This document shows, in pieces, positions 1-64,000 of a stretch of DNA of 64,000 bases. Below the pieces are notes generated by a model. That model saw nothing but the letters and a program-made list of their open reading frames with translations, was not told the DNA's origin and made no database searches. The stretch is from Sphingobacterium griseoflavum (lineage in GTDB: Bacteria > Bacteroidota > Bacteroidia > Sphingobacteriales > Sphingobacteriaceae). The translations under genes and the position numbers were made by a program. Every line of letters begins with the position of its first letter. The first letter of the stretch is position 1. The stretch covers positions 62,001 to 126,000 of the forward strand of contig NZ_BNAF01000009.1 of NCBI RefSeq assembly GCF_014653155.1, in the 5' to 3' direction.

Positions 1-1346
1 CTATGGCTCAATACCGTATCAAAGACGAAGATACACACCAATTACAGTATAATTTAATCCGTAGTCATGCCGCAGGAACGGGAGACCTGTTGTCGCCGTT
101 GCAGGTCAAGGCCGCCATGTTGACGCGTTTGGCCAATATTTCCAAAGGAAAAAGTGGGGTGCATCGAAGTGTTATAGATCTGCTACAGGAGTTTATTAAC
201 AAGGATATTACTCCGATCATTTTTGCACATGGCGGTGTAGGAGCAAGCGGCGATTTGGTGCAATTGGCACATCTCGCACTGGTACTTATTGGGGAGGGGG
301 AGGTCATCTATCAAGGCAAGCGCCAGCCGACAGCAAGCGTTTTCGATGTGTTGGGGCTTAAACCTATACAGGTGGTCGTGCGGGAAGGTCTTTCCTTGAT
401 CAATGGTACCTCAGTCATGACAGGAGTAGGCTTGGTGAATTATTTTTATGCGCAGAAGCTCTTGCAGTGGTCTGTTTGGTTGTCTTGCGCGATGAATGAA
501 TTGGTTCGAGCTCATGACGATCATTATTCGCAAACGCTTAACGAGGTTAAATTGCATCATGGGCAGCAGGAGATCGCCGCAAAGATGCGGGAACATTTGC
601 TCGATAGCCGCTTGATCAAGAAGCGTGAGGAGGATCTCTATTCCGGGAACAACCAGGAAGAGATTTTCAAGGAAAAGGTGCAGGAATACTATTCGCTACG
701 CTGTGTCCCACAGATCCTAGGGCCGGTTTTGGAGACCGTTGCGCAAGTTGGGGAAATCTTGGAAGATGAGCTCAACTCGGTGAGCGACAACCCTATCATT
801 TCCGTGGAAGACAGGAACGTGTATCACGGCGGAAATTTCCATGGCGACTATATTTCCTTGGAAATGGACAAGCTTAAACTGGCCATAACGCGGTTAACGA
901 TGTTGTCCGAGCGGCAACTCAATTATTTAATGAATTCCAAGATCAATGAGATTTTGCCCCCCTTCGTCAATATGGGGAAACTAGGGTTTAATTTTGGTAT
1001 GCAGGGGGCGCAGTTTACGGCCACCTCAACCACTGCGGAGAATCAAACGCTGTCAACCTCCATGTATATCCACAGCATTCCGAATAATAATGACAACCAG
1101 GACATTGTGAGTATGGGGACAAATGCGGCCGTAATTGCCCATAAAGTTTTGGTAAATTCGTTCGAGGTATTGGCTATACAAATGATTTCAATTACGCAGG
1201 CCATAGACATTTTAAATTACCAAAATTTTGTATCTTCAAAAACGAAAGCGGTCTATGATGATATCAGAAACATGATTCCGGCTTTTGCAGAGGATAAGCC
1301 TCTTTACCCGGCAATACAGCAGGTGAAAGAGTATTTAATGCGGTAA
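1..1346 (+). CDS. Aromatic amino acid ammonia-lyase (HAL/TAL family), 5'-truncated by window edge
   Basis: This is the C-terminal ~447 residues of a MIO-dependent ammonia-lyase. The family is about 500-510 residues long, so roughly 55-60 N-terminal residues lie upstream. The ATG at position 3 is internal: it encodes the Met of the family GPMAQY motif. The MIO-forming triad Ala-Ser-Gly is at visible residues 81-83 (context GGVGASGDL), and the NQD-type and SDNP motifs are present. Histidine lyases share this fold. The position at the head of a flexirubin cluster makes tyrosine ammonia-lyase, giving 4-coumarate as polyene starter, the likely function, but the N-terminal selectivity residue is outside the window. 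The stop codon overlaps the next start by 1 nt. Confidence 0.85.
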   Translation, partial: MAQYRIKDEDTHQLQYNLIRSHAAGTGDLLSPLQVKAAMLTRLANISKGKSGVHRSVIDLLQEFINKDITPIIFAHGGVGASGDLVQLAHLALVLIGEGEVIYQGKRQPTASVFDVLGLKPIQVVVREGLSLINGTSVMTGVGLVNYFYAQKLLQWSVWLSCAMNELVRAHDDHYSQTLNEVKLHHGQQEIAAKMREHLLDSRLIKKREEDLYSGNNQEEIFKEKVQEYYSLRCVPQILGPVLETVAQVGEILEDELNSVSDNPIISVEDRNVYHGGNFHGDYISLEMDKLKLAITRLTMLSERQLNYLMNSKINEILPPFVNMGKLGFNFGMQGAQFTATSTTAENQTLSTSMYIHSIPNNNDNQDIVSMGTNAAVIAHKVLVNSFEVLAIQMISITQAIDILNYQNFVSSKTKAVYDDIRNMIPAFAEDKPLYPAIQQVKEYLMR

Positions 1347-2080
1347 TGATGAGAAGTGCATTAGTAACAGGCGGATCGCGAGGCATCGGACGGGCAATAT
1401 GTAAAAAGTTGGCGTTCGAATTGGGCTATCATGTGCTTATAAATTATCAGGGAAATGAAGCCGCCGCACAGGAAACATTGACCATGATCGAAGAAGGCGG
1501 GGGGACAGGAGAAATCTTGAAGTTCGATGTTGGGGACAGTGGAGCGGTGCACGATGTATTAGCTTCGTGGTCAGCAGCGCATCCGGATGCTGTCGTTGAA
1601 GTCATCGTCAATAATGCCGGGATTGCAAGAGACGGTCTTTTCATGTGGATGACCCCAGAAGATTGGTCTACCGTGCTCCACACCTCCTTGCAGGGCTTCT
1701 ATAATGTGACAAACTTTTTTATCCAAAAGTTGTTACGTAAACGTTATGGCAGGATTATCAATATGGTTTCTGTTTCGGGGGTCAAGGGAACGGCAGGGCA
1801 AGTCAACTATTCGGCGGCAAAGGCCGGCGTGATCGGTGCAACAAAGGCCTTAGCGCAGGAGGTGGCGAAACGAAATATTACGGTGAACGCTGTGGCCCCG
1901 GGTTTCATTCGGACAGAGATGACCAAGGAAATGGATGAAAAGGAACTGGCAAAGATGATACCAGTCAACCGTTTCGGAGAAGCGGAAGAAGTGGCCGATT
2001 TGGTGTGTTTTTTAGCCTCCAAAAAGGCTAGCTATATCACGGGTGAAGTGATTAATATCAATGGTGGAATCTATTCATAA
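1346..2080 (+). CDS. 3-oxoacyl-ACP reductase (FabG-like SDR)
   Basis: A 244-residue classical short-chain dehydrogenase. The Rossmann glycine motif GGSRGIG is near residues 9-15, NNAG is at 89-92, and the catalytic Ser142-Tyr155-Lys159 set is intact (NYSAAKAG context). It should reduce beta-ketoacyl-ACP with NADPH during polyene chain building. It starts ATGATG overlapping the lyase stop by 1 nt, so it is translationally coupled. Because it lies inside the pigment cluster, I infer a dedicated KR for the aryl polyene rather than the housekeeping FabG. Confidence 0.88.
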   Translation: MMRSALVTGGSRGIGRAICKKLAFELGYHVLINYQGNEAAAQETLTMIEEGGGTGEILKFDVGDSGAVHDVLASWSAAHPDAVVEVIVNNAGIARDGLFMWMTPEDWSTVLHTSLQGFYNVTNFFIQKLLRKRYGRIINMVSVSGVKGTAGQVNYSAAKAGVIGATKALAQEVAKRNITVNAVAPGFIRTEMTKEMDEKELAKMIPVNRFGEAEEVADLVCFLASKKASYITGEVININGGIYS

Positions 2081-2089
2081 AGTGAAAGG

Positions 2090-3316
2090 ATGAACAAGCG
2101 GGTGGTAATCACAGGAATGGGAATTTATTCCTGTATCGGCACGAACCTGGAGGAAGTGAGGCAATCGCTTTTCGAAGGGAAATCGGGGATTGTCGTCGAC
2201 GCGGATCGATTGGATTTTGGATTTAAATCGCCCTTGACGGGTATGGTTCCTGCACCCGATTTGAAGAAAGTGTTAAGCCGCAGGCAGCGTATCAGTATGG
2301 GCGAAGAATCGGAGTATGCGTATATGGCAACGTTGGAGGCCTTGCACAACGCCGCATTGAGTGAAGCTGATATGCTGCAGCGCGAAGTCGGCATTCTTTA
2401 TGGCAACGATAGTGTTTCCAAGGCAATCGTCGATGCGACAGATATTGCGCGTGAGAAGAAAGACACGCAATTGATAGGCTCTGGAGCTATATTTAAGTCC
2501 ATGAACTCGACGGTAACGATGAACCTGGCGACCATTTTCGGTCTTTCCGGCGTTAATATGACCATTAGTGCGGCTTGTGCAAGTGGTTCGCATGCCATCG
2601 GATTGGGTTTCATGTTTATCCAACAAGGTCTTCAAGATCTCATCATTTGTGGCGGAGCACAGGAAATAAACCCTTATGCCATGGCAAGTTTTGATGGGCT
2701 AGGAGTCTTTGCGACGGATATCGATCATCCCGAATCTGCGTCAAGACCATTTGATAAACGACGCACGGGCTTGGTCCCTAGCGGGGGAGCTGCTACAGTG
2801 ATTCTGGAAAGTTATGAATCTGCCATGGAACGGGGAGCTCCAATTTTAGCTGAAGTTCTGGGGTACGGATTTTCATCTAATGGGGGCCATATATCCACGC
2901 CCAACATAGATGGACCGGCGAAGGCTATGCGGCGAGCGCTAGAGCAGGCGGGTATTAAACCTGAAGAGGTGGATTACATCAATGCACATGCGACTTCCAC
3001 ACCGATTGGCGATGCAAATGAGGCGAAGGCGATAATGGAGGTGTTCGGGAGCCGCCCGTATGTCAGTTCTACGAAATCGATGACAGGACATGAGTGTTGG
3101 ATGGCTGGAGCCTCAGAGATTGTCTATGCAACGCTGATGATGCAACATGGTTTTATTGCGCCGACCATTAATCTAGAGGAACCAGATGACGATATAAAGG
3201 AATTAAATTTTGTCTCCAGCACTATAACACAAGAATTTGATATATATTTGTCTAATTCTTTCGGGTTCGGCGGAACCAATTCGGCGGTGGTAGTCAAGAA
3301 ATTTAATCATGAATAA
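2090..3316 (+). CDS. Beta-ketoacyl-ACP synthase (FabF-like), catalytically complete
   Basis: A 408-residue condensing enzyme of the KAS I/II type. The nucleophile Cys163 (ACASGS), His300 (NAHATST) and His334 (MTGHE) form a complete Cys-His-His site. It is one of three active ketosynthases in the cluster, besides the DarB-type enzyme and the inactive homologues. It may elongate the polyene, or the acyl chains fed to the resorcinol. It overlaps the following ACP gene by 8 nt, which suggests a dedicated KS-ACP pair. Confidence 0.88.
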   Translation: MNKRVVITGMGIYSCIGTNLEEVRQSLFEGKSGIVVDADRLDFGFKSPLTGMVPAPDLKKVLSRRQRISMGEESEYAYMATLEALHNAALSEADMLQREVGILYGNDSVSKAIVDATDIAREKKDTQLIGSGAIFKSMNSTVTMNLATIFGLSGVNMTISAACASGSHAIGLGFMFIQQGLQDLIICGGAQEINPYAMASFDGLGVFATDIDHPESASRPFDKRRTGLVPSGGAATVILESYESAMERGAPILAEVLGYGFSSNGGHISTPNIDGPAKAMRRALEQAGIKPEEVDYINAHATSTPIGDANEAKAIMEVFGSRPYVSSTKSMTGHECWMAGASEIVYATLMMQHGFIAPTINLEEPDDDIKELNFVSSTITQEFDIYLSNSFGFGGTNSAVVVKKFNHE

Positions 3317-3560
3317 GGTGAGCATACATCAAAAGATAAACGAAATATTGGTTGAGGAATTTGAGGTTGACGAGGATGTTATTCATCCAAATGCACTTTT
3401 AAAAGAATCCCTTGACCTTGATAGCCTGGACTATGTAGATTTGGTGGTCATCATTGAATCTAATTTTGGGGTGAAATTAGTGGAAGCCGATTTTGCGGAG
3501 ATGGTGACTTTTCAGGATTTTTATGATGTAGTGGAACGTAAAATAGCAGCCAAAGACTAA
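3309..3560 (+). CDS. Acyl carrier protein
   Basis: An 83-residue, acidic, four-helix ACP. The phosphopantetheine-accepting Ser39 sits in LDLDSLDYVD, the canonical DSL motif. It would carry growing acyl or aryl-polyene intermediates. The gene overlaps the upstream ketosynthase by 8 nt and lies 6 nt before an acyltransferase, so it is the probable donor for that enzyme. A second ACP is encoded at 12996. Confidence 0.92.
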   Translation: MNKVSIHQKINEILVEEFEVDEDVIHPNALLKESLDLDSLDYVDLVVIIESNFGVKLVEADFAEMVTFQDFYDVVERKIAAKD

Positions 3561-3566
3561 GCGAAA

Positions 3567-4454
3567 ATGAGCCAGTGGGACGGAAAATCTAAAGGAACAC
3601 TCCTAGGCTATAAAATATTTGTATTTCTTATCACGACGTTTGGGGTAAAGGCAGCTTACTCCCTACTTGTATTCGTATCCTTCTATTACTTTTTATTCTA
3701 CCCGAAAAGCTTTAAAGCAATTTATGTTTACCTACGCGAACGCCAAAAGTATACAGCTTGGAAAGCATTTTGGTCTGTATATCGTGTTTACTATGTTTTC
3801 GGTCAAACAATTATTGATAAAGTAGCGATTTCAGCAGGATTAAGGGATCGTTTTACCTATGAATTTGACGGTATGGCGACGCTGCAGGAAGTTTTAGCTG
3901 ATCGAAAGGGAGGGGTGTTGATCTCCGCACATGTTGGTAACTTTGAAATTGCCGAGAAATTCCTTGCCGACATTGACCTGCATTTCCAGATTAACTTGGT
4001 GACCGTAGATCAAGAACGTACAATCATTAAGGAATATATCGAGAAGATCTCAGGACGCTCCTCCATAAAGTACATCAAGATTAAAGAAGATCTTTCTCAC
4101 GTTTTTGAAATTAACGACGCCTTGTCTAAAAATGAACTGATCTGTTTTACGGGCGACCGATATTTTGACGGATCGAAAACACTGGAAGGAAATTTGCTAG
4201 GAAAAAATACAATGTTTCCGGCGGGCCCATTTCATATTGCCTCGCGGCTCGGTGTTCCGGTTATCTTTGTCTATGTCATGAAAGAGAAAAATCTGCATTA
4301 CCACCTTTACGCGCGCCGAGCCGAGGAGGTAAGACGTCGGGACGCGCGCTCGTATCTAACGGCTTACACCGAAAGCGTCGAAAAGATGCTGCGTCAATAT
4401 CCCCTTCAGTGGTTTAATTTTTTCGACTTTTGGCCATCGGGCGAAGAAAAATAG
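3567..4454 (+). CDS. LPLAT-superfamily acyltransferase (LpxL/HtrB-like)
   Basis: A 295-residue protein with an N-terminal membrane segment (about residues 15-45) followed by a lysophospholipid/lipid A acyltransferase-type domain. The catalytic HX4E motif is His122-Glu127 (AHVGNFE). Such enzymes transfer acyl groups from acyl-ACP to a hydroxyl acceptor. Here it could esterify the aryl polyene carboxyl to the dialkylresorcinol hydroxyl, or acylate a membrane acceptor. The acceptor cannot be read from sequence. It sits between the ACP and darA. Confidence 0.75.
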   Translation: MSQWDGKSKGTLLGYKIFVFLITTFGVKAAYSLLVFVSFYYFLFYPKSFKAIYVYLRERQKYTAWKAFWSVYRVYYVFGQTIIDKVAISAGLRDRFTYEFDGMATLQEVLADRKGGVLISAHVGNFEIAEKFLADIDLHFQINLVTVDQERTIIKEYIEKISGRSSIKYIKIKEDLSHVFEINDALSKNELICFTGDRYFDGSKTLEGNLLGKNTMFPAGPFHIASRLGVPVIFVYVMKEKNLHYHLYARRAEEVRRRDARSYLTAYTESVEKMLRQYPLQWFNFFDFWPSGEEK

Positions 4455-4463
4455 AGGCCGGAC

Positions 4464-5369
4464 ATGAAGAGAATACTTGTTATTTATTTTTCCCAGTCGG
4501 GGCAATTGGAGCAGATTGCACGATCGGTTGCCGCACCTTTTTTTCAGGATCCTGACGTTACGGTGGATTTCTACGAAATAAAAATGGTGCATAGCTTTCC
4601 ATTTCCTTGGACTTCGGAAAGCTTTTTCAATACGTTTCCCGAAACGTTTCAACAAATTCCTTCGGAAATACTACCCCCCGATCCACATATTCTCATGGGG
4701 AATTATGATTTGATTTTATTACATTATCAAGTGTGGTATTTAACGCCGTCCATTCCAATAACCTCTTTTTTAAAAAGCAAGTTTGCCACAGAAATATTGG
4801 CGGATAAGCCGGTCGTTTCCATAAGCGGTAGCCGCAATATGTGGGCTCTTGCACAAGACAAGCTTAAGGCGATGTTGACGGAGATCGGTGGTAAGTTAGT
4901 GGGTAATATTGCGTTGACCGATCGACATCACAACCTCGTTTCCGTTATAACGATCGTAGATTGGATGTTTTCCGGCGTAAAACGACGCGCTTACGGTGTG
5001 TTCCCGAAGCCAGGTGTTTCCGAAAACGAAATACAAACGGCCGATAAATACGGAAAAATTATTTTACCTTACCTAAAAAACGGTATTTTTGAAGGTCTAC
5101 AGAAAGAATTGGTAGCACATGGTGCCGTTGACTATCGCTTTTTTCTCGTGTCGATGGATCAAAAGGGAAATCGGATGTTTAAGATTTGGGCATCCCTCAT
5201 TCTGCGCAATCCAAGTAAACGCAAGCGATTGGTCAACATGTTCAAGTACTATGTTGTCTTTGCCATCTATGCGGTGTCGCCTATCGTCTATCTGATAGAA
5301 CTATTGCTTTACCCGCTTTTGTATTTTATGAAATACAGGCGCGAGCGGCAGCACTATGAAGGAATCTAA
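4464..5369 (+). CDS. darA: Dialkylresorcinol biosynthesis protein DarA
   Basis: A 301-residue protein with an N-terminal flavodoxin-like fold. The opening beta strand and phosphate-binding loop YFSQSGQ is at residues 8-14, and a hydrophobic C-terminal segment lies near 255-285. This is the family named DarA in dialkylresorcinol clusters. Known work on that pathway assigns DarB to forming the cyclohexanedione and the flavodoxin-like DarA to aromatising it to the resorcinol. Its adjacency to darB supports the call. It ends 1 nt before the preferred darB start. Confidence 0.82.
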   Translation: MKRILVIYFSQSGQLEQIARSVAAPFFQDPDVTVDFYEIKMVHSFPFPWTSESFFNTFPETFQQIPSEILPPDPHILMGNYDLILLHYQVWYLTPSIPITSFLKSKFATEILADKPVVSISGSRNMWALAQDKLKAMLTEIGGKLVGNIALTDRHHNLVSVITIVDWMFSGVKRRAYGVFPKPGVSENEIQTADKYGKIILPYLKNGIFEGLQKELVAHGAVDYRFFLVSMDQKGNRMFKIWASLILRNPSKRKRLVNMFKYYVVFAIYAVSPIVYLIELLLYPLLYFMKYRRERQHYEGI

Positions 5370-5370
5370 C

Positions 5371-6504
5371 ATGAGCGAAGTTTATATAAATAGAATAGCA
5401 AAATTTCTACCCAATGCGCCAATCAGCAACGATGAGATGGAAGGATATTTGGGGAAAATTAATTATAGGGAATCGAAAGCGCGACGTATCGTGTTGCGTA
5501 ATAATGGTATAAAAACGCGCTATTATGCATTGACGCCTGCTGGCGAGCCTACGCACACCAATGCTGCATTGACAAGTGAAGCAATTAACGCGCTCTTCGA
5601 CGATGACTTTCGCTCGACGGATGTGGAGTTGCTGTCTTGCGGTACCTCATCACCTGATTATCTCATGCCTTCGCACGCCGTTATGGTGCACGGACTTTTG
5701 GGAAATAGAAATTTAGAGGTGAATTCGGCGGCTGGTAATTGCTGTGCAGGGATGAATGCCCTTAAGTTTGGTTATTTATCCGTTAAATCGGGAAATACAA
5801 GAAATGCAGTATGTGCAGGCTCGGAGCGTATGTCCTCTTGGATGCTGGCTGATCACTTCAGTCAGGAGGTGGAAAATCTGAAACAACTTGAAGAACAGCC
5901 TATCATTGGTTTCAATAAAGATTTTTTACGTTGGATGTTATCCGATGGAGCGGGGGCTTTCTTGCTCGAAGACAGCCCGAGAGGAACTTTATCGCTAAAA
6001 ATAGAGTGGATGGAAGGATACTCTTATGCGCATGAACTGGATGTTTGCATGTATGCAGGTGCGGATAAGACTGCGGATGGCGCATTAAAATCCTTTTCGG
6101 ATTTCAGTTCGGAAGAGTGGCTTACGCAGTCTATTTTTGCTGTGAAGCAAGACACCAAGCTGTTGGATAGGCATATCTTGGAGAAAGGTGTGGAAAGTAT
6201 GAAGAGGGCAATGGAAAAGCACCATGTGACACCTGAAAATATCGACTACCTGTTGCCACACGTCTCATCGCACTATTTCGTGGATGGCCTTTACCAAGGT
6301 TTTGCCGATGCGGGTATCGAGATATCGCGCGAAAAATGGTACACAAACTTGCGGGACGTTGGGAATGTAGGTGCTGGTTCTGTTTACCTGATGCTGGAAG
6401 AGCTGTTTCACAGTGGACGTTTGCAAAAAGGCGAACAGATTATGCTATGTGTGCCCGAGAGTGCGCGTTTCACTTACGCTTACGCCTATTTAACTGTGTG
6501 TTGA
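5371..6504 (+). CDS. darB: DarB, ketosynthase III-type dialkylresorcinol-forming enzyme
   Basis: About 377 residues of the FabH-like thiolase fold. The probable triad is Cys125 (GNCCAG), His297 (LPHVSS) and Asn332 (GNVGAGS). DarB enzymes join two acyl units by Claisen condensation and Michael addition into a cyclohexanedione. I chose the ATG at 5371 because the MSEVYI start fits the family N-terminus. An in-frame ATG at 5356 would add five residues and overlap darA. The TGA stop overlaps the next ATG (TGATG). Confidence 0.82.
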   Translation: MSEVYINRIAKFLPNAPISNDEMEGYLGKINYRESKARRIVLRNNGIKTRYYALTPAGEPTHTNAALTSEAINALFDDDFRSTDVELLSCGTSSPDYLMPSHAVMVHGLLGNRNLEVNSAAGNCCAGMNALKFGYLSVKSGNTRNAVCAGSERMSSWMLADHFSQEVENLKQLEEQPIIGFNKDFLRWMLSDGAGAFLLEDSPRGTLSLKIEWMEGYSYAHELDVCMYAGADKTADGALKSFSDFSSEEWLTQSIFAVKQDTKLLDRHILEKGVESMKRAMEKHHVTPENIDYLLPHVSSHYFVDGLYQGFADAGIEISREKWYTNLRDVGNVGAGSVYLMLEELFHSGRLQKGEQIMLCVPESARFTYAYAYLTVC

Positions 6505-6932
6505 TGCGTTTGCCTATTGCAGACAAAAAGCTGCTCTCCTTGATTCCACAAAGGGCTCCTATGGTGATGGTGTCCTCGTTGATGAGCTACACGTCCGATC
6601 GTCTTGTCGCCTCATTTATTGTTGATCGTGATGCGCTATTTGTTTGGGGAGACGAGTTGTCGGAGAGCGGTCTATTGGAGCATATGGCACAGGCTGTAGC
6701 GCTTCATACAGGCTATGGCTATTACATCAGGGGGGAAAAAGCTCCGACCGGGTATATTGGATCCATGCAACACGTAGAGATTTATGCGTTGCCCCATGTG
6801 GGACAAGAGGTTTTTACGGAAATACATATTGTTCAGGAATTTATGGGCGTCACTTTGGTAGAAATTATTACTAAATTAGAGGGTGAAATCCTTGCAAAAG
6901 CACAGATGAAGACTGTCATAGCAAACAAATAA
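6504..6932 (+). CDS. Hotdog-fold 3-hydroxyacyl-ACP dehydratase-like protein, no catalytic His
   Basis: A 142-residue FabZ/FabA-like hotdog protein. The start is set at 6504 because this ATG overlaps the darB stop (TGATG); the longer reading frame upstream lies inside darB. The central helix LLEHMAQ carries Glu59, equivalent to the FabZ catalytic Glu. The HFPG motif with the partner His is absent, and the aligned stretch reads ALFVWGD. It resembles the ApeP-type partner of aryl polyene dehydratases. I infer that it works as a heteromer with a His-bearing hotdog subunit. Confidence 0.75.
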   Translation: MRLPIADKKLLSLIPQRAPMVMVSSLMSYTSDRLVASFIVDRDALFVWGDELSESGLLEHMAQAVALHTGYGYYIRGEKAPTGYIGSMQHVEIYALPHVGQEVFTEIHIVQEFMGVTLVEIITKLEGEILAKAQMKTVIANK

Positions 6933-7394
6933 ATGAGTGAACAAGCCTATAATACGAGCATTGACATCGCGCATTTCCTTCCGCATAGAAGGCCAATGCT
7001 GATGGTGGATGCTATCTTGGATATATCGGCAGAGCATGTGCTCTGCAGTTTTTTAATCGATGCTGGTAACATATTTGTACAGGATAACACCTTACAAGAA
7101 GTGGGGCTGATGGAGCATATGGCGCAGACCTGCTCCTCCATAGTCGGTCAGCGTTTTTATAGCAAAGATTACGATCCGGAGTCGGATAAAAGAATCATCG
7201 GTTTTATTTCGGGCGTCAAACAAATGACCATTTTCAAACTACCGGAAGTAGGACAAGAAATTTTGACAGTTTCCTCACTTACATCAAAGTTTGATGCTGA
7301 TGACTATTCGATTTGCACCATGCAGGTGGAAGCCAAGCAAGAGAATGAACTGCTCGCCACTGCAGAAATCAATTTGTTCTTAAAAAAGCAGTAA
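6933..7394 (+). CDS. Hotdog-fold dehydratase-like protein, no catalytic His
   Basis: A 153-residue hotdog protein starting directly after the previous stop codon. It shares the layout of its upstream neighbour (PMLMVD near residue 21; LMEHMAQ with Glu61), so the two look like diverged tandem paralogues. It also lacks the HFPG motif: the aligned positions read NIFVQDN. It may support polyene double-bond formation as a non-catalytic or half-site subunit. The cluster has a third hotdog protein at 17503 with the missing His. Confidence 0.72.
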   Translation: MSEQAYNTSIDIAHFLPHRRPMLMVDAILDISAEHVLCSFLIDAGNIFVQDNTLQEVGLMEHMAQTCSSIVGQRFYSKDYDPESDKRIIGFISGVKQMTIFKLPEVGQEILTVSSLTSKFDADDYSICTMQVEAKQENELLATAEINLFLKKQ

Positions 7395-7399
7395 TTGAC

Positions 7400-7804
7400 A
7401 TGAAGAAATCAGAGGTTCCTCAAGATAACGGACGTGTTTTTGAAAAAGGTTCGCGCGAGTTGTATTATGCAGTTGATGAAAATGGAGAATATACGACCGC
7501 TTTGAGTACAGGGTGGGATGCGAAGAACGTTGTACAGGATCATACGATGCAAGAGCTGCAGGAGCGTATCGACCGGGCCCGTGCTGATGTACGCGATAAC
7601 AAGGTGAGCCCTATTGTTTATTTTATGGAACTGAGGCGGATGGATTGGCAGCTTGTGTCAGACTATACGGGGATTTGGAAATGGCGGGTGAAACGACACA
7701 GCAAGCCGGCCGTGTTTAGACGATTGAATGAACGTGTGTTGGCAAAATACGCCGATACGTTTGAGATCACTGTAGACCAGTTGAAAAATTATAGAGGAGA
7801 TTGA
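7400..7804 (+). CDS. Conserved flexirubin-cluster protein with HTH-like C-terminus
   Basis: A 134-residue soluble protein that I cannot assign to a named family. The first ~60 residues are polar. Residues ~70-132 (YFMELRRMDWQLVSDYTGIW onward, ending ...ADTFEITVDQLKNY) look like a compact helical domain, and their ending resembles XRE-type helix-turn-helix proteins. It could be a small regulator or a scaffold for the neighbouring enzymes. Its TGA overlaps the next ATG, so it is made together with the BtrH-like protein. Confidence 0.5.
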   Translation: MKKSEVPQDNGRVFEKGSRELYYAVDENGEYTTALSTGWDAKNVVQDHTMQELQERIDRARADVRDNKVSPIVYFMELRRMDWQLVSDYTGIWKWRVKRHSKPAVFRRLNERVLAKYADTFEITVDQLKNYRGD

Positions 7805-8799
7805 TGCAATTAGATTTTGAACATCGTATTACAGCACATTGCGAAAATGGCGTGGCGTCAAACCTGCTTAAAAATAGGGGACTGCAGATCAGTGAACCTA
7901 TGGTTTTTGGTATAGGCTCTGGTCTTTTTTATGTGTACCTGCCGTTTTTAAAGGTGAATCACGCCCCGGGGCTGAGCTATCGTCCCGCTCCGGGCTGGAT
8001 TTTCAATCGCCTAGCAAAACGACTGGGCCTAAAGATAAAAAGGCAAAAATTTTCTGATAAGAGAAAAGCACAACAGGTGCTTGATCAAAACCTGAAAGAT
8101 AATATCCCTTGCGGCTTACAGGTAGGCGTTTATCACCTCCCTTATTTTCCGGAGGATTATCGCTTCCATTTTAATGCCCATAACCTTGTTGTGTATGGAA
8201 AAGAAAATGGACAATACTTGATCAGCGACCCGACAATGGAGGTTGTACACCGATTGACAGAAAGCGAGTTGGAAAAAGTCCGCTTTGCTAAAGGTGTGTT
8301 GGCACCCAAGGGGCATATTTACTACCCGATCCATATTCCTGAACATATTGACTGGGAAGGAGCCATCGTGAAAGCCATCCGTAAAACATGCAGTGATATG
8401 TTGGCACCAGTGCCTATCATTGGTGTGCGTGGCATGCGTATGGTGTCCCGAGCCATTCGAAGATGGCCAAAAAAAGTAGGCGTAAAGAAAGCAAACTACT
8501 ATCTAGCGCAGATGGTACGTATGCAGGAAGAGATCGGCACCGGCGGCGGTGGTTTCCGGTATATCTATTCTGCATTTCTGCAAGAGGCGGGACACAAGAT
8601 CAACAATGCAGCGCTTATTGCGCTTTCCAAAGAAATGACAACTATCGGCGATCTTTGGCGAGATTTCGCAGTCGATGCATCCCGCGTTTATAAAAAGCGA
8701 AGTAATCAAGATGATGTTTACAACAAGCTGGCGGATGCTTTGTTGCGGTTGGCCGACCTGGAGGAGCAATTTTTCAAAAAGTTGAAAAAATCGGTTTGA
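7804..8799 (+). CDS. BtrH N-terminal domain-like protein (possible ACP-dependent acyltransferase)
   Basis: A 331-residue protein with a papain/C39-like N-terminal domain. A likely catalytic set is Cys13 (HCENG), His126 (HFNAHNL) and Asp142 (ISDPT). The family is named after BtrH, which moves an acyl group from ACP to an aminoglycoside in butirosin synthesis. The C-terminal ~150 residues are helical. By analogy it could release the aryl polyene from ACP onto an acceptor, but that is inference. The start is the ATG overlapping the previous TGA; an in-frame TTG lies one codon upstream. Confidence 0.65.
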   Translation: MQLDFEHRITAHCENGVASNLLKNRGLQISEPMVFGIGSGLFYVYLPFLKVNHAPGLSYRPAPGWIFNRLAKRLGLKIKRQKFSDKRKAQQVLDQNLKDNIPCGLQVGVYHLPYFPEDYRFHFNAHNLVVYGKENGQYLISDPTMEVVHRLTESELEKVRFAKGVLAPKGHIYYPIHIPEHIDWEGAIVKAIRKTCSDMLAPVPIIGVRGMRMVSRAIRRWPKKVGVKKANYYLAQMVRMQEEIGTGGGGFRYIYSAFLQEAGHKINNAALIALSKEMTTIGDLWRDFAVDASRVYKKRSNQDDVYNKLADALLRLADLEEQFFKKLKKSV

Positions 8800-9548
8800 G
8801 TAAGATCGTCATACATATCGATTCGCTTTCGAAAAAATACCGCGGATCGCAAGAATTCGCCGTCGAAAATTTAAGCCTCACTATCGTCCAAGGCGAGATA
8901 TTTGGCCTACTCGGCCCGAATGGTGCCGGCAAGACGACGTTAATATCCATGCTTTGTGGTTTGATTACCCCGAGTGAAGGAACATTCACCATCCACGACT
9001 TCTCATACCATGAATCGCCGAAGCAACTTAAAGCGTCCATAGGCGTTGTTCCACAGGATTTCGCCCTATATCCTTCGCTGACGGCGAAGGAGAATTTGTG
9101 CTATTTCGGTAGTATGTACGGGCTTAAGGGTAAGATGTTGGGAGATAAGGCTGATGCTGCATTGGCCAGCCTTGGTCTTGCTGGATACAAAGACAAGCAG
9201 GTGGGAACCTTCTCCGGCGGTATGAAGCGTCGAATAAATTTACTCGCGGCAGTTTTGCATGAGCCCGCCGTGCTATTTTTGGATGAACCCACCGTGGGCG
9301 TGGATGTACACTCTAAAAAGGCTATAATGGGGTACCTACTGGAGCTAAATGCGCAAGGTACAACAATTGTCTACACGTCGCACCATCTCCAAGAGGCTCA
9401 GGAGTTTTGTACGCGGGTTGGCATCATCGAATCTGGAAAGCTGTGGCGCATTGGTTCCCCCGAAGCACTTATTGCTTCCATCCCGCAGGCCAACAACTTG
9501 GAAGATGTTTTTATCGATCTAACAGGGAGGGGGTTTAGAGATGGCTAA
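8796..9548 (+). CDS. ABC transporter ATP-binding protein (exporter type)
   Basis: A 250-residue nucleotide-binding domain: Walker A GPNGAGKTT at 40-48, Q-loop near 87, signature SGGMKR at 140-145 and Walker B VLFLDE at 159-164. It pairs with the ABC-2 permease that overlaps its 3' end by 8 nt. The start must be the TTG at 8796, because the next ATG in frame lies past the Walker A region. That TTG overlaps the upstream TGA (TTGA), so reinitiation is likely. It would energise export of pigment or precursor. Confidence 0.88.
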   Translation: MSKIVIHIDSLSKKYRGSQEFAVENLSLTIVQGEIFGLLGPNGAGKTTLISMLCGLITPSEGTFTIHDFSYHESPKQLKASIGVVPQDFALYPSLTAKENLCYFGSMYGLKGKMLGDKADAALASLGLAGYKDKQVGTFSGGMKRRINLLAAVLHEPAVLFLDEPTVGVDVHSKKAIMGYLLELNAQGTTIVYTSHHLQEAQEFCTRVGIIESGKLWRIGSPEALIASIPQANNLEDVFIDLTGRGFRDG

Positions 9549-10824
9549 ATTGTTGATGTCTATTAAGAAAGAGTTGCTGTTGCTATCGCGCGATATCGGC
9601 GGCATTGTCATTCTTTTTGTTATGCCCATGATGCTACTTATTGCGGTAACGATGGTGCAAAGTGGATCCTTCGATTCACTCCTAGGCACCCGTATGCAGG
9701 TGTTGCTCGTTGATCACGATCAGGACAGCATTTCTTGGCGTATAAGGCAAAGCTTTGCTAACGATGGTGCGCTTGAACTTATTGACCAACTCGGAGGAAA
9801 GCCTATACTAGAAAGTGAAGCAAAAGGGCTCGTGCACCAGGGCGACTATCAGCTCGCGATTGTACTGCCTAAAGATTTGAGCAAAGACCTCCAAGTGCAC
9901 GTGAAGCAGAATGTCAGCAAAATCTTGGCGGAATTTGATTTTAGCGCCGATACGATTCGAGCCACGGGTGGCCATCCCGTTGCAGCAAAAGAAATTAAAC
10001 TCTATTTTGATCCAGCCACACAAGCTGCCTTCAAAACGGCAGTCAGGATGTCGATCGATAAGCTTGTGTCCAACATCGAGACGGAGGCGATATACAGCAC
10101 CTTTCAATCTGAGCTTGGCGAACCAGGGGATAGCAGCTTTACGGAGCAACAGTTTATTTCGTTTAAAGAGATGGACGATAGCGCGAACGGAAGAAGCGTG
10201 ATTCCTAACGCCGCGCAGCACAACGTGCCAGCTTGGGCGCTGTTTGCCATATTTTTTATTGTGGTGCCGCTGTCTATCAATATTGTCAAAGAGAAGTCAC
10301 AGGGTACGATGGTACGTATTAGCACAAGTCCCACTTCCTACGGCACATTTCTGATGGGCAAGACTGCGGGCTATTTGTTGGTTAGCCTTATCCAGTTTTA
10401 CCTGATGTTGCTTGTCGGGGTATATATCTTTCCATACTTGGGTCTCCAGCATTTTCAGGTTAAAGGGTATTTTCTCTTGTTGAGCCTCATTGCTTTTTTT
10501 AGTGGATTGGCTGCGATAGGATTGGGTATGCTGATTGGAACTATTGCCAGCACGCAAGAACAGTCTGCCCCTTTTGGCGCTACACTAACCGTCGTTTTGG
10601 CGGCCTTTGGTGGTGTTTGGGTTCCCGTGTTTCTGATGCCTAATATCATGCAAAAGCTATCTGTCCTATCGCCGATGAACTGGGGTCTGAATGCCTTTTA
10701 TGACGTCTTGCTAAGAAACGGAGGATTTAAAGCTATTCTTCCTGCAATTATTTTGCTATTTTTGTTTTTTATCCTGACCCTAAGTATTGCCATCATTTAT
10801 GACAAAAAGAAGAAGACCGTTTAG
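9541..10824 (+). CDS. ABC-2 type transporter permease
   Basis: A 427-residue membrane protein with one N-terminal transmembrane helix (about 20-42), a long periplasmic loop of about 180 residues, and five to six C-terminal helices from ~235 to the end. This is the layout of ABC-2 exporters such as the YhfG/LinO type. It overlaps its ATPase gene by 8 nt. A role in exporting flexirubin or its lipid-like precursor through the inner membrane is inferred from context. Confidence 0.85.
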   Translation: MAKLLMSIKKELLLLSRDIGGIVILFVMPMMLLIAVTMVQSGSFDSLLGTRMQVLLVDHDQDSISWRIRQSFANDGALELIDQLGGKPILESEAKGLVHQGDYQLAIVLPKDLSKDLQVHVKQNVSKILAEFDFSADTIRATGGHPVAAKEIKLYFDPATQAAFKTAVRMSIDKLVSNIETEAIYSTFQSELGEPGDSSFTEQQFISFKEMDDSANGRSVIPNAAQHNVPAWALFAIFFIVVPLSINIVKEKSQGTMVRISTSPTSYGTFLMGKTAGYLLVSLIQFYLMLLVGVYIFPYLGLQHFQVKGYFLLLSLIAFFSGLAAIGLGMLIGTIASTQEQSAPFGATLTVVLAAFGGVWVPVFLMPNIMQKLSVLSPMNWGLNAFYDVLLRNGGFKAILPAIILLFLFFILTLSIAIIYDKKKKTV

Positions 10825-10837
10825 TGAGGAAACTGGA

Positions 10838-11245
10838 TTGAAGGAAACAGTTACCATACCCGTCCGGTTTAGTGAGGTGGACTCCTTGGGTATCGTGTGG
10901 CACGGACATTATATTCTCTATTTCGAGCAGGGCCGCGAGGCATTTGGAAAAGCGCATCATATCGATTACCTGACCGTGAAGGCGGCGGGATTCACTACTC
11001 CAATCGTGCAGTCAACCTGCGAACATAAACTGCCCCTTCGTTACGGAGACGATGCCCGCATTGAGACGACTTACGTAGATACGCCTGCTGCAAAGCTGAT
11101 TTTTCGATTCAAGATATATAATGGTGCCGACCAATTGGTCTGTCAAGGAGAAACCATACAGGTTTTTTTAGATAGTGAAAATAATTTGGTGTTAGGGCTT
11201 CCTGAATTTGTGTTGGACTGGAAGCGGAAGGTAGGATTGCTATGA
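10838..11245 (+). CDS. Acyl-CoA/ACP thioesterase (4HBT hotdog family)
   Basis: A hotdog thioesterase of the 4-hydroxybenzoyl-CoA type. The signature FSEVDSLGIVWHGHY holds the catalytic Asp15 and is followed by YFEQGREAF. I favour the TTG at 10838 because it opens the conserved domain and has an AGGA seven bases upstream. In-frame ATGs at 10787 and 10799 would overlap the permease and add a basic tail. It may edit stalled chains or free acids from ACP. Its stop overlaps the next ATG. Confidence 0.72.
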   Translation: MKETVTIPVRFSEVDSLGIVWHGHYILYFEQGREAFGKAHHIDYLTVKAAGFTTPIVQSTCEHKLPLRYGDDARIETTYVDTPAAKLIFRFKIYNGADQLVCQGETIQVFLDSENNLVLGLPEFVLDWKRKVGLL

Positions 11246-12348
11246 GGGTCTGGAAGCCGGTTTATATCCACGATAGCAACTGTGTTACGCCGTTAGGCGA
11301 TGGTATAGCAGAAACCTGGCGGCAGGTGACGGCAGGTAACAGTGCTATCAAGCAGCAAGATGTAGGAACAATAAAAAACGTTTTTGTAGCCAAGGTTCAG
11401 CATGAAATGCACCGGTCAATTGCTCCCGCGGCTACCGAAAGCCTGCTCGAGCAGCTATTGCTGCGCGCCGCAGAGCCTCTCCTAAAAAAGCGACAACCGA
11501 ATCCCAGAACCGCTCTGGTCTTGGCGACGACAAAAGGAGAAATTGGCTATCTGTCTAAAGGCCATTCAGCAGGAGCCTTGCTAACCGTGCTGGCTAAAAA
11601 GCTAGCGCATAAGATGAACATCGTTACGGAGCCCATTGTGGTTTCCCAAGCCTGCGTTTCAGGCGTTCTGGCAATCTCGGTGGCTAAGCGCCTGATACAG
11701 ATGGGGCTTTTTGAAGATGCGTTCGTTTTGGCCGGTGATGAAGCGAGCGAGTTTGTGTTGTCGGGATTTCAGGCATTCCAAGCGATGAGCCCCTTTCCAT
11801 GTAAACCTTTTGACAAGCATCGAGCGGGTGTAACGATAGGAGAAGCAGCGGCATGTATGTATCTGTCGGCCGTGCCGGGTCGCTTTGTCATTCGCGGAGA
11901 GGGCGCTATAAACGATGCGAACCATATATCTGGTCCTTCGCGCCAAGGAGAGGGTTTATATCGCAGTGTCCGCCAAGCTATAAAAGAAGCGGGTATCAGA
12001 AACGAAGATATAGATTTTATTTCTGCGCATGGAACGGCTACGCTATACAACGACGAAATGGAAGCCATTGCTTTCAATCGGTTGGGGCTTGCTCACGTTC
12101 CGCTTAATAGCTTGAAGGGTTATTTCGGACACACCTTGGGCGCAGCTGGATTACTGGAAACAACGGTTTCTTTGAAGGCGATGGAGGAAGGTGTTCTGCT
12201 TCCTACACTGGGATTCCAAGAGCTTGGTACTACCCAGCCATTACAGGTGGTGCGCCGGTCCAGTACACAGCCAATTCCCTTTTTACTGAAAACGGCGTCA
12301 GGCTTTGGCGGGAGCAATGCCGCAATCATAATCGAGAAGGTATGTTAA
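11242..12348 (+). CDS. Beta-ketoacyl-ACP synthase, catalytically complete
   Basis: A 368-residue KAS I/II-type enzyme, somewhat shorter than FabF. Cys138 (QACVSG), His263 (SAHGTAT) and His297 (YFGHTLGA) are all kept. It overlaps the thioesterase gene by 4 nt and the following KS-like fragment by 7 nt. The shortened N-terminal half suggests adaptation to a partner subunit. It may be one half of the polyene-extending KS pair. Confidence 0.82.
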   Translation: MRVWKPVYIHDSNCVTPLGDGIAETWRQVTAGNSAIKQQDVGTIKNVFVAKVQHEMHRSIAPAATESLLEQLLLRAAEPLLKKRQPNPRTALVLATTKGEIGYLSKGHSAGALLTVLAKKLAHKMNIVTEPIVVSQACVSGVLAISVAKRLIQMGLFEDAFVLAGDEASEFVLSGFQAFQAMSPFPCKPFDKHRAGVTIGEAAACMYLSAVPGRFVIRGEGAINDANHISGPSRQGEGLYRSVRQAIKEAGIRNEDIDFISAHGTATLYNDEMEAIAFNRLGLAHVPLNSLKGYFGHTLGAAGLLETTVSLKAMEEGVLLPTLGFQELGTTQPLQVVRRSSTQPIPFLLKTASGFGGSNAAIIIEKVC

Positions 12349-12950
12349 CCAACTATATTAACAAATATTGCGTCGTCGCAAAGCAGCGCATTATCGTGGA
12401 TGCGGACTTAAAATTCACTTGGGAAAACGGTCCTTCTTCAGATTTTTTCAAGGAGGCGTTTAAACATCAATATGCAGCTTATCCGAAATTTTTTAAAATG
12501 GATTCGCTTAGTAAGCTGGCTGTCTTAGCCGCCGAGTATATATTGGAGGGAGAGTCGACGGATGGGTTGGCACTGGTGTTGATCAACAAATCCGGAAGTA
12601 TGGATACGGATGTCAAACATCAAGAAAGCATTCAGGATGAAAACAATTTCTTCCCGAGTCCGGCAACGTTCGTCTACACGTTGGCCAATATCTGCGGCGG
12701 TGAAATAAGCATCCGGCATGGTTTGCAAACCGAAAATGTCTTCTTTGTTGCCGATCAATATCCCGTAGCAATGGTGTCCGCCTATGTAGATTATCTATTG
12801 TCCAGCGGCAAGGCAAACCGCGTGCTGTGCGGGTGGGTAGAGTTTTATCAGGAAAAATATGAAGCGGTTTTGTATATTGTTTCGCCCGAGGGAGAAAAAC
12901 GACATACCGAAGAAAACATTTCGTTCTTATTTGAAGAGCTTGCAGACTAA
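12342..12950 (+). CDS. Short ketosynthase-like protein (N-terminal half only)
   Basis: A 202-residue protein resembling only the N-terminal half of a ketosynthase. The stretch FFPSPATFVYTLANICGGEI (about residues 103-122) matches the KS core helix region. There is no recognisable C-terminal half and no His-His pair. Similar stand-alone fragments are annotated as 3-oxoacyl-ACP synthase in other Bacteroidota pigment clusters. It could be a structural partner of the KS it overlaps by 7 nt. The function is not established. Confidence 0.55.
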   Translation: MLTNYINKYCVVAKQRIIVDADLKFTWENGPSSDFFKEAFKHQYAAYPKFFKMDSLSKLAVLAAEYILEGESTDGLALVLINKSGSMDTDVKHQESIQDENNFFPSPATFVYTLANICGGEISIRHGLQTENVFFVADQYPVAMVSAYVDYLLSSGKANRVLCGWVEFYQEKYEAVLYIVSPEGEKRHTEENISFLFEELAD

Positions 12951-12964
12951 AGTTTTTATTTTTG
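12930..12964 (+). promoter_or_regulatory. Candidate internal promoter before ACP-KS genes
   Basis: A perfect Bacteroidota -7 box TATTTTTG (12957-12964) lies 32 nt before the ACP start. A TTTG -33-like element sits at 12930-12933, with 23 nt between the two (19 is usual). It falls in the only gap of more than 40 nt in this part of the cluster. An AAAGGAG stretch at 12972-12978 precedes the ACP start. Confidence 0.35.
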
Positions 12965-12995
12965 TAAAAGCAAAGGAGATTATTATATACTAGAA

Positions 12996-13253
12996 ATGGC
13001 AGAGTTAAAAGAAGAATTAAAAGAGAAGATTATAGCCGTGCTGAATCTTGAAGATATCGCTGTGGAGGACATCAACGACAACGACCCCTTATTCGGCGAA
13101 GGCCTAGGACTGGACTCTATAGACGCCTTGGAACTTATTGTATTGATGGATAAGGAATATGGCATCAAGTTGTCAGACCCAAAGCAAGGCAAGACTATTT
13201 TTGAATCGATAGAGAGTATGTCGGCATACATTGCCGAAAATAGGACGAAGTAA
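12996..13253 (+). CDS. Acyl carrier protein
   Basis: An 85-residue ACP with phosphopantetheine attachment at Ser41 (GLDSIDALE). The N-terminal helix is highly charged. It is coupled by a 1-nt overlap to the KS at 13253, and the KS/CLF pair downstream makes this the probable ACP of the type II polyene synthase. It is preceded by a 45-nt gap with a promoter-like box. Confidence 0.92.
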   Translation: MAELKEELKEKIIAVLNLEDIAVEDINDNDPLFGEGLGLDSIDALELIVLMDKEYGIKLSDPKQGKTIFESIESMSAYIAENRTK

Positions 13254-14452
13254 TGGTTCATTCTGGCATTGCAGTCACCGGCATGGGAATTATTTCCGCT
13301 ATAGGAAGTACGAATGAGGAGAGTTTTCAGGCACTATTAAACGGGAAACACGGTATTTCGCGTGTGCAGAATTTTGATACGAAACATAAAGACCATATCC
13401 TGGTGGGAGAAATCAAATACTCCAACAGGCAGTTGGCTGCATTACTGGGCATTACGGAACCCCATAATTTTACACGGACGGCCCTTTTAGGCGCTCTTGC
13501 CGCGAAGGCCGCAATAGCTGATGCCGGAATAAGCGATGTCAACGCGCAACGAACAGGATTGATATCCTCTACCAGTGTGGGCGGGATGGATTACACCGAA
13601 CGCTATTTTTACGAATACCTCACTAATCCAAGTTTGCACCCGTACATTAGTACGCACGATGCGGGAGATTCATCGCATAAGATCGCGGAGTGCCTCGGAC
13701 TGGAAGGAATCGTCACAACGATCAGTACGGCATGTTCCTCTGCCGCAAACGCGATTATGATGGGAGCGCGGCTAATCAAATCTGGTCGATTGGATCGAGT
13801 GATCGTGGGCGGTACAGACGCCTTGAGCAAGTTTACCATCAATGGCTTCAAGACACTAATGATATTGACCGATGATTATTGCAGACCATTTGATAACGAA
13901 CGCTGTGGGTTAAATTTGGGAGAAGCTGCGGCCTATTTGGTTTTAGAGTCTGCCATGTCGCTGAAAAAAGATGGAAAAAAACCCTTGGCTTTTCTGCGGG
14001 GCTACGGCAATGCAAACGACGCCTTCCACCAAACGGCATCTTCTGAAAATGGTGAGGGCGCATTTTTAGCCATGAAAAAGGCATTCCAAGCTGCTGATCT
14101 TGATCCTGCGGCCATAGACTACGTGAATGCACATGGTACGGCCACGCCGAATAACGATCTTTCGGAGGGTCGAGCCTTGACGCGCATTTTCGGGGATCAT
14201 GTGCCGGTGTTTAGCTCTACCAAGCCCTTTACCGGCCATACGCTTGCAGCGGCGGCCGCTATTGAAGCTGTTTTCAGCATTTTGGCCCTCCAACAAGGTG
14301 TTGTATTCCCAAATCTTCATTTTCAACACAAGATGGCAGAGCTTGATCTTATCCCACAGACCGAAACCTTACATAGACCCTTGTCAAACGTTTTGTCAAA
14401 TTCGTTTGGCTTTGGCGGAAACTGTTCGACCCTTATATTTTCGAAAGCATGA
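13253..14452 (+). CDS. Beta-ketoacyl-ACP synthase (polyene KS)
   Basis: A 399-residue FabF-like enzyme with Cys161 (TACSSAA), His294 (NAHGTAT) and His329 (FTGHTLA). It is followed, with a 4-nt overlap, by a catalytically dead KS-like protein. That is the arrangement of KS and chain-length-factor genes in aryl polyene (ApeO/ApeC-like) and other type II PKS systems. I infer that it extends the 4-coumaroyl starter by malonyl units on the upstream ACP. Confidence 0.87.
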   Translation: MVHSGIAVTGMGIISAIGSTNEESFQALLNGKHGISRVQNFDTKHKDHILVGEIKYSNRQLAALLGITEPHNFTRTALLGALAAKAAIADAGISDVNAQRTGLISSTSVGGMDYTERYFYEYLTNPSLHPYISTHDAGDSSHKIAECLGLEGIVTTISTACSSAANAIMMGARLIKSGRLDRVIVGGTDALSKFTINGFKTLMILTDDYCRPFDNERCGLNLGEAAAYLVLESAMSLKKDGKKPLAFLRGYGNANDAFHQTASSENGEGAFLAMKKAFQAADLDPAAIDYVNAHGTATPNNDLSEGRALTRIFGDHVPVFSSTKPFTGHTLAAAAAIEAVFSILALQQGVVFPNLHFQHKMAELDLIPQTETLHRPLSNVLSNSFGFGGNCSTLIFSKA

Positions 14453-15510
14453 AAAACAACGTGTTCATTAACGGAATAGGTGCGGTAACAGCACAGGGTA
14501 TATGGCGTACCGAATTGTTTGAAGAAGCATCGGAATTAAATGAGGCGGTCAATCATGCACAGCAACCTTCTTATAAAGAATTTATTGCGCCAGCGATGAG
14601 CCGACGTATGTCGCGCGGGATAAAAATGGGCATTTATGCCGCACAGCAAGCGCTTGATGAGGCCGAGGTGACCGTTCCCGATGCGATTATCACCGGTACG
14701 GGCTTAGGGTGTTCAGAAGACTCTGAGAAGTTCCTGCGTAATATCTTGGATAACCAAGAGGAATTTCTGACCCCCACATCGTTCATTCAATCTACCCACA
14801 ACACCGTCGCGGCCCAGATCGCATTGCGATTGCAGTGTAAAGGATATAACTTTACCTATGTAAATCGCTCCATTTCTTTTGAATCCGCGCTATTGGATGC
14901 GCTGTTGCAACTGCAGCAAGGTGAAGAAGAACATATATTGGTGGGCGGTGTTGATGAGGTGTCAGACCACACCTTCCGCTTGCTGCAACTTATCGAGGAG
15001 GTTAAGGCTTCGGACACCAATGAGACGGTAAAGACAAGCGTGACGCCAGGTGTGAATTATGGAGAGGGCGCTACATTTTTTTCGTTGGGTGTGCAGAAAA
15101 CGAGAAGCAGTTATGCCGAACTTGTCGATATCCATATACAACATCGCGTGGATCGAGCCGAACTTCCGGATTTCGTCGCGCAGTTTTTGGAGCGCAATAC
15201 ACTTGCTGCTGCAGATGTGGATGCATTGCTTTTGGGCTACAATGGCGATTCCGCAAGTGACAGCTATTATGTAGCTTTTGAAGCACTTTTTCCTCAAGCT
15301 GCATCGCTCTATTACAAGCATTTAAGTGGGCAATATGATGCCTGTTCTGCATTTGGGCTCGCGGCGGCGGCTTCGGTGTTACAGCAGAGACACATCCCAT
15401 CGCGCTTAAAATGGAAGGACAATACTGCTCCTGGTCCACTGAAAACTGTTCTTCTGTATAATCAATTAAAAGGCAAGGATCACGCCTTGACATTAATCCG
15501 GGCATGCTAA
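14449..15510 (+). CDS. Chain-length-factor-like ketosynthase homologue, inactive site
   Basis: A 353-residue KS fold in which every catalytic position is changed. The Cys region reads NRSISFES, the HGT region reads LGYNGDSASD, and the GH motif reads LSGQYDACSAFG. This pattern fits a non-catalytic chain-length factor that dimerises with the KS encoded just upstream (4-nt overlap). It would set polyene length, by analogy with type II PKS and ApeC. It overlaps the deacetylase gene by 7 nt. Confidence 0.75.
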   Translation: MKNNVFINGIGAVTAQGIWRTELFEEASELNEAVNHAQQPSYKEFIAPAMSRRMSRGIKMGIYAAQQALDEAEVTVPDAIITGTGLGCSEDSEKFLRNILDNQEEFLTPTSFIQSTHNTVAAQIALRLQCKGYNFTYVNRSISFESALLDALLQLQQGEEEHILVGGVDEVSDHTFRLLQLIEEVKASDTNETVKTSVTPGVNYGEGATFFSLGVQKTRSSYAELVDIHIQHRVDRAELPDFVAQFLERNTLAAADVDALLLGYNGDSASDSYYVAFEALFPQAASLYYKHLSGQYDACSAFGLAAAASVLQQRHIPSRLKWKDNTAPGPLKTVLLYNQLKGKDHALTLIRAC

Positions 15511-16277
15511 AGCATCGGTGGGTGAAGCCGCTAAATTTGGCTTTTGCAGGTTTAAGCTTGGTATATGCCTTGTTCGGAGGCTCTTTGCTATGGTTTGTCA
15601 GCAGCGGCATCATAGCGCTGGCACTTACCGCTTGGGGGGTGTTTGATATTCGCTTGAGCTATTTCATGCCTGTTTTTTATAGAGAAAAGAATTGCTCGAC
15701 GAAGCGAGTGGCCTTGACTTTTGACGATGGTCCTTCTGACTATACCTCCGAGATTCTTGATCTGTTGTATGAGTTTGATAGCAAGGCTACGTTTTTCTGT
15801 ATCGGGATACATGTGGAACGCCTTCCACAGGTTGTCCAGCGTATGCTTCTTGAAGGACACACCATTGCCAACCACACCCTTTCTCACGAGCGGCATTTTG
15901 GATTTCTTCCGGTAACGCGGTTGATGAAAGAAATTGATAGCTGTACCGAAGTCATAGCACATGCTGTTGGAAAACGTCCTGTTCTTTTTCGACCTCCTTT
16001 TGGCGTGACTAATCCTTCTGTTGCGAAAGCAGTCAAAAGCTTAGAACTACAAGCGATCGGGTGGAGTAACCGTTCGCTGGACACAGTTATTGATAACGAA
16101 GAAAAACTATTTAGGCGTGTGGTAGGTAGGTTAAGACCCGGAGATATCATCCTCCTGCATGATACCAAGCTTCGGACGGCTCGTGTACTTCGTCGGATAC
16201 TGCTTCATTTGAAAGCAGAAGGTTATAGCTGTGTTTCTGTCGATGATTTATTAAATTTGCAAGCATATGAGGGTTAA
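15504..16277 (+). CDS. Polysaccharide deacetylase (NodB domain), membrane-anchored
   Basis: A 257-residue protein with a hydrophobic N-terminus (about residues 10-46, one or two membrane segments) and a NodB domain from ~68. The metal site Asp75 (TFDDGP), His124 and His128 (NHTLSHE) is present, as are the FRPPFG motif (162-167) and a late LLHDT motif. Family members remove acyl groups from sugars. Its substrate in a pigment cluster is unknown; it may modify a glycolipid acceptor or remove an acyl group in a later step. Confidence 0.78.
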   Translation: MLKHRWVKPLNLAFAGLSLVYALFGGSLLWFVSSGIIALALTAWGVFDIRLSYFMPVFYREKNCSTKRVALTFDDGPSDYTSEILDLLYEFDSKATFFCIGIHVERLPQVVQRMLLEGHTIANHTLSHERHFGFLPVTRLMKEIDSCTEVIAHAVGKRPVLFRPPFGVTNPSVAKAVKSLELQAIGWSNRSLDTVIDNEEKLFRRVVGRLRPGDIILLHDTKLRTARVLRRILLHLKAEGYSCVSVDDLLNLQAYEG

Positions 16278-16893
16278 AATAAGTTACATGCTGTTGTTTA
16301 TGCTTCCTTTTTTTAGTGATGCGCAAACACGGCAAATGACATCAAGTGAAATTTCGGTTTTCCAACAAACGTTGAAAGAATCAGTGCAGGTCAAAACACT
16401 TTCTGCAGATTTCGTGCAGTATAAGCACATGAATTTCATCAAGCAGCCCATTACATCATCCGGCAAAATATACCTCAAACAGCCTGACCGATTAAGCTGG
16501 TCGTATACAGCGCCTTTTCAGTACAGAATGGTTTTCCGCGATAACAAGATTTTTATCGACGATCAAGGGAAAAAGAAATCCATGGACATCGGTAACAGCA
16601 AGCAGTTTGAAAAAATCAGCCGGTTGGTCTCATCGAGCATGCGCGGCGGGGGGTATGACGAGAAAGAGTTTACGGTTTCTTACCTGAAAAAAGGCGATGC
16701 AAATATGTTGAAGCTCTTTCCCAAGTTGCAGGATATAAAAAAATATATCAAGGAAATTGTGTTGGTTTTTTCAGATAAAGATACACAGGTTGAAGAGGTG
16801 ACACTCGTGGAACCATCCAACGACTATACACGATTTATTTTAAAGAATAGAAAAGTTAATGGGCAGATCAATGAATCGGTATTTAATCTTTAG
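16267..16893 (+). CDS. LolA-like outer-membrane carrier protein
   Basis: A 208-residue periplasmic protein with a signal peptide (residues 1-20, ending FSDAQ). The domain resembles the LolA/LolB half-barrel: an early ADFVQYKHM strand, then SGKIYLKQPDRLSWSY and further strands. LolA proteins shuttle lipoproteins to the outer membrane. Aryl polyene clusters carry similar proteins that probably carry the lipid product. It overlaps neighbours on both sides (11 nt and 23 nt). Confidence 0.75.
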   Translation: MRVKISYMLLFMLPFFSDAQTRQMTSSEISVFQQTLKESVQVKTLSADFVQYKHMNFIKQPITSSGKIYLKQPDRLSWSYTAPFQYRMVFRDNKIFIDDQGKKKSMDIGNSKQFEKISRLVSSSMRGGGYDEKEFTVSYLKKGDANMLKLFPKLQDIKKYIKEIVLVFSDKDTQVEEVTLVEPSNDYTRFILKNRKVNGQINESVFNL

Positions 16894-17494
16894 TTTGTTA
16901 GCGGTCTTATTATGCGGGAGCTGTCGCTCCTATCAATACCCAAACGCGGTTGGCATGCGAACTTCTCATCAACAGGAAGTGAATAACTATTATACAGATA
17001 CGACGCACACCTGGGTATACCGCTCTCAGATCCAAGCGTTCGGCAAGGATATGACAGGCCATTTGATTATTCGAGCCATGGCGCCCAACACCCATCGCCT
17101 AGCGTTGGTAAGCGATCTCGGACAGACAATTTTGGATGTTTCTGTGTTTCCAGATCGCCATGAGTTGCACGCCGCGATGGCTGACATCAACAAGAAAATC
17201 CTCGTGAAAGAATTAGCTTGGGTTTTTAGGAGTTTAACCGAGCGGCGATATGTACAAAATGCCCTCATTTTTATGGATAAGCAGCATTACCCTGTCTATG
17301 TCGTTGATGACCATTTTTACAGTATGGAGGAACGTCACTTGGCCGACATCGTCGTCACAAAAAATGGAAAAGAGCGATTTCACGTTTCCTTTGATGATGT
17401 ACAAAGGAAGTTACCGAAAAACATAACCATCCAACATAAAAAGTATCCGGTTGCTATACAATTAAAGTTGGATGAAAAGCAATCGGTGTTGTAA
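16871..17494 (+). CDS. Predicted outer-membrane lipoprotein of pigment cluster
   Basis: A 207-residue lipoprotein: the signal sequence from MNRYLIF runs to a lipobox ending GSC near residue 18. The start at 16871 puts the n-region directly before the hydrophobic core; an ATG four codons earlier is less apt. The rest is beta-rich and unassigned. Position after the LolA-like gene suggests a LolB-like acceptor or a pigment-placing lipoprotein at the outer membrane. Confidence 0.6.
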   Translation: MNRYLIFSLLAVLLCGSCRSYQYPNAVGMRTSHQQEVNNYYTDTTHTWVYRSQIQAFGKDMTGHLIIRAMAPNTHRLALVSDLGQTILDVSVFPDRHELHAAMADINKKILVKELAWVFRSLTERRYVQNALIFMDKQHYPVYVVDDHFYSMEERHLADIVVTKNGKERFHVSFDDVQRKLPKNITIQHKKYPVAIQLKLDEKQSVL

Positions 17495-17502
17495 CTATTG
17501 AT

Positions 17503-17877
17503 ATGAGTTTATTAAAGGAGTTTTATAGCGTAGAAAGTTTAGAAAAGCAAACGGACAGTAGATATGTGGCCCGCATATGCCTGAATCCAAAGCATTCGAT
17601 ATTTAAAGGACATTTTCCAGGCAACCCGGTGACGCCGGGCGTGTGTATGATGCAGATTATTAAAGATCTAACGGAGCAGATCACGGCGCGTACGCTGTTT
17701 ATGTCGAGCTCGTCCAATGTAAAATTTATGGCGCTCATAAATCCCGAGATCAATCCGATATTAAGCTTACAACTGGACTTGGCTCTTGCCGATGAGCAAA
17801 CGATCAAAGTCAAAAACGTCACCACTTTTGACGATACTGTGGCACTGAAATTGACGAATACCTATAAAATGATATAG
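17503..17877 (+). CDS. FabZ-like hotdog protein with His but no Glu
   Basis: A 124-residue hotdog protein with the FabZ motif GHFPGNPVTPGV. The catalytic His37 is present. The residue fourteen positions later, Glu in FabZ, is Gln51 (MMQIIKD). It therefore carries the half of the active site that the two hotdog proteins at 6504 and 6933 lack. It resembles ApeI-type subunits of aryl polyene synthases. I infer dehydration of beta-hydroxyacyl-ACP as part of a heteromer. Confidence 0.75.
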   Translation: MSLLKEFYSVESLEKQTDSRYVARICLNPKHSIFKGHFPGNPVTPGVCMMQIIKDLTEQITARTLFMSSSSNVKFMALINPEINPILSLQLDLALADEQTIKVKNVTTFDDTVALKLTNTYKMI

Positions 17878-17879
17878 TT

Positions 17880-18365
17880 ATGAAGGGGATATTGGTTATA
17901 TTCTTTACATTATTGTCTTTGGGGAGTATTGATCTTGACACGGTCCGTAAGTATTTCGAGGAATCCAAAAACTCAAAGGCCGCAACAGACAACTTATACA
18001 AACTAATGCAGGAATACCGGCAGGAGGATCCGGTTCTACTTGCTTACAAGGGTGCCGCACTTACCTTGCAGGCTCGATACCTGACTGAACGTTCGGAGAA
18101 GAAAAAGATGGTTTCTCAAGGTATTGCACTGATAGAGCGCGCGGTGAAGTTATCGCCCAAGCAAGTTGAAGTTCGATTGATACGTTTGGCAGTGCAGGAG
18201 CATTCGCCGAAGATACTAAAGTACAAAACGGATATTGGCGAGGATAAACAATTTATCTTGTCAAATCTATCGTCGCAGCCGTCTGCTATAAGGTCCATGG
18301 TTAAGCGCTATGCAAAGCAATCTCAGTTGTTTACCGCTGATGAACAACGGAAGTTAAGTCAATAA
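17880..18365 (+). CDS. Secreted helical protein of pigment cluster
   Basis: A 161-residue protein starting 2 nt after the hotdog stop. A short hydrophobic N-terminus (about residues 3-17) looks like a signal peptide or anchor. The rest is predicted helical with TPR-like spacing (LLAYKGAALTLQARY, then GIALIERAVKLSPKQVEVRL). I do not recognise a named family. It may be a periplasmic helper of the envelope-assembly genes on either side. Confidence 0.5.
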   Translation: MKGILVIFFTLLSLGSIDLDTVRKYFEESKNSKAATDNLYKLMQEYRQEDPVLLAYKGAALTLQARYLTERSEKKKMVSQGIALIERAVKLSPKQVEVRLIRLAVQEHSPKILKYKTDIGEDKQFILSNLSSQPSAIRSMVKRYAKQSQLFTADEQRKLSQ

Positions 18366-18376
18366 TTGAGGTGAGG

Positions 18377-19558
18377 ATGGAGAACGTGGCAATAGCAGAG
18401 GTAATGAAACGACTGGGTATTGTAGTTGTTGTTCCCACCTATAACAATGCGCGAACACTTAGTCGTGTTCTAGATGGGATACTGCAATATACATTGGATG
18501 TAATTGTCGTTAATGATGGGTCTACGGATGGTACTTCAAATATTTTAGCTGGATACCCGATGCTTGATGTGATTACACAGTCGGAAAATAGCGGCAAGGG
18601 TTTGGCTCTTCGAGCCGGCATAAAACGATCGCTATCCCGTGAGTTCAAGTATGCGATAACAATTGATTCTGACGGGCAGCATTATCCGGAAGATATCGCT
18701 TCCTTCGTGCGATACATCGCAAACGAAGACGAACCAGTCCTTCTCATAGGAAGTCGTAATATGGCGCAAGATTCCGTTCCGCGGAAAAGTAGCTTTGGCA
18801 ATAGGTTTTCGAATTTTTGGTTTTGGTTGGAGACCGGCATAAAGCTGACCGATACACAATCCGGATTCAGAGCTTATCCGTTGCAGCACATCGCTAAAAA
18901 GTTCTACACTACGAAATTTGAATTTGAAATAGAAATTATCGTTCGTGCGGCATGGGCCGGCGTCAAGGTCATAAATATACCCGTTCGAGTATTGTATGAT
19001 CCTGCTGAACGTGTCTCGCACTTCCGTCCTTTTAAAGATTTTACGCGAATCAGCGTATTGAACACGGTCTTGGTTTTTTTAACTTTCTTCTATATCCTAC
19101 CGCGAAATTTTTTTCGGAATTTCAAAAAAAAAAAACTAGCAGATTTTATTAAAGAGAATATCTTGGGTAGCGACGATTCTCCAAAAAAAAAGGCGCTATC
19201 TATTGGATTGGGAGTGTTTATGGGCATTGCTCCGGTTTGGGGTTTTCAGACCGCCCTGACCATCACATTGGCGGTATTTCTAAGGCTCAACAAAGTACTT
19301 GCTTTTGCATGCTCGAATATTAGTTTGGCACCGTTCATTCCCTTTGTCATCTATGCTTCCCTACTCGTTGGAAGTCTGCTTTGCCCATCCCAACCATCTT
19401 TGGAGCTAGGCAGGATTTCACTCGATATGGTAAAGTCACACCTTTTGCAATATTTAGTGGGTAGTTTGCTCTTGGCTTCGGGAATGGCCTTACTAATCGG
19501 CTTTTCGAGCTATTTTTTTCTGAAAATTAACCGGCAAAAGAGTATTGCCCAACGATAA
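18377..19558 (+). CDS. Glycosyltransferase family 2 with C-terminal DUF2062
   Basis: A 393-residue protein. The N-terminal GT-A domain shows VVPTYNN, VNDGSTDGT and a DSD metal site (IDSDGQHYPEDI). From about residue 265 a DUF2062 membrane domain follows (FMGIAPVWGFQT, then two to three helices). GT2-DUF2062 proteins recur in aryl polyene and flexirubin clusters, so glycosylation of the lipid carrier or of a precursor is likely, but the acceptor is unknown. The ATG at 18377 is preferred over a GTG two codons before. A run of ten adenines lies at 19125-19134. Confidence 0.78.
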   Translation: MENVAIAEVMKRLGIVVVVPTYNNARTLSRVLDGILQYTLDVIVVNDGSTDGTSNILAGYPMLDVITQSENSGKGLALRAGIKRSLSREFKYAITIDSDGQHYPEDIASFVRYIANEDEPVLLIGSRNMAQDSVPRKSSFGNRFSNFWFWLETGIKLTDTQSGFRAYPLQHIAKKFYTTKFEFEIEIIVRAAWAGVKVINIPVRVLYDPAERVSHFRPFKDFTRISVLNTVLVFLTFFYILPRNFFRNFKKKKLADFIKENILGSDDSPKKKALSIGLGVFMGIAPVWGFQTALTITLAVFLRLNKVLAFACSNISLAPFIPFVIYASLLVGSLLCPSQPSLELGRISLDMVKSHLLQYLVGSLLLASGMALLIGFSSYFFLKINRQKSIAQR

Positions 19559-22500
19559 TGGAGACTTTCTTCCACCATACCTACTTATGGGTGCAGCGGA
19601 ACAAACTGCTATCCTGTGCTATTGCACTAGTTTTCCTGACGAGCTGTATTTATCTATCGGCAAAAATTCGCTTCGAAGAAGATATCACGCAGATTATTCC
19701 AAAAAGCGACAACGCAGATGAAATGGCGCGTGCCCTTAAGCAGATGAACTTCGCAGACAAAATCACCGTGCTATTTGACAGAGCCGACACGGTGCCGCCT
19801 GCAAGGCTTACCGCGATGGCAACGTCCTTTATGGATTCTCTAGCTAGAGACACGGTTTTTGTCAAAGGGATCTCTGGGCAGTTTGACACCGAGGATTTGC
19901 AGGAAAGCTACGACTTTGTATATCGGCATTTACCGCTTTTCCTTGATACGGCTACGTATGCTCAGGTGGAGAGAAGATTATCCCCGGACTCTATTCGCAT
20001 GCGCGTGGCGCAGAATTATCGCGCATTGGTAGCGCCAACTGGCTTCTTCACTAGCCGATTGATGCAAAAAGATCCTTTGGGTTTGGGTTTTTTAGGATTG
20101 GAAAAAGTAAGGCAACAAGGGGTCGGGGATGCTTTTATATTGATGGATGGTTTTGTCGCTAGCCGCGATAGCAGTAAGATACTATTGTTTATTGATCCGA
20201 TCTTTCAAGGGGCAGATACAGAGCATAATACGCAGTTTGTAGGACATCTAGAGACCATTCGGCAGCAAATGGAAAAACATTTTCTCGGACAGTCCATATC
20301 CTATTATGGCTCCACTTTCATTGCGGTGGCCAATGCCAAGCAGATAAAGCGGGATATCTCAACCACGGTACTCATTTCGATGTCTATCCTGATGGTCTTG
20401 TTGGTGCTTTTTTACAAACGGCTATACATTCCTGTATTAGTGTTTATCCCGACAGTCTTCGCGGTGGCTTTCGCCTTGGCTTGCCTTTATTTATACAAGC
20501 CTGTTATTTCTGCTATATCGTTAAGTATTGCGGCCGTACTACTGGGCATCACGATAGACTATACCTTGCATGTGTTGACCCATTTCAAGACATCAGGAGA
20601 TATTCGGACGTTGTATCAGGAGTTGACTCGTCCGCTATTGATGAGCGGTGCTACCAGCGCAGTTGCTTTCTTGTGCCTGTTGTTTGTGCATTCTTCAGCA
20701 CTTATCGATTTGGGTATCTTCGCCTCCATCAGTATATTTTCTTCTTCGATTTTCACCTTGCTGCTGATTCCGCACCTATACCGTCCTAAGCGAGAAATAC
20801 GCTATAATTCGATTATTGAAAAAGTTTCAGGATTTTCTTTCGAACGTAACAAACCGCTAATTGCATTATGCTTTCTGTTACTGCTCATCAGCTGTTTTAC
20901 AAGCGGCAAAGTAGGTTATAATAATGATCTAGCCGCACTGAATTTTATCCCTAAAGAGCTGCGGAAGGTGGAGTCGAAACTAGACTCCTTGCTGCGTATG
21001 TCTTCCAAGTCACTGTATTTGGTATCAACTGGCCGTAGCTTTAATGAAGCGGCAAAGAAAACCGACCAATTGTTCGCTTCTTTACAGCGTGCGAAAGCAG
21101 CAGGAAAGATAGTCGATTATAGTGGCCTCACGACGTTTCCATTGTCCATCGAGTCACAACAGATCTATCTGCAGCGGTGGGAATCTTTTTGGAATGCAGA
21201 GCGAAGGGACCGTGTGCGTTCACAACTCATACGGGAAGGCGAAAAATTTGGCTTTTCAGCGACTACACACGGCGAATTTTACAGCCTTATAGCCCAAAAG
21301 CAGGCGCCTATGGGTGTTGGTGAAATGATTGGTTCAAAACTTATGCCTGCACAGGATTTTGTTGCATCGCAAAACGGCTTTTTTACGATTTCTACTTTAG
21401 TAAAAGTATCACCGGAAAAGCGTAGTCAATTTTTGCAGGATATCAACAGAACAGCCGATGTCTTAGTGATCGATAGACAGCATTTAAATGAACATTTCCT
21501 CGGCCAGCTCCGTGATGATTTCAATAGGTTAATCGGTTATTCCTTCTTTGCCGTATTGCTTATCCTTTGGGTGTTCTTCCGGCGTCTAGAATTGGTTTTG
21601 CTTAGTGCTATTCCCATTGCCCTCACGGGGCTGGTAACGACAGGACTAATGGGATTGTTTGGCTTAGAGTTCAATATTTTCAGCGCGATAGTCTGTACGT
21701 TGGTTTTCGGTCATGGTGTAGACTTTAGCATTTTTATGACTGCTGCGTTGCAGAAGCAGTACAGTACGGGTAGGGATGAGCTTCAGACCTATAGAACTTC
21801 GATTCTATTGGCGGTGTTGACCACCGTTTTAGCTATCGGCGCACTTGTCTTTGCCAAACATCCAGCGTTGCTGTCCATTGCATCGGTGTCCCTTATCGGT
21901 GTATTTGCTGCAGTGATTATAACCTTCGTATTTTATCCAATTCTTTTCCGCTTTTTTATATCCAATAGGGCAAAACGCGGAAAGTCGCCATTCACGGTCG
22001 GCATAGCATTTTTCTCTATCCTCTTTTTTCTCTACTATGGAATAGGCACGGTATTGCTATCCTTCCTGTGTCGGACTTTGCTGATGGTTTTGCCAATGAA
22101 GCGTGATAGAAAGGATCGTATTTTTAGGCGTATGATGGCGCTTTTCATGAAATCAGTATTGTACATGGATCCGCGGACTACGCATAGAACATGGAATATC
22201 CATGGTGAAAAGTTTGATCAACCGGCAGTTGTCATTGCCAACCACAGCTCTTTTTTGGATACGCTTTCCTTGGGTATGCTGGTGCCAAAAGGGATATTCC
22301 TGGTGAATGACTGGGTATGGAATTCGCCGATTTTCGGTCGTGCAGTGAAAGCTTTAGGCTTCTATCCGGTAAGTAGTGGACTGGACAATGGGCTCGAGTT
22401 TTTACGCGATAAGGTGAAAAAAGGATACTCGTTAATCGTTTTTCCGGAGGGGACACGCTCTCCTGATAACGTCATTAAGCGTTTTCATAAAGGCGCATTC

Positions 22501-23205
22501 TATTTGGCGGAAGAGTTCGATCTGGACATTGTGCCTATTTATTTATTGGGAAATGGCGATGTGTTGCCCAAGGGGGATATCTTGATTTTTGCAGGTGCAT
22601 TGAATCCGGTGATTGGCAAACGGATTGACATCCACAATGCTGAATTTGGAACAGACTACAGTATGCGGACAAAAAAGATAATGTCTTGTTATCGAACTAA
22701 CTACACGCGATGGAGGTATAAGTTTGAGCATGCAGATTACTTTTTGAAGAAAATTGTATTGGCTTATCTTTTTAAGGATGATGATCTTGTGCGGCAAGTG
22801 AAGCACGCGCTTCGTGCTTATGCTTCAAAATACCATGCCCTGCGCCAGCATATCGAGCAGGTAGCAAGTGTGTGGCACCTCTCGGACAGCTACGGCGAAT
22901 TCGACTATTTGCTCTCCTTGCAACAGGGACGGCATAAGGTGGTGGGTGTCATCGCTGATAACGAAAAAAGAGCCGTCGCCGAAAGTATATATTGGCACAA
23001 GCACAGACAGGTTAGATTTGTTGAGGCTATATATGAGCCGCTTGGACCCCTTGTTATCCACCCAGCCTGCGCACTCCAAAAATTTCATTTGGAACAGTTG
23101 ATGTTTTTTCAAGAAATATATACCTTTAAAGATGAACCTTTCTTAGATGAAGGTGGCTGGACACCTGTCAGGCTTTCAGACTTTGTTATACGTTATGTAA
23201 GATGA
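19558..23205 (+). CDS. MMPL/RND-type exporter fused to PlsC-like acyltransferase
   Basis: A 1215-residue fusion. Residues 1-~790 form an MMPL-type RND exporter with two sets of membrane helices and large periplasmic loops. From ~860 a PlsC-like 1-acylglycerol-3-phosphate acyltransferase domain begins, with HX4D His896-Asp901 (ANHSSFLD) and FPEGTR at 962-967. A further ~170 C-terminal residues are unassigned. The fusion ties acyl transfer on the cytoplasmic face to export. It is probably the main route of the finished pigment to the outer membrane. It starts at the stop codon of the GT2 gene. Confidence 0.82.
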   Translation: METFFHHTYLWVQRNKLLSCAIALVFLTSCIYLSAKIRFEEDITQIIPKSDNADEMARALKQMNFADKITVLFDRADTVPPARLTAMATSFMDSLARDTVFVKGISGQFDTEDLQESYDFVYRHLPLFLDTATYAQVERRLSPDSIRMRVAQNYRALVAPTGFFTSRLMQKDPLGLGFLGLEKVRQQGVGDAFILMDGFVASRDSSKILLFIDPIFQGADTEHNTQFVGHLETIRQQMEKHFLGQSISYYGSTFIAVANAKQIKRDISTTVLISMSILMVLLVLFYKRLYIPVLVFIPTVFAVAFALACLYLYKPVISAISLSIAAVLLGITIDYTLHVLTHFKTSGDIRTLYQELTRPLLMSGATSAVAFLCLLFVHSSALIDLGIFASISIFSSSIFTLLLIPHLYRPKREIRYNSIIEKVSGFSFERNKPLIALCFLLLLISCFTSGKVGYNNDLAALNFIPKELRKVESKLDSLLRMSSKSLYLVSTGRSFNEAAKKTDQLFASLQRAKAAGKIVDYSGLTTFPLSIESQQIYLQRWESFWNAERRDRVRSQLIREGEKFGFSATTHGEFYSLIAQKQAPMGVGEMIGSKLMPAQDFVASQNGFFTISTLVKVSPEKRSQFLQDINRTADVLVIDRQHLNEHFLGQLRDDFNRLIGYSFFAVLLILWVFFRRLELVLLSAIPIALTGLVTTGLMGLFGLEFNIFSAIVCTLVFGHGVDFSIFMTAALQKQYSTGRDELQTYRTSILLAVLTTVLAIGALVFAKHPALLSIASVSLIGVFAAVIITFVFYPILFRFFISNRAKRGKSPFTVGIAFFSILFFLYYGIGTVLLSFLCRTLLMVLPMKRDRKDRIFRRMMALFMKSVLYMDPRTTHRTWNIHGEKFDQPAVVIANHSSFLDTLSLGMLVPKGIFLVNDWVWNSPIFGRAVKALGFYPVSSGLDNGLEFLRDKVKKGYSLIVFPEGTRSPDNVIKRFHKGAFYLAEEFDLDIVPIYLLGNGDVLPKGDILIFAGALNPVIGKRIDIHNAEFGTDYSMRTKKIMSCYRTNYTRWRYKFEHADYFLKKIVLAYLFKDDDLVRQVKHALRAYASKYHALRQHIEQVASVWHLSDSYGEFDYLLSLQQGRHKVVGVIADNEKRAVAESIYWHKHRQVRFVEAIYEPLGPLVIHPACALQKFHLEQLMFFQEIYTFKDEPFLDEGGWTPVRLSDFVIRYVR

Positions 23206-24743
23206 TCTCAGAGCGAAGTAAATATGATGTGGTAATCGTTGGTAGCGGTTTGGGAGGTCTCGTTACGGCTGTAACTTTGGCAAAGGAGGGCAAGCGGGTT
23301 TGCATATTGGAGAAGAATAGCCAATTTGGGGGTAATCTGCAGACTTTCGCACGCCATAAAAAGCTTTTTGACACGGGGGTACACTATATAGGTGGGCTCG
23401 GTAAAGGACAGAACCTGTATCAATATTTTTCCTATTTGGGTATCATGTCTGACCTAAAGGTGGAACGCATGCCCCCAGTTTTCGATTATATTTCCTTTGG
23501 CGATAAAGAGACACTCTTTCCAATTGCGCAAGGGTATCAGGCCTTTATCGAACACTTGCTACCTCATTTTCCGAACGAACGAAATGCGCTGCAGCAGTAT
23601 GTAAAAGATCTTGACTATGTATGTCATGCCTTTCCGCTGTACTATGTTGAAGATGGCGAGGGATATAAGACGGAGGTGTTATATTGTAGTGTCAAAGATT
23701 ACTTTCGTAACTTAACCCAGGACGAGCGGCTGCGTTCCGTATTGGTAGGCAACAATTTTCTATATGCTGGTGAGGATGATAAAACACCGTTTTATGTACA
23801 TGCGCTTGCACTAAACGCCTATCTTCTTGGTGCTTATCGCTGTCCAAAAGGAGGCAGTCAAATCAGTAAGTTGCTGATTCGGGAGTTGTTAACGATGGGT
23901 GGGGTAGCATGCAAACGCGAAGAAGTGGTCTCTTTGGATATCGATGCAGGAAAGGTGGCCTACGTGACAACGCACAGCGGCAAGCAATTTCATGCGGAGT
24001 TATTTGTTTTGAATATAGATCCCAAGCGCGCGCTTCAGCTTGTGGGAAGGGAATACTTCAGAAAGCCTTTTTTTGATCGCGTACAACAGCTGCCTGTGAC
24101 AACTTCTGCATGCAGTGTCCACATTGTACTGAAACCAAATAAAATTCGCTACCAAGCTTACAATCTGTATCACCATGATAGTTTGGAGTCGGTGTGGCAA
24201 GCAACGCGTTACCGCCTTCAGGATTGGCCTGCCATGTTTATGCTGTCCATGACAGCCGACTCCGCGAATCCGGCGCATGCAGACACATTAACGTTACTTA
24301 CATACATGCATTTTGAGGAAGTTGGGCTTTGGGAAGATACGCATAATACGGTCGTGAATCCCTCAGCAAGGGGGGAGGCTTACGAACGTTTTAAAGCAAA
24401 TCGGGCTGATGTCTTGATCGAAAAAGCCTCGAAGTATATTCCTGGATTAAAGGATGCAATAGCACATGTGCATGTGTCTACGCCCTTATCGTATCGAGAT
24501 TATATCGGTATGTACCATGGAAATCTCTATGGCCATGTAAAAGATGTTACCGATCCGCTCAAAACATTCATCGCGCCCAAAACAAAGGTAGAAAATCTGT
24601 TCTTGACAGGCCACGGGATTTATATGCACGGCATTTTAGGCGTTACCATAGGTGCCATGGCTACCTGTGGGGAAATTGTTGGGAAAACGTATCTTTTGGA
24701 GAAAATCCGTAGGCATTATACAGAGCAAGCAACCGATTTATAG
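23202..24743 (+). CDS. FAD-dependent oxidoreductase (phytoene desaturase/CrtI-like)
   Basis: A 513-residue flavoprotein. The N-terminal dinucleotide fold VIVGSGLGGLVTA (about residues 10-22) is followed by an acidic ribose-binding strand end (CILEKN) and GGNLQTF. The C-terminal part includes LTGHGIYMHGI, typical of the CrtI/RetSat group. It overlaps the exporter gene by 4 nt. It may desaturate or saturate part of the polyene, or modify the ring. The substrate is not evident. Confidence 0.75.
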   Translation: MISERSKYDVVIVGSGLGGLVTAVTLAKEGKRVCILEKNSQFGGNLQTFARHKKLFDTGVHYIGGLGKGQNLYQYFSYLGIMSDLKVERMPPVFDYISFGDKETLFPIAQGYQAFIEHLLPHFPNERNALQQYVKDLDYVCHAFPLYYVEDGEGYKTEVLYCSVKDYFRNLTQDERLRSVLVGNNFLYAGEDDKTPFYVHALALNAYLLGAYRCPKGGSQISKLLIRELLTMGGVACKREEVVSLDIDAGKVAYVTTHSGKQFHAELFVLNIDPKRALQLVGREYFRKPFFDRVQQLPVTTSACSVHIVLKPNKIRYQAYNLYHHDSLESVWQATRYRLQDWPAMFMLSMTADSANPAHADTLTLLTYMHFEEVGLWEDTHNTVVNPSARGEAYERFKANRADVLIEKASKYIPGLKDAIAHVHVSTPLSYRDYIGMYHGNLYGHVKDVTDPLKTFIAPKTKVENLFLTGHGIYMHGILGVTIGAMATCGEIVGKTYLLEKIRRHYTEQATDL

Positions 24744-24839
24744 CAGAGCACTTTGGTCGTACCCGTCTCCCGATTTATTAATATTTTCCTATCTTCATGT
24801 TTTCTTGCAGCGCATTGTGCTGTGAGGTAAATCCGATAC

Positions 24840-26168
24840 ATGAAGATGGTACAAAAGATAGTTATGGAAAAGCAATCGGCGGCTGAAATAAAGGCCTACC
24901 AAGAGGAGCTCCTACGGCGGCAATTAGCCTATTTAAACGAACAATCTCCGTACTATCGTGCGCTATTTTCACGGCATGCTATTGATATAGAGGCGATAAG
25001 AACCATAGCGGATTTGTCTAGCATACCTACAACGAGCAAAGACGATATCCAGCATCACAATGAGGCTTTTTTTTGTGTAGCTAGGACGTCAATTGTTGAT
25101 TATTGCACAACCTCCGGAACGCTCGGACGTCCCGTATCGTTTGGGCTAACAGAGTCAGATTTGGAACGTTTGGCCTACAATGAAATGCGCTCTTTCGAAA
25201 CCATTGGTGTACAGCCGGGCGATCTCGTGCAGTTGATGACCACGATGGATCGTCGGTTTATGGCTGGGCTAGCCTATTTTCTAGGATTGCGCAAAATGGG
25301 AGCAGGTGTTTTGCGTGTAGGTTCTGGTGTGCCACAGATGCAATGGGATTCCATTTTACAATATAAGCCGAGATTTTTGATCGCCGTACCTTCCTTCCTA
25401 TTAAAGATGATCGAATATGCCGAACAGCATGGTATAGATTATCGCAATTCCGGAGTTGAAAGTGTGCTTTGCATAGGAGAGTCATTGCGGGACCAGCAGT
25501 TGAATGACTCCCTGTTGACAGCACGCATTCGAGAAAAGTGGCCAATAAAATTACATTCTACTTATGCTTCCACGGAGATGGGAGCAGCATTCACGGAGTG
25601 TTCGTTCTTCCAAGGAGGGCACGTGCACGAGGATTTGATCATCACAGAAATATTGGACGATAATGAAGATCAAGTCGCGGATGGAGAAAGTGGCGAGCTG
25701 GTCATCACAACACTTGGTGTAGAAGCCGTGCCATTACTTCGCTTTAAGACTGGGGATATTGTCCGCCGATACACGGAACCCTGCGCCTGCGGTCGCCATA
25801 CCTATCGTATTGGGCCTGTGGAAGGTCGTAAACAACATATGGTGAAATACAAGGGTACTACTCTCTATCCGCCGGCCATGCATGATCTTCTGGTCGGTTT
25901 TACCGAAATTGAGCATCATGTCATCGAGATTTTGAATAACGACATCGGTACGGACGAGATTGTCGTCTATATCTGTTCGAAATCACCTTCTGACGAATTG
26001 TTGCTGGACATAAAGGACCATTTTCGTGCCAAGTTGCGTGTAACGCCACGCGTTGAATGGAGAGCAATCGACGAATTACAAAAGATTATCTTTAATCCGC
26101 TAAGCAGAAAACCCATCACATTTATTGATAAGCGTCAGCATTTAAGCACCGATACACGTCTTGCTTAG
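24840..26168 (+). CDS. Phenylacetate-CoA ligase-like adenylate-forming enzyme
   Basis: A 442-residue PaaK/coenzyme F390 synthetase-type ANL enzyme. It shows the P-loop TTSGTLGRP near residue 97, the YASTEMG motif, LRFKTGDIV, and a CACGRH pair of cysteines. It probably activates 4-coumarate as acyl-AMP and loads it on CoA or ACP as starter of the aryl polyene. It follows the FAD enzyme after a 96-nt gap, the largest in the cluster. Its stop overlaps the convergent helicase gene by 4 nt, which marks the cluster end. Confidence 0.78.
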   Translation: MKMVQKIVMEKQSAAEIKAYQEELLRRQLAYLNEQSPYYRALFSRHAIDIEAIRTIADLSSIPTTSKDDIQHHNEAFFCVARTSIVDYCTTSGTLGRPVSFGLTESDLERLAYNEMRSFETIGVQPGDLVQLMTTMDRRFMAGLAYFLGLRKMGAGVLRVGSGVPQMQWDSILQYKPRFLIAVPSFLLKMIEYAEQHGIDYRNSGVESVLCIGESLRDQQLNDSLLTARIREKWPIKLHSTYASTEMGAAFTECSFFQGGHVHEDLIITEILDDNEDQVADGESGELVITTLGVEAVPLLRFKTGDIVRRYTEPCACGRHTYRIGPVEGRKQHMVKYKGTTLYPPAMHDLLVGFTEIEHHVIEILNNDIGTDEIVVYICSKSPSDELLLDIKDHFRAKLRVTPRVEWRAIDELQKIIFNPLSRKPITFIDKRQHLSTDTRLA

Positions 26169-29041
26169 CGCAAGAGCTCTTGGATATCCTCCGTTGATAA
26201 CGATTTGACGAAACTCTCTTCGGTGGTGATCAGCGCCGCGGATATGGCACGTTTTCTTTTTTGTAACGCGAGTATTTTTTCTTCGACAGTATCTTTGCAG
26301 ATGAATTTATAGATAAAAACATTCTTGGTTTGCCCGATGCGGTGTGAGCGGTCTATTGCCTGTTGCTCTACAGCTGGGTTCCACCATGGGTCCAAAATGA
26401 ACACATAATCAGCTTCGGTCAAATTTAATCCTACGCCCCCTGCCTTTATAGAAATAAGGAAGAGATTGGTCGCGGCCTTTTCTTTGAAGGTGGAAACTGC
26501 TTCTTCGCGGTTGCGGGTGCTTCCGTCCAAATAGGCGTAAGCCAGTCCTTTTCTTTCAAAGTACGATTTAAAAATTTGCAGATGTTTGACGAACTGTGAG
26601 AAAATAAGAACTTTATGGCCTTCTGACGAAACCGAATCGATCATTTCGATAACCGCTTCAAACTTGCCAGAGGATATTTCATGTTGCTGATCTAGCATCA
26701 ACGGGTGATTGGCAATTTGCCGCAACTTGGTCAATCCTTGGAGTAGGATAATTTGGTTTCCCTTTCCCTGCTGCCGCATGGCATTGTCTAGTATGGCGTT
26801 GCGATATTCGGATTTCGTACGCTCGTAGAGTGCGGCCTGCTCTTCCAGCATGTCACAATAGATCGTTTGCTCCGTTTTCGGGGGTAACTCTTTTGCCACT
26901 TGATCTTTCGTTCGCCGTAGAATAAACGGCTTGATAATTGCCTGAAGACGAGCCGCTTTATCTTCATCTTTCTTCTTCTCAATGGGGCTGACAAATTCTT
27001 TCTGGAAAAAGTTATAGGATCCTAAGAGACCTGGGTTTGCAAAGTGCATTTGCGACCAGATGTCCGCGACCGAATTTTCTATTGGCGTACCGCTAAGCGC
27101 CAGTTTATGGCGGCTTTTCAATGCCTTTATTGCTTTAAAAGATTTGGAAGCTGGGTTTTTTATATGTTGGCTTTCATCTAAAATGATGTAGTTGAAGAAA
27201 GATTTTGCGAGCAAGTCTTCGTCGCTTCGTACGATACCATACGTGCTGATAATCAGGTCAAAATGCGTAAATCCGTAGGGGTCTTTAAGCCTATTGGTTC
27301 CTGTGTGCAGCAGAATACGGAGTTCAGGAGCAAATTTCTCCGCTTCTTTTTGCCAGTTATAGATCAATGACGTTGGGAGGATGAGCAGCGATGTCTTGAT
27401 TTGATCGGTATTTTTTAATGCCTCCTTTTGCTGCTGAAGGAGCGCTAGGGTTTGTACGGTTTTTCCAAGGCCCATGTCATCTGCCAGACAGCCCCCGAAT
27501 TTGTAGCGCTGGAGGAAGTGAAACCAATTGTATCCGGCTCGTTGATACGGGCGTAGTTGGCCTTGGAAAGCTAGCGGCAGATTAGCATCATCGATTTGCT
27601 CAAAGTTTAATAGCTGCTCAAGCTTGCGATGAAAAGACACTTGCGTGTGCTCTGACAGTTCATACACCAATCCGATATGGGTTTTGCTCAGCTTTAAATT
27701 GTCCTTTTTTGCGGCAAATTGAAAAAGATGTTCATATTTAGAGAACCACTCTTCAGGTATGATTGCGATTTCGCCATTCGGCAGTAAAAACTCTCGATTT
27801 CGTTGGAGGATGTGCTCCCTTAAATCTAGGAATGGAATCTCATAGGGGCCAAAATATGCTATGGCTTGGATGTCAAACCAATCATTACTTTCTTGTATGG
27901 TTATCTCAAGCGAGGTTTTTCCGATAAAAATAGTTTTTTCCCCTTGGGCCTGTTTGATGACAAATCCCTGGGCTAGCAGTTGTTCCTTATTGCTGTTTAG
28001 CCAGTCCAAGATTGATGTTTTCTCTTCCGCTAATGTATAGCTCCCAAATAAGGCATCCTTTTTTTTGAGTCCGCCTGCCGCTAGATGGTCGGCTTGTTTT
28101 TTCTCCCAGAACAGCGAACGTTTGATGCGGTGAAATATGTAGTGGTCCTTTTCCTGTTGGTGCTCTAAACGGACGGTAACTGGATGCTCCGATCCGGCAG
28201 GAAACTCATAGGGACCGTATTTGAAAGACAATTGCACGAACGAGTCGCCCGAGGCGACGTAAAAAAGCTTCAATACCGGTAGTGCGTTTTCTTTATGTGT
28301 CTTGATGTCAAAACCTTCCGCATAAACATTGTATTTTTCCACCAAACCGCTAACGAAGGTCTCAAAATACTTTTTTTCTGTCGCGCGCGGCACGGCGATG
28401 TAGCGCTTATTGAGGAATGGACTTAGCTTTTTTCCATCCATTTCCTGATCAAAATGGTAAAGTGTATCCTCCAGTAGCAACCAGGCCTGTTTATTGACAA
28501 CCACTTGTGCATTTTTGAACATGAATTCAATACGCTTTCCTTCATGTTTCAACGTTGGAAAATAGCGCGTTTCTTCCTCATTCCTACGAAAATGAAAAAG
28601 GATAGAGGTAGGTTCCTGCGCTATACGGAGTGGCTGATCGGCGGGGTAGCCATCTTTACTCATTAAAAAAAAAGGCTTTTCCCGTATTTTTTCCAATACG
28701 GTCAACATCTTTTGATCGATCTTCGGGCGGATATAATCGTAGATTTTTTGATCAAATATTTTTCCAAAGAAATCAACGGGTCGCATCGCTTTTTTATTAT
28801 ATCGTTTGATGATGTTTGTTTGCTCGATCTCATCAAGCAGTTTAATAATTTGATAATCATCATCTTGTAATGCGGATGCAAAATCACCTACGGTATTTGT
28901 GAATATTCGTTTATAGCTGAGCGAATAGGATCCATTTGGGTTTAGCTGAACCACATGCGGCTCGATTAAAAAACCTAAATAGGGATGCTCGCCCAGCGAA
29001 TAGACAAGTTTGAACGGTAGCTGTGTGTCGATTTGTTGCAT
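26165..29041 (-). CDS. SNF2-family DEAD/DEAH-box helicase
   Basis: A 958-residue protein. The N-terminal ~470 residues are a Bacteroidota-type accessory region. The SNF2 ATPase core follows: Lys527 in DDMGLGKT (Walker A) and DESQ at 622-625 (motif II). A helicase C domain carries YLDGSTRNREEAV and a late QAIDRSHRIGQ. It would remodel protein-DNA or RNA polymerase complexes in the manner of RapA/SNF2 translocases. It converges on the pigment cluster with overlapping stops, so the two units must interfere or terminate inside coding sequence. Confidence 0.9.
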   Translation of the reverse strand: MQQIDTQLPFKLVYSLGEHPYLGFLIEPHVVQLNPNGSYSLSYKRIFTNTVGDFASALQDDDYQIIKLLDEIEQTNIIKRYNKKAMRPVDFFGKIFDQKIYDYIRPKIDQKMLTVLEKIREKPFFLMSKDGYPADQPLRIAQEPTSILFHFRRNEEETRYFPTLKHEGKRIEFMFKNAQVVVNKQAWLLLEDTLYHFDQEMDGKKLSPFLNKRYIAVPRATEKKYFETFVSGLVEKYNVYAEGFDIKTHKENALPVLKLFYVASGDSFVQLSFKYGPYEFPAGSEHPVTVRLEHQQEKDHYIFHRIKRSLFWEKKQADHLAAGGLKKKDALFGSYTLAEEKTSILDWLNSNKEQLLAQGFVIKQAQGEKTIFIGKTSLEITIQESNDWFDIQAIAYFGPYEIPFLDLREHILQRNREFLLPNGEIAIIPEEWFSKYEHLFQFAAKKDNLKLSKTHIGLVYELSEHTQVSFHRKLEQLLNFEQIDDANLPLAFQGQLRPYQRAGYNWFHFLQRYKFGGCLADDMGLGKTVQTLALLQQQKEALKNTDQIKTSLLILPTSLIYNWQKEAEKFAPELRILLHTGTNRLKDPYGFTHFDLIISTYGIVRSDEDLLAKSFFNYIILDESQHIKNPASKSFKAIKALKSRHKLALSGTPIENSVADIWSQMHFANPGLLGSYNFFQKEFVSPIEKKKDEDKAARLQAIIKPFILRRTKDQVAKELPPKTEQTIYCDMLEEQAALYERTKSEYRNAILDNAMRQQGKGNQIILLQGLTKLRQIANHPLMLDQQHEISSGKFEAVIEMIDSVSSEGHKVLIFSQFVKHLQIFKSYFERKGLAYAYLDGSTRNREEAVSTFKEKAATNLFLISIKAGGVGLNLTEADYVFILDPWWNPAVEQQAIDRSHRIGQTKNVFIYKFICKDTVEEKILALQKRKRAISAALITTEESFVKSLSTEDIQELLR

Positions 29042-29150
29042 GCAGGTTTCCAGAGCGTCTAAAAAAAGGCTCTAATATACATAAAAACTGTTATAGTTAC
29101 GCTTTATGCGCGGTTTCGGTGGGATGAAGCGCCTTGATTTGATAGCATAC

Positions 29151-29933
29151 TTAAATTTTGCCTTTGAAAACAAATTGCGCTGGGCCTTTCAGTCGTACAT
29201 CCGTAAACTGTTCGCCTGTACGGTTGAAGCTGATATAAAGTTGACCACCAAGCACGCGGATAGGAATTTCTAATGATCCCTCTAAACTGTATTCTACGGC
29301 TGCTGCCATGGCCGCTGCCGTAGCACCCGTGCCGCAAGCTAATGTTTCATTCTCGACACCACGTTCGAAAGTACGGACGAAGTAGCCCCCATCGCTTTCC
29401 TGTTGGACAAAGTTGACATTGATGCCTTCTTTTCTATATTTATCGTTATTTCGGATCTTATAGCCCTCCTCGTAGACAGGCAGGTTGTCAAGGTTTTGCA
29501 CAAAGTGGATATAATGTGGCGAACCCGTGTCGATGACATATGCTGCACCGTCTCGAGCGGTGCCGTTCACGTCTATCATACCAAGATCCACCAATTCCTC
29601 ATCTATTTTGGCTTCGTGGCGTCCGTCTACTGCCAAAAAGGCAGTTCTTTCGGCAATAATGCCCAAATCGCGAGCGAACGCAACAATGCAACGGCCGCCG
29701 TTGCCGCACATGGTCCCTTCGCGCCCGTCAGCGTTAAAGTATACCATTTCGAAATCAAAATTTTTTATATCTTGAAGAAGCATAAGACCGTCCGCACCGA
29801 TTCCAAACCTTCGATCGCATAGCCTTTTTACCAGATTCACGTCGGACCGATCGAAAAAGCCAGTTCTATTGTCTACGAGGATAAAATCATTCCCCGCGCC
29901 TTGGTATTTTGAAAAAGACAATTTTTCGTCCAT
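29151..29933 (-). CDS. dapF: Diaminopimelate epimerase
   Basis: A 260-residue DapF. The two-base mechanism cysteines are Cys76 (MCGNGGRC) and Cys200 (LACGTGA), and GAGNDFI lies near the N-terminus. It turns LL-diaminopimelate into the meso form for peptidoglycan and lysine. It stands alone on the minus strand, divergent from the protease gene, with a 109-nt gap to the helicase. Confidence 0.95.
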   Translation of the reverse strand: MDEKLSFSKYQGAGNDFILVDNRTGFFDRSDVNLVKRLCDRRFGIGADGLMLLQDIKNFDFEMVYFNADGREGTMCGNGGRCIVAFARDLGIIAERTAFLAVDGRHEAKIDEELVDLGMIDVNGTARDGAAYVIDTGSPHYIHFVQNLDNLPVYEEGYKIRNNDKYRKEGINVNFVQQESDGGYFVRTFERGVENETLACGTGATAAAMAAAVEYSLEGSLEIPIRVLGGQLYISFNRTGEQFTDVRLKGPAQFVFKGKI

Positions 29934-30151
29934 ATCCTTGAAAATTTGAATTGAATTTAATATTCTTGTTACAAAAGTTGTTCCTTTTGTTAAATGATGT
30001 TAAAAATGACCGCTAATGAATTTAGTTAACATTTTTTAACTGACAAAAGTGGGCATGCCATTTCTAATGGTATTACATTTGACTTAACCTTTAACAATAG
30101 TGTAAAACTAAAAGATTTTTTTTAAAATAGAGATTTATAGCAATTAGTAAC
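29934..30151. promoter_or_regulatory. Divergent intergenic region dapF / Do protease
   Basis: This 218-nt AT-rich region separates two divergent genes and must hold both promoters. On the plus strand TACATTTG (30074-30081) matches the TAnnTTTG -7 box for the protease, but no good TTTG lies 19-23 nt upstream. For dapF I see no convincing box. Confidence 0.3.
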
Positions 30152-31696
30152 ATGAAGAAGATAGGAGTAAGTTTAATAACAGCCTTCGTCGGGGGTGCGG
30201 TGGCTATCGGTGGCTACAAGATTTTCGAGAATAAACAACTCGGGAAGATGACACTGGAGGAGCAACAAAAAGTTTATTTTGCAAATAATCCGGGAGCGGA
30301 AATTTTATCATCTACGGGGAATCCCGATTTTACGCAGGCAGCGGCGGCTGTGTCACCCGGTGTCGTACACATCAAGGTAACAATGTCGGTGCGGCAATCG
30401 CAACGTGGTGGTGGTGGATCCCCGTTCGATATGTTTGAGGAGTTTTTCGGTATGCCACAGCAACGCCGTTCGCAACCGCGCCAAGCGATGGCGTCTGGAT
30501 CTGGCGTTTTGGTGTCTCCCGATGGATATATCGTCACGAACAACCACGTAGTCGAAGACGCGGATAAAATTGAAGTACAGCTGACAGATCAGCGTACGTT
30601 AGAGGCAAAGGTGATTGGCCGTGATCCGGACTTTGATTTGGCGCTGGTAAAAGTTAATGCCAAAGATCTGCCATTTGTCAAGTTTGGTGATTCAGATAAT
30701 GTTCGCATAGGAGAGTGGGTATTGGCCGTAGGGTATCCCCTAAGCTTACAGTCTACCGTTACGGCGGGTATTGTCAGTGCCAAAGGACGTCAGATCGGTA
30801 TTTTAGGTGACCAAGGACAGGGTCAGGGATCTCCTTATGGCTATGGACCACAGGAACCATTGGTGCGTACAGCCGTCGAATCGTTTATTCAAACAGACGC
30901 TGTGATCAATAAAGGAAATAGTGGCGGGGCATTGGTAAACGCGCAGGGAGAGCTGATAGGAATTAATGCTGCTATTGCTTCTCCGACGGGTGTGTATGCC
31001 GGATACGGATTTGCCATTCCTGTTAACTTGGTGAAGAAAATAGTCAATGACTTCAAGAAATTTGGTACTGTACAACGTGGATATGTGGGTGTTAATTTCC
31101 GTGAAATGGACGAGGCAGCACGTAAGGAATTGAATGTAGACGACGTCAATGGTTTATACGTGGCTGATGTGGTTAAAGATGGAGCAGCAGCAGCAGCGGG
31201 CATTAAAAAAGGCGATATACTCACGAAGGTTGAAGGTTCTCCGATTTTCTCCTCTTCAGATTTGCAAGAGCGCGTGGCGAGGCTAAGCCCTGGCGACAAA
31301 TTAAAGCTGACTTATAAGCGCGAAGGTAAGGAGCGAGACGTAACGGTTACACTGAAAGCGCAGGAAGCAAAAAAATCTGCTGAAGAAATTGAGAACAGCA
31401 AGAGTGCAACAGAAATTTTTAATAAACTAGGGGCTAGTTTTACGCCAGCTACTGATGCCCAAAAGAAAAAATTTGGCGCCAACTCTGGGGTCGTAATTAC
31501 CCAAGTACACCGTGGTGGCATGTTTGAGTATTTTGGAGTTGAAAAAGGGCTCATCGTGACCCATGTCAATGGAAAACCCGTGAATAATGTTGATGATGTC
31601 GAGTCAGCATTGGCAGCAACAAAACGTAACATAGTGCGGATTACGGGTGTGTCGGAAGGCGGCACGGTTGAATTCAATTTCCCCGTAGAGTATTAG
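30152..31696 (+). CDS. Do/HtrA-family serine protease (DegP-like)
   Basis: A 514-residue periplasmic protease/chaperone. An N-terminal hydrophobic segment (residues 4-22) is a signal or anchor. The trypsin-like domain has His132 (TNNHVVE), Asp162 (DPDFDLAL) and Ser257 (GNSGGAL). Two PDZ domains follow (about 300-395 and 415-510). A glycine-rich GGGGSPF insert before the protease domain is typical. It degrades or refolds damaged envelope proteins. An intrinsic terminator follows. Confidence 0.93.
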   Translation: MKKIGVSLITAFVGGAVAIGGYKIFENKQLGKMTLEEQQKVYFANNPGAEILSSTGNPDFTQAAAAVSPGVVHIKVTMSVRQSQRGGGGSPFDMFEEFFGMPQQRRSQPRQAMASGSGVLVSPDGYIVTNNHVVEDADKIEVQLTDQRTLEAKVIGRDPDFDLALVKVNAKDLPFVKFGDSDNVRIGEWVLAVGYPLSLQSTVTAGIVSAKGRQIGILGDQGQGQGSPYGYGPQEPLVRTAVESFIQTDAVINKGNSGGALVNAQGELIGINAAIASPTGVYAGYGFAIPVNLVKKIVNDFKKFGTVQRGYVGVNFREMDEAARKELNVDDVNGLYVADVVKDGAAAAAGIKKGDILTKVEGSPIFSSSDLQERVARLSPGDKLKLTYKREGKERDVTVTLKAQEAKKSAEEIENSKSATEIFNKLGASFTPATDAQKKKFGANSGVVITQVHRGGMFEYFGVEKGLIVTHVNGKPVNNVDDVESALAATKRNIVRITGVSEGGTVEFNFPVEY

Positions 31697-31718
31697 GAAA
31701 TCTAAGTTTAGTATGTAG

Positions 31719-31750
31719 AAAAGGCAGATCGCAGGAGCGACCTGCCTTTT
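31719..31750 (+). terminator. Intrinsic terminator after Do protease
   Basis: Arms AAAAGGCAG (31719-31727) and CTGCCTTTT (31742-31750) pair perfectly. Inside them CGC and GCG can also pair. T-rich DNA follows. Confidence 0.75.
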
Positions 31751-31767
31751 CTTATGAATGAATATGT

Positions 31768-31775
31768 TATTTTAG
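31768..31775 (+). promoter_or_regulatory. Candidate -7 box with near-leaderless start
   Basis: TATTTTAG matches TAnnTTTG at 7 of 8 positions and ends only 4 nt before the phosphatase ATG. If used, the transcript would have almost no leader. Confidence 0.35.
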
Positions 31776-31779
31776 CGCA

Positions 31780-32232
31780 ATGAAAATTCTCATGGTATGT
31801 TTAGGCAATATCTGCCGGTCGCCGCTGGCGCACGGAATATTGGCTCATTTAGTAGAAGAAGAGGGGTTGGATTGGACGGTTGAATCCGCCGGTACCGGGG
31901 ACTGGCATGTAGGGCAAGGTCCGGATAGACGTTCGGTATCCGTTGCTAAGAAGTATGGCGTTGACATTGCGGCTCAGCGTGCGCGGTTATTTGATTACGA
32001 TTTTTTTGATCAATACGATCATATTTTCGTGATGGACGAGAGTAATTACCGCGACGTTACTGCACTGGCGCGCAACGAAGAAGAAAGAGGGAAGGTGAAG
32101 ATGTTTTTGTTGGAAGGTGTGGTGCCAGATCCGTACTTTGACGAATCATTGTTTGAGCCCGTGTACCATCTGGTCGAAAATCGTTGTCGAGAGCTACTTA
32201 ATGAGCTGGTCGATACAACGCGTACTAATTGA
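31780..32232 (+). CDS. Low-molecular-weight protein-tyrosine phosphatase
   Basis: A 150-residue LMW-PTP with the P-loop CX5R at Cys7-Arg13 (CLGNICR) followed by Ser14, and the general-acid Asp in VPDPYFD. It dephosphorylates tyrosine on proteins such as polysaccharide kinases. No kinase gene lies nearby, so the target is unknown. It starts 4 nt after a promoter-like box. Confidence 0.92.
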   Translation: MKILMVCLGNICRSPLAHGILAHLVEEEGLDWTVESAGTGDWHVGQGPDRRSVSVAKKYGVDIAAQRARLFDYDFFDQYDHIFVMDESNYRDVTALARNEEERGKVKMFLLEGVVPDPYFDESLFEPVYHLVENRCRELLNELVDTTRTN

Positions 32233-32287
32233 TCGGTCTAATGGTGCTTGTCGGTGTATAGGTAACGTAAAGTTTTCCATAATTTCC

Positions 32288-32295
32288 TATTTTTG
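32288..32295 (+). promoter_or_regulatory. Candidate -7 box upstream of 32370 gene
   Basis: TATTTTTG matches the Bacteroidota TAnnTTTG box fully and lies 74 nt upstream of the ATG. No TTTG is found at the expected spacing. Confidence 0.3.
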
Positions 32296-32369
32296 TCTTG
32301 CGCCGTACCATGCATGAAACATAAGGATATTGTTGTACCGGCATAGACGCGCCAAAACTCAAACAACAA

Positions 32370-32717
32370 ATGAAAATAGCTGAAGTAAATAAGAAGTGGT
32401 CTGATTTACAGGTTACACTCGCTCGGGACTTCGATATGGAGCAGCCCGATATAAAGGTCGTCTTATTCCTGATCGGTGTGCAAGAGCTTGGAAAGGGGCC
32501 TCAAGCTTTTTCCAAACGAGAAAAGGAGGAACTTATGCATATTGCCACATGTAGGCTTTTTAGCGCGATGGGGTTTTATGAATTGAAAGGCTTGGACGCC
32601 GATGGTTGGCCGCATTGGGAGCTGATAAAGCCAATTCCGAACTATACTTTATTGGAGCAGGAGCTCATCATGAAATCCTTAATAGTCGATTATTTTGAGG
32701 ATACCTATACCCTATAA
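32370..32717 (+). CDS. Conserved Bacteroidota hypothetical protein
   Basis: A 115-residue soluble protein that I recognise only as a conserved uncharacterised family of this phylum. It contains IGVQELGKG, KEELMHIATCRLF and DGWPHWEL. No signal peptide, membrane helix or known catalytic motif is visible. It lies 17 nt upstream of the cyclophilin gene, so co-transcription is likely, but this gives no function. Confidence 0.7.
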   Translation: MKIAEVNKKWSDLQVTLARDFDMEQPDIKVVLFLIGVQELGKGPQAFSKREKEELMHIATCRLFSAMGFYELKGLDADGWPHWELIKPIPNYTLLEQELIMKSLIVDYFEDTYTL

Positions 32718-32734
32718 AAAGCAATAAATATCGT

Positions 32735-33502
32735 ATGATGAATCAAATTATTAGAAAGATCGTGTCCATATGTTTAGTGGTGTTTTCTATGGGGTCGGTT
32801 TTTGGAAAAACACCCGTATTCCATTATGTAAAGATAACGACTGATAAAGGCGTATGCTTGCTTAAGCTGTACAACGAAACACCCAAGCATCGAGACAACT
32901 TTGTCCGGTTGGTTAGCGATGGTTATTACGATAGCCTGCTCTTTCATCGTGTTATTGCGCAGTTCATGGTGCAGGGAGGCGACCCCGACTCCCGTTATGC
33001 TGCGGAAAAGCAAGCGTTGGGCAATGGCGGTCCGGATTACACTATTCCAGCAGAAATCCAAGAGGGTTTGATCCATAAAAAGGGAACCATCGGTGCGGCT
33101 CGGGACGATAATCCGGCCAAGCAGTCTTCAGCATCGCAATTTTATTTGGTACAAGGCCGCGTATTTACTGAAGCAGGTCTGGACTCGATCGAACAGATAA
33201 GGTTGAAAGGAAAGAAGCTTACTGCTGCCCAGCGGCAGGCATATACCACGGTGGGAGGGACACCCCATTTGGACGGCAATTATACTGTTTTTGGCGAGCT
33301 TCTAAGTGGTTTGGAGACGATTGACCGAATTGCTGAAGTCAGGACCGACGAGCGCGATCGACCTGTTTCTAATGTACGCATGTCCATGGTGGTGCTTTCT
33401 CGAAGGGAAGCGCTGAATTTGGAGCGGGAAGCCGCCGGATTGCCACCTAAGAACGGATTCTTCACGAAAATAGCAGACCTTTTCTCTTCTCAGAAATATT
33501 AA
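32735..33502 (+). CDS. Periplasmic cyclophilin-type peptidyl-prolyl isomerase
   Basis: A 255-residue protein with a signal peptide (residues 1-24, ending VFG) and a cyclophilin domain. The core FHRVIAQFMVQGGDP holds the catalytic Arg, and ASQFYLVQG follows. A stretch of about 35 residues (near 145-180) is inserted relative to minimal cyclophilins, as in other Bacteroidota. It would speed proline isomerisation in envelope proteins. An alternative ATG is one codon downstream. Its stop overlaps the exonuclease start by 1 nt. Confidence 0.9.
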   Translation: MMNQIIRKIVSICLVVFSMGSVFGKTPVFHYVKITTDKGVCLLKLYNETPKHRDNFVRLVSDGYYDSLLFHRVIAQFMVQGGDPDSRYAAEKQALGNGGPDYTIPAEIQEGLIHKKGTIGAARDDNPAKQSSASQFYLVQGRVFTEAGLDSIEQIRLKGKKLTAAQRQAYTTVGGTPHLDGNYTVFGELLSGLETIDRIAEVRTDERDRPVSNVRMSMVVLSRREALNLEREAAGLPPKNGFFTKIADLFSSQKY

Positions 33503-34266
33503 TGAAAATCATAACGTACAACGTCAACGGCCTGCGTGCCGCTTTAAAAAAAGATTGGTTGGGTTGGCTCCATCAGGTAAATCCCGATGTAATTTGCCTG
33601 CAAGAGATAAAAGCTACACAAGATCAAATTCCAGAGATCTTATTTTTGGAACAAATGGGCTATGAGCACTATTGGTATCCTGCCCAAAAAAAGGGGTACA
33701 GTGGCACGGCAATCTTCACCAAGATTACGCCGAGGCACGTGGAATATGGTTGTGGACACGAAGATTATGATTTCGAAGGACGCATGATTCGTGCCGATTT
33801 TGATGATGTTTCGGTGATGAGTGTTTACTTTCCATCAGGCACGACAGGGGACGTTCGCCAAGATTTTAAGTATAAATTTTTAGCTGATTTCCAAGAATAT
33901 AGTGATGCACTGTTGTTAGAGAGACCAAACTTAGTCGTTTCAGGCGATTATAATATTTGTCATCGTGCAATCGATATACATAACCCAAAGTCCAACGCAA
34001 ATAGTTCAGGCTTTTTGCCTGCCGAACGCGAATGGATGGAGCATTTCATACAATCAGGCTATATTGATTCCTTCAGGCATCTACATGACGATCCACACCA
34101 TTACACATGGTGGAGCTACCGTGCAGGAGCAAGGGCCAAAAATTTGGGTTGGCGGATCGACTACAACATGATCTCAAAAGCGCTGGAACATCGGCTCGTT
34201 GCAGCCGAAATCATTCCTACAGCTATCCACTCTGATCATTGCCCGGTGTTACTGGAACTGCGTTGA
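33502..34266 (+). CDS. xth: Exodeoxyribonuclease III (AP endonuclease family)
   Basis: A 254-residue member of the exonuclease III/APE1 family. It has the metal-binding Glu35 (LQEIKA), the SGDYN motif with its catalytic Asp and Asn, and the final HSDHCPV His. It repairs abasic sites and blocked 3' ends. It is coupled by a 1-nt overlap to the cyclophilin gene, which looks like chance operon sharing. Confidence 0.93.
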   Translation: MKIITYNVNGLRAALKKDWLGWLHQVNPDVICLQEIKATQDQIPEILFLEQMGYEHYWYPAQKKGYSGTAIFTKITPRHVEYGCGHEDYDFEGRMIRADFDDVSVMSVYFPSGTTGDVRQDFKYKFLADFQEYSDALLLERPNLVVSGDYNICHRAIDIHNPKSNANSSGFLPAEREWMEHFIQSGYIDSFRHLHDDPHHYTWWSYRAGARAKNLGWRIDYNMISKALEHRLVAAEIIPTAIHSDHCPVLLELR

Positions 34267-34628
34267 TCCAGGACGGAAATATAACGATTTCTTTGTGTGG
34301 GGCTTTATCGTAAAAACTCCGAGTTCGGTCGCTTGGAATGTTCGGGATTTCTATAGGGTTCATTAGTGGTTGACTCAAATCGGTTAATAATTAGCGTATT
34401 GCGGCTGGTTGTTTACCAAAAAACTATTGGTAGCTGCTTGATTTGAGGCATATGAATTCGGTATTGCGCGAGCTATAAAGGTTGGTTTCCTGCGTTGTAG
34501 AAAATTTAACGGTATAAACATGGTCTTCAAGTTTTTTTTGGTGATAAACTTCGGTTGGTAAGATTTTTTATTCTAATTTTGTGACCGTTGCAAAACAATG
34601 ATGATTAGAAAAGTCAAAAAACAACGAT
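34267..34628. other. Gene-free stretch before lrp
   Basis: No reading frame with coding character, RNA gene or clear terminator is visible in these 362 nt. The last 80 nt hold the candidate lrp promoter listed separately. Confidence 0.6.
34550..34581 (+). promoter_or_regulatory. Candidate promoter of lrp
   Basis: A perfect -7 box TAATTTTG (34574-34581) has a TTCG at 34550-34553, one base off the TTTG -33 element, with 20 nt between them. The ATG is 47 nt downstream. Confidence 0.4.
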
Positions 34629-35117
34629 ATGGAAGAAATTTATTCTGTAGATGGTGTAGACAGCATTGATATACAACTACTAAACATACTGCATAAGAAT
34701 TCCAATTATACGACAAAAGAACTTGCCCAAATGGTAAACCTTTCAGCTTCTCCCGTATTTGAACGGGTTAAAAGGCTGGAAAAAAAAGGTTATATCAAAA
34801 AGTATATTGCTATACTCGATGCTGAGAAGCTTAACCAAGGCTTTACGGTCTTTTGTAATATTAAACTAAAGCAGCATGATCGTAGCATAGGCCATAGATT
34901 CGTCACAGATATCATGGTAATCGACGAGATTACAGAATGCTATAATATCTCGGGCGATTATGATTTCCTCTTAAAGGTAACGGTGCGCGACATGAAACAT
35001 TACCAGGATTTTGTGTTTAACAAGCTTGGATCTGTCGATAGCATAGGTAGCACGCATAGCACTTTCGTAATGGCAGAAATAAAAAATAGTTTTGGAGCAA
35101 CGGTAGGTGGGAAATAG
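34629..35117 (+). CDS. Lrp/AsnC-family transcriptional regulator
   Basis: A 162-residue regulator. The N-terminal winged helix spans about residues 12-65 (LLNILHKNSNYTTKELAQ, then PVFERVKRLEKKGYI). The C-terminal RAM ligand-binding domain covers about 75-160. Lrp proteins sense amino acids, often leucine or methionine. It lies just upstream of the mesX-mesD methionine genes on the same strand, separated by 303 nt with two inverted repeats. That makes it a candidate regulator of methionine synthesis; this is inference. Confidence 0.88.
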   Translation: MEEIYSVDGVDSIDIQLLNILHKNSNYTTKELAQMVNLSASPVFERVKRLEKKGYIKKYIAILDAEKLNQGFTVFCNIKLKQHDRSIGHRFVTDIMVIDEITECYNISGDYDFLLKVTVRDMKHYQDFVFNKLGSVDSIGSTHSTFVMAEIKNSFGATVGGK

Positions 35118-35215
35118 TTTTGGTTTTTAGCATCGGGAAGATGCCGTATGGGACAGGAATCATGCGACATGTTCAACGTCCGTGCGCGCAATGTGCAAAA
35201 CAGCCCATCTTTCGA

Positions 35216-35271
35216 AAGATAAATATTCTGTTTCTGCGCTTTTTTATATCCAAAAAAAGAATATTTATCTT
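35216..35271. repeat. Perfect 14-bp inverted repeat
   Basis: AAGATAAATATTCT (35216-35229) and AGAATATTTATCTT (35258-35271) are exact reverse complements with a 28-nt spacer. It could end lrp transcription or serve as a regulator site for mesX. The long AT-only arms are unusual for a terminator. Confidence 0.6.
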
Positions 35272-35297
35272 CTCCTGTGTTTTTTCGAGAATAATTA

Positions 35298-35321
35298 TCT
35301 GATTTTAATGATAATCAGATT
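35298..35321. repeat. 8-bp inverted repeat, operator-like
   Basis: ATCTGATT (35298-35305) and AATCAGAT (35314-35321) pair exactly across 8 nt. The 24-nt span and AT-rich centre suit a dimeric regulator such as Lrp. It lies about 100 nt before mesX. Confidence 0.45.
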
Positions 35322-35420
35322 AATTCATCTTTTATTTCGAAATTAGCAAGATAAAATAACTGAATCCTCAGAAGTGAAAGTGTTCATGGAAAAGGATGCA
35401 AGAATAAATTAAACGACTAT

Positions 35421-36428
35421 ATGGAAAACACCCTGGACACCATCAAATCCGAGTTTACGTTCACATTAAAGAGCATTTATTTTAATGAGGACTATATACC
35501 ATCGAACAGTACCCGTACCACGACCAACTTTGCTAATTTGGCCCGCGGAGCGAGCCGTCAGGAAAATCTGCGCAACACGATCAATATGATTAACAATCGC
35601 TTCAATAGCTTGGCAAATTGGGATAATCCCAATGGCGATCGTTATGCTGTTGAATTGGAAATTGTTTCCGTTGATATCGATATCGATGGCAGTGGAACGG
35701 TGTTCCCTTCAATCGAGATTTTGAAAACGCATATTATTGATCATTATACGGGCAAATCCATTGAAGGTATTGTGGGAAATAACTTTTCCTCTTACGTGCG
35801 GGATTACGATTTTAGCGTGTTGCTTTTGGAGCATAATAAAGGTCAAGATAGGTTCAGTATTCCTGAAGGTTTTGGCGACTTGCATGGTAATATATTTAAA
35901 CATTTCGTTAGTTCCGAAGCTTACAAACAGCAGTTTAACAAACTACCTGTTATATGTTTAAGTGTTTCGGACAATAAAACGTATCAACGTACAGGAAATC
36001 ATCACCCCATATTGGGTTTCGAATACCAGCCTAATGACTCATCGTTAACAGAACAATACTTCAAAAAAATGGGCTTGCAGGTTCGGTATTTTATGCCAGT
36101 TAACAGTGTTGCACCATTGGCGTTTTTCTTCTTTGGCGACTTGCTTGCCGATTATACCAATCTTGAATTAATAAGCACCATTAGTACGATGGAAACTTTT
36201 CAGAAGATTTATAGACCAGAAATCTATAATGCCAATTCCGTAGCTGGAGTATGCTACAAACCAAGTTTGAAAAATCAGGACCATTCGTTGACAAAAATCG
36301 TATACAACCGAGAGGAGCGCAGCCAACTAGCTATTCAGCAGGGTAAATTTGCGGAAGAGCATTTCATTAAGCCACATAAAAGTGCTTTGGACCAATGGTC
36401 TGCCAATTTCGCTCTTCGATTAAAATAA
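35421..36428 (+). CDS. mesX: MesX (DUF1852), putative oxygenase partner of MesD
   Basis: A 335-residue DUF1852 protein with no signal peptide or membrane segment. The family is known from work on folate-independent methionine synthases: MesX is needed, together with oxygen, for MesD to make methionine. Its exact reaction is not established; it may release a methyl group for MesD. The immediate downstream gene is mesD, 19 nt away, which strongly supports the call. I cannot point to catalytic residues with certainty. Confidence 0.85.
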   Translation: MENTLDTIKSEFTFTLKSIYFNEDYIPSNSTRTTTNFANLARGASRQENLRNTINMINNRFNSLANWDNPNGDRYAVELEIVSVDIDIDGSGTVFPSIEILKTHIIDHYTGKSIEGIVGNNFSSYVRDYDFSVLLLEHNKGQDRFSIPEGFGDLHGNIFKHFVSSEAYKQQFNKLPVICLSVSDNKTYQRTGNHHPILGFEYQPNDSSLTEQYFKKMGLQVRYFMPVNSVAPLAFFFFGDLLADYTNLELISTISTMETFQKIYRPEIYNANSVAGVCYKPSLKNQDHSLTKIVYNREERSQLAIQQGKFAEEHFIKPHKSALDQWSANFALRLK

Positions 36429-36447
36429 CATCATAACATTATTCTAC

Positions 36448-37476
36448 ATGAAGAAATTAGTACCAACCTCAATTGTTGGCAGTCTGCCTAAGCCGGCTTG
36501 GCTAGCGCCACCGGAAAAACTATGGTCGCCCTGGAAGTTAGACGGTGATCAGTTGCTTGAAGGGAAACAAGATGCTTTGCGCATTGCATTACAAGAACAA
36601 CAATTGGCAGGGGTAGATATCATTAGTGATGGGGAGCAAACACGTCAACATTTCGTTACCACGTTTATAGAGCATTTGAGCGGTGTAGACTTTGAAAATC
36701 GTAAAATTGTCAAAATCCGTGACCGTTATGATGCCAGTGTACCCATTGTTGTCGGTGAAGTAGCTCGTCAAAAAGCAGTCTTTGTCGATGACGCAAGATT
36801 CTTACGTCAACAAACGGATAAACCTATAAAATGGGCATTGCCAGGCCCTATGACAATGGTCGATACGTTGTACGACAACCATTATAAAAGTAGGGAGAAG
36901 CTAGCTTGGGAATTCGCGAAAGCACTCAATCAAGAAGCAAGAGAGCTACAAGATGCCGGGGTAGATATCATACAGTTTGACGAACCTGCGTTCAATGTAT
37001 TCTTTGATGAAGTGAGTGATTGGGGAATGGCAGCCTTAGAAAGAGCTATCGAAGGTTTGAACTGTGAAACTGCGGTGCATATTTGCTACGGCTATGGGAT
37101 ACAGGCCAATAATGACTGGAAAAAAACATTAGGTTCAGAATGGCGTCAGTACGAAGAAATTTTCCCTAAAATTCAAAAGTCTACTATTGATATTGTGTCG
37201 TTGGAATGCCACAACTCTAATGTGCCTTTAAATTTAATTGAGCTGGTTCGTGGGAAGAAAGTGATGGTGGGTGCTATTGATGTGGCAAGCAATACCATTG
37301 AAACGCCTGAAGAAGTGGCAAATACGCTACGCAAAACGCTAGAGTTTGTCGCGATCGAGAATCTTTACCCTTCGACAAATTGCGGTATGGCTCCTTTGTC
37401 TCGGGACGTTGCGCGTGGTAAGCTTAGTGCATTAAGTGGAGGAGCAGAAATTATTCGGAAAGAGTTTGCTGTTTAA
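36448..37476 (+). CDS. mesD: MesD, folate-independent core methionine synthase (MetE C-terminal type)
   Basis: A 342-residue protein equal to the catalytic C-terminal half of MetE, without the N-terminal folate-binding half (MetE is about 750 residues). The zinc ligands are intact: His211 and Cys213 (VHICYG), Glu253 (SLECHN) and Cys312 (TNCGMAP). It would methylate homocysteine from a non-folate donor. Pairing with DUF1852 places it in the MesD group rather than MesA-C. A convergent hairpin follows. Confidence 0.85.
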   Translation: MKKLVPTSIVGSLPKPAWLAPPEKLWSPWKLDGDQLLEGKQDALRIALQEQQLAGVDIISDGEQTRQHFVTTFIEHLSGVDFENRKIVKIRDRYDASVPIVVGEVARQKAVFVDDARFLRQQTDKPIKWALPGPMTMVDTLYDNHYKSREKLAWEFAKALNQEARELQDAGVDIIQFDEPAFNVFFDEVSDWGMAALERAIEGLNCETAVHICYGYGIQANNDWKKTLGSEWRQYEEIFPKIQKSTIDIVSLECHNSNVPLNLIELVRGKKVMVGAIDVASNTIETPEEVANTLRKTLEFVAIENLYPSTNCGMAPLSRDVARGKLSALSGGAEIIRKEFAV

Positions 37477-37512
37477 TGACATGATTGATTAGCGGAAAAC
37501 CGTTACGTTTAT

Positions 37513-37549
37513 TAGTCCGTAGTTTTCAACATGATGACGCTACGGACTA
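37513..37549. terminator. Hairpin between convergent mesD and symporter genes
   Basis: TAGTCCGTAG (37513-37522) and CTACGGACTA (37540-37549) pair perfectly across 17 nt. No strong T-run follows, so its role as a terminator is uncertain. Confidence 0.5.
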
Positions 37550-37640
37550 TTAAATGAACAGATATCATTCGTCATGGATAAACCTTTCGAACGATACTCC
37601 TTCCCGAAAAATGATAATGGAAAAAGAGTAAATAGTCGTA

Positions 37641-38630
37641 TTACTCCTTTCGTCGCGCCATACGCTGAGCGATGACGCTGGCGGCAATCAATTGCAAGGC
37701 ATGGTAAAGCATGAGAGGTAACAGTACGATGCCAGTGATGGTGCTATGCTGAAAGAGTACTTTAGACATGACGGTGCCGTGTACTAAAGACTTTTTAGAT
37801 CCGCAAAACAAGACGGTAATTCGGTCTTCATCCGAAAAGCCAAACAGGCGACTGAGCAGTCCGATACACAGGAATACGGCAAAAAACAAGATCATCATTG
37901 CTGCGGCGAGTCCGGCAAGCTCCAGGGCGGTAAAGCCTTCAAAAAGATGTTCGGAGAACGACTTACAAAACGATGTGTAGATAATGGTAAGTATAATTGC
38001 CTGATCGAAGTATTTGAGTTGTTTCTTGTATTTTTCGGCAAAGACGCCAAAGCGTGCGTTTAGAGCGATGCCAATGACAACAGGCAACAAAACTTGAAGA
38101 ATCAATTTGATGATGATATCAGTGACATCAAAATTGCCGGTTGCGGATGCGATGAAGAGCCCCACCCAAATCGGCGTAACGACTACGCCGATCAAACTGG
38201 AAATACTCGCATTGAAAATGGCAGCGGGGATGTTGCCTTTGGCGATGGAGACCATAACGACGGAAGAGGAAACCGTGGACGGTAAGGCTGCCAGAAAAAA
38301 TACCCCCAGCCATAACAATTCAAAGTCGGTATGGACGAACAGCGGGCGAACAGCCAAAACGATAAGCGGAAAAAACAAAAAGGTCGTTAGTTGGACGATA
38401 ATATGCATTTTCCAGTTTGCAAGGCCTGCCTTTAGTTTCTCAACACTCAAACGCATACCATAAAAAAAGAAAATCAATGAGACGCCTGCATTGGCAATTT
38501 CTTCAAGTGAAATAGGTTCCTTAACCATGCCTGGCTGCGGCACAAAATAGGCCAGCAAAATCATGGTGCCTATCATCAACAAGAAGCCGTCGAAACCTGC
38601 TTTACTTAATATTGCTAATAACTTTTTCAA
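37641..38630 (-). CDS. Bile acid:sodium symporter family protein
   Basis: A 329-residue membrane protein with about nine or ten helices of the BASS/YfeH type, sodium-coupled organic anion transport. I place the start at the TTG at 38630 (MKKLLAIL) because it gives the usual family length and because two perfect -7 boxes lie just upstream. An ATG at 38732 would add 34 residues read through those promoter boxes. The substrate is unknown. It is divergent from the Old Yellow Enzyme gene. Confidence 0.82.
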   Translation of the reverse strand: MKKLLAILSKAGFDGFLLMIGTMILLAYFVPQPGMVKEPISLEEIANAGVSLIFFFYGMRLSVEKLKAGLANWKMHIIVQLTTFLFFPLIVLAVRPLFVHTDFELLWLGVFFLAALPSTVSSSVVMVSIAKGNIPAAIFNASISSLIGVVVTPIWVGLFIASATGNFDVTDIIIKLILQVLLPVVIGIALNARFGVFAEKYKKQLKYFDQAIILTIIYTSFCKSFSEHLFEGFTALELAGLAAAMMILFFAVFLCIGLLSRLFGFSDEDRITVLFCGSKKSLVHGTVMSKVLFQHSTITGIVLLPLMLYHALQLIAASVIAQRMARRKE

Positions 38631-38658
38631 TGTACTCTTTATATATTTTTGTTTGGGC

Positions 38659-38674
38659 CAAAAATACAAAAATA
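38659..38674 (-). promoter_or_regulatory. Tandem -7 boxes of the symporter gene
   Basis: On the minus strand two copies of TATTTTTG abut each other (38667-38674 and 38659-38666), 28-36 nt before the TTG start. A T-rich tract about 20 nt upstream may act as the -33 element. Confidence 0.45.
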
Positions 38675-38819
38675 TCTCACTTGGAGCGAGGTAAAAAGTA
38701 TCTTCCGTAAATGGCAAGACGGAGGTACTCAACGACAGATTTACGGATAGCAGAGGATTGGAGAATGAGGTTGAGACACCGGCATGTTATCCATCGGAAT
38801 AGTTTTAAAACAGATCAAT

Positions 38820-39902
38820 ATGAAACTTTTAGAAAAAATACAGTTAGGCAATCTTAGATTAAAAAATAGTATGGCCATGGCAGCGATGACCAGGGGCCGC
38901 GCCGACATAAATGGCTTGGTGGGGGATATGACAGTAGCATACTATCGCCAAAGGGCAAGTACTGGTTTGCTGCTTACCGAAGCCATCCGAATCAGCGAAG
39001 ATGCTACCGGCAGTCCGTTCACCCCCGGCATTTTTACGGAGCAGCAAATAGCATCTTGGGAAAAGGTCACAGCAGCCGTACACGAAAAAGGCGGTATCAT
39101 CATAGCCCAGCTTTGGCACACCGGTCGTCTGGCACATTCTATAGATAGAAACGGCAAGCTTCCATTTGCGCCATCACCCATAGCAATCCGCGGAATGCAG
39201 CATTTTACCTCGCAAGGGATGAAGCAATACGAAATACCTCGGGAAATGAGTGTTTCCGAGATTCAGCAGACGATTAAAGATTACGGACAAGCTGCAAAAA
39301 ATGCTATCGCGGCAGGGTTTGACGGAGTCCAGCTACACGCAGCCAACGGCTATTTGCCCAATCAATTTTTGGCAGAAAGTGCTAACCAACGGACCGATCA
39401 CTACGGCGGCAATATCCCCAACAATGCCCGATTTGTCTTGGAGGTGATACAAGAATTAATTGGTGCGGTGGGCGGTGAAAAGGTCGGTATCAAAATATCT
39501 CCTTTCCATCCATATGGTGATATCGTGATGGACGCCCCTGCGCGCACCTATACCCACCTTATCCAAGAACTGAACAAACTTGATTTTGCCTACGTAGAAC
39601 TTATGAGGCGAAATCCCAATTTCGCTTCGCCAGATCATTACGTCGCGGAGAACGAGATTGATTTTTTTGGCAGTAAGATTCGGCAGGCAGTTATTGCTAA
39701 CGGAGGATATGATAAAGCTTCTGCTGAAGCAGAACTTGAAAAAGGAATTGCGACACTTGTTTCTTTCGGCAAGTTGTACATCGCAAATCCTGACCTACCT
39801 GAGCGATTTGCAAACAATGCCTCGCTCAATGAGCCGGACCGGGCTACCATATACGGGGGTGGAAAACATGGTTATATTGATTATCCACTTTGGAACGAAT
39901 AA
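38820..39902 (+). CDS. Alkene reductase (Old Yellow Enzyme family)
   Basis: A 360-residue FMN TIM-barrel. The substrate-anion pair His173 and Asn176 (LHAANGYLP) is present, with Tyr178, as are QLWHTGR and NQRTDHYGG. It reduces activated C=C bonds or nitro groups using NADPH. The ATG at 38820 matches the family start; one at 38784 would add 12 unrelated residues. The physiological substrate is unknown. Confidence 0.9.
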   Translation: MKLLEKIQLGNLRLKNSMAMAAMTRGRADINGLVGDMTVAYYRQRASTGLLLTEAIRISEDATGSPFTPGIFTEQQIASWEKVTAAVHEKGGIIIAQLWHTGRLAHSIDRNGKLPFAPSPIAIRGMQHFTSQGMKQYEIPREMSVSEIQQTIKDYGQAAKNAIAAGFDGVQLHAANGYLPNQFLAESANQRTDHYGGNIPNNARFVLEVIQELIGAVGGEKVGIKISPFHPYGDIVMDAPARTYTHLIQELNKLDFAYVELMRRNPNFASPDHYVAENEIDFFGSKIRQAVIANGGYDKASAEAELEKGIATLVSFGKLYIANPDLPERFANNASLNEPDRATIYGGGKHGYIDYPLWNE

Positions 39903-40057
39903 GATTATGCGCAAATAGCGGGCACTTTTAATAGCGGTCGAAGATTGAACCATAGCGTAAAAGATAATCCTTTATGGAAAAGCAATATGCCGAAATGGGA
40001 GGGGTGATACTGGACAGAATAGCTAAGACATCTGCCACACCGAGTTTTGCTGTTCAC

Positions 40058-40079
40058 CGGAAAGATCGTCATCTTTCCG
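40058..40079. terminator. Hairpin between convergent ene-reductase and queD
   Basis: CGGAAAGAT (40058-40066) and ATCTTTCCG (40071-40079) pair perfectly with a 4-nt loop. It lies in the 195-nt gap between convergent genes; no T-run follows. Confidence 0.45.
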
Positions 40080-40097
40080 ATAGCGCAAACAGGTCGT

Positions 40098-40517
40098 TCA
40101 CAAACTAAATGTTGCTGAGCATTTAGCGGTCTCCTCTATTTTGCAGGAAATCAGCTGAACAGGATAATCTTTCAGCTGCTCTGGGCCGACGGCTTCTACA
40201 AGGTAGCGCGCAAGGTTTTCTGCCGTTGGGTTGAATGGTACCACAACTAAACTATCTGCTACAATGCTTTTTAGTGCAGGAAGCAGCTCATCTTTTTCCC
40301 AAATCAAGAATTTATGGTCGAAATGCTCTTCTAACCAGGCACAAAGAGTGGATTTAATTACGGAGAAGTCTACTACACGTCCAACCTCATCCAGCGCCTG
40401 AGCTAGCACGGTGAAATGGATGCGGTAGTTATGTCCATGGAGAAATCGACATTTTCCTTCGTGGCCCACAACACGATGTCCGCAGGATATATCATGGTAT
40501 CTTTCAGCAACTATCAT
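40098..40517 (-). CDS. queD: 6-carboxytetrahydropterin synthase (QueD/PTPS family)
   Basis: A 139-residue T-fold enzyme with the zinc histidines of CGHRV and LHGHNYR and a catalytic Cys before the first His. It converts dihydroneopterin triphosphate on the path to queuosine and other 7-deazapurines. The start at 40517 gives the family N-terminus (MIVAERYHD) and lies 4 nt after a perfect -7 box; the longer frame upstream would cover that box. No other queuosine gene is nearby. Confidence 0.88.
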   Translation of the reverse strand: MIVAERYHDISCGHRVVGHEGKCRFLHGHNYRIHFTVLAQALDEVGRVVDFSVIKSTLCAWLEEHFDHKFLIWEKDELLPALKSIVADSLVVVPFNPTAENLARYLVEAVGPEQLKDYPVQLISCKIEETAKCSATFSL

Positions 40518-40521
40518 GTTG

Positions 40522-40529
40522 CAAAGATA
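40522..40529 (-). promoter_or_regulatory. -7 box of queD, near-leaderless
   Basis: The minus-strand TATCTTTG ends 4 nt before the queD ATG. The match to TAnnTTTG is full, and the spacing implies a very short or absent leader. Confidence 0.45.
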
Positions 40530-40627
40530 AGAATAGATTTTGGAGGATATCCATGGAAAAAGCTGCATTGCAAAGGCCGGGTTTACGGCTGCTGCAATGC
40601 GCTTGCTCATGCGAGTTGTTTAAGACG

Positions 40628-41794
40628 TTATCGCTGAAGCAAGCGTCCTGGAAACTGATCGATTTTTTCTAAGGTGAGCTGCTGCATGAGCTGATAGAGC
40701 TGAGCTTTGAATAGATTGATCGTGTGTTCTGCTCCTTCGTCGCCAAGAGCACCTACGCCATACATAAAAGGTCGCCCCATAAAATTGAAAGCTGAACCCA
40801 CGGCATGTGCTCTTCCCAAATCTACGCCGGAACGGATACCGCCATCTAGCATGATCTTGATTTTATCGTTGTATGCAGGTTTTTTTGCTAAATGAATAAG
40901 GGATTGAATGGAAGATTCGCCAGCATCAATCTGTCGGCCGCCATGGTTGGATACGATAACGCCATCCACACCCAATGCGATGGAAGCATCCATGTCTTCT
41001 TCCGTTGTTATGCCCTTTAGCACTAATGGCCCTTTCCAAATATCACGGATTGCCTTGACTTTCTCGATATTCACCTTTCCGGTGAAGGTTTTGTTCATAA
41101 ATTGTCCGAGCTGGCTGAGATCCAGCCCTTTTTCCATATATGGTTTTAAGGTGGCGAAAGAAGGGATGCCATGCTGCAGGGTTTTTATGCCCCATAAAGG
41201 TCTCATCATGGCCTGCACAACATTCGCCATATTCATTTTTGGCGGCATGGATAATCCACTTTTTATTTCTCTATACCGAAGACCAAACGAAGGAACATCC
41301 ACCAATACAACCAGTACAGGGCATTCCACCTCTTTAAGCCTTCTTAGCAGATCATCGCGCAACCTATCTTCGGTGGGATGGTACAACTGAAACCAAGCTT
41401 TCCCGTCGGACACTTCTGCAATCCGTTCAATGCTGCTCGTTGAAACGGTGCTCAATGTGTATGGAATGTCGTGCTTTGCAGCCGCTTTTGCTAAGATTTC
41501 TGGCGCATTTGGCCACATCAACCCTTGAAGGCCTATTGGTGAGATACCAAAAGGAGCGCTGTATCGACGTCCGAAAAGGTCGACCGACATGTCGATATCC
41601 CCAGCGACATGGAGGTATTGTGGTTTTAGCAAGATATCATCAAAATCACTTTCATTACGGATCAAATTGAGCTCTTCATTGCAGCCGCCCTCTAAGTAGT
41701 CAAACGCAAATTTAGGGATTCGGGATTTAGCCTTGATCTTTAAATCAGTAATAGAAGGATATTTTGAATGGTACTTATAGCGGATTTTGCTCAT
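40628..41794 (-). CDS. FMN-dependent alpha-hydroxy-acid oxidizing protein (LldD-like)
   Basis: A 388-residue TIM-barrel flavoenzyme. The catalytic His284 and Arg287 lie in SNHGGRQ, Lys260 in LVLKGI contacts FMN, and Tyr138 (FQLYHP) is the usual substrate tyrosine. It oxidises L-lactate or another 2-hydroxy acid. Whether electrons pass to quinone (dehydrogenase) or oxygen (oxidase) cannot be told from sequence. Confidence 0.9.
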   Translation of the reverse strand: MSKIRYKYHSKYPSITDLKIKAKSRIPKFAFDYLEGGCNEELNLIRNESDFDDILLKPQYLHVAGDIDMSVDLFGRRYSAPFGISPIGLQGLMWPNAPEILAKAAAKHDIPYTLSTVSTSSIERIAEVSDGKAWFQLYHPTEDRLRDDLLRRLKEVECPVLVVLVDVPSFGLRYREIKSGLSMPPKMNMANVVQAMMRPLWGIKTLQHGIPSFATLKPYMEKGLDLSQLGQFMNKTFTGKVNIEKVKAIRDIWKGPLVLKGITTEEDMDASIALGVDGVIVSNHGGRQIDAGESSIQSLIHLAKKPAYNDKIKIMLDGGIRSGVDLGRAHAVGSAFNFMGRPFMYGVGALGDEGAEHTINLFKAQLYQLMQQLTLEKIDQFPGRLLQR

Positions 41795-42139
41795 TTTTAA
41801 ATTACGGTTTAAAATTTAATGGACGAAGATACACACTATTCACGAAATTACCATCCTGTACATCAGGGTGCTCGTTGGGTTGGTGAAATAAATTTTGAAA
41901 CAGCCATAGTTTGAATCCGACTGCTGGATAGCAGACGAAAGCTTGGCCAGACAAAAGCGTAACTTTGGGATCAGGGCCCGATGTAGCAAATATTTTATGT
42001 AAAGGATTACTAGCGGCCGGGTATAAGATAATAGCAAGCTGCGATGGATATTTTGGGCTTTTTTTCTTTTTCCCTAAAAAATCCAATTTTCAGATCAACA
42101 TTTTTATGATATCGTTGTTATCTTTTTAAAAAGCATATT
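41795..42139. other. Gene-free stretch
   Basis: These 345 nt contain no convincing gene. A 94-codon minus-strand frame has no coding features. The right end is very T-rich and leads into the small lipoprotein gene; TATCTTTT (42119-42126) is a 7/8 match to the -7 box. Confidence 0.6.
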
Positions 42140-42316
42140 ATGAAAAGATTCTCTTATTTTACGGTGTTTGCTATGGCAATCACGATGTTGACGAGTTGTG
42201 AAGTTATTGGCGGAATTTTTAAAGCAGGGGTCTGGTCTGGTATTATCCTCGTTGTGTTGGTTGTTGCTGTTGTTGTTTGGATTATCGCAAAGATTGCAGG
42301 TGGTGGAAAAAGATAA
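42140..42316 (+). CDS. Small membrane lipoprotein (58 residues)
   Basis: A 58-residue protein. The signal sequence ends in the lipobox LTSC with Cys20, then a short linker and a very hydrophobic helix (residues about 33-52, rich in Val and Ile) with a basic end GGGKR. It would be lipid-anchored and also span a membrane. Similar tiny proteins are common in Bacteroidota and have no assigned role. A perfect 18-bp hairpin follows. Confidence 0.75.
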   Translation: MKRFSYFTVFAMAITMLTSCEVIGGIFKAGVWSGIILVVLVVAVVVWIIAKIAGGGKR

Positions 42317-42352
42317 ACCTTCAAGCATTCATCGCAATAAACTGCTCGCTGG

Positions 42353-42396
42353 AAACATGCAGATCTTGCCATCAAATCGGCAAGATCTGCATGTTT
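42353..42396 (+). terminator. Perfect 18-bp hairpin after small lipoprotein
   Basis: AAACATGCAGATCTTGCC (42353-42370) and its exact complement (42379-42396) flank an 8-nt loop. It ends in TTTAGTTT, so an intrinsic terminator is likely. Confidence 0.75.
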
Positions 42397-42522
42397 AGTT
42401 TGGTAGTAAGTTGATGCTGCAACTAGCTTGTAACATCTTTTTGACTGCCGGCGATCATTGTTAACAGGTTTTTTACAATAAGACATTGTCTCCTTCCAAC
42501 ATGCTTCTTAGCTTTGCCTAGC

Positions 42523-42894
42523 ATGGTATTGAAACTAGTTCACTATATCGTTTTACTGAGTTATATGAATATACTCGGTTACGAAGCTAGCGTAAACAAT
42601 CCCGAAATCGATGACGATTATTTGATGAACGGCGAGTCGCTTTTGGAGTTTGTGCTGGACGATGTGCTTGATTTACCTATTGACAAAGAGGCGGATGATG
42701 TTAAAATTCGCTATGAAGAGTATCGGGTGATCCCCTATCCCGATTATATATTGCCGCTATTTGTGCTCATTTTGGGAGCGCTGTCTCTATTTAGGCCCGT
42801 TTCTGAACAACCTAAACATCCAATTTACGATGGTAAGAAGCGCCAAATAATTCCAGGGTATTATTCTTTTTTACATCGCCTAAAACCTTTTTGA
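42523..42894 (+). CDS. Hypothetical membrane protein
   Basis: A 123-residue protein that I do not recognise. A hydrophobic N-terminus (about residues 1-20) may be a signal peptide. A strongly acidic middle follows, then one membrane helix near residues 74-92 (YILPLFVLILGALSLF) and a basic tail. The ATG at 42523 is preferred to a TTG three codons earlier. It lies 116 nt before the RND adaptor and may be independent. Confidence 0.5.
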   Translation: MVLKLVHYIVLLSYMNILGYEASVNNPEIDDDYLMNGESLLEFVLDDVLDLPIDKEADDVKIRYEEYRVIPYPDYILPLFVLILGALSLFRPVSEQPKHPIYDGKKRQIIPGYYSFLHRLKPF

Positions 42895-42908
42895 CCCTTC
42901 TTTTCCAA

Positions 42909-42937
42909 ATTGTTTCCTAACTCTAGGTATAACTTTG
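42909..42937 (+). promoter_or_regulatory. Candidate promoter of RND efflux operon
   Basis: TAACTTTG (42930-42937) is a perfect -7 box. ATTG (42909-42912) sits 17 nt before it as a near -33 match. The adaptor ATG is 73 nt downstream. Confidence 0.4.
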
Positions 42938-43010
42938 ATGGTCTTCCAAAAGGAAGAGCGAGGTTCTGGATACGTATGTATCTGTCTTAACGTGTTTTAA
43001 TTAAAAATAA

Positions 43011-44114
43011 ATGAAGAAAATTTTATCTTATTTTCCAGCGATGGGAATGTTATGGCTATTGGCCAGCTGTAATGGAAAAAGTGCCGAAAACAAATCCGAG
43101 TCCATACGAGAAGTGCCGGTGGTGGGGCTCACCTCCATGGATACTACCATCTATCAATATTATATTGCCGACATCCAAGCCACAAGAAATGTGGAGCTGA
43201 GATCGAGGTTAAGCGGGTTTTTGGAAGAAATCTATGTCGACGAGGGACGTATGGTGAAAGCTGGGCAAGTGCTTTTTCGCATGAATGACGAAGAGTATAA
43301 GGCAGACCATGCAAAGGCGAAGGCGGCTTTAAATACCGCTATCGCTGAAGCAAAGAAAGTGGAATTAGAGAAAGAAAGGACGAAGAATCTTGTCGAAAAA
43401 AACATTGTTTCCACCACCGAAGAAGAGCTTATTGCCGTGCAGTACAAAGCTGCTCTTTCTAAGGTAGAACAGGCCAGAGCTGTGGTTAATCAGACGGGCA
43501 CACGTTTGGCCCGGACACTCATTCGTGCACCTTTCAGCGGTCGGATAAATAGGATAAACCTGAAAGCAGGATCCTTGTTGGAAGAGGGTGCCTTGATCAC
43601 CAGCTTGTCGGATGTGAGTGATTTAAATGTGTATTTCGATATTTCTGAGTCAGAGTATCTTGCTTTGGCGAGTGACTCTACCTTTAGCAGCAGCAATTTT
43701 AAGCGAAAGGTAAAACTGCAGCTGGCAAATGGTCAGGAATATCCGTATACGGGAGAGGCCCGTTTGGTAGACAACGAATTTGAGCCAAGTACTGGATCTA
43801 TTTCCTTGCGCGCAAAATTCCCGAACGAAGGAGGGTTGCTGAAGCATGGTGCATCGGGAAAAATCGGGGTTCCGATATCCACCGGTGTGACCCAGTTTGT
43901 TCATCAAAAGTCTGTGTTCGAGATTCAAGATAAAACGTATGTGTATGTTGTCGCTGATGATGAGACCGTTAAAATGAAGCCTTTTATAGCGGGGGCGCGC
44001 GTGGGCCATTACTACATTGTAGCCGGTGGCCTAGACGAAGGTTCGCGCATTGTTTATGAGGGCGTACAAGGGTTACGCGACGGCATGAAGATCAAACCGA
44101 TCGCAAAAAAGTAA
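43011..44114 (+). CDS. RND efflux periplasmic adaptor (membrane fusion protein)
   Basis: A 367-residue lipoprotein: lipobox LASC with Cys20. Barrel-sandwich and hairpin regions follow (SRLSGFLEEIYVDEGRMVKAG, then a coiled-coil of about 60 residues), and then RAPFSGRI and the membrane-proximal beta domain. It bridges the inner-membrane pump and the outer-membrane channel encoded as one protein 27 nt downstream. Confidence 0.9.
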   Translation: MKKILSYFPAMGMLWLLASCNGKSAENKSESIREVPVVGLTSMDTTIYQYYIADIQATRNVELRSRLSGFLEEIYVDEGRMVKAGQVLFRMNDEEYKADHAKAKAALNTAIAEAKKVELEKERTKNLVEKNIVSTTEEELIAVQYKAALSKVEQARAVVNQTGTRLARTLIRAPFSGRINRINLKAGSLLEEGALITSLSDVSDLNVYFDISESEYLALASDSTFSSSNFKRKVKLQLANGQEYPYTGEARLVDNEFEPSTGSISLRAKFPNEGGLLKHGASGKIGVPISTGVTQFVHQKSVFEIQDKTYVYVVADDETVKMKPFIAGARVGHYYIVAGGLDEGSRIVYEGVQGLRDGMKIKPIAKK

Positions 44115-44141
44115 AAGGTATCATATTTAAGCGTTTAATCT

Positions 44142-47100
44142 ATGTTTGAAACATATATAAGAAGGCCAGTATTATCACTGGTCATATCCATATTTATCAC
44201 GTTGCTCGGCCTGCTGGCCCTATTTAGCCTACCAGTTACGCAGTTTCCAGATATTGTTCCGCCTTCGGTTGTCGTGACAGCCAATTACACGGGTGCAAAT
44301 GCCGATGTAAGTACCAACGCTGTCGCCATTCCGTTAGAGAAGGCAATCAATGGAGTAGCCGGCATGACATCCATGAATACGGTGACGACCAACAACGGGA
44401 CAACATTGATACAAGTAGCCTTTCAAGTAGGAGTGGATCCGGATATTGCCGCGGTAAACGTACAGAACCGGGTGACTACGGTGTTGGATGAGCTGCCAGA
44501 GGAGGTTATTCGGGCAGGTGTCACGACCGAAAAAGAGGTGAACAGCATGCTGATGTACCTGAACATCTATACCGCTGATGAAACAGCAGACGAACGGTTT
44601 ATTTACAATTTTACCGACATCAATATCCTAAAAGAGCTTAAGCGTATTGAAGGAGTCGGTTTTGCGCAGATAATGGGCATGCGCGACTATGCCATGCGAA
44701 TCTGGGTCAAACCTGACCGCTTGGCGGCCTATCAGATATCGACGGATGAGGTCGTGGAATCACTGCGCCGTCAAAATATCGAAGCTGCACCGGGTCAAAC
44801 TGGTATCAGTTCGGACAAAACGGTTAATATGCAGCAATATGTCTTACGTTATCCAGGTAAATTTTCTGAACCGGAAGAATACGCGAACGTGCCCATCCGT
44901 GCGAACGCCGATGGGTCGATTATCCGTATTCGTGACATCGCCGACGTAGAGTTTGGTTCGCTGGATTACGAGATGGTGTCCAAAACTGACGGACGACCGT
45001 CGGCATCGATCATGTTGAAACAATTGCCTGGTTCCAACGCACAGGAGGTTATTCAACGGGTAAAGGACCGTATGGAAGAACTTAAAGCCTCCAATTTTCC
45101 CTCGGGTATGACCTACACAATGGGGTACGATGTCTCCCGTTTTTTGGACGCTTCGATTTCGAGCGTCGTGAAAACGCTTATCGAAGCTTTTATTTTGGTT
45201 TTTTTGGTTGTTTTTATCTTTTTGCAGGATTTCCGTGCGACCATTATCCCGATTCTTGCGGTTCCAGTTAGTTTAATTGGTGCGCTTTTCTTTATGCAAA
45301 TGATGGGATTTTCGATTAATTTGCTGACCCTTTTTGCGCTCGTGCTCGCCATTGGTATCGTCGTGGATAACGGCATTGTTGTCGTTGAGGCGGTATACGC
45401 AAAGATGGAAGAAGAGCATCTACAGCCTATGGAAGCCACATTGGCGGCTATCAAAGAAGTAGGTGCGGCCGTTATTGCGATTACGCTGGTCATGTCAGCC
45501 GTGTTTATCCCGGTCGCATTTCTATCAGGCCCCGTTGGGATTTTCTATAGACAGTTTTCATTGACTTTGGCCTCGGCGATTTTGATCTCGGGCATCAACG
45601 CGTTGACGCTAACGCCGGCGCTATGCGCACTAATATTACGGTCACCCCATGATAAGAAAGCATCCAATACGATAATCGACCGATTTTTTAGAGGGTTCAA
45701 TGCCGTGTACGATAAAACGGCGGGCCGGTACCGTGGCCTTTTAGCCAGCATTGCCGGGCGGCGCTTGGTTACGATAGGTTTGTTAGTGTTGTTTTTTGTA
45801 GCGACTTGGGGCGCAAGCAGTATCCTGCCGTCTGGTTTCATTCCCACAGAGGACCAGGGCATGATCTACGTGAGTGTGACCACGCCCCCAGGTGCAACCG
45901 TAGATCGGACGGAACGCGCGCTGGACGAAGTGGATGAGATCGCTCGCAAGCTTGAGTCCGTTGAAACCGTTTCTACGCTTGCTGGATACAGCATTCTCAC
46001 GGAGGTGTCGGGGGCTTCCTATGGAATGGGGATGATCAATTTAAAGAGCTGGGGCGAAAGAAATCAGGGGTTAGAAGAAGTCATGAACGAGCTGCGCGCG
46101 AAAACGGCACATATTGCAGATGCTGAAATTGAGTTTTTCCCGCCTCCCACTGTGCCGGGATTTGGTAATGCTTCTGGCTTTGAGCTACGTCTTTTGGATA
46201 GAAGCGGTAATGAAGACTTGGGTGAAACAGCAGAAGTGCTGGATAGATTTTTGGCCGACTTGGCTGCGTCGGATGCCATAGAAAGTGCCTCTTCGGGATT
46301 TGATGTTTCTTTCCCGCAATATATGCTGGAAATCGATTATGATCTTGCGGCAAAAAAAGGAATCTCTGTTGAAAATGCCATGAATACCCTACAAACGTTG
46401 ATGGGGAGTTTTTATGCCACTAATTTTATTCGCTTTGGTCAGATGTACAAAGTGATGGTGCAAGCGGATCCTAATTACCGCCAAACGCCTGAGGATGTCT
46501 TGAAATTATTCCTGAAAACCTCGGATGGCGAGATGGTCCCTTATTCTTCTTTTATCACCATGAAACGGATTTACGGGCCCGAACAAATTACACGGTATAA
46601 TATGTTCACATCGGCGATGATCAGCGGTCAGCCTGCGCCGGGTTTCAGTACGGGCCAAGCAATAGATGCTGTTCTTCGCATAGCTGAAACCTTGCCGAAC
46701 GGATATGATATTGAATGGTCAGGTATGACGCGGGAGCAGGTTATATCTGGCGACCAAGCGATCTATATTTTTGGACTGTGCCTTGTTTTTGTTTATTTAT
46801 TGCTTGCGGCGCAGTATGAGAGTTTTTTGTTACCGCTGCCCGTTATCCTGTGTTTGCCGGCGGGTATTTTTGGTTCTTTCTTGTTCTTAAAGCTGTTCGG
46901 TCTGGAGAATAATATATACGCACAGGTCGCGCTCGTGATGCTGATAGGATTATTAGGAAAAAATGCCATCCTTATTGTCGAATACGCGGTGCTCAAACGG
47001 AAGCAAGGCATGAATATCGTCCAGGCCGCGATCGAAGGAGCTTTTGCCCGATTGCGTCCTATCTTGATGACGTCATTCGCTTTTGTTGCAGGATTAATTC

Positions 47101-48704
47101 CGCTTATGATGGCATCAGGTGCCGGTGCTATTGGGAACCGGACAATCGGCACGGCGTCGGTGGGCGGTATGGTCATAGGAACCTTGTTGGGCGTTATCGT
47201 TATTCCGGGACTATTTGTTTTGTTCTCTAGACAGTCCAAAGAAAGAAAGAAGAAAGCGGTGCCGATCGCGATAATTTTGATAGGTTTTGCATTCTTCGCT
47301 TCGTGTTCGTTGCCCAAGACCTTGGAGAAGGAAACGGCGAAGCCGGTGCCGTCTGCCTTTACTAAAGATTCACTGGTATCGGACGATACAATGACCATCG
47401 CACACCGGCCTTGGCAGGAGGTGTTTTCAGACACCTGCTTAAAAGCATTGATCGACTCAGCATTGGTTTACAACTATGATTTGCAGCAAGCTATCAAACG
47501 TATCGAGATTGCACAGGCAAGCTTCAAGCAGCGCAAAGCCGCGCTGTTGCCCAGTTTGGATTTAGCGGCCGAGGCAGGCTTGCGGAAGTACGGCTTCTAT
47601 ACAGAGTCTGGGATCGGGAATTATGACTCAAATTTTTCAGAAAACCTAAAGGATGACGAAAAGATACCAGAGCCAGCAGTCCCTGATTATTTTATTGGCG
47701 TGCGGGCCTCGTGGGAGTTGGATTTGTGGGGTAAGATCCGTAATCAAAAAAATTCGGCATTTAGTTCGCTGCTGGCAGAAAATGAGGCGAGACGCTTGAT
47801 CGAAACGGAACTGATTACAAATATCGCCTCAGCTTATTACGAGATTTTGAGTTTGGATGCCAAAGTCATGGTGTTTGATAATAATATCGAACTCAATGAA
47901 AAGGCATTGGAAATATCAGTATTGCAAAAAGAGGCCGGTAGAGCGTCGGAACTGGGAGTTCGCCAATTCAGGGCATTGTTGTCTAGCGCTAGGGCAGAGC
48001 GTGAGAAGGTTAGACAGGAAATTGCCATTCTGGAAAACCATATTAACTATTTGGCGGGGCGTTATAATCAACCTGTTGTCCGCGCCGTGGATTCGTTTGC
48101 GAATAAACGTTTGTTCGAAAAACTGGAAGTAGGCACGCCATTTCAGATGTTGGCAGGACGCCCTGATATTCGGGAAGCATCGTTCCTTCTGCTCAGTGCC
48201 GAGCAGGATGTCAAAGCTTCCAAAGCCTCATTTTTGCCAACCTTGGTACTATCCCCATATATGGGACTGCAAACCTTCAGCTTCAGTAAGCTTGTGGATT
48301 TCGATAAGTCATTGACATACGGTCTTCTTGGCGGTCTAACGGCGCCGCTTTTTAATCAAAGACAGCTCAAAAGTCAATACGAAACCTATAAGGCCACCTA
48401 TGGTCTTAGTTTTTTGGAGTATGAAAAGCGTGTTTTGGAGGCCTACAATGAGGTTTCTAATGCGGTGAACACCCGGTCATACATACGAAGTCGGGAGCAG
48501 CATATCGCCGAACAGGTGCAGGCTTTACGCGGCGCTGTGGATGCGGCCAACGAGTTGTTTATCGCTGGTAGGGTCTCCTATTTGGATATCATCACTGCCC
48601 AAAAAGATGCGATAGCGGCGGAGATCGATAAGGTGGAGATTAAGAAAGAAGAACTTCTGAACGAGATTGTGATTTATAAAGCCCTCGGTGGAGGTTGGCG
48701 ATAG
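44142..48704 (+). CDS. RND efflux pump fused to TolC-like outer-membrane channel
   Basis: A 1520-residue protein in one open frame. Residues 1-~1038 are a full HAE-1/AcrB-type pump. In helix 4 the proton-relay pair reads Asp409-Asn410 rather than Asp-Asp, and Lys940 in helix 10 is kept. After a basic stretch (RKKK) comes a hydrophobic segment ending FASC with Cys1055, an intact lipoprotein signal. Residues ~1055-1520 are a NodT/TolC-type outer-membrane factor. No ATG lies between 47180 and 47385, so the channel has no start of its own. It may be cut by signal peptidase II; see findings. Confidence 0.88.
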   Translation: MFETYIRRPVLSLVISIFITLLGLLALFSLPVTQFPDIVPPSVVVTANYTGANADVSTNAVAIPLEKAINGVAGMTSMNTVTTNNGTTLIQVAFQVGVDPDIAAVNVQNRVTTVLDELPEEVIRAGVTTEKEVNSMLMYLNIYTADETADERFIYNFTDINILKELKRIEGVGFAQIMGMRDYAMRIWVKPDRLAAYQISTDEVVESLRRQNIEAAPGQTGISSDKTVNMQQYVLRYPGKFSEPEEYANVPIRANADGSIIRIRDIADVEFGSLDYEMVSKTDGRPSASIMLKQLPGSNAQEVIQRVKDRMEELKASNFPSGMTYTMGYDVSRFLDASISSVVKTLIEAFILVFLVVFIFLQDFRATIIPILAVPVSLIGALFFMQMMGFSINLLTLFALVLAIGIVVDNGIVVVEAVYAKMEEEHLQPMEATLAAIKEVGAAVIAITLVMSAVFIPVAFLSGPVGIFYRQFSLTLASAILISGINALTLTPALCALILRSPHDKKASNTIIDRFFRGFNAVYDKTAGRYRGLLASIAGRRLVTIGLLVLFFVATWGASSILPSGFIPTEDQGMIYVSVTTPPGATVDRTERALDEVDEIARKLESVETVSTLAGYSILTEVSGASYGMGMINLKSWGERNQGLEEVMNELRAKTAHIADAEIEFFPPPTVPGFGNASGFELRLLDRSGNEDLGETAEVLDRFLADLAASDAIESASSGFDVSFPQYMLEIDYDLAAKKGISVENAMNTLQTLMGSFYATNFIRFGQMYKVMVQADPNYRQTPEDVLKLFLKTSDGEMVPYSSFITMKRIYGPEQITRYNMFTSAMISGQPAPGFSTGQAIDAVLRIAETLPNGYDIEWSGMTREQVISGDQAIYIFGLCLVFVYLLLAAQYESFLLPLPVILCLPAGIFGSFLFLKLFGLENNIYAQVALVMLIGLLGKNAILIVEYAVLKRKQGMNIVQAAIEGAFARLRPILMTSFAFVAGLIPLMMASGAGAIGNRTIGTASVGGMVIGTLLGVIVIPGLFVLFSRQSKERKKKAVPIAIILIGFAFFASCSLPKTLEKETAKPVPSAFTKDSLVSDDTMTIAHRPWQEVFSDTCLKALIDSALVYNYDLQQAIKRIEIAQASFKQRKAALLPSLDLAAEAGLRKYGFYTESGIGNYDSNFSENLKDDEKIPEPAVPDYFIGVRASWELDLWGKIRNQKNSAFSSLLAENEARRLIETELITNIASAYYEILSLDAKVMVFDNNIELNEKALEISVLQKEAGRASELGVRQFRALLSSARAEREKVRQEIAILENHINYLAGRYNQPVVRAVDSFANKRLFEKLEVGTPFQMLAGRPDIREASFLLLSAEQDVKASKASFLPTLVLSPYMGLQTFSFSKLVDFDKSLTYGLLGGLTAPLFNQRQLKSQYETYKATYGLSFLEYEKRVLEAYNEVSNAVNTRSYIRSREQHIAEQVQALRGAVDAANELFIAGRVSYLDIITAQKDAIAAEIDKVEIKKEELLNEIVIYKALGGGWR

Positions 48705-48712
48705 TTGAAGTA

Positions 48713-48756
48713 AAAACACGACTAGCCTTCCATGCATGGAAGGCTAGTCGTGTTTT
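48713..48756. terminator. Bidirectional terminator, 44-nt perfect palindrome
   Basis: AAAACACGACTAGCCTTCCATG is followed directly by its exact complement. The A-rich and T-rich ends serve both strands. It separates the convergent pump and response-regulator genes. Confidence 0.88.
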
Positions 48757-48790
48757 ATTGAAATACAATAAATAAGCTATTTTCTTTACA

Positions 48791-49477
48791 TCAGCTGACG
48801 AGCAATTTATAGCCTTTTCCGTGTACATTAACGATCTCGACATTCGGGTCTTCTCGGAGATATTTGCGTAATTTACTCAAAAAAACGTCCATACTCCTGC
48901 CGGTGAAATAATTGTCGTCATGCCATATTTTGACCAGCGCTTCTTCCCGCGTCAGCACATCATTTTTATTGAGGCATAGCAAGCGTAGCAGCTCTGCTTC
49001 TTTTGTCGATAATTTTTGTTGCTGTCCCTTGTATGAAACGACTTGACTGGTGTAGTCAAAAAAATATTCGCCAATTTCGAATTTGTCAGCTATCTCCAAA
49101 TCCTTGTCTTTTGACACACGTTTGAGCAGCGCATTAATACGTAGCAAAAGCTCTTCAACGCGGAAAGGTTTGGTAATATAGTCGTCTCCACCTAATTCGA
49201 ATGCCTGTGTCTTATCTTCCATCATGCCTTTAGCGGTGGCGTAGATAATCGGAATGGTCTTATCCATTTTCCGAATTTCTTTGCCTAAAGAAAAGCCATC
49301 TTTCTTAGGCATCATTACATCAAAGATGCAAAGGTCATACTTTTCTTCACGAAAAGCAGCAAGGGCTTCTTCTCCATCGTGGGAGAGCGTAACATCAAAT
49401 TTCCCTTTTAATTCCAAATAATCCTTAAGAAGCTCCCCCAAGTTCGGATCGTCTTCGGCTAATAATATTTTTTGCAT
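48791..49477 (-). CDS. OmpR-family response regulator
   Basis: A 228-residue two-domain regulator: a receiver domain with the acidic pair Glu-Asp near residues 8-9, phospho-acceptor Asp53 (CIFDVMMPK) and the KPF lysine near 103, then a winged-helix DNA-binding domain from ~130. It is encoded 21 nt after its kinase gene. Its place next to the efflux pump suggests possible control of that operon, but the genes converge, so the link is only by position. Confidence 0.93.
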   Translation of the reverse strand: MQKILLAEDDPNLGELLKDYLELKGKFDVTLSHDGEEALAAFREEKYDLCIFDVMMPKKDGFSLGKEIRKMDKTIPIIYATAKGMMEDKTQAFELGGDDYITKPFRVEELLLRINALLKRVSKDKDLEIADKFEIGEYFFDYTSQVVSYKGQQQKLSTKEAELLRLLCLNKNDVLTREEALVKIWHDDNYFTGRSMDVFLSKLRKYLREDPNVEIVNVHGKGYKLLVS

Positions 49478-49498
49478 ATAGCTCGTCCATTTAAGTTT

Positions 49499-51319
49499 TT
49501 AGTTCAGGTTTAGTGCCTCTTTCAGTGGGAAGGTTAGCTCAAAGACTGTACCTTTGTCTTTTTCGCTTTTAACCTGGATTTTACCATTAAGTCTCTTGAC
49601 AATGTCATTAACGTAGCTCAACCCTAGCCCGAAGCCCTTTACGTTGTGTATGTTGCCTGTAGGTATGCGGTAGAATTGATCGAAAATCTTTTCTTTTTGA
49701 TCTTTCGTCATACCCATACCCTTATCGGCGATCGTAATGACGACGTTATTTTTTAAATTGAAGGTCTTTACCGTAATATCAGGTGCTTCGCGGCTATATT
49801 TAATCGCATTGTCCACTAAGTTAAAGAATACGTTTGATAGATGCAATTCATCGCCCAATACCAAATCCTCCGACGCATCTATATGCGTGGAAAGTACACC
49901 GCCAGCTTTCTGTAGCTGTAGCGACATGCTGTCCAAAACACCTTCCACCACTGCATTGATCTGCACGTTCACTTTCTCTATCTTCAAGCTTTCTTTCTCC
50001 AGGCGTGCGATGTTGAGCACCCGCTCAATGTGGTTTCCCAATCGTACGTTTTCGTCATATATAATGTTCGCCAATCGGTTTACGCGTCGTTCATCGGCAG
50101 AAATTTCAGGATCGCGCAGTGATTCGCTGGCAATCATAATCGTCGCAACGGGTGTTTTAAATTCATGGGTCATGTTGTTCATGAAGTCAGTTTTCATTTC
50201 TGAAATTTTCTTCTGCTTAAAGATAATACTCAAGGTATACCCAAATGCGCCGATTAGTAAGGCTAATAAGGCCGCCATGGGAAGCAACATATAACTGATA
50301 TTGTCCCGTATGATGGAGGATTTGTCGGGGAAATAAATGGAAACACGACCGGGGGATCTGCCAAGATCATTCTCAAACAAGCGAGTGCTATAACTTGCTT
50401 GATGCACATATTTTTCTCCTTGCTTCTTTCTCCAAGTTTCGTAGATAAGTAGGCTTTGATCGTCGCGTACTTCGATATTGAATGGAGATCGAATGTCCCT
50501 TTTGTTAAATTCAATTTCTAGTTCTCTTTGCAGGTAGGCGAAGTTCACGCGGTCCCGAAAGGGTCTTTTAGATAGTTCTTCTGCCGCAGCAATACTGGAT
50601 ACCAGTTCTTTGTTCTTTCCCCCGATTACGGCCACACTATCGATGATATTCTGTGCCGTATTAAGCTGTAGTTGTTTTTCCAGCGCGTGGATTTGAAATG
50701 CGATCTTCAAGTCGGCGCGCGGCGGCAATGCCCGGACCACCCAGTTGATCGCATTGTAAGTGTTGGAAAAGGCCAGATAGCGGGTGCTATCATCCTTGGC
50801 TGGGATCATTGGAATTTTCTTTGTCGCATAAACCTCTACCAGATTGTTCTGTATATCCCGATCAATCTCGCCGGGGAGGATTCGGATCGTTACGAAATCG
50901 TTATATCTCGTCCGTTTAATATACGTTTCATAGAACGAGTTTTCAATGTAGGCAATAAGTGGAAATCGAGACCTTAGCAAATCTTCTTCGTCCTTAAACG
51001 CCTGTTCGAGTTCATACTGCTGCATGCGTAGATCTTCGATACGTTTTCTCAAAGCAAGTTGTTTGGCAAGGTTTTTTTGCTTCGCCTGCTCTTTCCTATA
51101 CTTTTCGCGATCCAATCTTTGTTGGTCCTTTACAAAATCGTACACTTCCCTTTTTTCTATTTTGCTGGCCACGGTCAATAGCGAAGCGGTAACGGCCTCA
51201 TCAAAGAGTTGAGATTTTTGTTTGTAAGATTCCCGCACGAAATAATACTGCATAGCCATAACACCCAGCAGCGCTACCGACATGAGCCAAATGATCAGTG
51301 TGATACTTCGTTTCTTCAT
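49499..51319 (-). CDS. Membrane sensor histidine kinase
   Basis: A 606-residue kinase. A transmembrane helix (about residues 6-28) is followed by a periplasmic sensor of ~310 residues with an early charged coiled-coil. A second helix (about 343-368) precedes HisKA with His385 (MTHEFKTP) and the HATPase domain (NLVDNAIKYS, GLGLSYV). The layout resembles the RprX/RprY systems of Bacteroidota. The start lies 6 nt after a perfect -7 box. Confidence 0.92.
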   Translation of the reverse strand: MKKRSITLIIWLMSVALLGVMAMQYYFVRESYKQKSQLFDEAVTASLLTVASKIEKREVYDFVKDQQRLDREKYRKEQAKQKNLAKQLALRKRIEDLRMQQYELEQAFKDEEDLLRSRFPLIAYIENSFYETYIKRTRYNDFVTIRILPGEIDRDIQNNLVEVYATKKIPMIPAKDDSTRYLAFSNTYNAINWVVRALPPRADLKIAFQIHALEKQLQLNTAQNIIDSVAVIGGKNKELVSSIAAAEELSKRPFRDRVNFAYLQRELEIEFNKRDIRSPFNIEVRDDQSLLIYETWRKKQGEKYVHQASYSTRLFENDLGRSPGRVSIYFPDKSSIIRDNISYMLLPMAALLALLIGAFGYTLSIIFKQKKISEMKTDFMNNMTHEFKTPVATIMIASESLRDPEISADERRVNRLANIIYDENVRLGNHIERVLNIARLEKESLKIEKVNVQINAVVEGVLDSMSLQLQKAGGVLSTHIDASEDLVLGDELHLSNVFFNLVDNAIKYSREAPDITVKTFNLKNNVVITIADKGMGMTKDQKEKIFDQFYRIPTGNIHNVKGFGLGLSYVNDIVKRLNGKIQVKSEKDKGTVFELTFPLKEALNLN

Positions 51320-51325
51320 TTGTTA

Positions 51326-51333
51326 CAAAAGTA
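51326..51333 (-). promoter_or_regulatory. -7 box of sensor kinase, near-leaderless
   Basis: The minus-strand TACTTTTG is a full TAnnTTTG match ending 6 nt before the kinase ATG. No clear TTTG is at the -33 position. Confidence 0.4.
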
Positions 51334-51444
51334 AGGATGCAATCCCGTCCATATGAGCATTTAACACAATTTAACAACGCGATTAGGCGTGATCAAACGA
51401 AAATGGGTATATTTATACAGATCAATTAGTCGGTAGATTAGGTT

Positions 51445-51816
51445 ATGAAAACAGCATGCATTATATTACTTTTTGGTTTCTGTTATGGCATGGTTCATGG
51501 TCAGGAGGCAAAAGCCGGTCTCGCGCTCGAACAAAAAACGATGGATACCTTGTCTTTTGTTGTTCGGCAGGATTCGGTATTGAACAACCAATATGTATTT
51601 CGAGGTACATCTGCGTTCCAAAAACAAGCCGTTCCTATCCCGGTCGCAAAGCCCGACGGAAGGACACACTATGCGATGCCGATAAAAAAGCTATCCGGGA
51701 AAAATCTAGCGCCGATGCCTGGCACGAAACCGCTAGATGACAACGAAATTCGATTCTTGGATTCTACCCTCACGAAACCGGTAGATTTTAAAAGGCGGAT
51801 CATCCCTGCTAAATAG
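51445..51816 (+). CDS. Small secreted hypothetical protein
   Basis: A 123-residue protein with a signal peptide (residues 1-19, ending VHG before QEA). The mature part is polar, with the repeated proline-rich phrases PIPVAKPDG and APMPGTKP. I do not recognise a family. It is divergent from the two-component genes (125-nt gap), so it could be a target or accessory of that system; this is speculation. A strong terminator follows. Confidence 0.55.
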   Translation: MKTACIILLFGFCYGMVHGQEAKAGLALEQKTMDTLSFVVRQDSVLNNQYVFRGTSAFQKQAVPIPVAKPDGRTHYAMPIKKLSGKNLAPMPGTKPLDDNEIRFLDSTLTKPVDFKRRIIPAK

Positions 51817-51859
51817 CGTCAGCGGCCGTAGGACATTGATGCCGCTGAAACAGCGTTTA

Positions 51860-51900
51860 AAAAAACGATCCATCTTCAGGTGCAAAGTGGATCGTTTTTT
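51860..51900. terminator. Intrinsic terminator between convergent genes
   Basis: AAAAAACGATCCA (51860-51872) and TGGATCGTTTTTT (51888-51900) form a perfect 13-bp stem with A- and T-tails, suited to both directions. Confidence 0.87.
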
Positions 51901-51931
51901 ATTTCAAAACAGGCTATGAGGTTGGTAGGCC

Positions 51932-52894
51932 TCACATTTTAAGCCCAATTTCACGAAGACGTTCATCTAAATATTGACCCGCAGTATAATCCTCGTAGGC
52001 TTTCGGGTAAGCGTGCGATATACAAGAATCTAGACTTGCCAAACTCATGCTAGACTTAGGGTGAAGGAAAAAAGGTACGGAAAAACGTGACGTTGTCATA
52101 AGGTCGCGTGGCGGATTAACAACGCGGTGTGTGGTAGACTTTAACTTGTTGTTCGTCAAACGTTGGAGCATATCGCCTACGTTTACAACAATATCCTCTC
52201 CTTTAGCTTTGATAGGAAACCAATTACCCTCTTTGGTAAGGACTTCCAGCCCATCTGCGCTTGCACCGATCAAAAGTGTTATCAGGTTGATGTCTTCATG
52301 CGCGCCAGCGCGTACAGCATCCGGTGAAATGTTTTCTGGATTTTCAATAGGAAAATAGTGTATCGCGCGCAAAATCGAGTTGCCATTGATAACAAATGGC
52401 TCAAAATAATCCTCCTCAAGCTCTAAGTAAGCGGCGATTGCTTTGAGAATATCGCGCCCGGCATGTTCCAAGCGGCTATAAACTTCGGCTGTTACCTGAT
52501 TGAAGCGAGGCAGTTCTTCCACAACAATGTTATCAGGAAAATCTGCTTTGGAATATTCTTCCCCAACGATTGTTTGTCCGCGTTGCCAGAACTCCTTGAG
52601 GTCAGGTGTTTTAGCATCTTTCGCTTTTTCCTTGCCTTTGGACGTGTAGCCGCGCTGTCCGGCTAGCTCTGGATATTCATACTTTCTTTTTACCGCATCC
52701 GGAAGCGAAAAGAAAGACTTTACCACGTCATAAAGTTCGTCAATAAGTCCTTGGTTCAAGCCGTGGTTGGCGATCGTGACAAATCCGGTTTCGTTGAATG
52801 CCTTACCGATATCTTGAATAAACTGCTGGCGCTGTTCAGCAGAACCTTCCGTATACTGCAAAAGATCTAAACGAGGAATATTTACTAGTGCCAT
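51932..52894 (-). CDS. 2-oxoglutarate/Fe(II)-dependent oxygenase (isopenicillin N synthase-like)
   Basis: A 320-residue member of the plant/fungal-type 2OG-Fe(II) oxygenase group. The iron ligands are in GAHEDIN (His-x-Asp) and HRVVNP (His); RFSVPFF carries the 2-oxoglutarate arginine. The ATG at 52894 opens the conserved DIOX_N part (MALVNIPRLD). An ATG at 53023 would add 43 residues without family character. The substrate is unknown. It is divergent from the marR-fad operon. Confidence 0.87.
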   Translation of the reverse strand: MALVNIPRLDLLQYTEGSAEQRQQFIQDIGKAFNETGFVTIANHGLNQGLIDELYDVVKSFFSLPDAVKRKYEYPELAGQRGYTSKGKEKAKDAKTPDLKEFWQRGQTIVGEEYSKADFPDNIVVEELPRFNQVTAEVYSRLEHAGRDILKAIAAYLELEEDYFEPFVINGNSILRAIHYFPIENPENISPDAVRAGAHEDINLITLLIGASADGLEVLTKEGNWFPIKAKGEDIVVNVGDMLQRLTNNKLKSTTHRVVNPPRDLMTTSRFSVPFFLHPKSSMSLASLDSCISHAYPKAYEDYTAGQYLDERLREIGLKM

Positions 52895-53112
52895 ATGTGT
52901 TTTTTTATATTGTAAAGGTAGCGTAATATTCGATTTATCAAACCATTTACTGTGTATAAAGCGGATGGTTTTGGTCTCAAACAATAGCAAATCAATACAT
53001 AAAAGTTTTCCACAGTGACACATTTTTTGTAAATCGTTTGTTTATTCCATATAGGCTTTTTAGGCTAACGGCCAGCTGTGAACTGCGCAGCGAAAGAAAA
53101 ATAGGGAAATAG

Positions 53113-53143
53113 TTTGTTTTATCAATCTAATGCTGTAGATTTG
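53113..53143 (+). promoter_or_regulatory. Consensus Bacteroidota promoter of marR-fad operon
   Basis: TTTG (53113-53116) and TAGATTTG (53136-53143) are separated by exactly 19 nt, the consensus for the phylum's main sigma factor. The marR ATG lies 32 nt after the -7 box. This is the best promoter match in the window. Confidence 0.78.
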
Positions 53144-53156
53144 TTATGCTTGCATA
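53124..53156. promoter_or_regulatory. Candidate MarR operator(s) over -7 box and start site
   Basis: AATCTA (53124-53129) and TAGATT (53136-53141) form an 18-bp palindrome with a 6-nt centre that overlaps the -7 box. A second short palindrome, TATGC-TT-GCATA (53145-53156), covers the expected start site. Both suit self-repression by MarR. Confidence 0.5.
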
Positions 53157-53175
53157 GTAAAATAGACATCAGATT

Positions 53176-53622
53176 ATGAGCCAAGAAAATACGATTGATT
53201 ATTTTTTGAAAGCTTGTTGGCAAACTGTAGCCAACAAGTACAACGTCATAGCATCAGGCTTCGGTTTTACACAGGCTGCGGGATATATCTTAATCAATAT
53301 CCACAAGGAGGGGACGCCTGTTTCCCAGATTGCCAACTCAACGGGAGTGAAAACCACTTCGTTGTCTCGGGTACTTAACAACCTGGAGTCACTTGGTTTT
53401 ATATACCGGGAAGTAAATGCGTCGGACAAGCGCTCGGTGAAAGTCTACTTGACAGAACTGGGGAGGGAAAAGCGAAAGATTGCGAAAGATGTGGTGCGGG
53501 AGTTTAACGAATACTTGGACGCGCAGCTACCTGAGAAGGAACGTCGGCAGCTGGTTAGGTCGTTACAAAAGATTAACGCCTTGGCAGCAAGCTACACACC
53601 GCATGTTGAGCTGGAAACATAA
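53176..53622 (+). CDS. MarR-family transcriptional regulator
   Basis: A 148-residue winged-helix dimer. The recognition region TPVSQIANSTGVKTTSLSRV (about residues 39-58) is followed by the wing DKRSVKVYLTELG. It is the first gene of the fad operon, 30 nt before fadN, with an operator-like palindrome at its own promoter. It probably represses beta-oxidation until a fatty acid or acyl-CoA ligand binds; the ligand is inferred. Confidence 0.9.
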   Translation: MSQENTIDYFLKACWQTVANKYNVIASGFGFTQAAGYILINIHKEGTPVSQIANSTGVKTTSLSRVLNNLESLGFIYREVNASDKRSVKVYLTELGREKRKIAKDVVREFNEYLDAQLPEKERRQLVRSLQKINALAASYTPHVELET

Positions 53623-53652
53623 TAGATTATAAACTGAAATAAATAGGATAAC

Positions 53653-56079
53653 ATGAATAGAAGTATTAAAAAAGTAGCTGTTCTGGGTTCCGGGGTGATG
53701 GGCTCACGGATAGCTTGTCACTTTGCCAATATTGGTGTAGATGTTTTGCTGTTGGATATTGTCCCACGTGAGCTGCTTCCGGCCGAGGAGGCAAAAGGAT
53801 TAACATTGCAAAGCGACGTTGTCAAAAACCGTATTGTGAATACATCGCTGGAGACAGCTTTAAAAACAAACCCTTCTCCTATCTATAGCAAAAGTTATGT
53901 ATCCCGTATTGCCACGGGTAATTTTGACGATAACATGAAAGATATTGGGGATTGCGACTGGGTGATCGAGGTTGTAGTCGAGCGATTAGATATCAAAAAG
54001 ACTGTTTTCGATCAAGTTGAAAAACATCGTCGAGCGGGCACGTTGATTACTTCGAATACTTCGGGTATCCCGATCCACTTGATGGCAGAAGGGCGTAGCG
54101 CCGACTTCAAAGAACATTTCTGTGGAACGCATTTTTTCAATCCTCCACGCTATTTAGAGCTCTTCGAACTTATTCCCACCGCTGATACGCTGGTCGAAGT
54201 GGTTGATTTCCTAACGTATTTTGGTGACAAGATGCTGGGAAAAACGGTTGTCCTTTGTAAAGATACGCCGGCTTTTATCGGCAATCGCATTGGTGTTTAC
54301 TCCATGCTAGCATTGACACACTTGGTAGAAAAGTTGGGCCTTACGGTCGAAGAAGTTGACAAGTACACAGGTCCTGCTATGGGGCACCCCAAATCAGCGA
54401 CCTTTCGCACAGCGGATGTTGTTGGTCTTGATACCTTGGTCAATGTCGCGAATGGTTTGGATCAAAACGCTCCGGATGACGAAGCCAAGGGCGTTTTCCA
54501 ACTGCCGGACTACATCAGCAAGATGGTAGAAAACAAGTGGCTTGGCGAAAAATCGAAGCAAGGGTTTTATAAGAAAGAGAAAGATGATCAGGGTAATTCC
54601 GTTATCCTATCGCTGGATCTCCAGTCCATGACCTACAAGCCACAGGAAAAGGTAAAGTCCAGTACCTTGGAAGCCACGAAGCCTGTGGAGGATATTCGCA
54701 AGCGCATGAAAGTTTATGAGCAAGGAACGGATAAGGCTGCAACCCTCTTTCGAGCCATGCATTATCCTTTGTTTGAGTATGTCTCGCATCGGGTTCCCGA
54801 AATAACCGACGATTTCTATAGGATCGATGATGCCATGCGCGCAGGCTTCGGTTGGGAGCTGGGGCCCTTTGAAGTGTGGGATGCTTTAGGCGTTCGGGAG
54901 ACGATCGACAAAATTAAGAATGAGGAGAAGCGCTTGCCTGGACAACGTGGTGAGGTTGCTGTTTGGGTGCAGGAGATGCTGGACGCCGGTTTTGAATCTT
55001 TTTACAGTATCGTTGATGGGGTAAAGAATTTTTACGATAGTACATCTAAGCAATATAAACCTATTCCAGGCGCGGCCGATTTAATTGTACTAGATCATCT
55101 TGCAGATAGTAAAACGGTATGGAAAAATTCCGGTGTGACCATTACGGATCTCGGTGATGGGGTGATCAACTGCGCTTTTCATACGAAGATGAACACAATA
55201 GGCGGGGAGGTCATTCAAGGGATTAACAAGGCCTTGGATTTGGCGGAGCAAGAATATCGCGGTCTTGTTATCACAAATGACGGCAAAAATTTCTCGGCAG
55301 GAGCCAATATCGGTATGATTTTCATGATGGCGGTGGAGCAGGATTATGAGGAATTGGACATGGCGGTTAGCATGTTCCAAAATACCGCGATGCGCATCCG
55401 TTATTCATCGATTCCGGTTGTGGTAGCGCCGTTCCAATTGACGCTCGGGGGTGGTTGCGAGTTTTCGATGCATGCGGATTTTGTGCAACTACATGCGGAG
55501 ACTTACATGGGCCTAGTAGAGTTTGGCGTCGGCGTTATCCCAGGTGGTGGTGGGTCGAAGGAATTCGCACTACGTGCGTCTGATGAATATAAGCCAGATC
55601 AGATTGTACAGAACACACTGAAGGATCGGTTTTTGACAATTGGTCAGGCCAAAGTGTCTACATCCGCTGTCGAGGCTGCCGAACTAGGGTATCTACAGCC
55701 GGGTAAGTACGCGATAACCATGAATAGAAAGCGCTTACTGGCTGATGCAAAAGCGAAGGTGTTGGAGTTAGCGAACGCCGGTTATGTACAGCCTGCTCCG
55801 AGAAAAGATATCAAGGTGCTTGGCAACCAAGGCTTAGGGATCGTATACGTTGGGGCATCATCGATGCGTGCCGGAAACTACATCTCCGATCATGATAAGA
55901 AGATATCTGAAAAATTAGGATGGGTGATGTGTGGCGGCAATTTGTCCGCACCGACCGAAGTATCGGAGCAATATTTACTGGATCTGGAACGGAAAGCATT
56001 CCTGGAGCTGTGCGGCGAGCGCAAGACACTCGAGCGGATACAGCATATGTTAACAAAAGGAAAGGCTTTGAGAAATTAA
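53653..56079 (+). CDS. fadN: 3-hydroxyacyl-CoA dehydrogenase / enoyl-CoA hydratase (FadN type)
   Basis: An 808-residue bifunctional enzyme with the dehydrogenase first: Rossmann motif GSGVMGSRIA near residues 12-21 and GTHFFNPPRY near 156-165. The hydratase/crotonase domain follows (about 500-700: SAGANIGM, then LGGGCEFSMHAD and GVIPGGGGS). This order and length match FadN of Bacillus rather than proteobacterial FadB/FadJ. The later genes are FadA- and FadE-like, the same order as fadNAE. Confidence 0.9.
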   Translation: MNRSIKKVAVLGSGVMGSRIACHFANIGVDVLLLDIVPRELLPAEEAKGLTLQSDVVKNRIVNTSLETALKTNPSPIYSKSYVSRIATGNFDDNMKDIGDCDWVIEVVVERLDIKKTVFDQVEKHRRAGTLITSNTSGIPIHLMAEGRSADFKEHFCGTHFFNPPRYLELFELIPTADTLVEVVDFLTYFGDKMLGKTVVLCKDTPAFIGNRIGVYSMLALTHLVEKLGLTVEEVDKYTGPAMGHPKSATFRTADVVGLDTLVNVANGLDQNAPDDEAKGVFQLPDYISKMVENKWLGEKSKQGFYKKEKDDQGNSVILSLDLQSMTYKPQEKVKSSTLEATKPVEDIRKRMKVYEQGTDKAATLFRAMHYPLFEYVSHRVPEITDDFYRIDDAMRAGFGWELGPFEVWDALGVRETIDKIKNEEKRLPGQRGEVAVWVQEMLDAGFESFYSIVDGVKNFYDSTSKQYKPIPGAADLIVLDHLADSKTVWKNSGVTITDLGDGVINCAFHTKMNTIGGEVIQGINKALDLAEQEYRGLVITNDGKNFSAGANIGMIFMMAVEQDYEELDMAVSMFQNTAMRIRYSSIPVVVAPFQLTLGGGCEFSMHADFVQLHAETYMGLVEFGVGVIPGGGGSKEFALRASDEYKPDQIVQNTLKDRFLTIGQAKVSTSAVEAAELGYLQPGKYAITMNRKRLLADAKAKVLELANAGYVQPAPRKDIKVLGNQGLGIVYVGASSMRAGNYISDHDKKISEKLGWVMCGGNLSAPTEVSEQYLLDLERKAFLELCGERKTLERIQHMLTKGKALRN

Positions 56080-56084
56080 TCTAT

Positions 56085-56117
56085 GTATTGCGTATAGCGT
56101 AATGAGTATTGAGATAT
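56085..56117 (+). repeat. Left arm of 33-nt inverted heptad repeat around S23-type gene
   Basis: Four units of a GTATTGN-type heptamer (GTATTGC, GTATAGC, GTAATGA, GTATTGA) plus GATAT. It begins 6 nt after the fadN stop and runs into the ATG of the four-helix-bundle gene. It matches the complement of 56483-56515 at 27 of 33 positions. Confidence 0.8.
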
Positions 56118-56481
56118 GCATAAGGTTCAAGATTTGAGAGTTTGGCAAAATGCGATGCAGCTCGCTGTTGAGGTTTACAAATGTACCGAACAACTTCCTC
56201 AAGAGGAGAGATTTGGACTCCTTTCGCAGGTTAGAAGAAGCGCTGTTTCCATCTGCTCAAATATTGCAGAAGGCGCGGGACGAAATTCTAACGGCGAGTT
56301 TGTTCAATTTTTGGGGATGGCAAATGGCTCGGCATATGAGCTGCAAACCCAAATTGAATTGCTAAAGCGACTGGAATATCTTGATGAGGCTACAAAATTA
56401 AAGTTAGTTGATAATATAGACGAAATACAAAAAATGCTCTTCAAGCTAATGAAGGCATTAAAAAACAAAAATGAGGTTTAG
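56116..56481 (+). CDS. Four-helix-bundle protein (S23 / 23S rRNA intervening-sequence protein family)
   Basis: A 121-residue helical protein with the family marks DLRVWQNAM near the N-terminus, ERFGLLSQVRRSAVSICSNI and AEGAGRNS (about residues 31-58), and GSAYELQTQ. The family is best known from intervening sequences within 23S rRNA genes and from the Avd proteins of diversity-generating retroelements; its general role is unclear. Here it interrupts a fatty-acid operon between fadN and fadA and is bracketed exactly by inverted heptad repeats, which suggests a mobile or inserted cassette. Confidence 0.9.
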   Translation: MHKVQDLRVWQNAMQLAVEVYKCTEQLPQEERFGLLSQVRRSAVSICSNIAEGAGRNSNGEFVQFLGMANGSAYELQTQIELLKRLEYLDEATKLKLVDNIDEIQKMLFKLMKALKNKNEV

Positions 56482-56482
56482 C

Positions 56483-56515
56483 AAATCGCAATACGCATTA
56501 CCCAATACACAATAC
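56483..56515 (-). repeat. Right arm of 33-nt inverted heptad repeat
   Basis: Read on the minus strand it is GTATTGT, GTATTGG, GTAATGC, GTATTGC plus GATTT. It begins 2 nt after the S23-type stop and ends 14 nt before fadA. Both arms share the odd third unit GTAATG. Confidence 0.8.
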
Positions 56516-56529
56516 CAAAAAATAAAAAA

Positions 56530-57702
56530 ATGGAAGCATACATTATAGCAGGATATCGGACCGCAGTGGGCAAGGCCCCGCGAGGGGTTTTTCGTTTTAT
56601 GCGTGCCGACGATTTGGCCGCCGATGTGATCAAGCACATGGTTTCTACCATCCCAAAACTGGATGTCGAACAGATCGATGATGTCATTGTAGGAAACGCC
56701 ATGCCCGAGGCTGAACAAGGTTTAAACGTGGGGAGGTTGATATCCCTGATGGGATTGCAAACCGACAAAGTTCCGGGCGTGACGGTGAACAGGTATTGCG
56801 CTTCTGGGCTGGAAACAATTGCCACGGCTGTTGCCAAAATAAAGTCGGGGATGGCTGATTGCATTATTGCCGGCGGCGTGGAGGTTATGTCGGGAATGCC
56901 TTTCGGCGGATGGAAGATCGTGCCAAACCCTGTGGTGGCTAGGGAGAATCCGGATTGGTATTGGGGTATGGGATTAACCGCGGAGGCTGTAGCCAAGGAA
57001 TTTAATGTGTCGCGTGAAGATCAGGACGCTTTTGCGTTAAGATCACATCAAAAAGCCGTAGCCGCGCAACAGCAAGGCTATTTGCAGGCGGGGATTGTAC
57101 CGATAAAGGTTCAGGAAACGTACATAAAGGATAATAAGATCGCTACGCGGGAGTATACCGTGGACAAAGATGAAGGCCCTAGATCGGATTCTTCGGCAGA
57201 GGCTTTGGCAAAGCTACGTCCTGTGTTCGCGGCCGACGGCTGTGTAACTGCGGGCAACTCCTCGCAGACGTCCGATGGCGCCGCTTTCGTATTGGTTGTA
57301 TCCGAGAAGATGCTGAAAGAATTACAGGTTGAACCAATAGCACGCTTGGTAAGTTATGCGGCCGCAGGCGTTCCTCCGCGTATCATGGGGATCGGTCCGG
57401 TGGCGGCCATTCCGAAAGCTCTTGCAATGGCGAATTTGGGAAAGGAAGATATCGACCTTATTGAGCTTAACGAAGCTTTTGCTTCGCAATCGTTGGCTGT
57501 GATCCGTGAATTGGGACTCGACGAATCGAGAGTCAATATCAATGGCGGAGCAATTGCGCTGGGACATCCGCTGGGGTGCACAGGTGCAAAGTTGACGGTG
57601 CAGCTACTGAACGATCTAAAGAGAAGAAACGAGCGCTACGGTATGGTGACCATGTGTGTCGGAACAGGACAAGGGGCTGCCGGTATTTTTGAGATGTTGT
57701 AG
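56530..57702 (+). CDS. fadA: Acetyl-CoA C-acyltransferase (thiolase)
   Basis: A 390-residue thiolase with nucleophile Cys90 (RYCASG), His346 (ALGHPLG) and Cys376 (MCVGTG). It cleaves 3-ketoacyl-CoA in beta-oxidation. It lies 450 nt after fadN because of the inserted four-helix-bundle cassette, and 53 nt before fadE. Confidence 0.92.
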   Translation: MEAYIIAGYRTAVGKAPRGVFRFMRADDLAADVIKHMVSTIPKLDVEQIDDVIVGNAMPEAEQGLNVGRLISLMGLQTDKVPGVTVNRYCASGLETIATAVAKIKSGMADCIIAGGVEVMSGMPFGGWKIVPNPVVARENPDWYWGMGLTAEAVAKEFNVSREDQDAFALRSHQKAVAAQQQGYLQAGIVPIKVQETYIKDNKIATREYTVDKDEGPRSDSSAEALAKLRPVFAADGCVTAGNSSQTSDGAAFVLVVSEKMLKELQVEPIARLVSYAAAGVPPRIMGIGPVAAIPKALAMANLGKEDIDLIELNEAFASQSLAVIRELGLDESRVNINGGAIALGHPLGCTGAKLTVQLLNDLKRRNERYGMVTMCVGTGQGAAGIFEML

Positions 57703-57755
57703 CGTCAATATCTGTGTAAGCAACATAAGAATGAAAATCAGCTAAAAAACTAAAT

Positions 57756-59534
57756 ATGAGTAATGCAATGAAAGGGGGCGAATTTGTTATTCGCGAAACG
57801 CCGTATACAGACGTATTCATCCCTGAGGAGTTTGATGAAGAGGCGAAGATGATTCGGCAGACCTGTCTAGACTTTCTTGATAGCGAGGTGCTGAACAAAC
57901 TGGAGCGCATTGATGCCCAAGAAGAAGGGCTGATGCAGTCGCTCTTGGATAAGGCTGGCGAGTTGGGTATGCTGGGCGTGTCTATCCCCGAAGAATATGG
58001 TGGATTTGGAAAAAACTTTAACACATCCATGCTCGTGGCCGATGCGGTGGGCGGCGGCTATTCTTTTGCCGTAGCGCTGTCGGCACATACGGGCATTGGC
58101 ACGCTGCCCATATTGTATTATGGCAATGATGCCCAAAAGCAAAAATATATTCCAAAGCTGACCACTGGCGAGTGGAAAGCCGCCTACTGTTTGACGGAGC
58201 CTAACGCCGGGTCGGACGCCAATTCGGGACGCACATCAGCCAAATTAAATCCAGAGAAAACACACTATGTGATCAATGGGCAGAAAATGTGGATCACCAA
58301 CGGTGGTTTTGCCGATGTCTTCATTGTCTTTGCTAAAATCGATGACGATAAAAATTTAAGTGCGTTTATTGTAGAAAAGGAGTTTGGTGGCATCAGCATG
58401 AATCCTGAAGAGCATAAGTTGGGTATCAAGGGCTCGTCCACGCGGCAAGTGTTTTTCAACGACTGTCCTGTGCCCGTGGAAAACTTATTGTCCGAGCGCG
58501 AGAATGGATTTAAGATTGCGGTTAATATCTTAAATATCGGCCGGATTAAGCTGGGCGCTGCGACCATCGGATCGTCCAGATCTGTCATTACACAAGCGGT
58601 ACGTTACGCTAATGAGCGGGTGCAGTTTAAGTTGCCGATATCCAAGTTTGGAGCCATACGTTATAAACTAGCGGAGATGGCGACTCGTCTTTATGCGACC
58701 GAGGCCGCGGCTTATCGTGCCGGTCAAAATATTGATGATGCATATGACGCATTGGTGGCTGGGGGTATGGAGGAGTCGCAGGCGAAACTGAAGTCTGTGG
58801 AGCAGTTTGCCATTGAGTGTGCCATCATTAAGGTTTGGTGTTCGGAGATGTTGGATTATGTAGTGGACGAAGGTGTGCAGATTTATGGAGGAATGGGCTA
58901 TTCTGCAGAAGCGCCCATGGAGCGTGCATACCGTGATTCACGCATCAACCGTATCTTTGAAGGAACGAATGAAGTAAATCGTTTGCTGATCGTGGACATG
59001 CTGCTAAAGCGTGCAATGAAGGGCGAAATAGACCTGATGGGGCCGGCTACAGCTATCGCTAACGAATTGCTGTCTATTCCTGAATTTGGTGGGGAGGACA
59101 GGGCGCCTTTTGCCATGGAGAAAAAAGTAATCGCTAATCTGAAGAAAGCGGGGCTACTTATTGCCGGCGCAGCTGTGCAGAAACTGATGATGTCATTGGC
59201 CAAAGAGGAGGAAATCCTTATGAATATTGCGGATATCATCGGATATGTCTACGTTGCCGAGTCTGTGCTCTTGCGGGCAGAGAAGCTTTACCATACCCAA
59301 GGGGAAGAGGCATCGGCCCTGCCGACAGATATCGCGCGAGTCTATCTCTATTCAGCCCTGGATAAAGTACATGTCGCAGGTAAAGAGGCGTTGTATTCTT
59401 TCGGGGAAGGAGATGAGCTGAAAATGATGTTGGTGGGACTGCGGCGTTTCACCAAGTCCGAGCCTTTTAATAGCAAAGATGCGCGTCAGCGCATTGCTAA
59501 AAAACTGATCGACGAGAATCGTTACGCTTTTTAA
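57756..59534 (+). CDS. fadE: Acyl-CoA dehydrogenase (FadE type, long form)
   Basis: A 592-residue acyl-CoA dehydrogenase. The usual ~380-residue core (YCLTEPNAGSD, then WITNGG and the IFEGTNEVNR motif near 405) has a C-terminal extension of about 170 helical residues. That length matches Bacillus FadE rather than short-chain enzymes. It performs the first beta-oxidation step with FAD. It closes the operon, followed by a terminator. Confidence 0.92.
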   Translation: MSNAMKGGEFVIRETPYTDVFIPEEFDEEAKMIRQTCLDFLDSEVLNKLERIDAQEEGLMQSLLDKAGELGMLGVSIPEEYGGFGKNFNTSMLVADAVGGGYSFAVALSAHTGIGTLPILYYGNDAQKQKYIPKLTTGEWKAAYCLTEPNAGSDANSGRTSAKLNPEKTHYVINGQKMWITNGGFADVFIVFAKIDDDKNLSAFIVEKEFGGISMNPEEHKLGIKGSSTRQVFFNDCPVPVENLLSERENGFKIAVNILNIGRIKLGAATIGSSRSVITQAVRYANERVQFKLPISKFGAIRYKLAEMATRLYATEAAAYRAGQNIDDAYDALVAGGMEESQAKLKSVEQFAIECAIIKVWCSEMLDYVVDEGVQIYGGMGYSAEAPMERAYRDSRINRIFEGTNEVNRLLIVDMLLKRAMKGEIDLMGPATAIANELLSIPEFGGEDRAPFAMEKKVIANLKKAGLLIAGAAVQKLMMSLAKEEEILMNIADIIGYVYVAESVLLRAEKLYHTQGEEASALPTDIARVYLYSALDKVHVAGKEALYSFGEGDELKMMLVGLRRFTKSEPFNSKDARQRIAKKLIDENRYAF

Positions 59535-59562
59535 TAGACATAGCATTTACCGTCATAAAACG

Positions 59563-59592
59563 GCCTGTTGCAGAATTGTGACAGGCTTTTTC
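59563..59592 (+). terminator. Intrinsic terminator of the fad operon
   Basis: GCCTGT (59563-59568) and ACAGGC (59581-59586) pair across a 12-nt loop, followed by TTTTTCTTTTT. Confidence 0.72.
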
Positions 59593-59680
59593 TTTTTCTC
59601 CGAGAGCGCGAATTGTTATTCTATCATAATATGCTTACTTTCATCGCGTCGTTTTTATCGCTAATCAAACCACATAATAG

Positions 59681-60934
59681 ATGTCATTGTCGAAAAGAAC
59701 TGTAATAACAGAAGATTGGACCGTTGTTGTTCTAGGTTTAGCCATTGTCGGATTGGCTTTGTATGGCCTTGTGATTCCCAAGCCTACGTTTTCTTGGCTT
59801 GTTTTCTCAGATTTACAGGATAATGTACTCTCCGTACAGAACATCACGCATATTGGTAGCCAGTTTTTATTAGTGTATGGCGTCGCTATCGTCGCTGCGG
59901 TGCTCTTGGGGAAACCATTGAGGGCATTGCTATTGGTGTTTCCGGTTGTGTTCGTTATCACGTTGATCGCCCTAATGCTGGCTGGAAACGGAATGGTGAA
60001 GGATTTAAACTTGGAGGCGGTGATCTTCAGCCTCGCCATCGGTTTGGCCATCAGTAATCTATTTACCTTGCCGGATTGGTTCAAAGCAGCGCTCGCTACG
60101 GAACTGTATGTGAAAATAGGCTTAGTGCTATTAGGAACCACAGTTATTTTTGGCGATATACTGAAAGCAGGCTCGCTAGGCTTGATGCAGGCATTGATTG
60201 TGGTGCTCTCGGTATGGTATTTTTCCTTTTGGTTATGCAAAAAGCTTAAAATCGATCAGGAAATGTCCATGATGCTATCCAGTGCGGTGTCCATATGCGG
60301 CGTCTCTGCGGCAATAGCAACATCAGGCGCCATCAAAGGCGACTCCAAGAAACTCTCTTACGTTATTTCTTTGGTGCTGATAACAGCAATTCCGATGATG
60401 ATCTTCATGCCTTATTTAGCGAGTTGGATGGGTCTTTCGCAAGAGGTTACCGGCGCGTGGCTTGGGGGCAGTATCGATACCACGGGAGCCGTTGTCGCTT
60501 CCGGATCATTGGTTGGTGAAGAGGCCCTAAAGATCAGTACCATTGTTAAATTTTCCCAAAATGTGTTGTTGGGTATCGCTGCTTTCGCAATCAGCATTTA
60601 TTGGACCTATTCCAACTCGAAGAGTGCTGAACACGCCGAGAAGCCTACGTTGAAGGTAATTTGGGAGCGTTTCCCAAAATTTGTTATCGGCTTTGTATTC
60701 GCCTCGTTGCTGTTCTCTTTTGTTATTCCAACTGCACGGGTGGATGGTGTTAAGGAAAGTCTCAAAAGCATACAGGGACTATGGTTCGCATTAGCCTTTA
60801 CCTCAATTGGGCTGGAGACCAACTTCAAGGATCTTTTTGTCCACAGCAACAAAAAGCCGCTTTACGCCTTTTTGATCGCCCAGTTTTTTAATGTTTTGAT
60901 CACCTTGGCCATCGCAATACTGCTGTTCCGATAG
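59681..60934 (+). CDS. YeiH-family putative sulfate exporter
   Basis: A 417-residue membrane protein with about ten to eleven helices and two related halves. The motif SSAVSICGVSAAIATSGAIK and the later GGSIDTTGAVVASG are typical of the UPF0324/YeiH group. Family members are annotated as sulfate exporters; experimental support is thin. It stands alone between terminators. Confidence 0.87.
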   Translation: MSLSKRTVITEDWTVVVLGLAIVGLALYGLVIPKPTFSWLVFSDLQDNVLSVQNITHIGSQFLLVYGVAIVAAVLLGKPLRALLLVFPVVFVITLIALMLAGNGMVKDLNLEAVIFSLAIGLAISNLFTLPDWFKAALATELYVKIGLVLLGTTVIFGDILKAGSLGLMQALIVVLSVWYFSFWLCKKLKIDQEMSMMLSSAVSICGVSAAIATSGAIKGDSKKLSYVISLVLITAIPMMIFMPYLASWMGLSQEVTGAWLGGSIDTTGAVVASGSLVGEEALKISTIVKFSQNVLLGIAAFAISIYWTYSNSKSAEHAEKPTLKVIWERFPKFVIGFVFASLLFSFVIPTARVDGVKESLKSIQGLWFALAFTSIGLETNFKDLFVHSNKKPLYAFLIAQFFNVLITLAIAILLFR

Positions 60935-61044
60935 TGATTTTGAAATGCCTAAACGTCGCTTCAGCTGGCGTTCAGGAGATTTTTGTTCGATTTATATATG
61001 GATTTAGTTGTTTTGGAGCATCTTATTAGTGAAGGAAAAATAGC

Positions 61045-61596
61045 ATGAACGAAAAAGAGCTGCTGTTGCATTATAAAAAGACAGGGGATGTGCAGGCGTT
61101 GGGGAAGCTTTATTCTCCCTACATGTCCCTGCTTTATGGGCTTTGCTACAAATACCTTCAAGATCAGGAAGCTAGTCAGGATGCGATTATGCAGATTTTC
61201 GAACAGTTGATCGATAAATTGCGGCAGCATGAGGTTGATAATTTCAAAAGTTGGCTTTACGTCTTCGCGCGTAATCATTGCTTAATGGAACTGCGTAGGG
61301 GCAAGCAGCGTACCTTCGTCGATATAGAAAATCATCTATTGGAGTCAGAAAACAGGCTTAATCTGAGGCATAACGAGCCGCAGTGGACGGAGCAGGATTT
61401 TGAACGGATGGAAAGCTGTTTGGACACCTTGCAGGAGAAGCAGGCCGGTTGCATACGTTTGTTCTATCTGGAACAGCGCTGCTATAAGGATATTGCAACA
61501 GAAATGAGTTTAGATTTTAATCAGGTAAAAAGCTATATCCAAAATGGCAAGCGCAACCTGAAGATATGTATGGAAAATAAAAGAAATGGAAAATAA
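61045..61596 (+). CDS. RNA polymerase ECF sigma factor
   Basis: A 183-residue sigma-70-like factor with region 2 (about residues 20-85, YLQDQEASQDAIMQIFEQLI then SWLYVFARNHC) and region 4 (about 130-175, QEKQAGCIRLFYLEQRCYKDIA). It overlaps the next gene by 11 nt, the usual link between an ECF sigma factor and its membrane regulator. The trigger is unknown. Confidence 0.88.
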   Translation: MNEKELLLHYKKTGDVQALGKLYSPYMSLLYGLCYKYLQDQEASQDAIMQIFEQLIDKLRQHEVDNFKSWLYVFARNHCLMELRRGKQRTFVDIENHLLESENRLNLRHNEPQWTEQDFERMESCLDTLQEKQAGCIRLFYLEQRCYKDIATEMSLDFNQVKSYIQNGKRNLKICMENKRNGK

Positions 61597-62227
61597 TTAT
61601 CAGCTGTCCAGAATACATAATTACATCCATGGGTTGATGAGCAAGGAAGATATGTACGCTTTGGAACGCGAGGCCCTAGACGATCCTTTTCTTCAGGAGG
61701 CTATCGATGGCTACAAATTGCAGAATGGGGTGGATGCAAAGTCGTTAAGTCTACTCCAGCAACGCTTGGAGCGTCGAGTGACGGAGCATGTACACAGAAA
61801 AAACCGATATTTCTTCGGTTGGCAACGGTTGGCTGTAGGCCTAGTGGCGGCGGTGATGTTCGTTACCGTGTGTACTCTGGTGCTGATGCGGCATTTGCCA
61901 AATCATAGTGCAAATAATGTGACCGAAGTAGAGTTGATGGATGAAGGACTCACAAAAACATCGGTACGTCCGCTTGCTGGCGCTGATGCGGTCCCTGTTG
62001 ATGGATGGGACGCTTTCGCAGATTTCCTTTCGACACATTATTCCGGTCTTAATAAAGAGAGAAAGTTACAGTTGTCCTTTAAGATTGATGGCGGGGGGGC
62101 TCCGTATGCTGTACAGGTGGAACAACCAGTTTCGCCTACAATACAGGATGAAGTGATTAAGATATTGGAATCTGGTCCGAAATGGAGGGGGCGAGAAGGT
62201 CGTATAGAGATTGTATTTCCGGAGTAA
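61586..62227 (+). CDS. Membrane partner of ECF sigma factor with TonB-C-like periplasmic domain
   Basis: A 213-residue single-pass protein. The cytoplasmic N-terminus carries DDPFLQEAIDGY (residues 32-43), a phrase common in Bacteroidota anti-sigma-like proteins. One helix spans about residues 82-101. The periplasmic part ends with a domain (about 150-213: LQLSFKIDGGGAPY and EVIKILESGPKW) resembling the C-terminal domain of TonB-like proteins. I infer an anti-sigma factor; no zinc motif is seen. Confidence 0.62.
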   Translation: MENNYQLSRIHNYIHGLMSKEDMYALEREALDDPFLQEAIDGYKLQNGVDAKSLSLLQQRLERRVTEHVHRKNRYFFGWQRLAVGLVAAVMFVTVCTLVLMRHLPNHSANNVTEVELMDEGLTKTSVRPLAGADAVPVDGWDAFADFLSTHYSGLNKERKLQLSFKIDGGGAPYAVQVEQPVSPTIQDEVIKILESGPKWRGREGRIEIVFPE

Positions 62228-62264
62228 TAAAAAAACCTTAAAGCATGCTTTAAGGTTTTTTTAT
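62227..62264. terminator. Bidirectional terminator, 38-nt palindrome
   Basis: A perfect palindrome centred on CCTTAAAGCATGCTTTAAGG with flanking A6 and T6. It overlaps the last base of the sigma-partner stop and ends 7 nt before the DUF3127 stop, so it serves both convergent genes. Confidence 0.88.
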
Positions 62265-62271
62265 GTCTTAC

Positions 62272-62646
62272 TTAGAACGGCAAATCGTCATCATCTGCGC
62301 CAGAAGAAGAGATGTCTACGGGAGGCATATCCGCGTAGCCGGGTGCTGGTGCCGATTGTGCTGTGTTTGCTAATTTTGTTACACGCCAAGCCACTAACGA
62401 GTTGAAGTAGGTTGTCACGCCGTCTTTATTTGTCCACGGACGACCACGTAAGTTGAAAGAAACCTCAATTTCATCACCTATGGCCAAATTATCAAATATG
62501 TTAACGCGATCTTGCGTTGATTCAAAACGAATGTATTCTACAAATTGTGGGTTTTCAGCATACGCGACAATTAAATCTCTTTTTTTAAACGACTCGGTAA
62601 CTTGTTGCGTCGCGCCTATCTCGTGAACTTTTCCTCTTATTTCCAT
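62272..62646 (-). CDS. DUF3127 protein with SSB-like acidic C-terminal tail
   Basis: A 124-residue protein. The start at 62646 (MEIRGKVHEIG) matches the DUF3127 family; the frame reads on upstream without family character. The N-terminal ~90 residues look like an OB-type beta barrel (DEIEVSFNLRGRPW, then TYFNSLVAWRV). A Pro/Ala/Ser linker follows and the protein ends DDDDLPF, nearly the tail by which bacterial SSB recruits repair proteins. A DNA-binding role is inferred. Confidence 0.8.
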   Translation of the reverse strand: MEIRGKVHEIGATQQVTESFKKRDLIVAYAENPQFVEYIRFESTQDRVNIFDNLAIGDEIEVSFNLRGRPWTNKDGVTTYFNSLVAWRVTKLANTAQSAPAPGYADMPPVDISSSGADDDDLPF

Positions 62647-62697
62647 ATCAAAACTATTAAACTGTAAAATTAAGCATTTTTTGCTAAGCAGAATAAG

Positions 62698-62705
62698 TAA
62701 CTTTG
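62698..62705 (+). promoter_or_regulatory. -7 box of rRNA methyltransferase gene, near-leaderless
   Basis: TAACTTTG is a full TAnnTTTG match ending 7 nt before the ATG. A TTTG lies at 62680-62683, 14 nt upstream, shorter than the usual spacing. Confidence 0.4.
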
Positions 62706-62712
62706 CAAAAAT

Positions 62713-63876
62713 ATGATGGAAGTTTTCAACACCCCCAATAAGGTAATTATCACCTGCAACAGACGGCTGTCTCCGTATTTGGAACAAGAAGTCAAAGATT
62801 TAGGATTCACGATCGTCCGTGCTTTTAACACGGGCGTCGAGATAAAGGCCTCTATAAATGAGTGTGTTCGTTTGAATCTTAACCTACGTGTAGCGAGTCA
62901 GGTTCTTTACGAAGTCAAGGCTTTCCGAGCACACAATCCGGAAGAACTTTACCGCAATTTACTGACCATCGCCTGGGAGGAAATTATCCCATTCGACGGT
63001 TATTTCTCGGTAACCTCAACGGTGCATAACGAGACAATTACCACCCCCTTGTTCGCGAATGTGAAAGTGAAGGATGCCATTGTGGATCGCATAAAAGATA
63101 AAAAAGGGATACGTCCGAACAGCGGGCCAGAACTCAATCGTGCGGTTATACACTTGCATTGGATGGAAGAGCGAGCTGAAATTTTTATCGATACCTCTGG
63201 CGAGACTTTGGCTAAACACGGCTATCGTAAACATCCGGGTAAGGCACCCATGCTGGAAGCATTAGCGACCGCCACGATCTTGGCAACAGGATGGGATAAG
63301 AAATCGCCTTTTGTTAATCCGATGTGTGGATCGGGAACATTGGCTATTGAGGCCGCTTTGCTAGCACAACAACGTGTCCCTGGCTTGCAACGTATGAATT
63401 ATGCATTTATGCACTTCATCGGTTATGACGAGGCGGTTTTCTTTGAGGAGCGCCGCCGCATCAAGGAAATCACCGAGAAAACAAACTTGCCGGAGATCAT
63501 TGCCTCGGATATCGCACCAGAGGCGGTGGAGATCGCCAAATTGAATGCCCGTACAGCAGGGGTAGAGCATATCATTACGTTTGAGGTGGGCGATTTTGCA
63601 GATACGACGGTGCCGGAGGGCAATGGCGTGGTGATGTTTAATCCAGAATATGGAGAGCGCTTGGGGGTGCACAGTAAATTGGAAGAAACCTATAAGCGTG
63701 TGGGCGACTTCCTTAAGCAGCAATGCAAGGGTTATCGCGGCTATGTATTTACCGGAAATCCAGACTTGGCAAAGAAAATTGGCTTACGTGCATCACGTCG
63801 ATTTGAGTTTTTTAATGGCAAATTGGATTGTAGATTACTGCAGTACGAACTATACGAGGGAACAAAAGAAAACTAA
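62713..63876 (+). CDS. THUMP-domain class I SAM-dependent rRNA methyltransferase (RlmL-like)
   Basis: A 387-residue enzyme with an N-terminal ferredoxin-like plus THUMP part (about residues 1-155) and a Rossmann methyltransferase domain. The domain has NPMCGSGTLAIEA (SAM loop) and the target-base motif NPEYGER, where the common form is NPPYGxR. It resembles the RlmL half that makes m2G in 23S rRNA, without the RlmK half. A second ATG follows at 62716. It is divergent from DUF3127 with 66 nt between. Confidence 0.87.
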   Translation: MMEVFNTPNKVIITCNRRLSPYLEQEVKDLGFTIVRAFNTGVEIKASINECVRLNLNLRVASQVLYEVKAFRAHNPEELYRNLLTIAWEEIIPFDGYFSVTSTVHNETITTPLFANVKVKDAIVDRIKDKKGIRPNSGPELNRAVIHLHWMEERAEIFIDTSGETLAKHGYRKHPGKAPMLEALATATILATGWDKKSPFVNPMCGSGTLAIEAALLAQQRVPGLQRMNYAFMHFIGYDEAVFFEERRRIKEITEKTNLPEIIASDIAPEAVEIAKLNARTAGVEHIITFEVGDFADTTVPEGNGVVMFNPEYGERLGVHSKLEETYKRVGDFLKQQCKGYRGYVFTGNPDLAKKIGLRASRRFEFFNGKLDCRLLQYELYEGTKEN

Positions 63877-63880
63877 AAAT

Positions 63881-64000
63881 ATGCAAAACTCTTTTATCGA
63901 ACAGACAGCTTCTTTCGTTAAAGAGCGTTTGAAAAATGCGGAATCGGGACACGACTGGTGGCATATACAACGGGTTTGGAACAATACGAAATTATTGTTG
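63881..64000 (+). CDS. HD-domain phosphohydrolase, N-terminal fragment cut by window edge
   Basis: Only the first 40 codons are visible, starting 4 nt after the methyltransferase stop. The phrase SGHDWWHIQRVWNN carries the first His and the following HD-like pair of YedJ/YpgQ-type HD phosphohydrolases. The rest, including the second metal motif, is outside the window. Confidence 0.7.
   Translation, partial: MQNSFIEQTASFVKERLKNAESGHDWWHIQRVWNNTKLLL

Follow-up and report, generated by a model that had tools for sequence, protein, structure and literature searches.

What is a gene known mainly from insertions in rRNA genes doing inside a fatty-acid operon? In the window, the 64,000-nt stretch of Sphingobacterium griseoflavum DNA analysed here, an S23/IVP gene sits between fadN and fadA as an operon cassette bracketed by matching arrays, and related genomes reveal that the cassette is swappable. 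The function of the S23/IVP protein is given as unknown in the available part of PMC4990558. An initial annotation of the window had proposed that the cassette is an rRNA-type intervening sequence (IVS) living in an mRNA, whose arms could fold into a stem that splits the message or allows excision, and may serve as its ends. Here we argue, with a probability of roughly 0.6, that it belongs to a widespread kind of element made of an S23 gene plus its cognate arrays, a partnership resembling that of RAYT and REPIN but built on an unrelated four-helix-bundle protein.

The S23 cassette of the fad operon is bounded by inverted heptamer arms

Two host genes enclose the cassette on the forward strand, an 808-aa upstream ORF (53653-56079) and a 390-aa downstream ORF (56530-57702); their names, fadN-like and fadA-like, are those of the initial annotation and fit the translations. 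The ORF between them (56116-56481, forward strand, 121 aa) is an S23/IVP four-helix-bundle gene, since in profile searches its product scores 141.6 bits against a cut-off of 33.8 with PF05635 and 135.8 against 24 with TIGR02436. Identity with the Avd protein of retroelements was rejected, the window protein being below the cut-offs of both models (bAvd, 26.5 vs 40; DivGenRetAVD, 28.7 vs 80).

The arms proved to be as initially described. The top ungapped inverted match joins 56085-56117 and 56483-56515 with 27 of 33 positions identical and a degenerate GTATTGN heptamer, and Tandem Repeats Finder independently reported period-7 arrays at 56085-56113 and 56487-56515. The left arm (forward strand; GTATTGC, GTATAGC, GTAATGA and GTATTGA) extends into the ATG of the S23 gene, the right arm, which is its inverted complement (reverse strand), begins 2 nt past the stop codon, and the odd unit GTAATG is third from outside in both. 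A general repeat search with default settings did not report the arms, probably because no exact 9-mer is common to the two. A chance palindrome was ruled out with 300 random window places submitted to the same search grid: the mean best inverted match was 16.5, and the only two places reaching 23 or more (23 and 27) both overlap the element. RNA folding predicts that the left arm pairs with the right (z -3.51; none of 100 shuffles did as well). A known RNA family was rejected as well, the sole match to an RNA family at 55000-57800 being mir-250 at chance level (E 0.74).

Arms and gene are exchanged together at the fadN-fadA junction

A fadN match was present in all 30 genomes searched, including that of the window, and we compared the fadN-fadA spacers of 18 genomes of the genus, again with the window genome included. 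Three genomes have an empty spacer of 9-10 nt (G014, G007, G013), three a spacer of 30-33 nt with apparent arm remnants (G010, G005, G016) and two a spacer of 107-112 nt that lacks an intact gene (G001, G011); the remaining ten carry the S23 gene, whole or partial, with truncated copies in G009 and G003. The arm words at this junction vary between GTATTGN, GTATTTA-like and GAGATTT-like, and they correspond to three S23 clades, A, B and C, within which the proteins are 60-94%, 64-99% and 54-94% identical, respectively, and between which identity falls to 41-55%. One further copy, L065, is intermediate between the three clades (50-59% identity).

When the junction was labelled by eye (A-E, scar, none or other), at least 12 changes were required among the labels A-E (28 genomes) when these were mapped on a tree of fadN from 36 genomes. 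The clearest case is that of G059 and G035. Upstream, the last 1,929 nt to the fadN stop are 98.7% identical; downstream, starting about 30 nt before the fadA start, identity is 95.2% across 1,946 nt. Yet the S23 proteins in between are 52% identical, and the arms differ. The arm-gene-arm cassette thus behaves as the unit exchanged at the fadN-fadA junction and the arms as its ends, as had been surmised. The exchange could have come about by ordinary homologous recombination in the genes on either side; no target-site duplication and no excision product were seen in the loci read.

Relatives with the same gene at this place and without arms would have spoken against the initial proposal. Intact relatives have a left arm, often with a different word; the right arm is eroded in some of them (L043, L051, L052 and L059, with inverted scores at background). 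A feature specific to the fad operon was rejected, as arrays are also found at atp, ilv-leu-like, lipB-like, rfbC-like, folA-like and many more junctions, all these names being readings of translations.

Heptamer or octamer arrays accompany S23 genes across bacteria

Three sets of loci were assembled. The genus set, made of PF05635 matches with a locus and 40 fetched regions plus the fadN loci, has 76 rows, two of them from outside the genus (L025, L033), and 72 rows, L025 included, had flanks long enough for the lag analysis. The Bacteroidota set holds 29 new loci and 20 regions, and the named set is the best 80 of at least 583 confirmed candidates, with 76 loci in the lag analysis. Against distal DNA, a control which is mostly coding and less fair than intergenic gaps, lag-7 self-match beside S23 was 0.429 vs 0.249 in the 72 loci (one of them from outside the genus), 0.39 vs 0.27 in the 29 Bacteroidota loci and 0.42 vs 0.26 in the 76 named loci of many phyla taken from the best 80 of at least 583. 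In the 72 loci, lags 14 and 21 were also raised, and lag 8 gave 0.342 vs 0.257 for the same mostly coding distal control. At least one side of 39 of the 76 named loci (same best 80 of at least 583) exceeded the 99% distal threshold at lag 7, as compared with 8 of 76 loci at lag 8 and 0-5 of 76 at lags 3-6, 9-11 and 13.

The sets were then pooled into 200 elements (214 rows minus those with flanks under 120 nt, those with proteins under 100 aa and duplicates), of which 170 are from Bacteroidota, the 15 groups being hand-assigned from record titles. Calling the best period between 5 and 12 on each 100-nt side returned period 7 on 219 of 400 S23-flanking sides vs 5 of 386 distal stretches, period 8 on 56 vs 1, and period 9 on 4 vs 10. 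A period-7 or period-8 array is present on at least one side of 177 elements, and 21 of the 200 have no array of period 5-12. Period 7 alone was found in 130 elements, period 8 alone in 31 and both in 3; therefore, in two-armed elements the period is nearly always equal on both sides. A strict period of 7 is rejected by the 31 octamer-only elements, a minority class (for example L002, L071, L087, L140, L142, L192 and L207) whose period is likewise nearly always alike on both sides, and by one element of period 9 (L048). The larger result is that, across bacteria, heptamer or octamer arrays go with S23 genes.

When the lag-7 cut-off was relaxed to a 60% match over 21 positions, arrays were found on 263 of 400 sides vs 13 of 386 distal stretches, again mostly coding; at least one is present in 153 of the 200 elements and both arms in 110, and 47 have none. 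No lag-7 array passed in the five elements from Nitrospirae, SAR324, Cloacimonadota and Gemmatimonadota; octamers are present in L192 (Nitrospirae), L216 (Cloacimonadota) and L142 (Gemmatimonadota). Arrays are commonest at 4-6 units, with a median of 4.9 by a measure that is blind below about 3 units. One phase carries an invariant AG/CT dinucleotide in 151 of the 263 arrays, 2.0 times the column-shuffled expectation, and invariant GC is also raised (21 vs 9.8). Across these 263 arrays, whose heptamers otherwise differ, the invariant AG mostly has the same orientation relative to the gene (141 AG, 14 CT).

Arms could form a stem in many elements, but not in all

The arms of the 110 two-armed elements are inverted in 93, direct in 14 and ambiguous in 3. 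The initial proposal that they could form a stem holds for the window, where the predicted RNA pairs them; an obligatory RNA stem is contradicted because direct arms cannot form one. Besides, by RNAduplex an element's own arms ranked under the 5th percentile for cross pairs in just 65 of the 200 elements.

These data bear on a rival reading of the locus, in which an rRNA-type IVS has landed in an mRNA, its arms serve solely as a substrate for RNase III and S23 has no other tie to arrays. The preponderance of inverted arms and the pairing in the window RNA are as this reading expects, and in Coxiella RNase III cuts in the stem of an IVS in which tandem GACAGAT heptamers precede S23p (PMC4990558, in its available part). 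Elements with direct arms do not conform to it, nor do dispersed arrays that keep a single orientation at 12 of 20 places (see below), and we regard it as very unlikely.

That the window cassette and the 23S rRNA IVS are the same kind of element is a separate matter, and here the parallels go beyond the Coxiella heptamers. On the Azospirillum lipoferum plasmid AZO_p2, an S23 copy (L141, 1430-1900) lies inside a plasmid-borne 23S rRNA gene recognised by the Rfam LSU model, with inverted CAGAGGA/CGGATGA arms and its ATG within the left arm; this S23 gene is absent from the annotation table. The IVSs of Coxiella and Leptospira (PF05635) share with the window element the protein family, the size of about 430 nt, complementary arms and heptamers before the ORF. 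They differ in that the window element stands between two protein genes of an operon, with no rRNA found at 55000-57800, in that arrays of its type also occur elsewhere without a gene, and in that RNase III cleavage, known for the IVS, would be a prediction for the window element. An rRNA-IVS-type element living in an mRNA, with the arms as its ends, is therefore a proposal that the comparison supports.

Other plasmid copies illustrate the range of arm arrangements. Inverted GGGAGTA arrays bracket the S23 gene of a Nostoc edaphicum plasmid and inverted GGGTGTA arrays that of a Calothrix plasmid; one Calothrix copy, L136, has no array that is clear to the eye; direct AAAAGCT arrays flank a Pseudanabaena plasmid copy, and direct octamers the Oscillatoria and Gemmatirosa plasmid copies. 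In L137 (Pseudanabaena pPg_01), the neighbours of S23 are cas6 and cas4, and highly regular direct arrays of AAAAGCT / AAAAGCC flank the gene on either side. In L135 (Nostoc edaphicum pNe_5) and L136 (Calothrix Cal7716_p5), S23 is antisense to both neighbours and is therefore not translated from the operon message; one of the two copies lies between ribonucleotide reductase beta and alpha genes.

The array word tends to follow the S23 protein

The arms of one element resemble each other more than those of different elements (similarity 0.89 vs 0.65 among the 110 two-armed elements), and for 91 of these 110 the own arm pair lies above the 95th percentile for cross pairs. We then considered pairs of elements at unrelated junctions, defined by the absence of any blastp match at 1e-12 between the ORFs of their 1500-nt flanks, and scored a heptamer as the same when similarity was above 0.85. 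With S23 protein identity of 60% or more, 51% of such pairs (n=70) have the same heptamer, a share which 0 of 2000 permutations reach. The share rises with identity, from 2-4% below 50% to 12% at 50-60%, 48% at 60-70% (n=59) and 73% above 70% (n=11). Across phyla the trend is weaker, with 1.5-2% below 50% identity, 13% at 55-60% (n=39) and 1 of 3 pairs above 60%.

On the S23 tree of 153 elements, 14 heptamer classes require 44 changes vs 74-85 in 200 shuffles, a count that covers 120 of the 153 elements and classes of four or more. The clade, orientation and AG-core tests use lag-7 arrays only, so that octamer elements are scored poorly or omitted in them. Elements L093 and L094 have S23 proteins that are 90% identical at unrelated junctions; the DNA they have in common is 84.8% identical over gene plus right arm, with short arm-to-arm matches in addition, while the flanks are unlike. 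Altogether, arm words vary from element to element, usually agree between the two arms of one, and tend to go with the clade of its S23 protein.

Arrays without a gene are linked to the presence of S23

The window genome has three PF05635 genes. It also has an inverted pair of arrays without a gene between atpD and atpC, with more arrays near leu-like and ilv-like genes (named from translations) and on contig 4. On that contig (L004, 1400-2225), a tandem repeat of about 110-130 bp that contains CCCGGGAC is enclosed by two pairs of arms in which GTGATAN-like and GTATTG/GTAATG words are mixed. In the region harbouring the third S23 gene (L249), AAAAGTA-like arrays are found at other junctions, at 13327-13374 and 19886-19929. 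Sampling 194 gaps of the window genome gave six with an array, the element itself among them, and 43 of 160 other intergenic gaps in S23 loci hold one, a few due to neighbouring second S23 copies; arrays exclusive to S23 are thereby rejected.

Sorted by eye, the atpD-atpC spacers of 30 loci comprise 15 with two inverted arrays and no gene, 1 with mainly one array, 5 with a scar of 21 nt, 7 that are short and lack an array, 1 that is degenerate and 1 truncated by a contig end. Arrays are present there in 16 of 20 S23-bearing vs 0 of 9 S23-lacking genomes (p 7e-5, genome kinship ignored). Among 60 genomes of the genus, PF05635 matches divide 37 S23-bearing from 23 S23-lacking ones. Three heptamer patterns (GTATTGN, GTANTTA and GAGATNT), counted as matches with overlaps and the S23 genes' own arms included, gave 1149 matches in the former vs 44 in the latter, with a maximum of 7 in any S23-lacking genome; more than 10 matches were reached by 19 of 37 vs 0 of 23 genomes (p about 1e-5, genome kinship ignored). 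Similarly, 400 kb from ten S23-bearing genomes contained nine lag-7 arrays, all in three genomes, and 400 kb from ten S23-lacking genomes contained none. At the genome level, the presence of S23 and that of arrays are thus linked.

Strict cognacy between word and clade fails at this level for two of the words. Genome-wide amplification agrees with the fad-site clade for GAGATNT (p 0.002), but not for GTATTGN (p 0.45) or GTANTTA (p 0.43). GAGATNT / GAGATNTGAGATNTGAG has 122-138 matches in G041, G050 and G065 only, genomes whose one S23 gene belongs to clade C, and at most 9 in the other 57 genomes of the genus. Twenty amplified places picked from G050 and G065 have arrays in one orientation only (12) or in both (8), and S23 is present at none. 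One 4.3-Mb genome, G031, has 13 S23 matches with many different array words.

Could the arrays be independent intergenic repeats, generated by slippage or other means, with S23 as a tolerated passenger? Their presence in over a quarter of the other gaps and the failure of two of three words would agree with this. So would the over-representation of heptamers among simple repeats of many bacterial genomes, whose cause is unsettled (PMC4692102, PMC4679880) and to which the available part of PMC4692102 links no gene. An independent origin does not, however, predict that the arm word tracks the S23 clade across unrelated junctions, or that congeners lacking S23 are array-poor in the 400-kb sample, in pattern matches and at the atp site alike. 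We therefore judge it quite unlikely. A common unrelated intergenic repeat, which would have told against the initial proposal, is borne out by half: the heptamers are common between genes, yet tied to S23 by clade and by genome.

S23 is under purifying selection and may bind its arrays

The S23 protein is maintained by purifying selection, with dN/dS of 0.02-0.12 in 11 of 12 measurable pairs and 0.34 in one little-diverged pair (three further pairs had no dS). The profile of alignment A3, comprising the window protein and seven relatives, matches the structures 2gsc (E 2.6e-39) and 2rld (E 3.6e-16), which have five chains each. We know of no nuclease activity of S23 proteins. A title cited in PMC3936711, itself available in part, describes Xcc0516 as five four-helix bundles, and Avd, a distant S23 relative, serves retroelements according to the accessible text of PMC10053308. 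Because of the selection, the five-chain structures and the retroelement service of Avd, binding of the arrays by an S23 pentamer, as RNA or single-stranded DNA, appears to be the likeliest role. Movement of arrays, as by RAYT, is preferred over regulation of operons, as by TRAP, or both may apply.

TRAP is a ring-shaped RNA-binding protein, and S23 could similarly be a post-transcriptional regulator that serves its host, a ring reading the units of operon mRNAs, with its own arms for autoregulation and the dispersed arrays as its regulon. Several observations fit: in 159 of 200 elements S23 points the same way as both neighbours (longest ORF of at least 100 aa within 350 nt), array length peaks at 4-6 units where solved homologues have five chains, the AG core recurs in otherwise different heptamers, selection is strong, and the window genome has arrays at atp, ilv-like and leu-like junctions. 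A host regulator would, however, hardly be absent from 23 of 60 genomes of the genus, in which arrays are scarce; its arms are swapped at a fixed junction, which is unusual for a regulon, and two cyanobacterial copies are antisense to both neighbours and one copy lies in rRNA. Such a regulator is, in our view, unlikely.

A working model and its relation to known repeat systems

The reading we favour, S23 genes with cognate arrays as mobile or persistent partners, is as follows. In an element, arrays of about 3-6 degenerate heptamers (octamers in a minority), mostly inverted to each other, enclose an S23 gene. Arm, gene and arm are inherited, lost and exchanged together at places that tolerate them in transcription, chiefly where co-directional genes meet and, for some bacteria, within rRNA genes. 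Arrays of this type that lack a gene are dispersed in S23-bearing genomes, as REPINs are with RAYT genes. We infer that an S23 pentamer binds the arrays as RNA or single-stranded DNA, each protomer taking one unit and AG being a common core, and that this binding may promote copying or persistence of the arrays. Inverted arms would give the transcript a stem, perhaps trimmed by RNase III, which could make insertion into operons and rRNA tolerable.

Like RAYT genes, S23 genes are flanked by repeats of their own class; the dispersed gene-less inverted doublets and singlets of RAYT systems (PMC3116915, in its available part) may have their counterpart in the gene-less arrays. These accompany the presence of S23, but agree with the fad-site clade for a single word out of three. 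In contrast to a RAYT, S23 is a four-helix bundle (PF05635) and not a tyrosine transposase, its repeat is a tandem degenerate heptamer or octamer with arms that are sometimes direct, and no transposition intermediate was seen. The Avd protein of diversity-generating retroelements is alike as a distant homologue, a four-helix bundle and a retroelement accessory protein (PMC10053308, as far as accessible), and unlike in that the window protein is under the Avd model cut-offs.

Cyanobacterial heptamer repeats are known as STRR. One Nostoc S23 gene, as described above, is bracketed by GGGAGTA arrays. The heptamers of Nostoc and Xanthomonas and the TAACTGA repeat of Beggiatoaceae are likewise intergenic and tandem, also between operon genes (PMC4692102, PMC4679880, both in their available parts), but have no S23 partner in these accounts, "S23" and "four-helix" having 0 occurrences in the main texts. 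Our search, with most subscription journals beyond its reach, found no literature linking S23 to heptamers outside rRNA.

Tentatively, and at somewhat less than even odds, S23 might represent a new kind of repeat-partner system throughout bacteria, in which every S23 clade would read an AG-cored heptamer or octamer of its own, gene and repeat together would generate and maintain many of the heptamers over-represented in bacteria, cyanobacterial ones included, and rRNA intervening sequences would be the copies that landed in rRNA. The gap in S23 function and the abundance of heptamers are here joined by a testable rule, namely that the array word goes with the S23 clade. If it is true, two loose ends would become one system, and an origin of the rRNA intervening sequences would be suggested.
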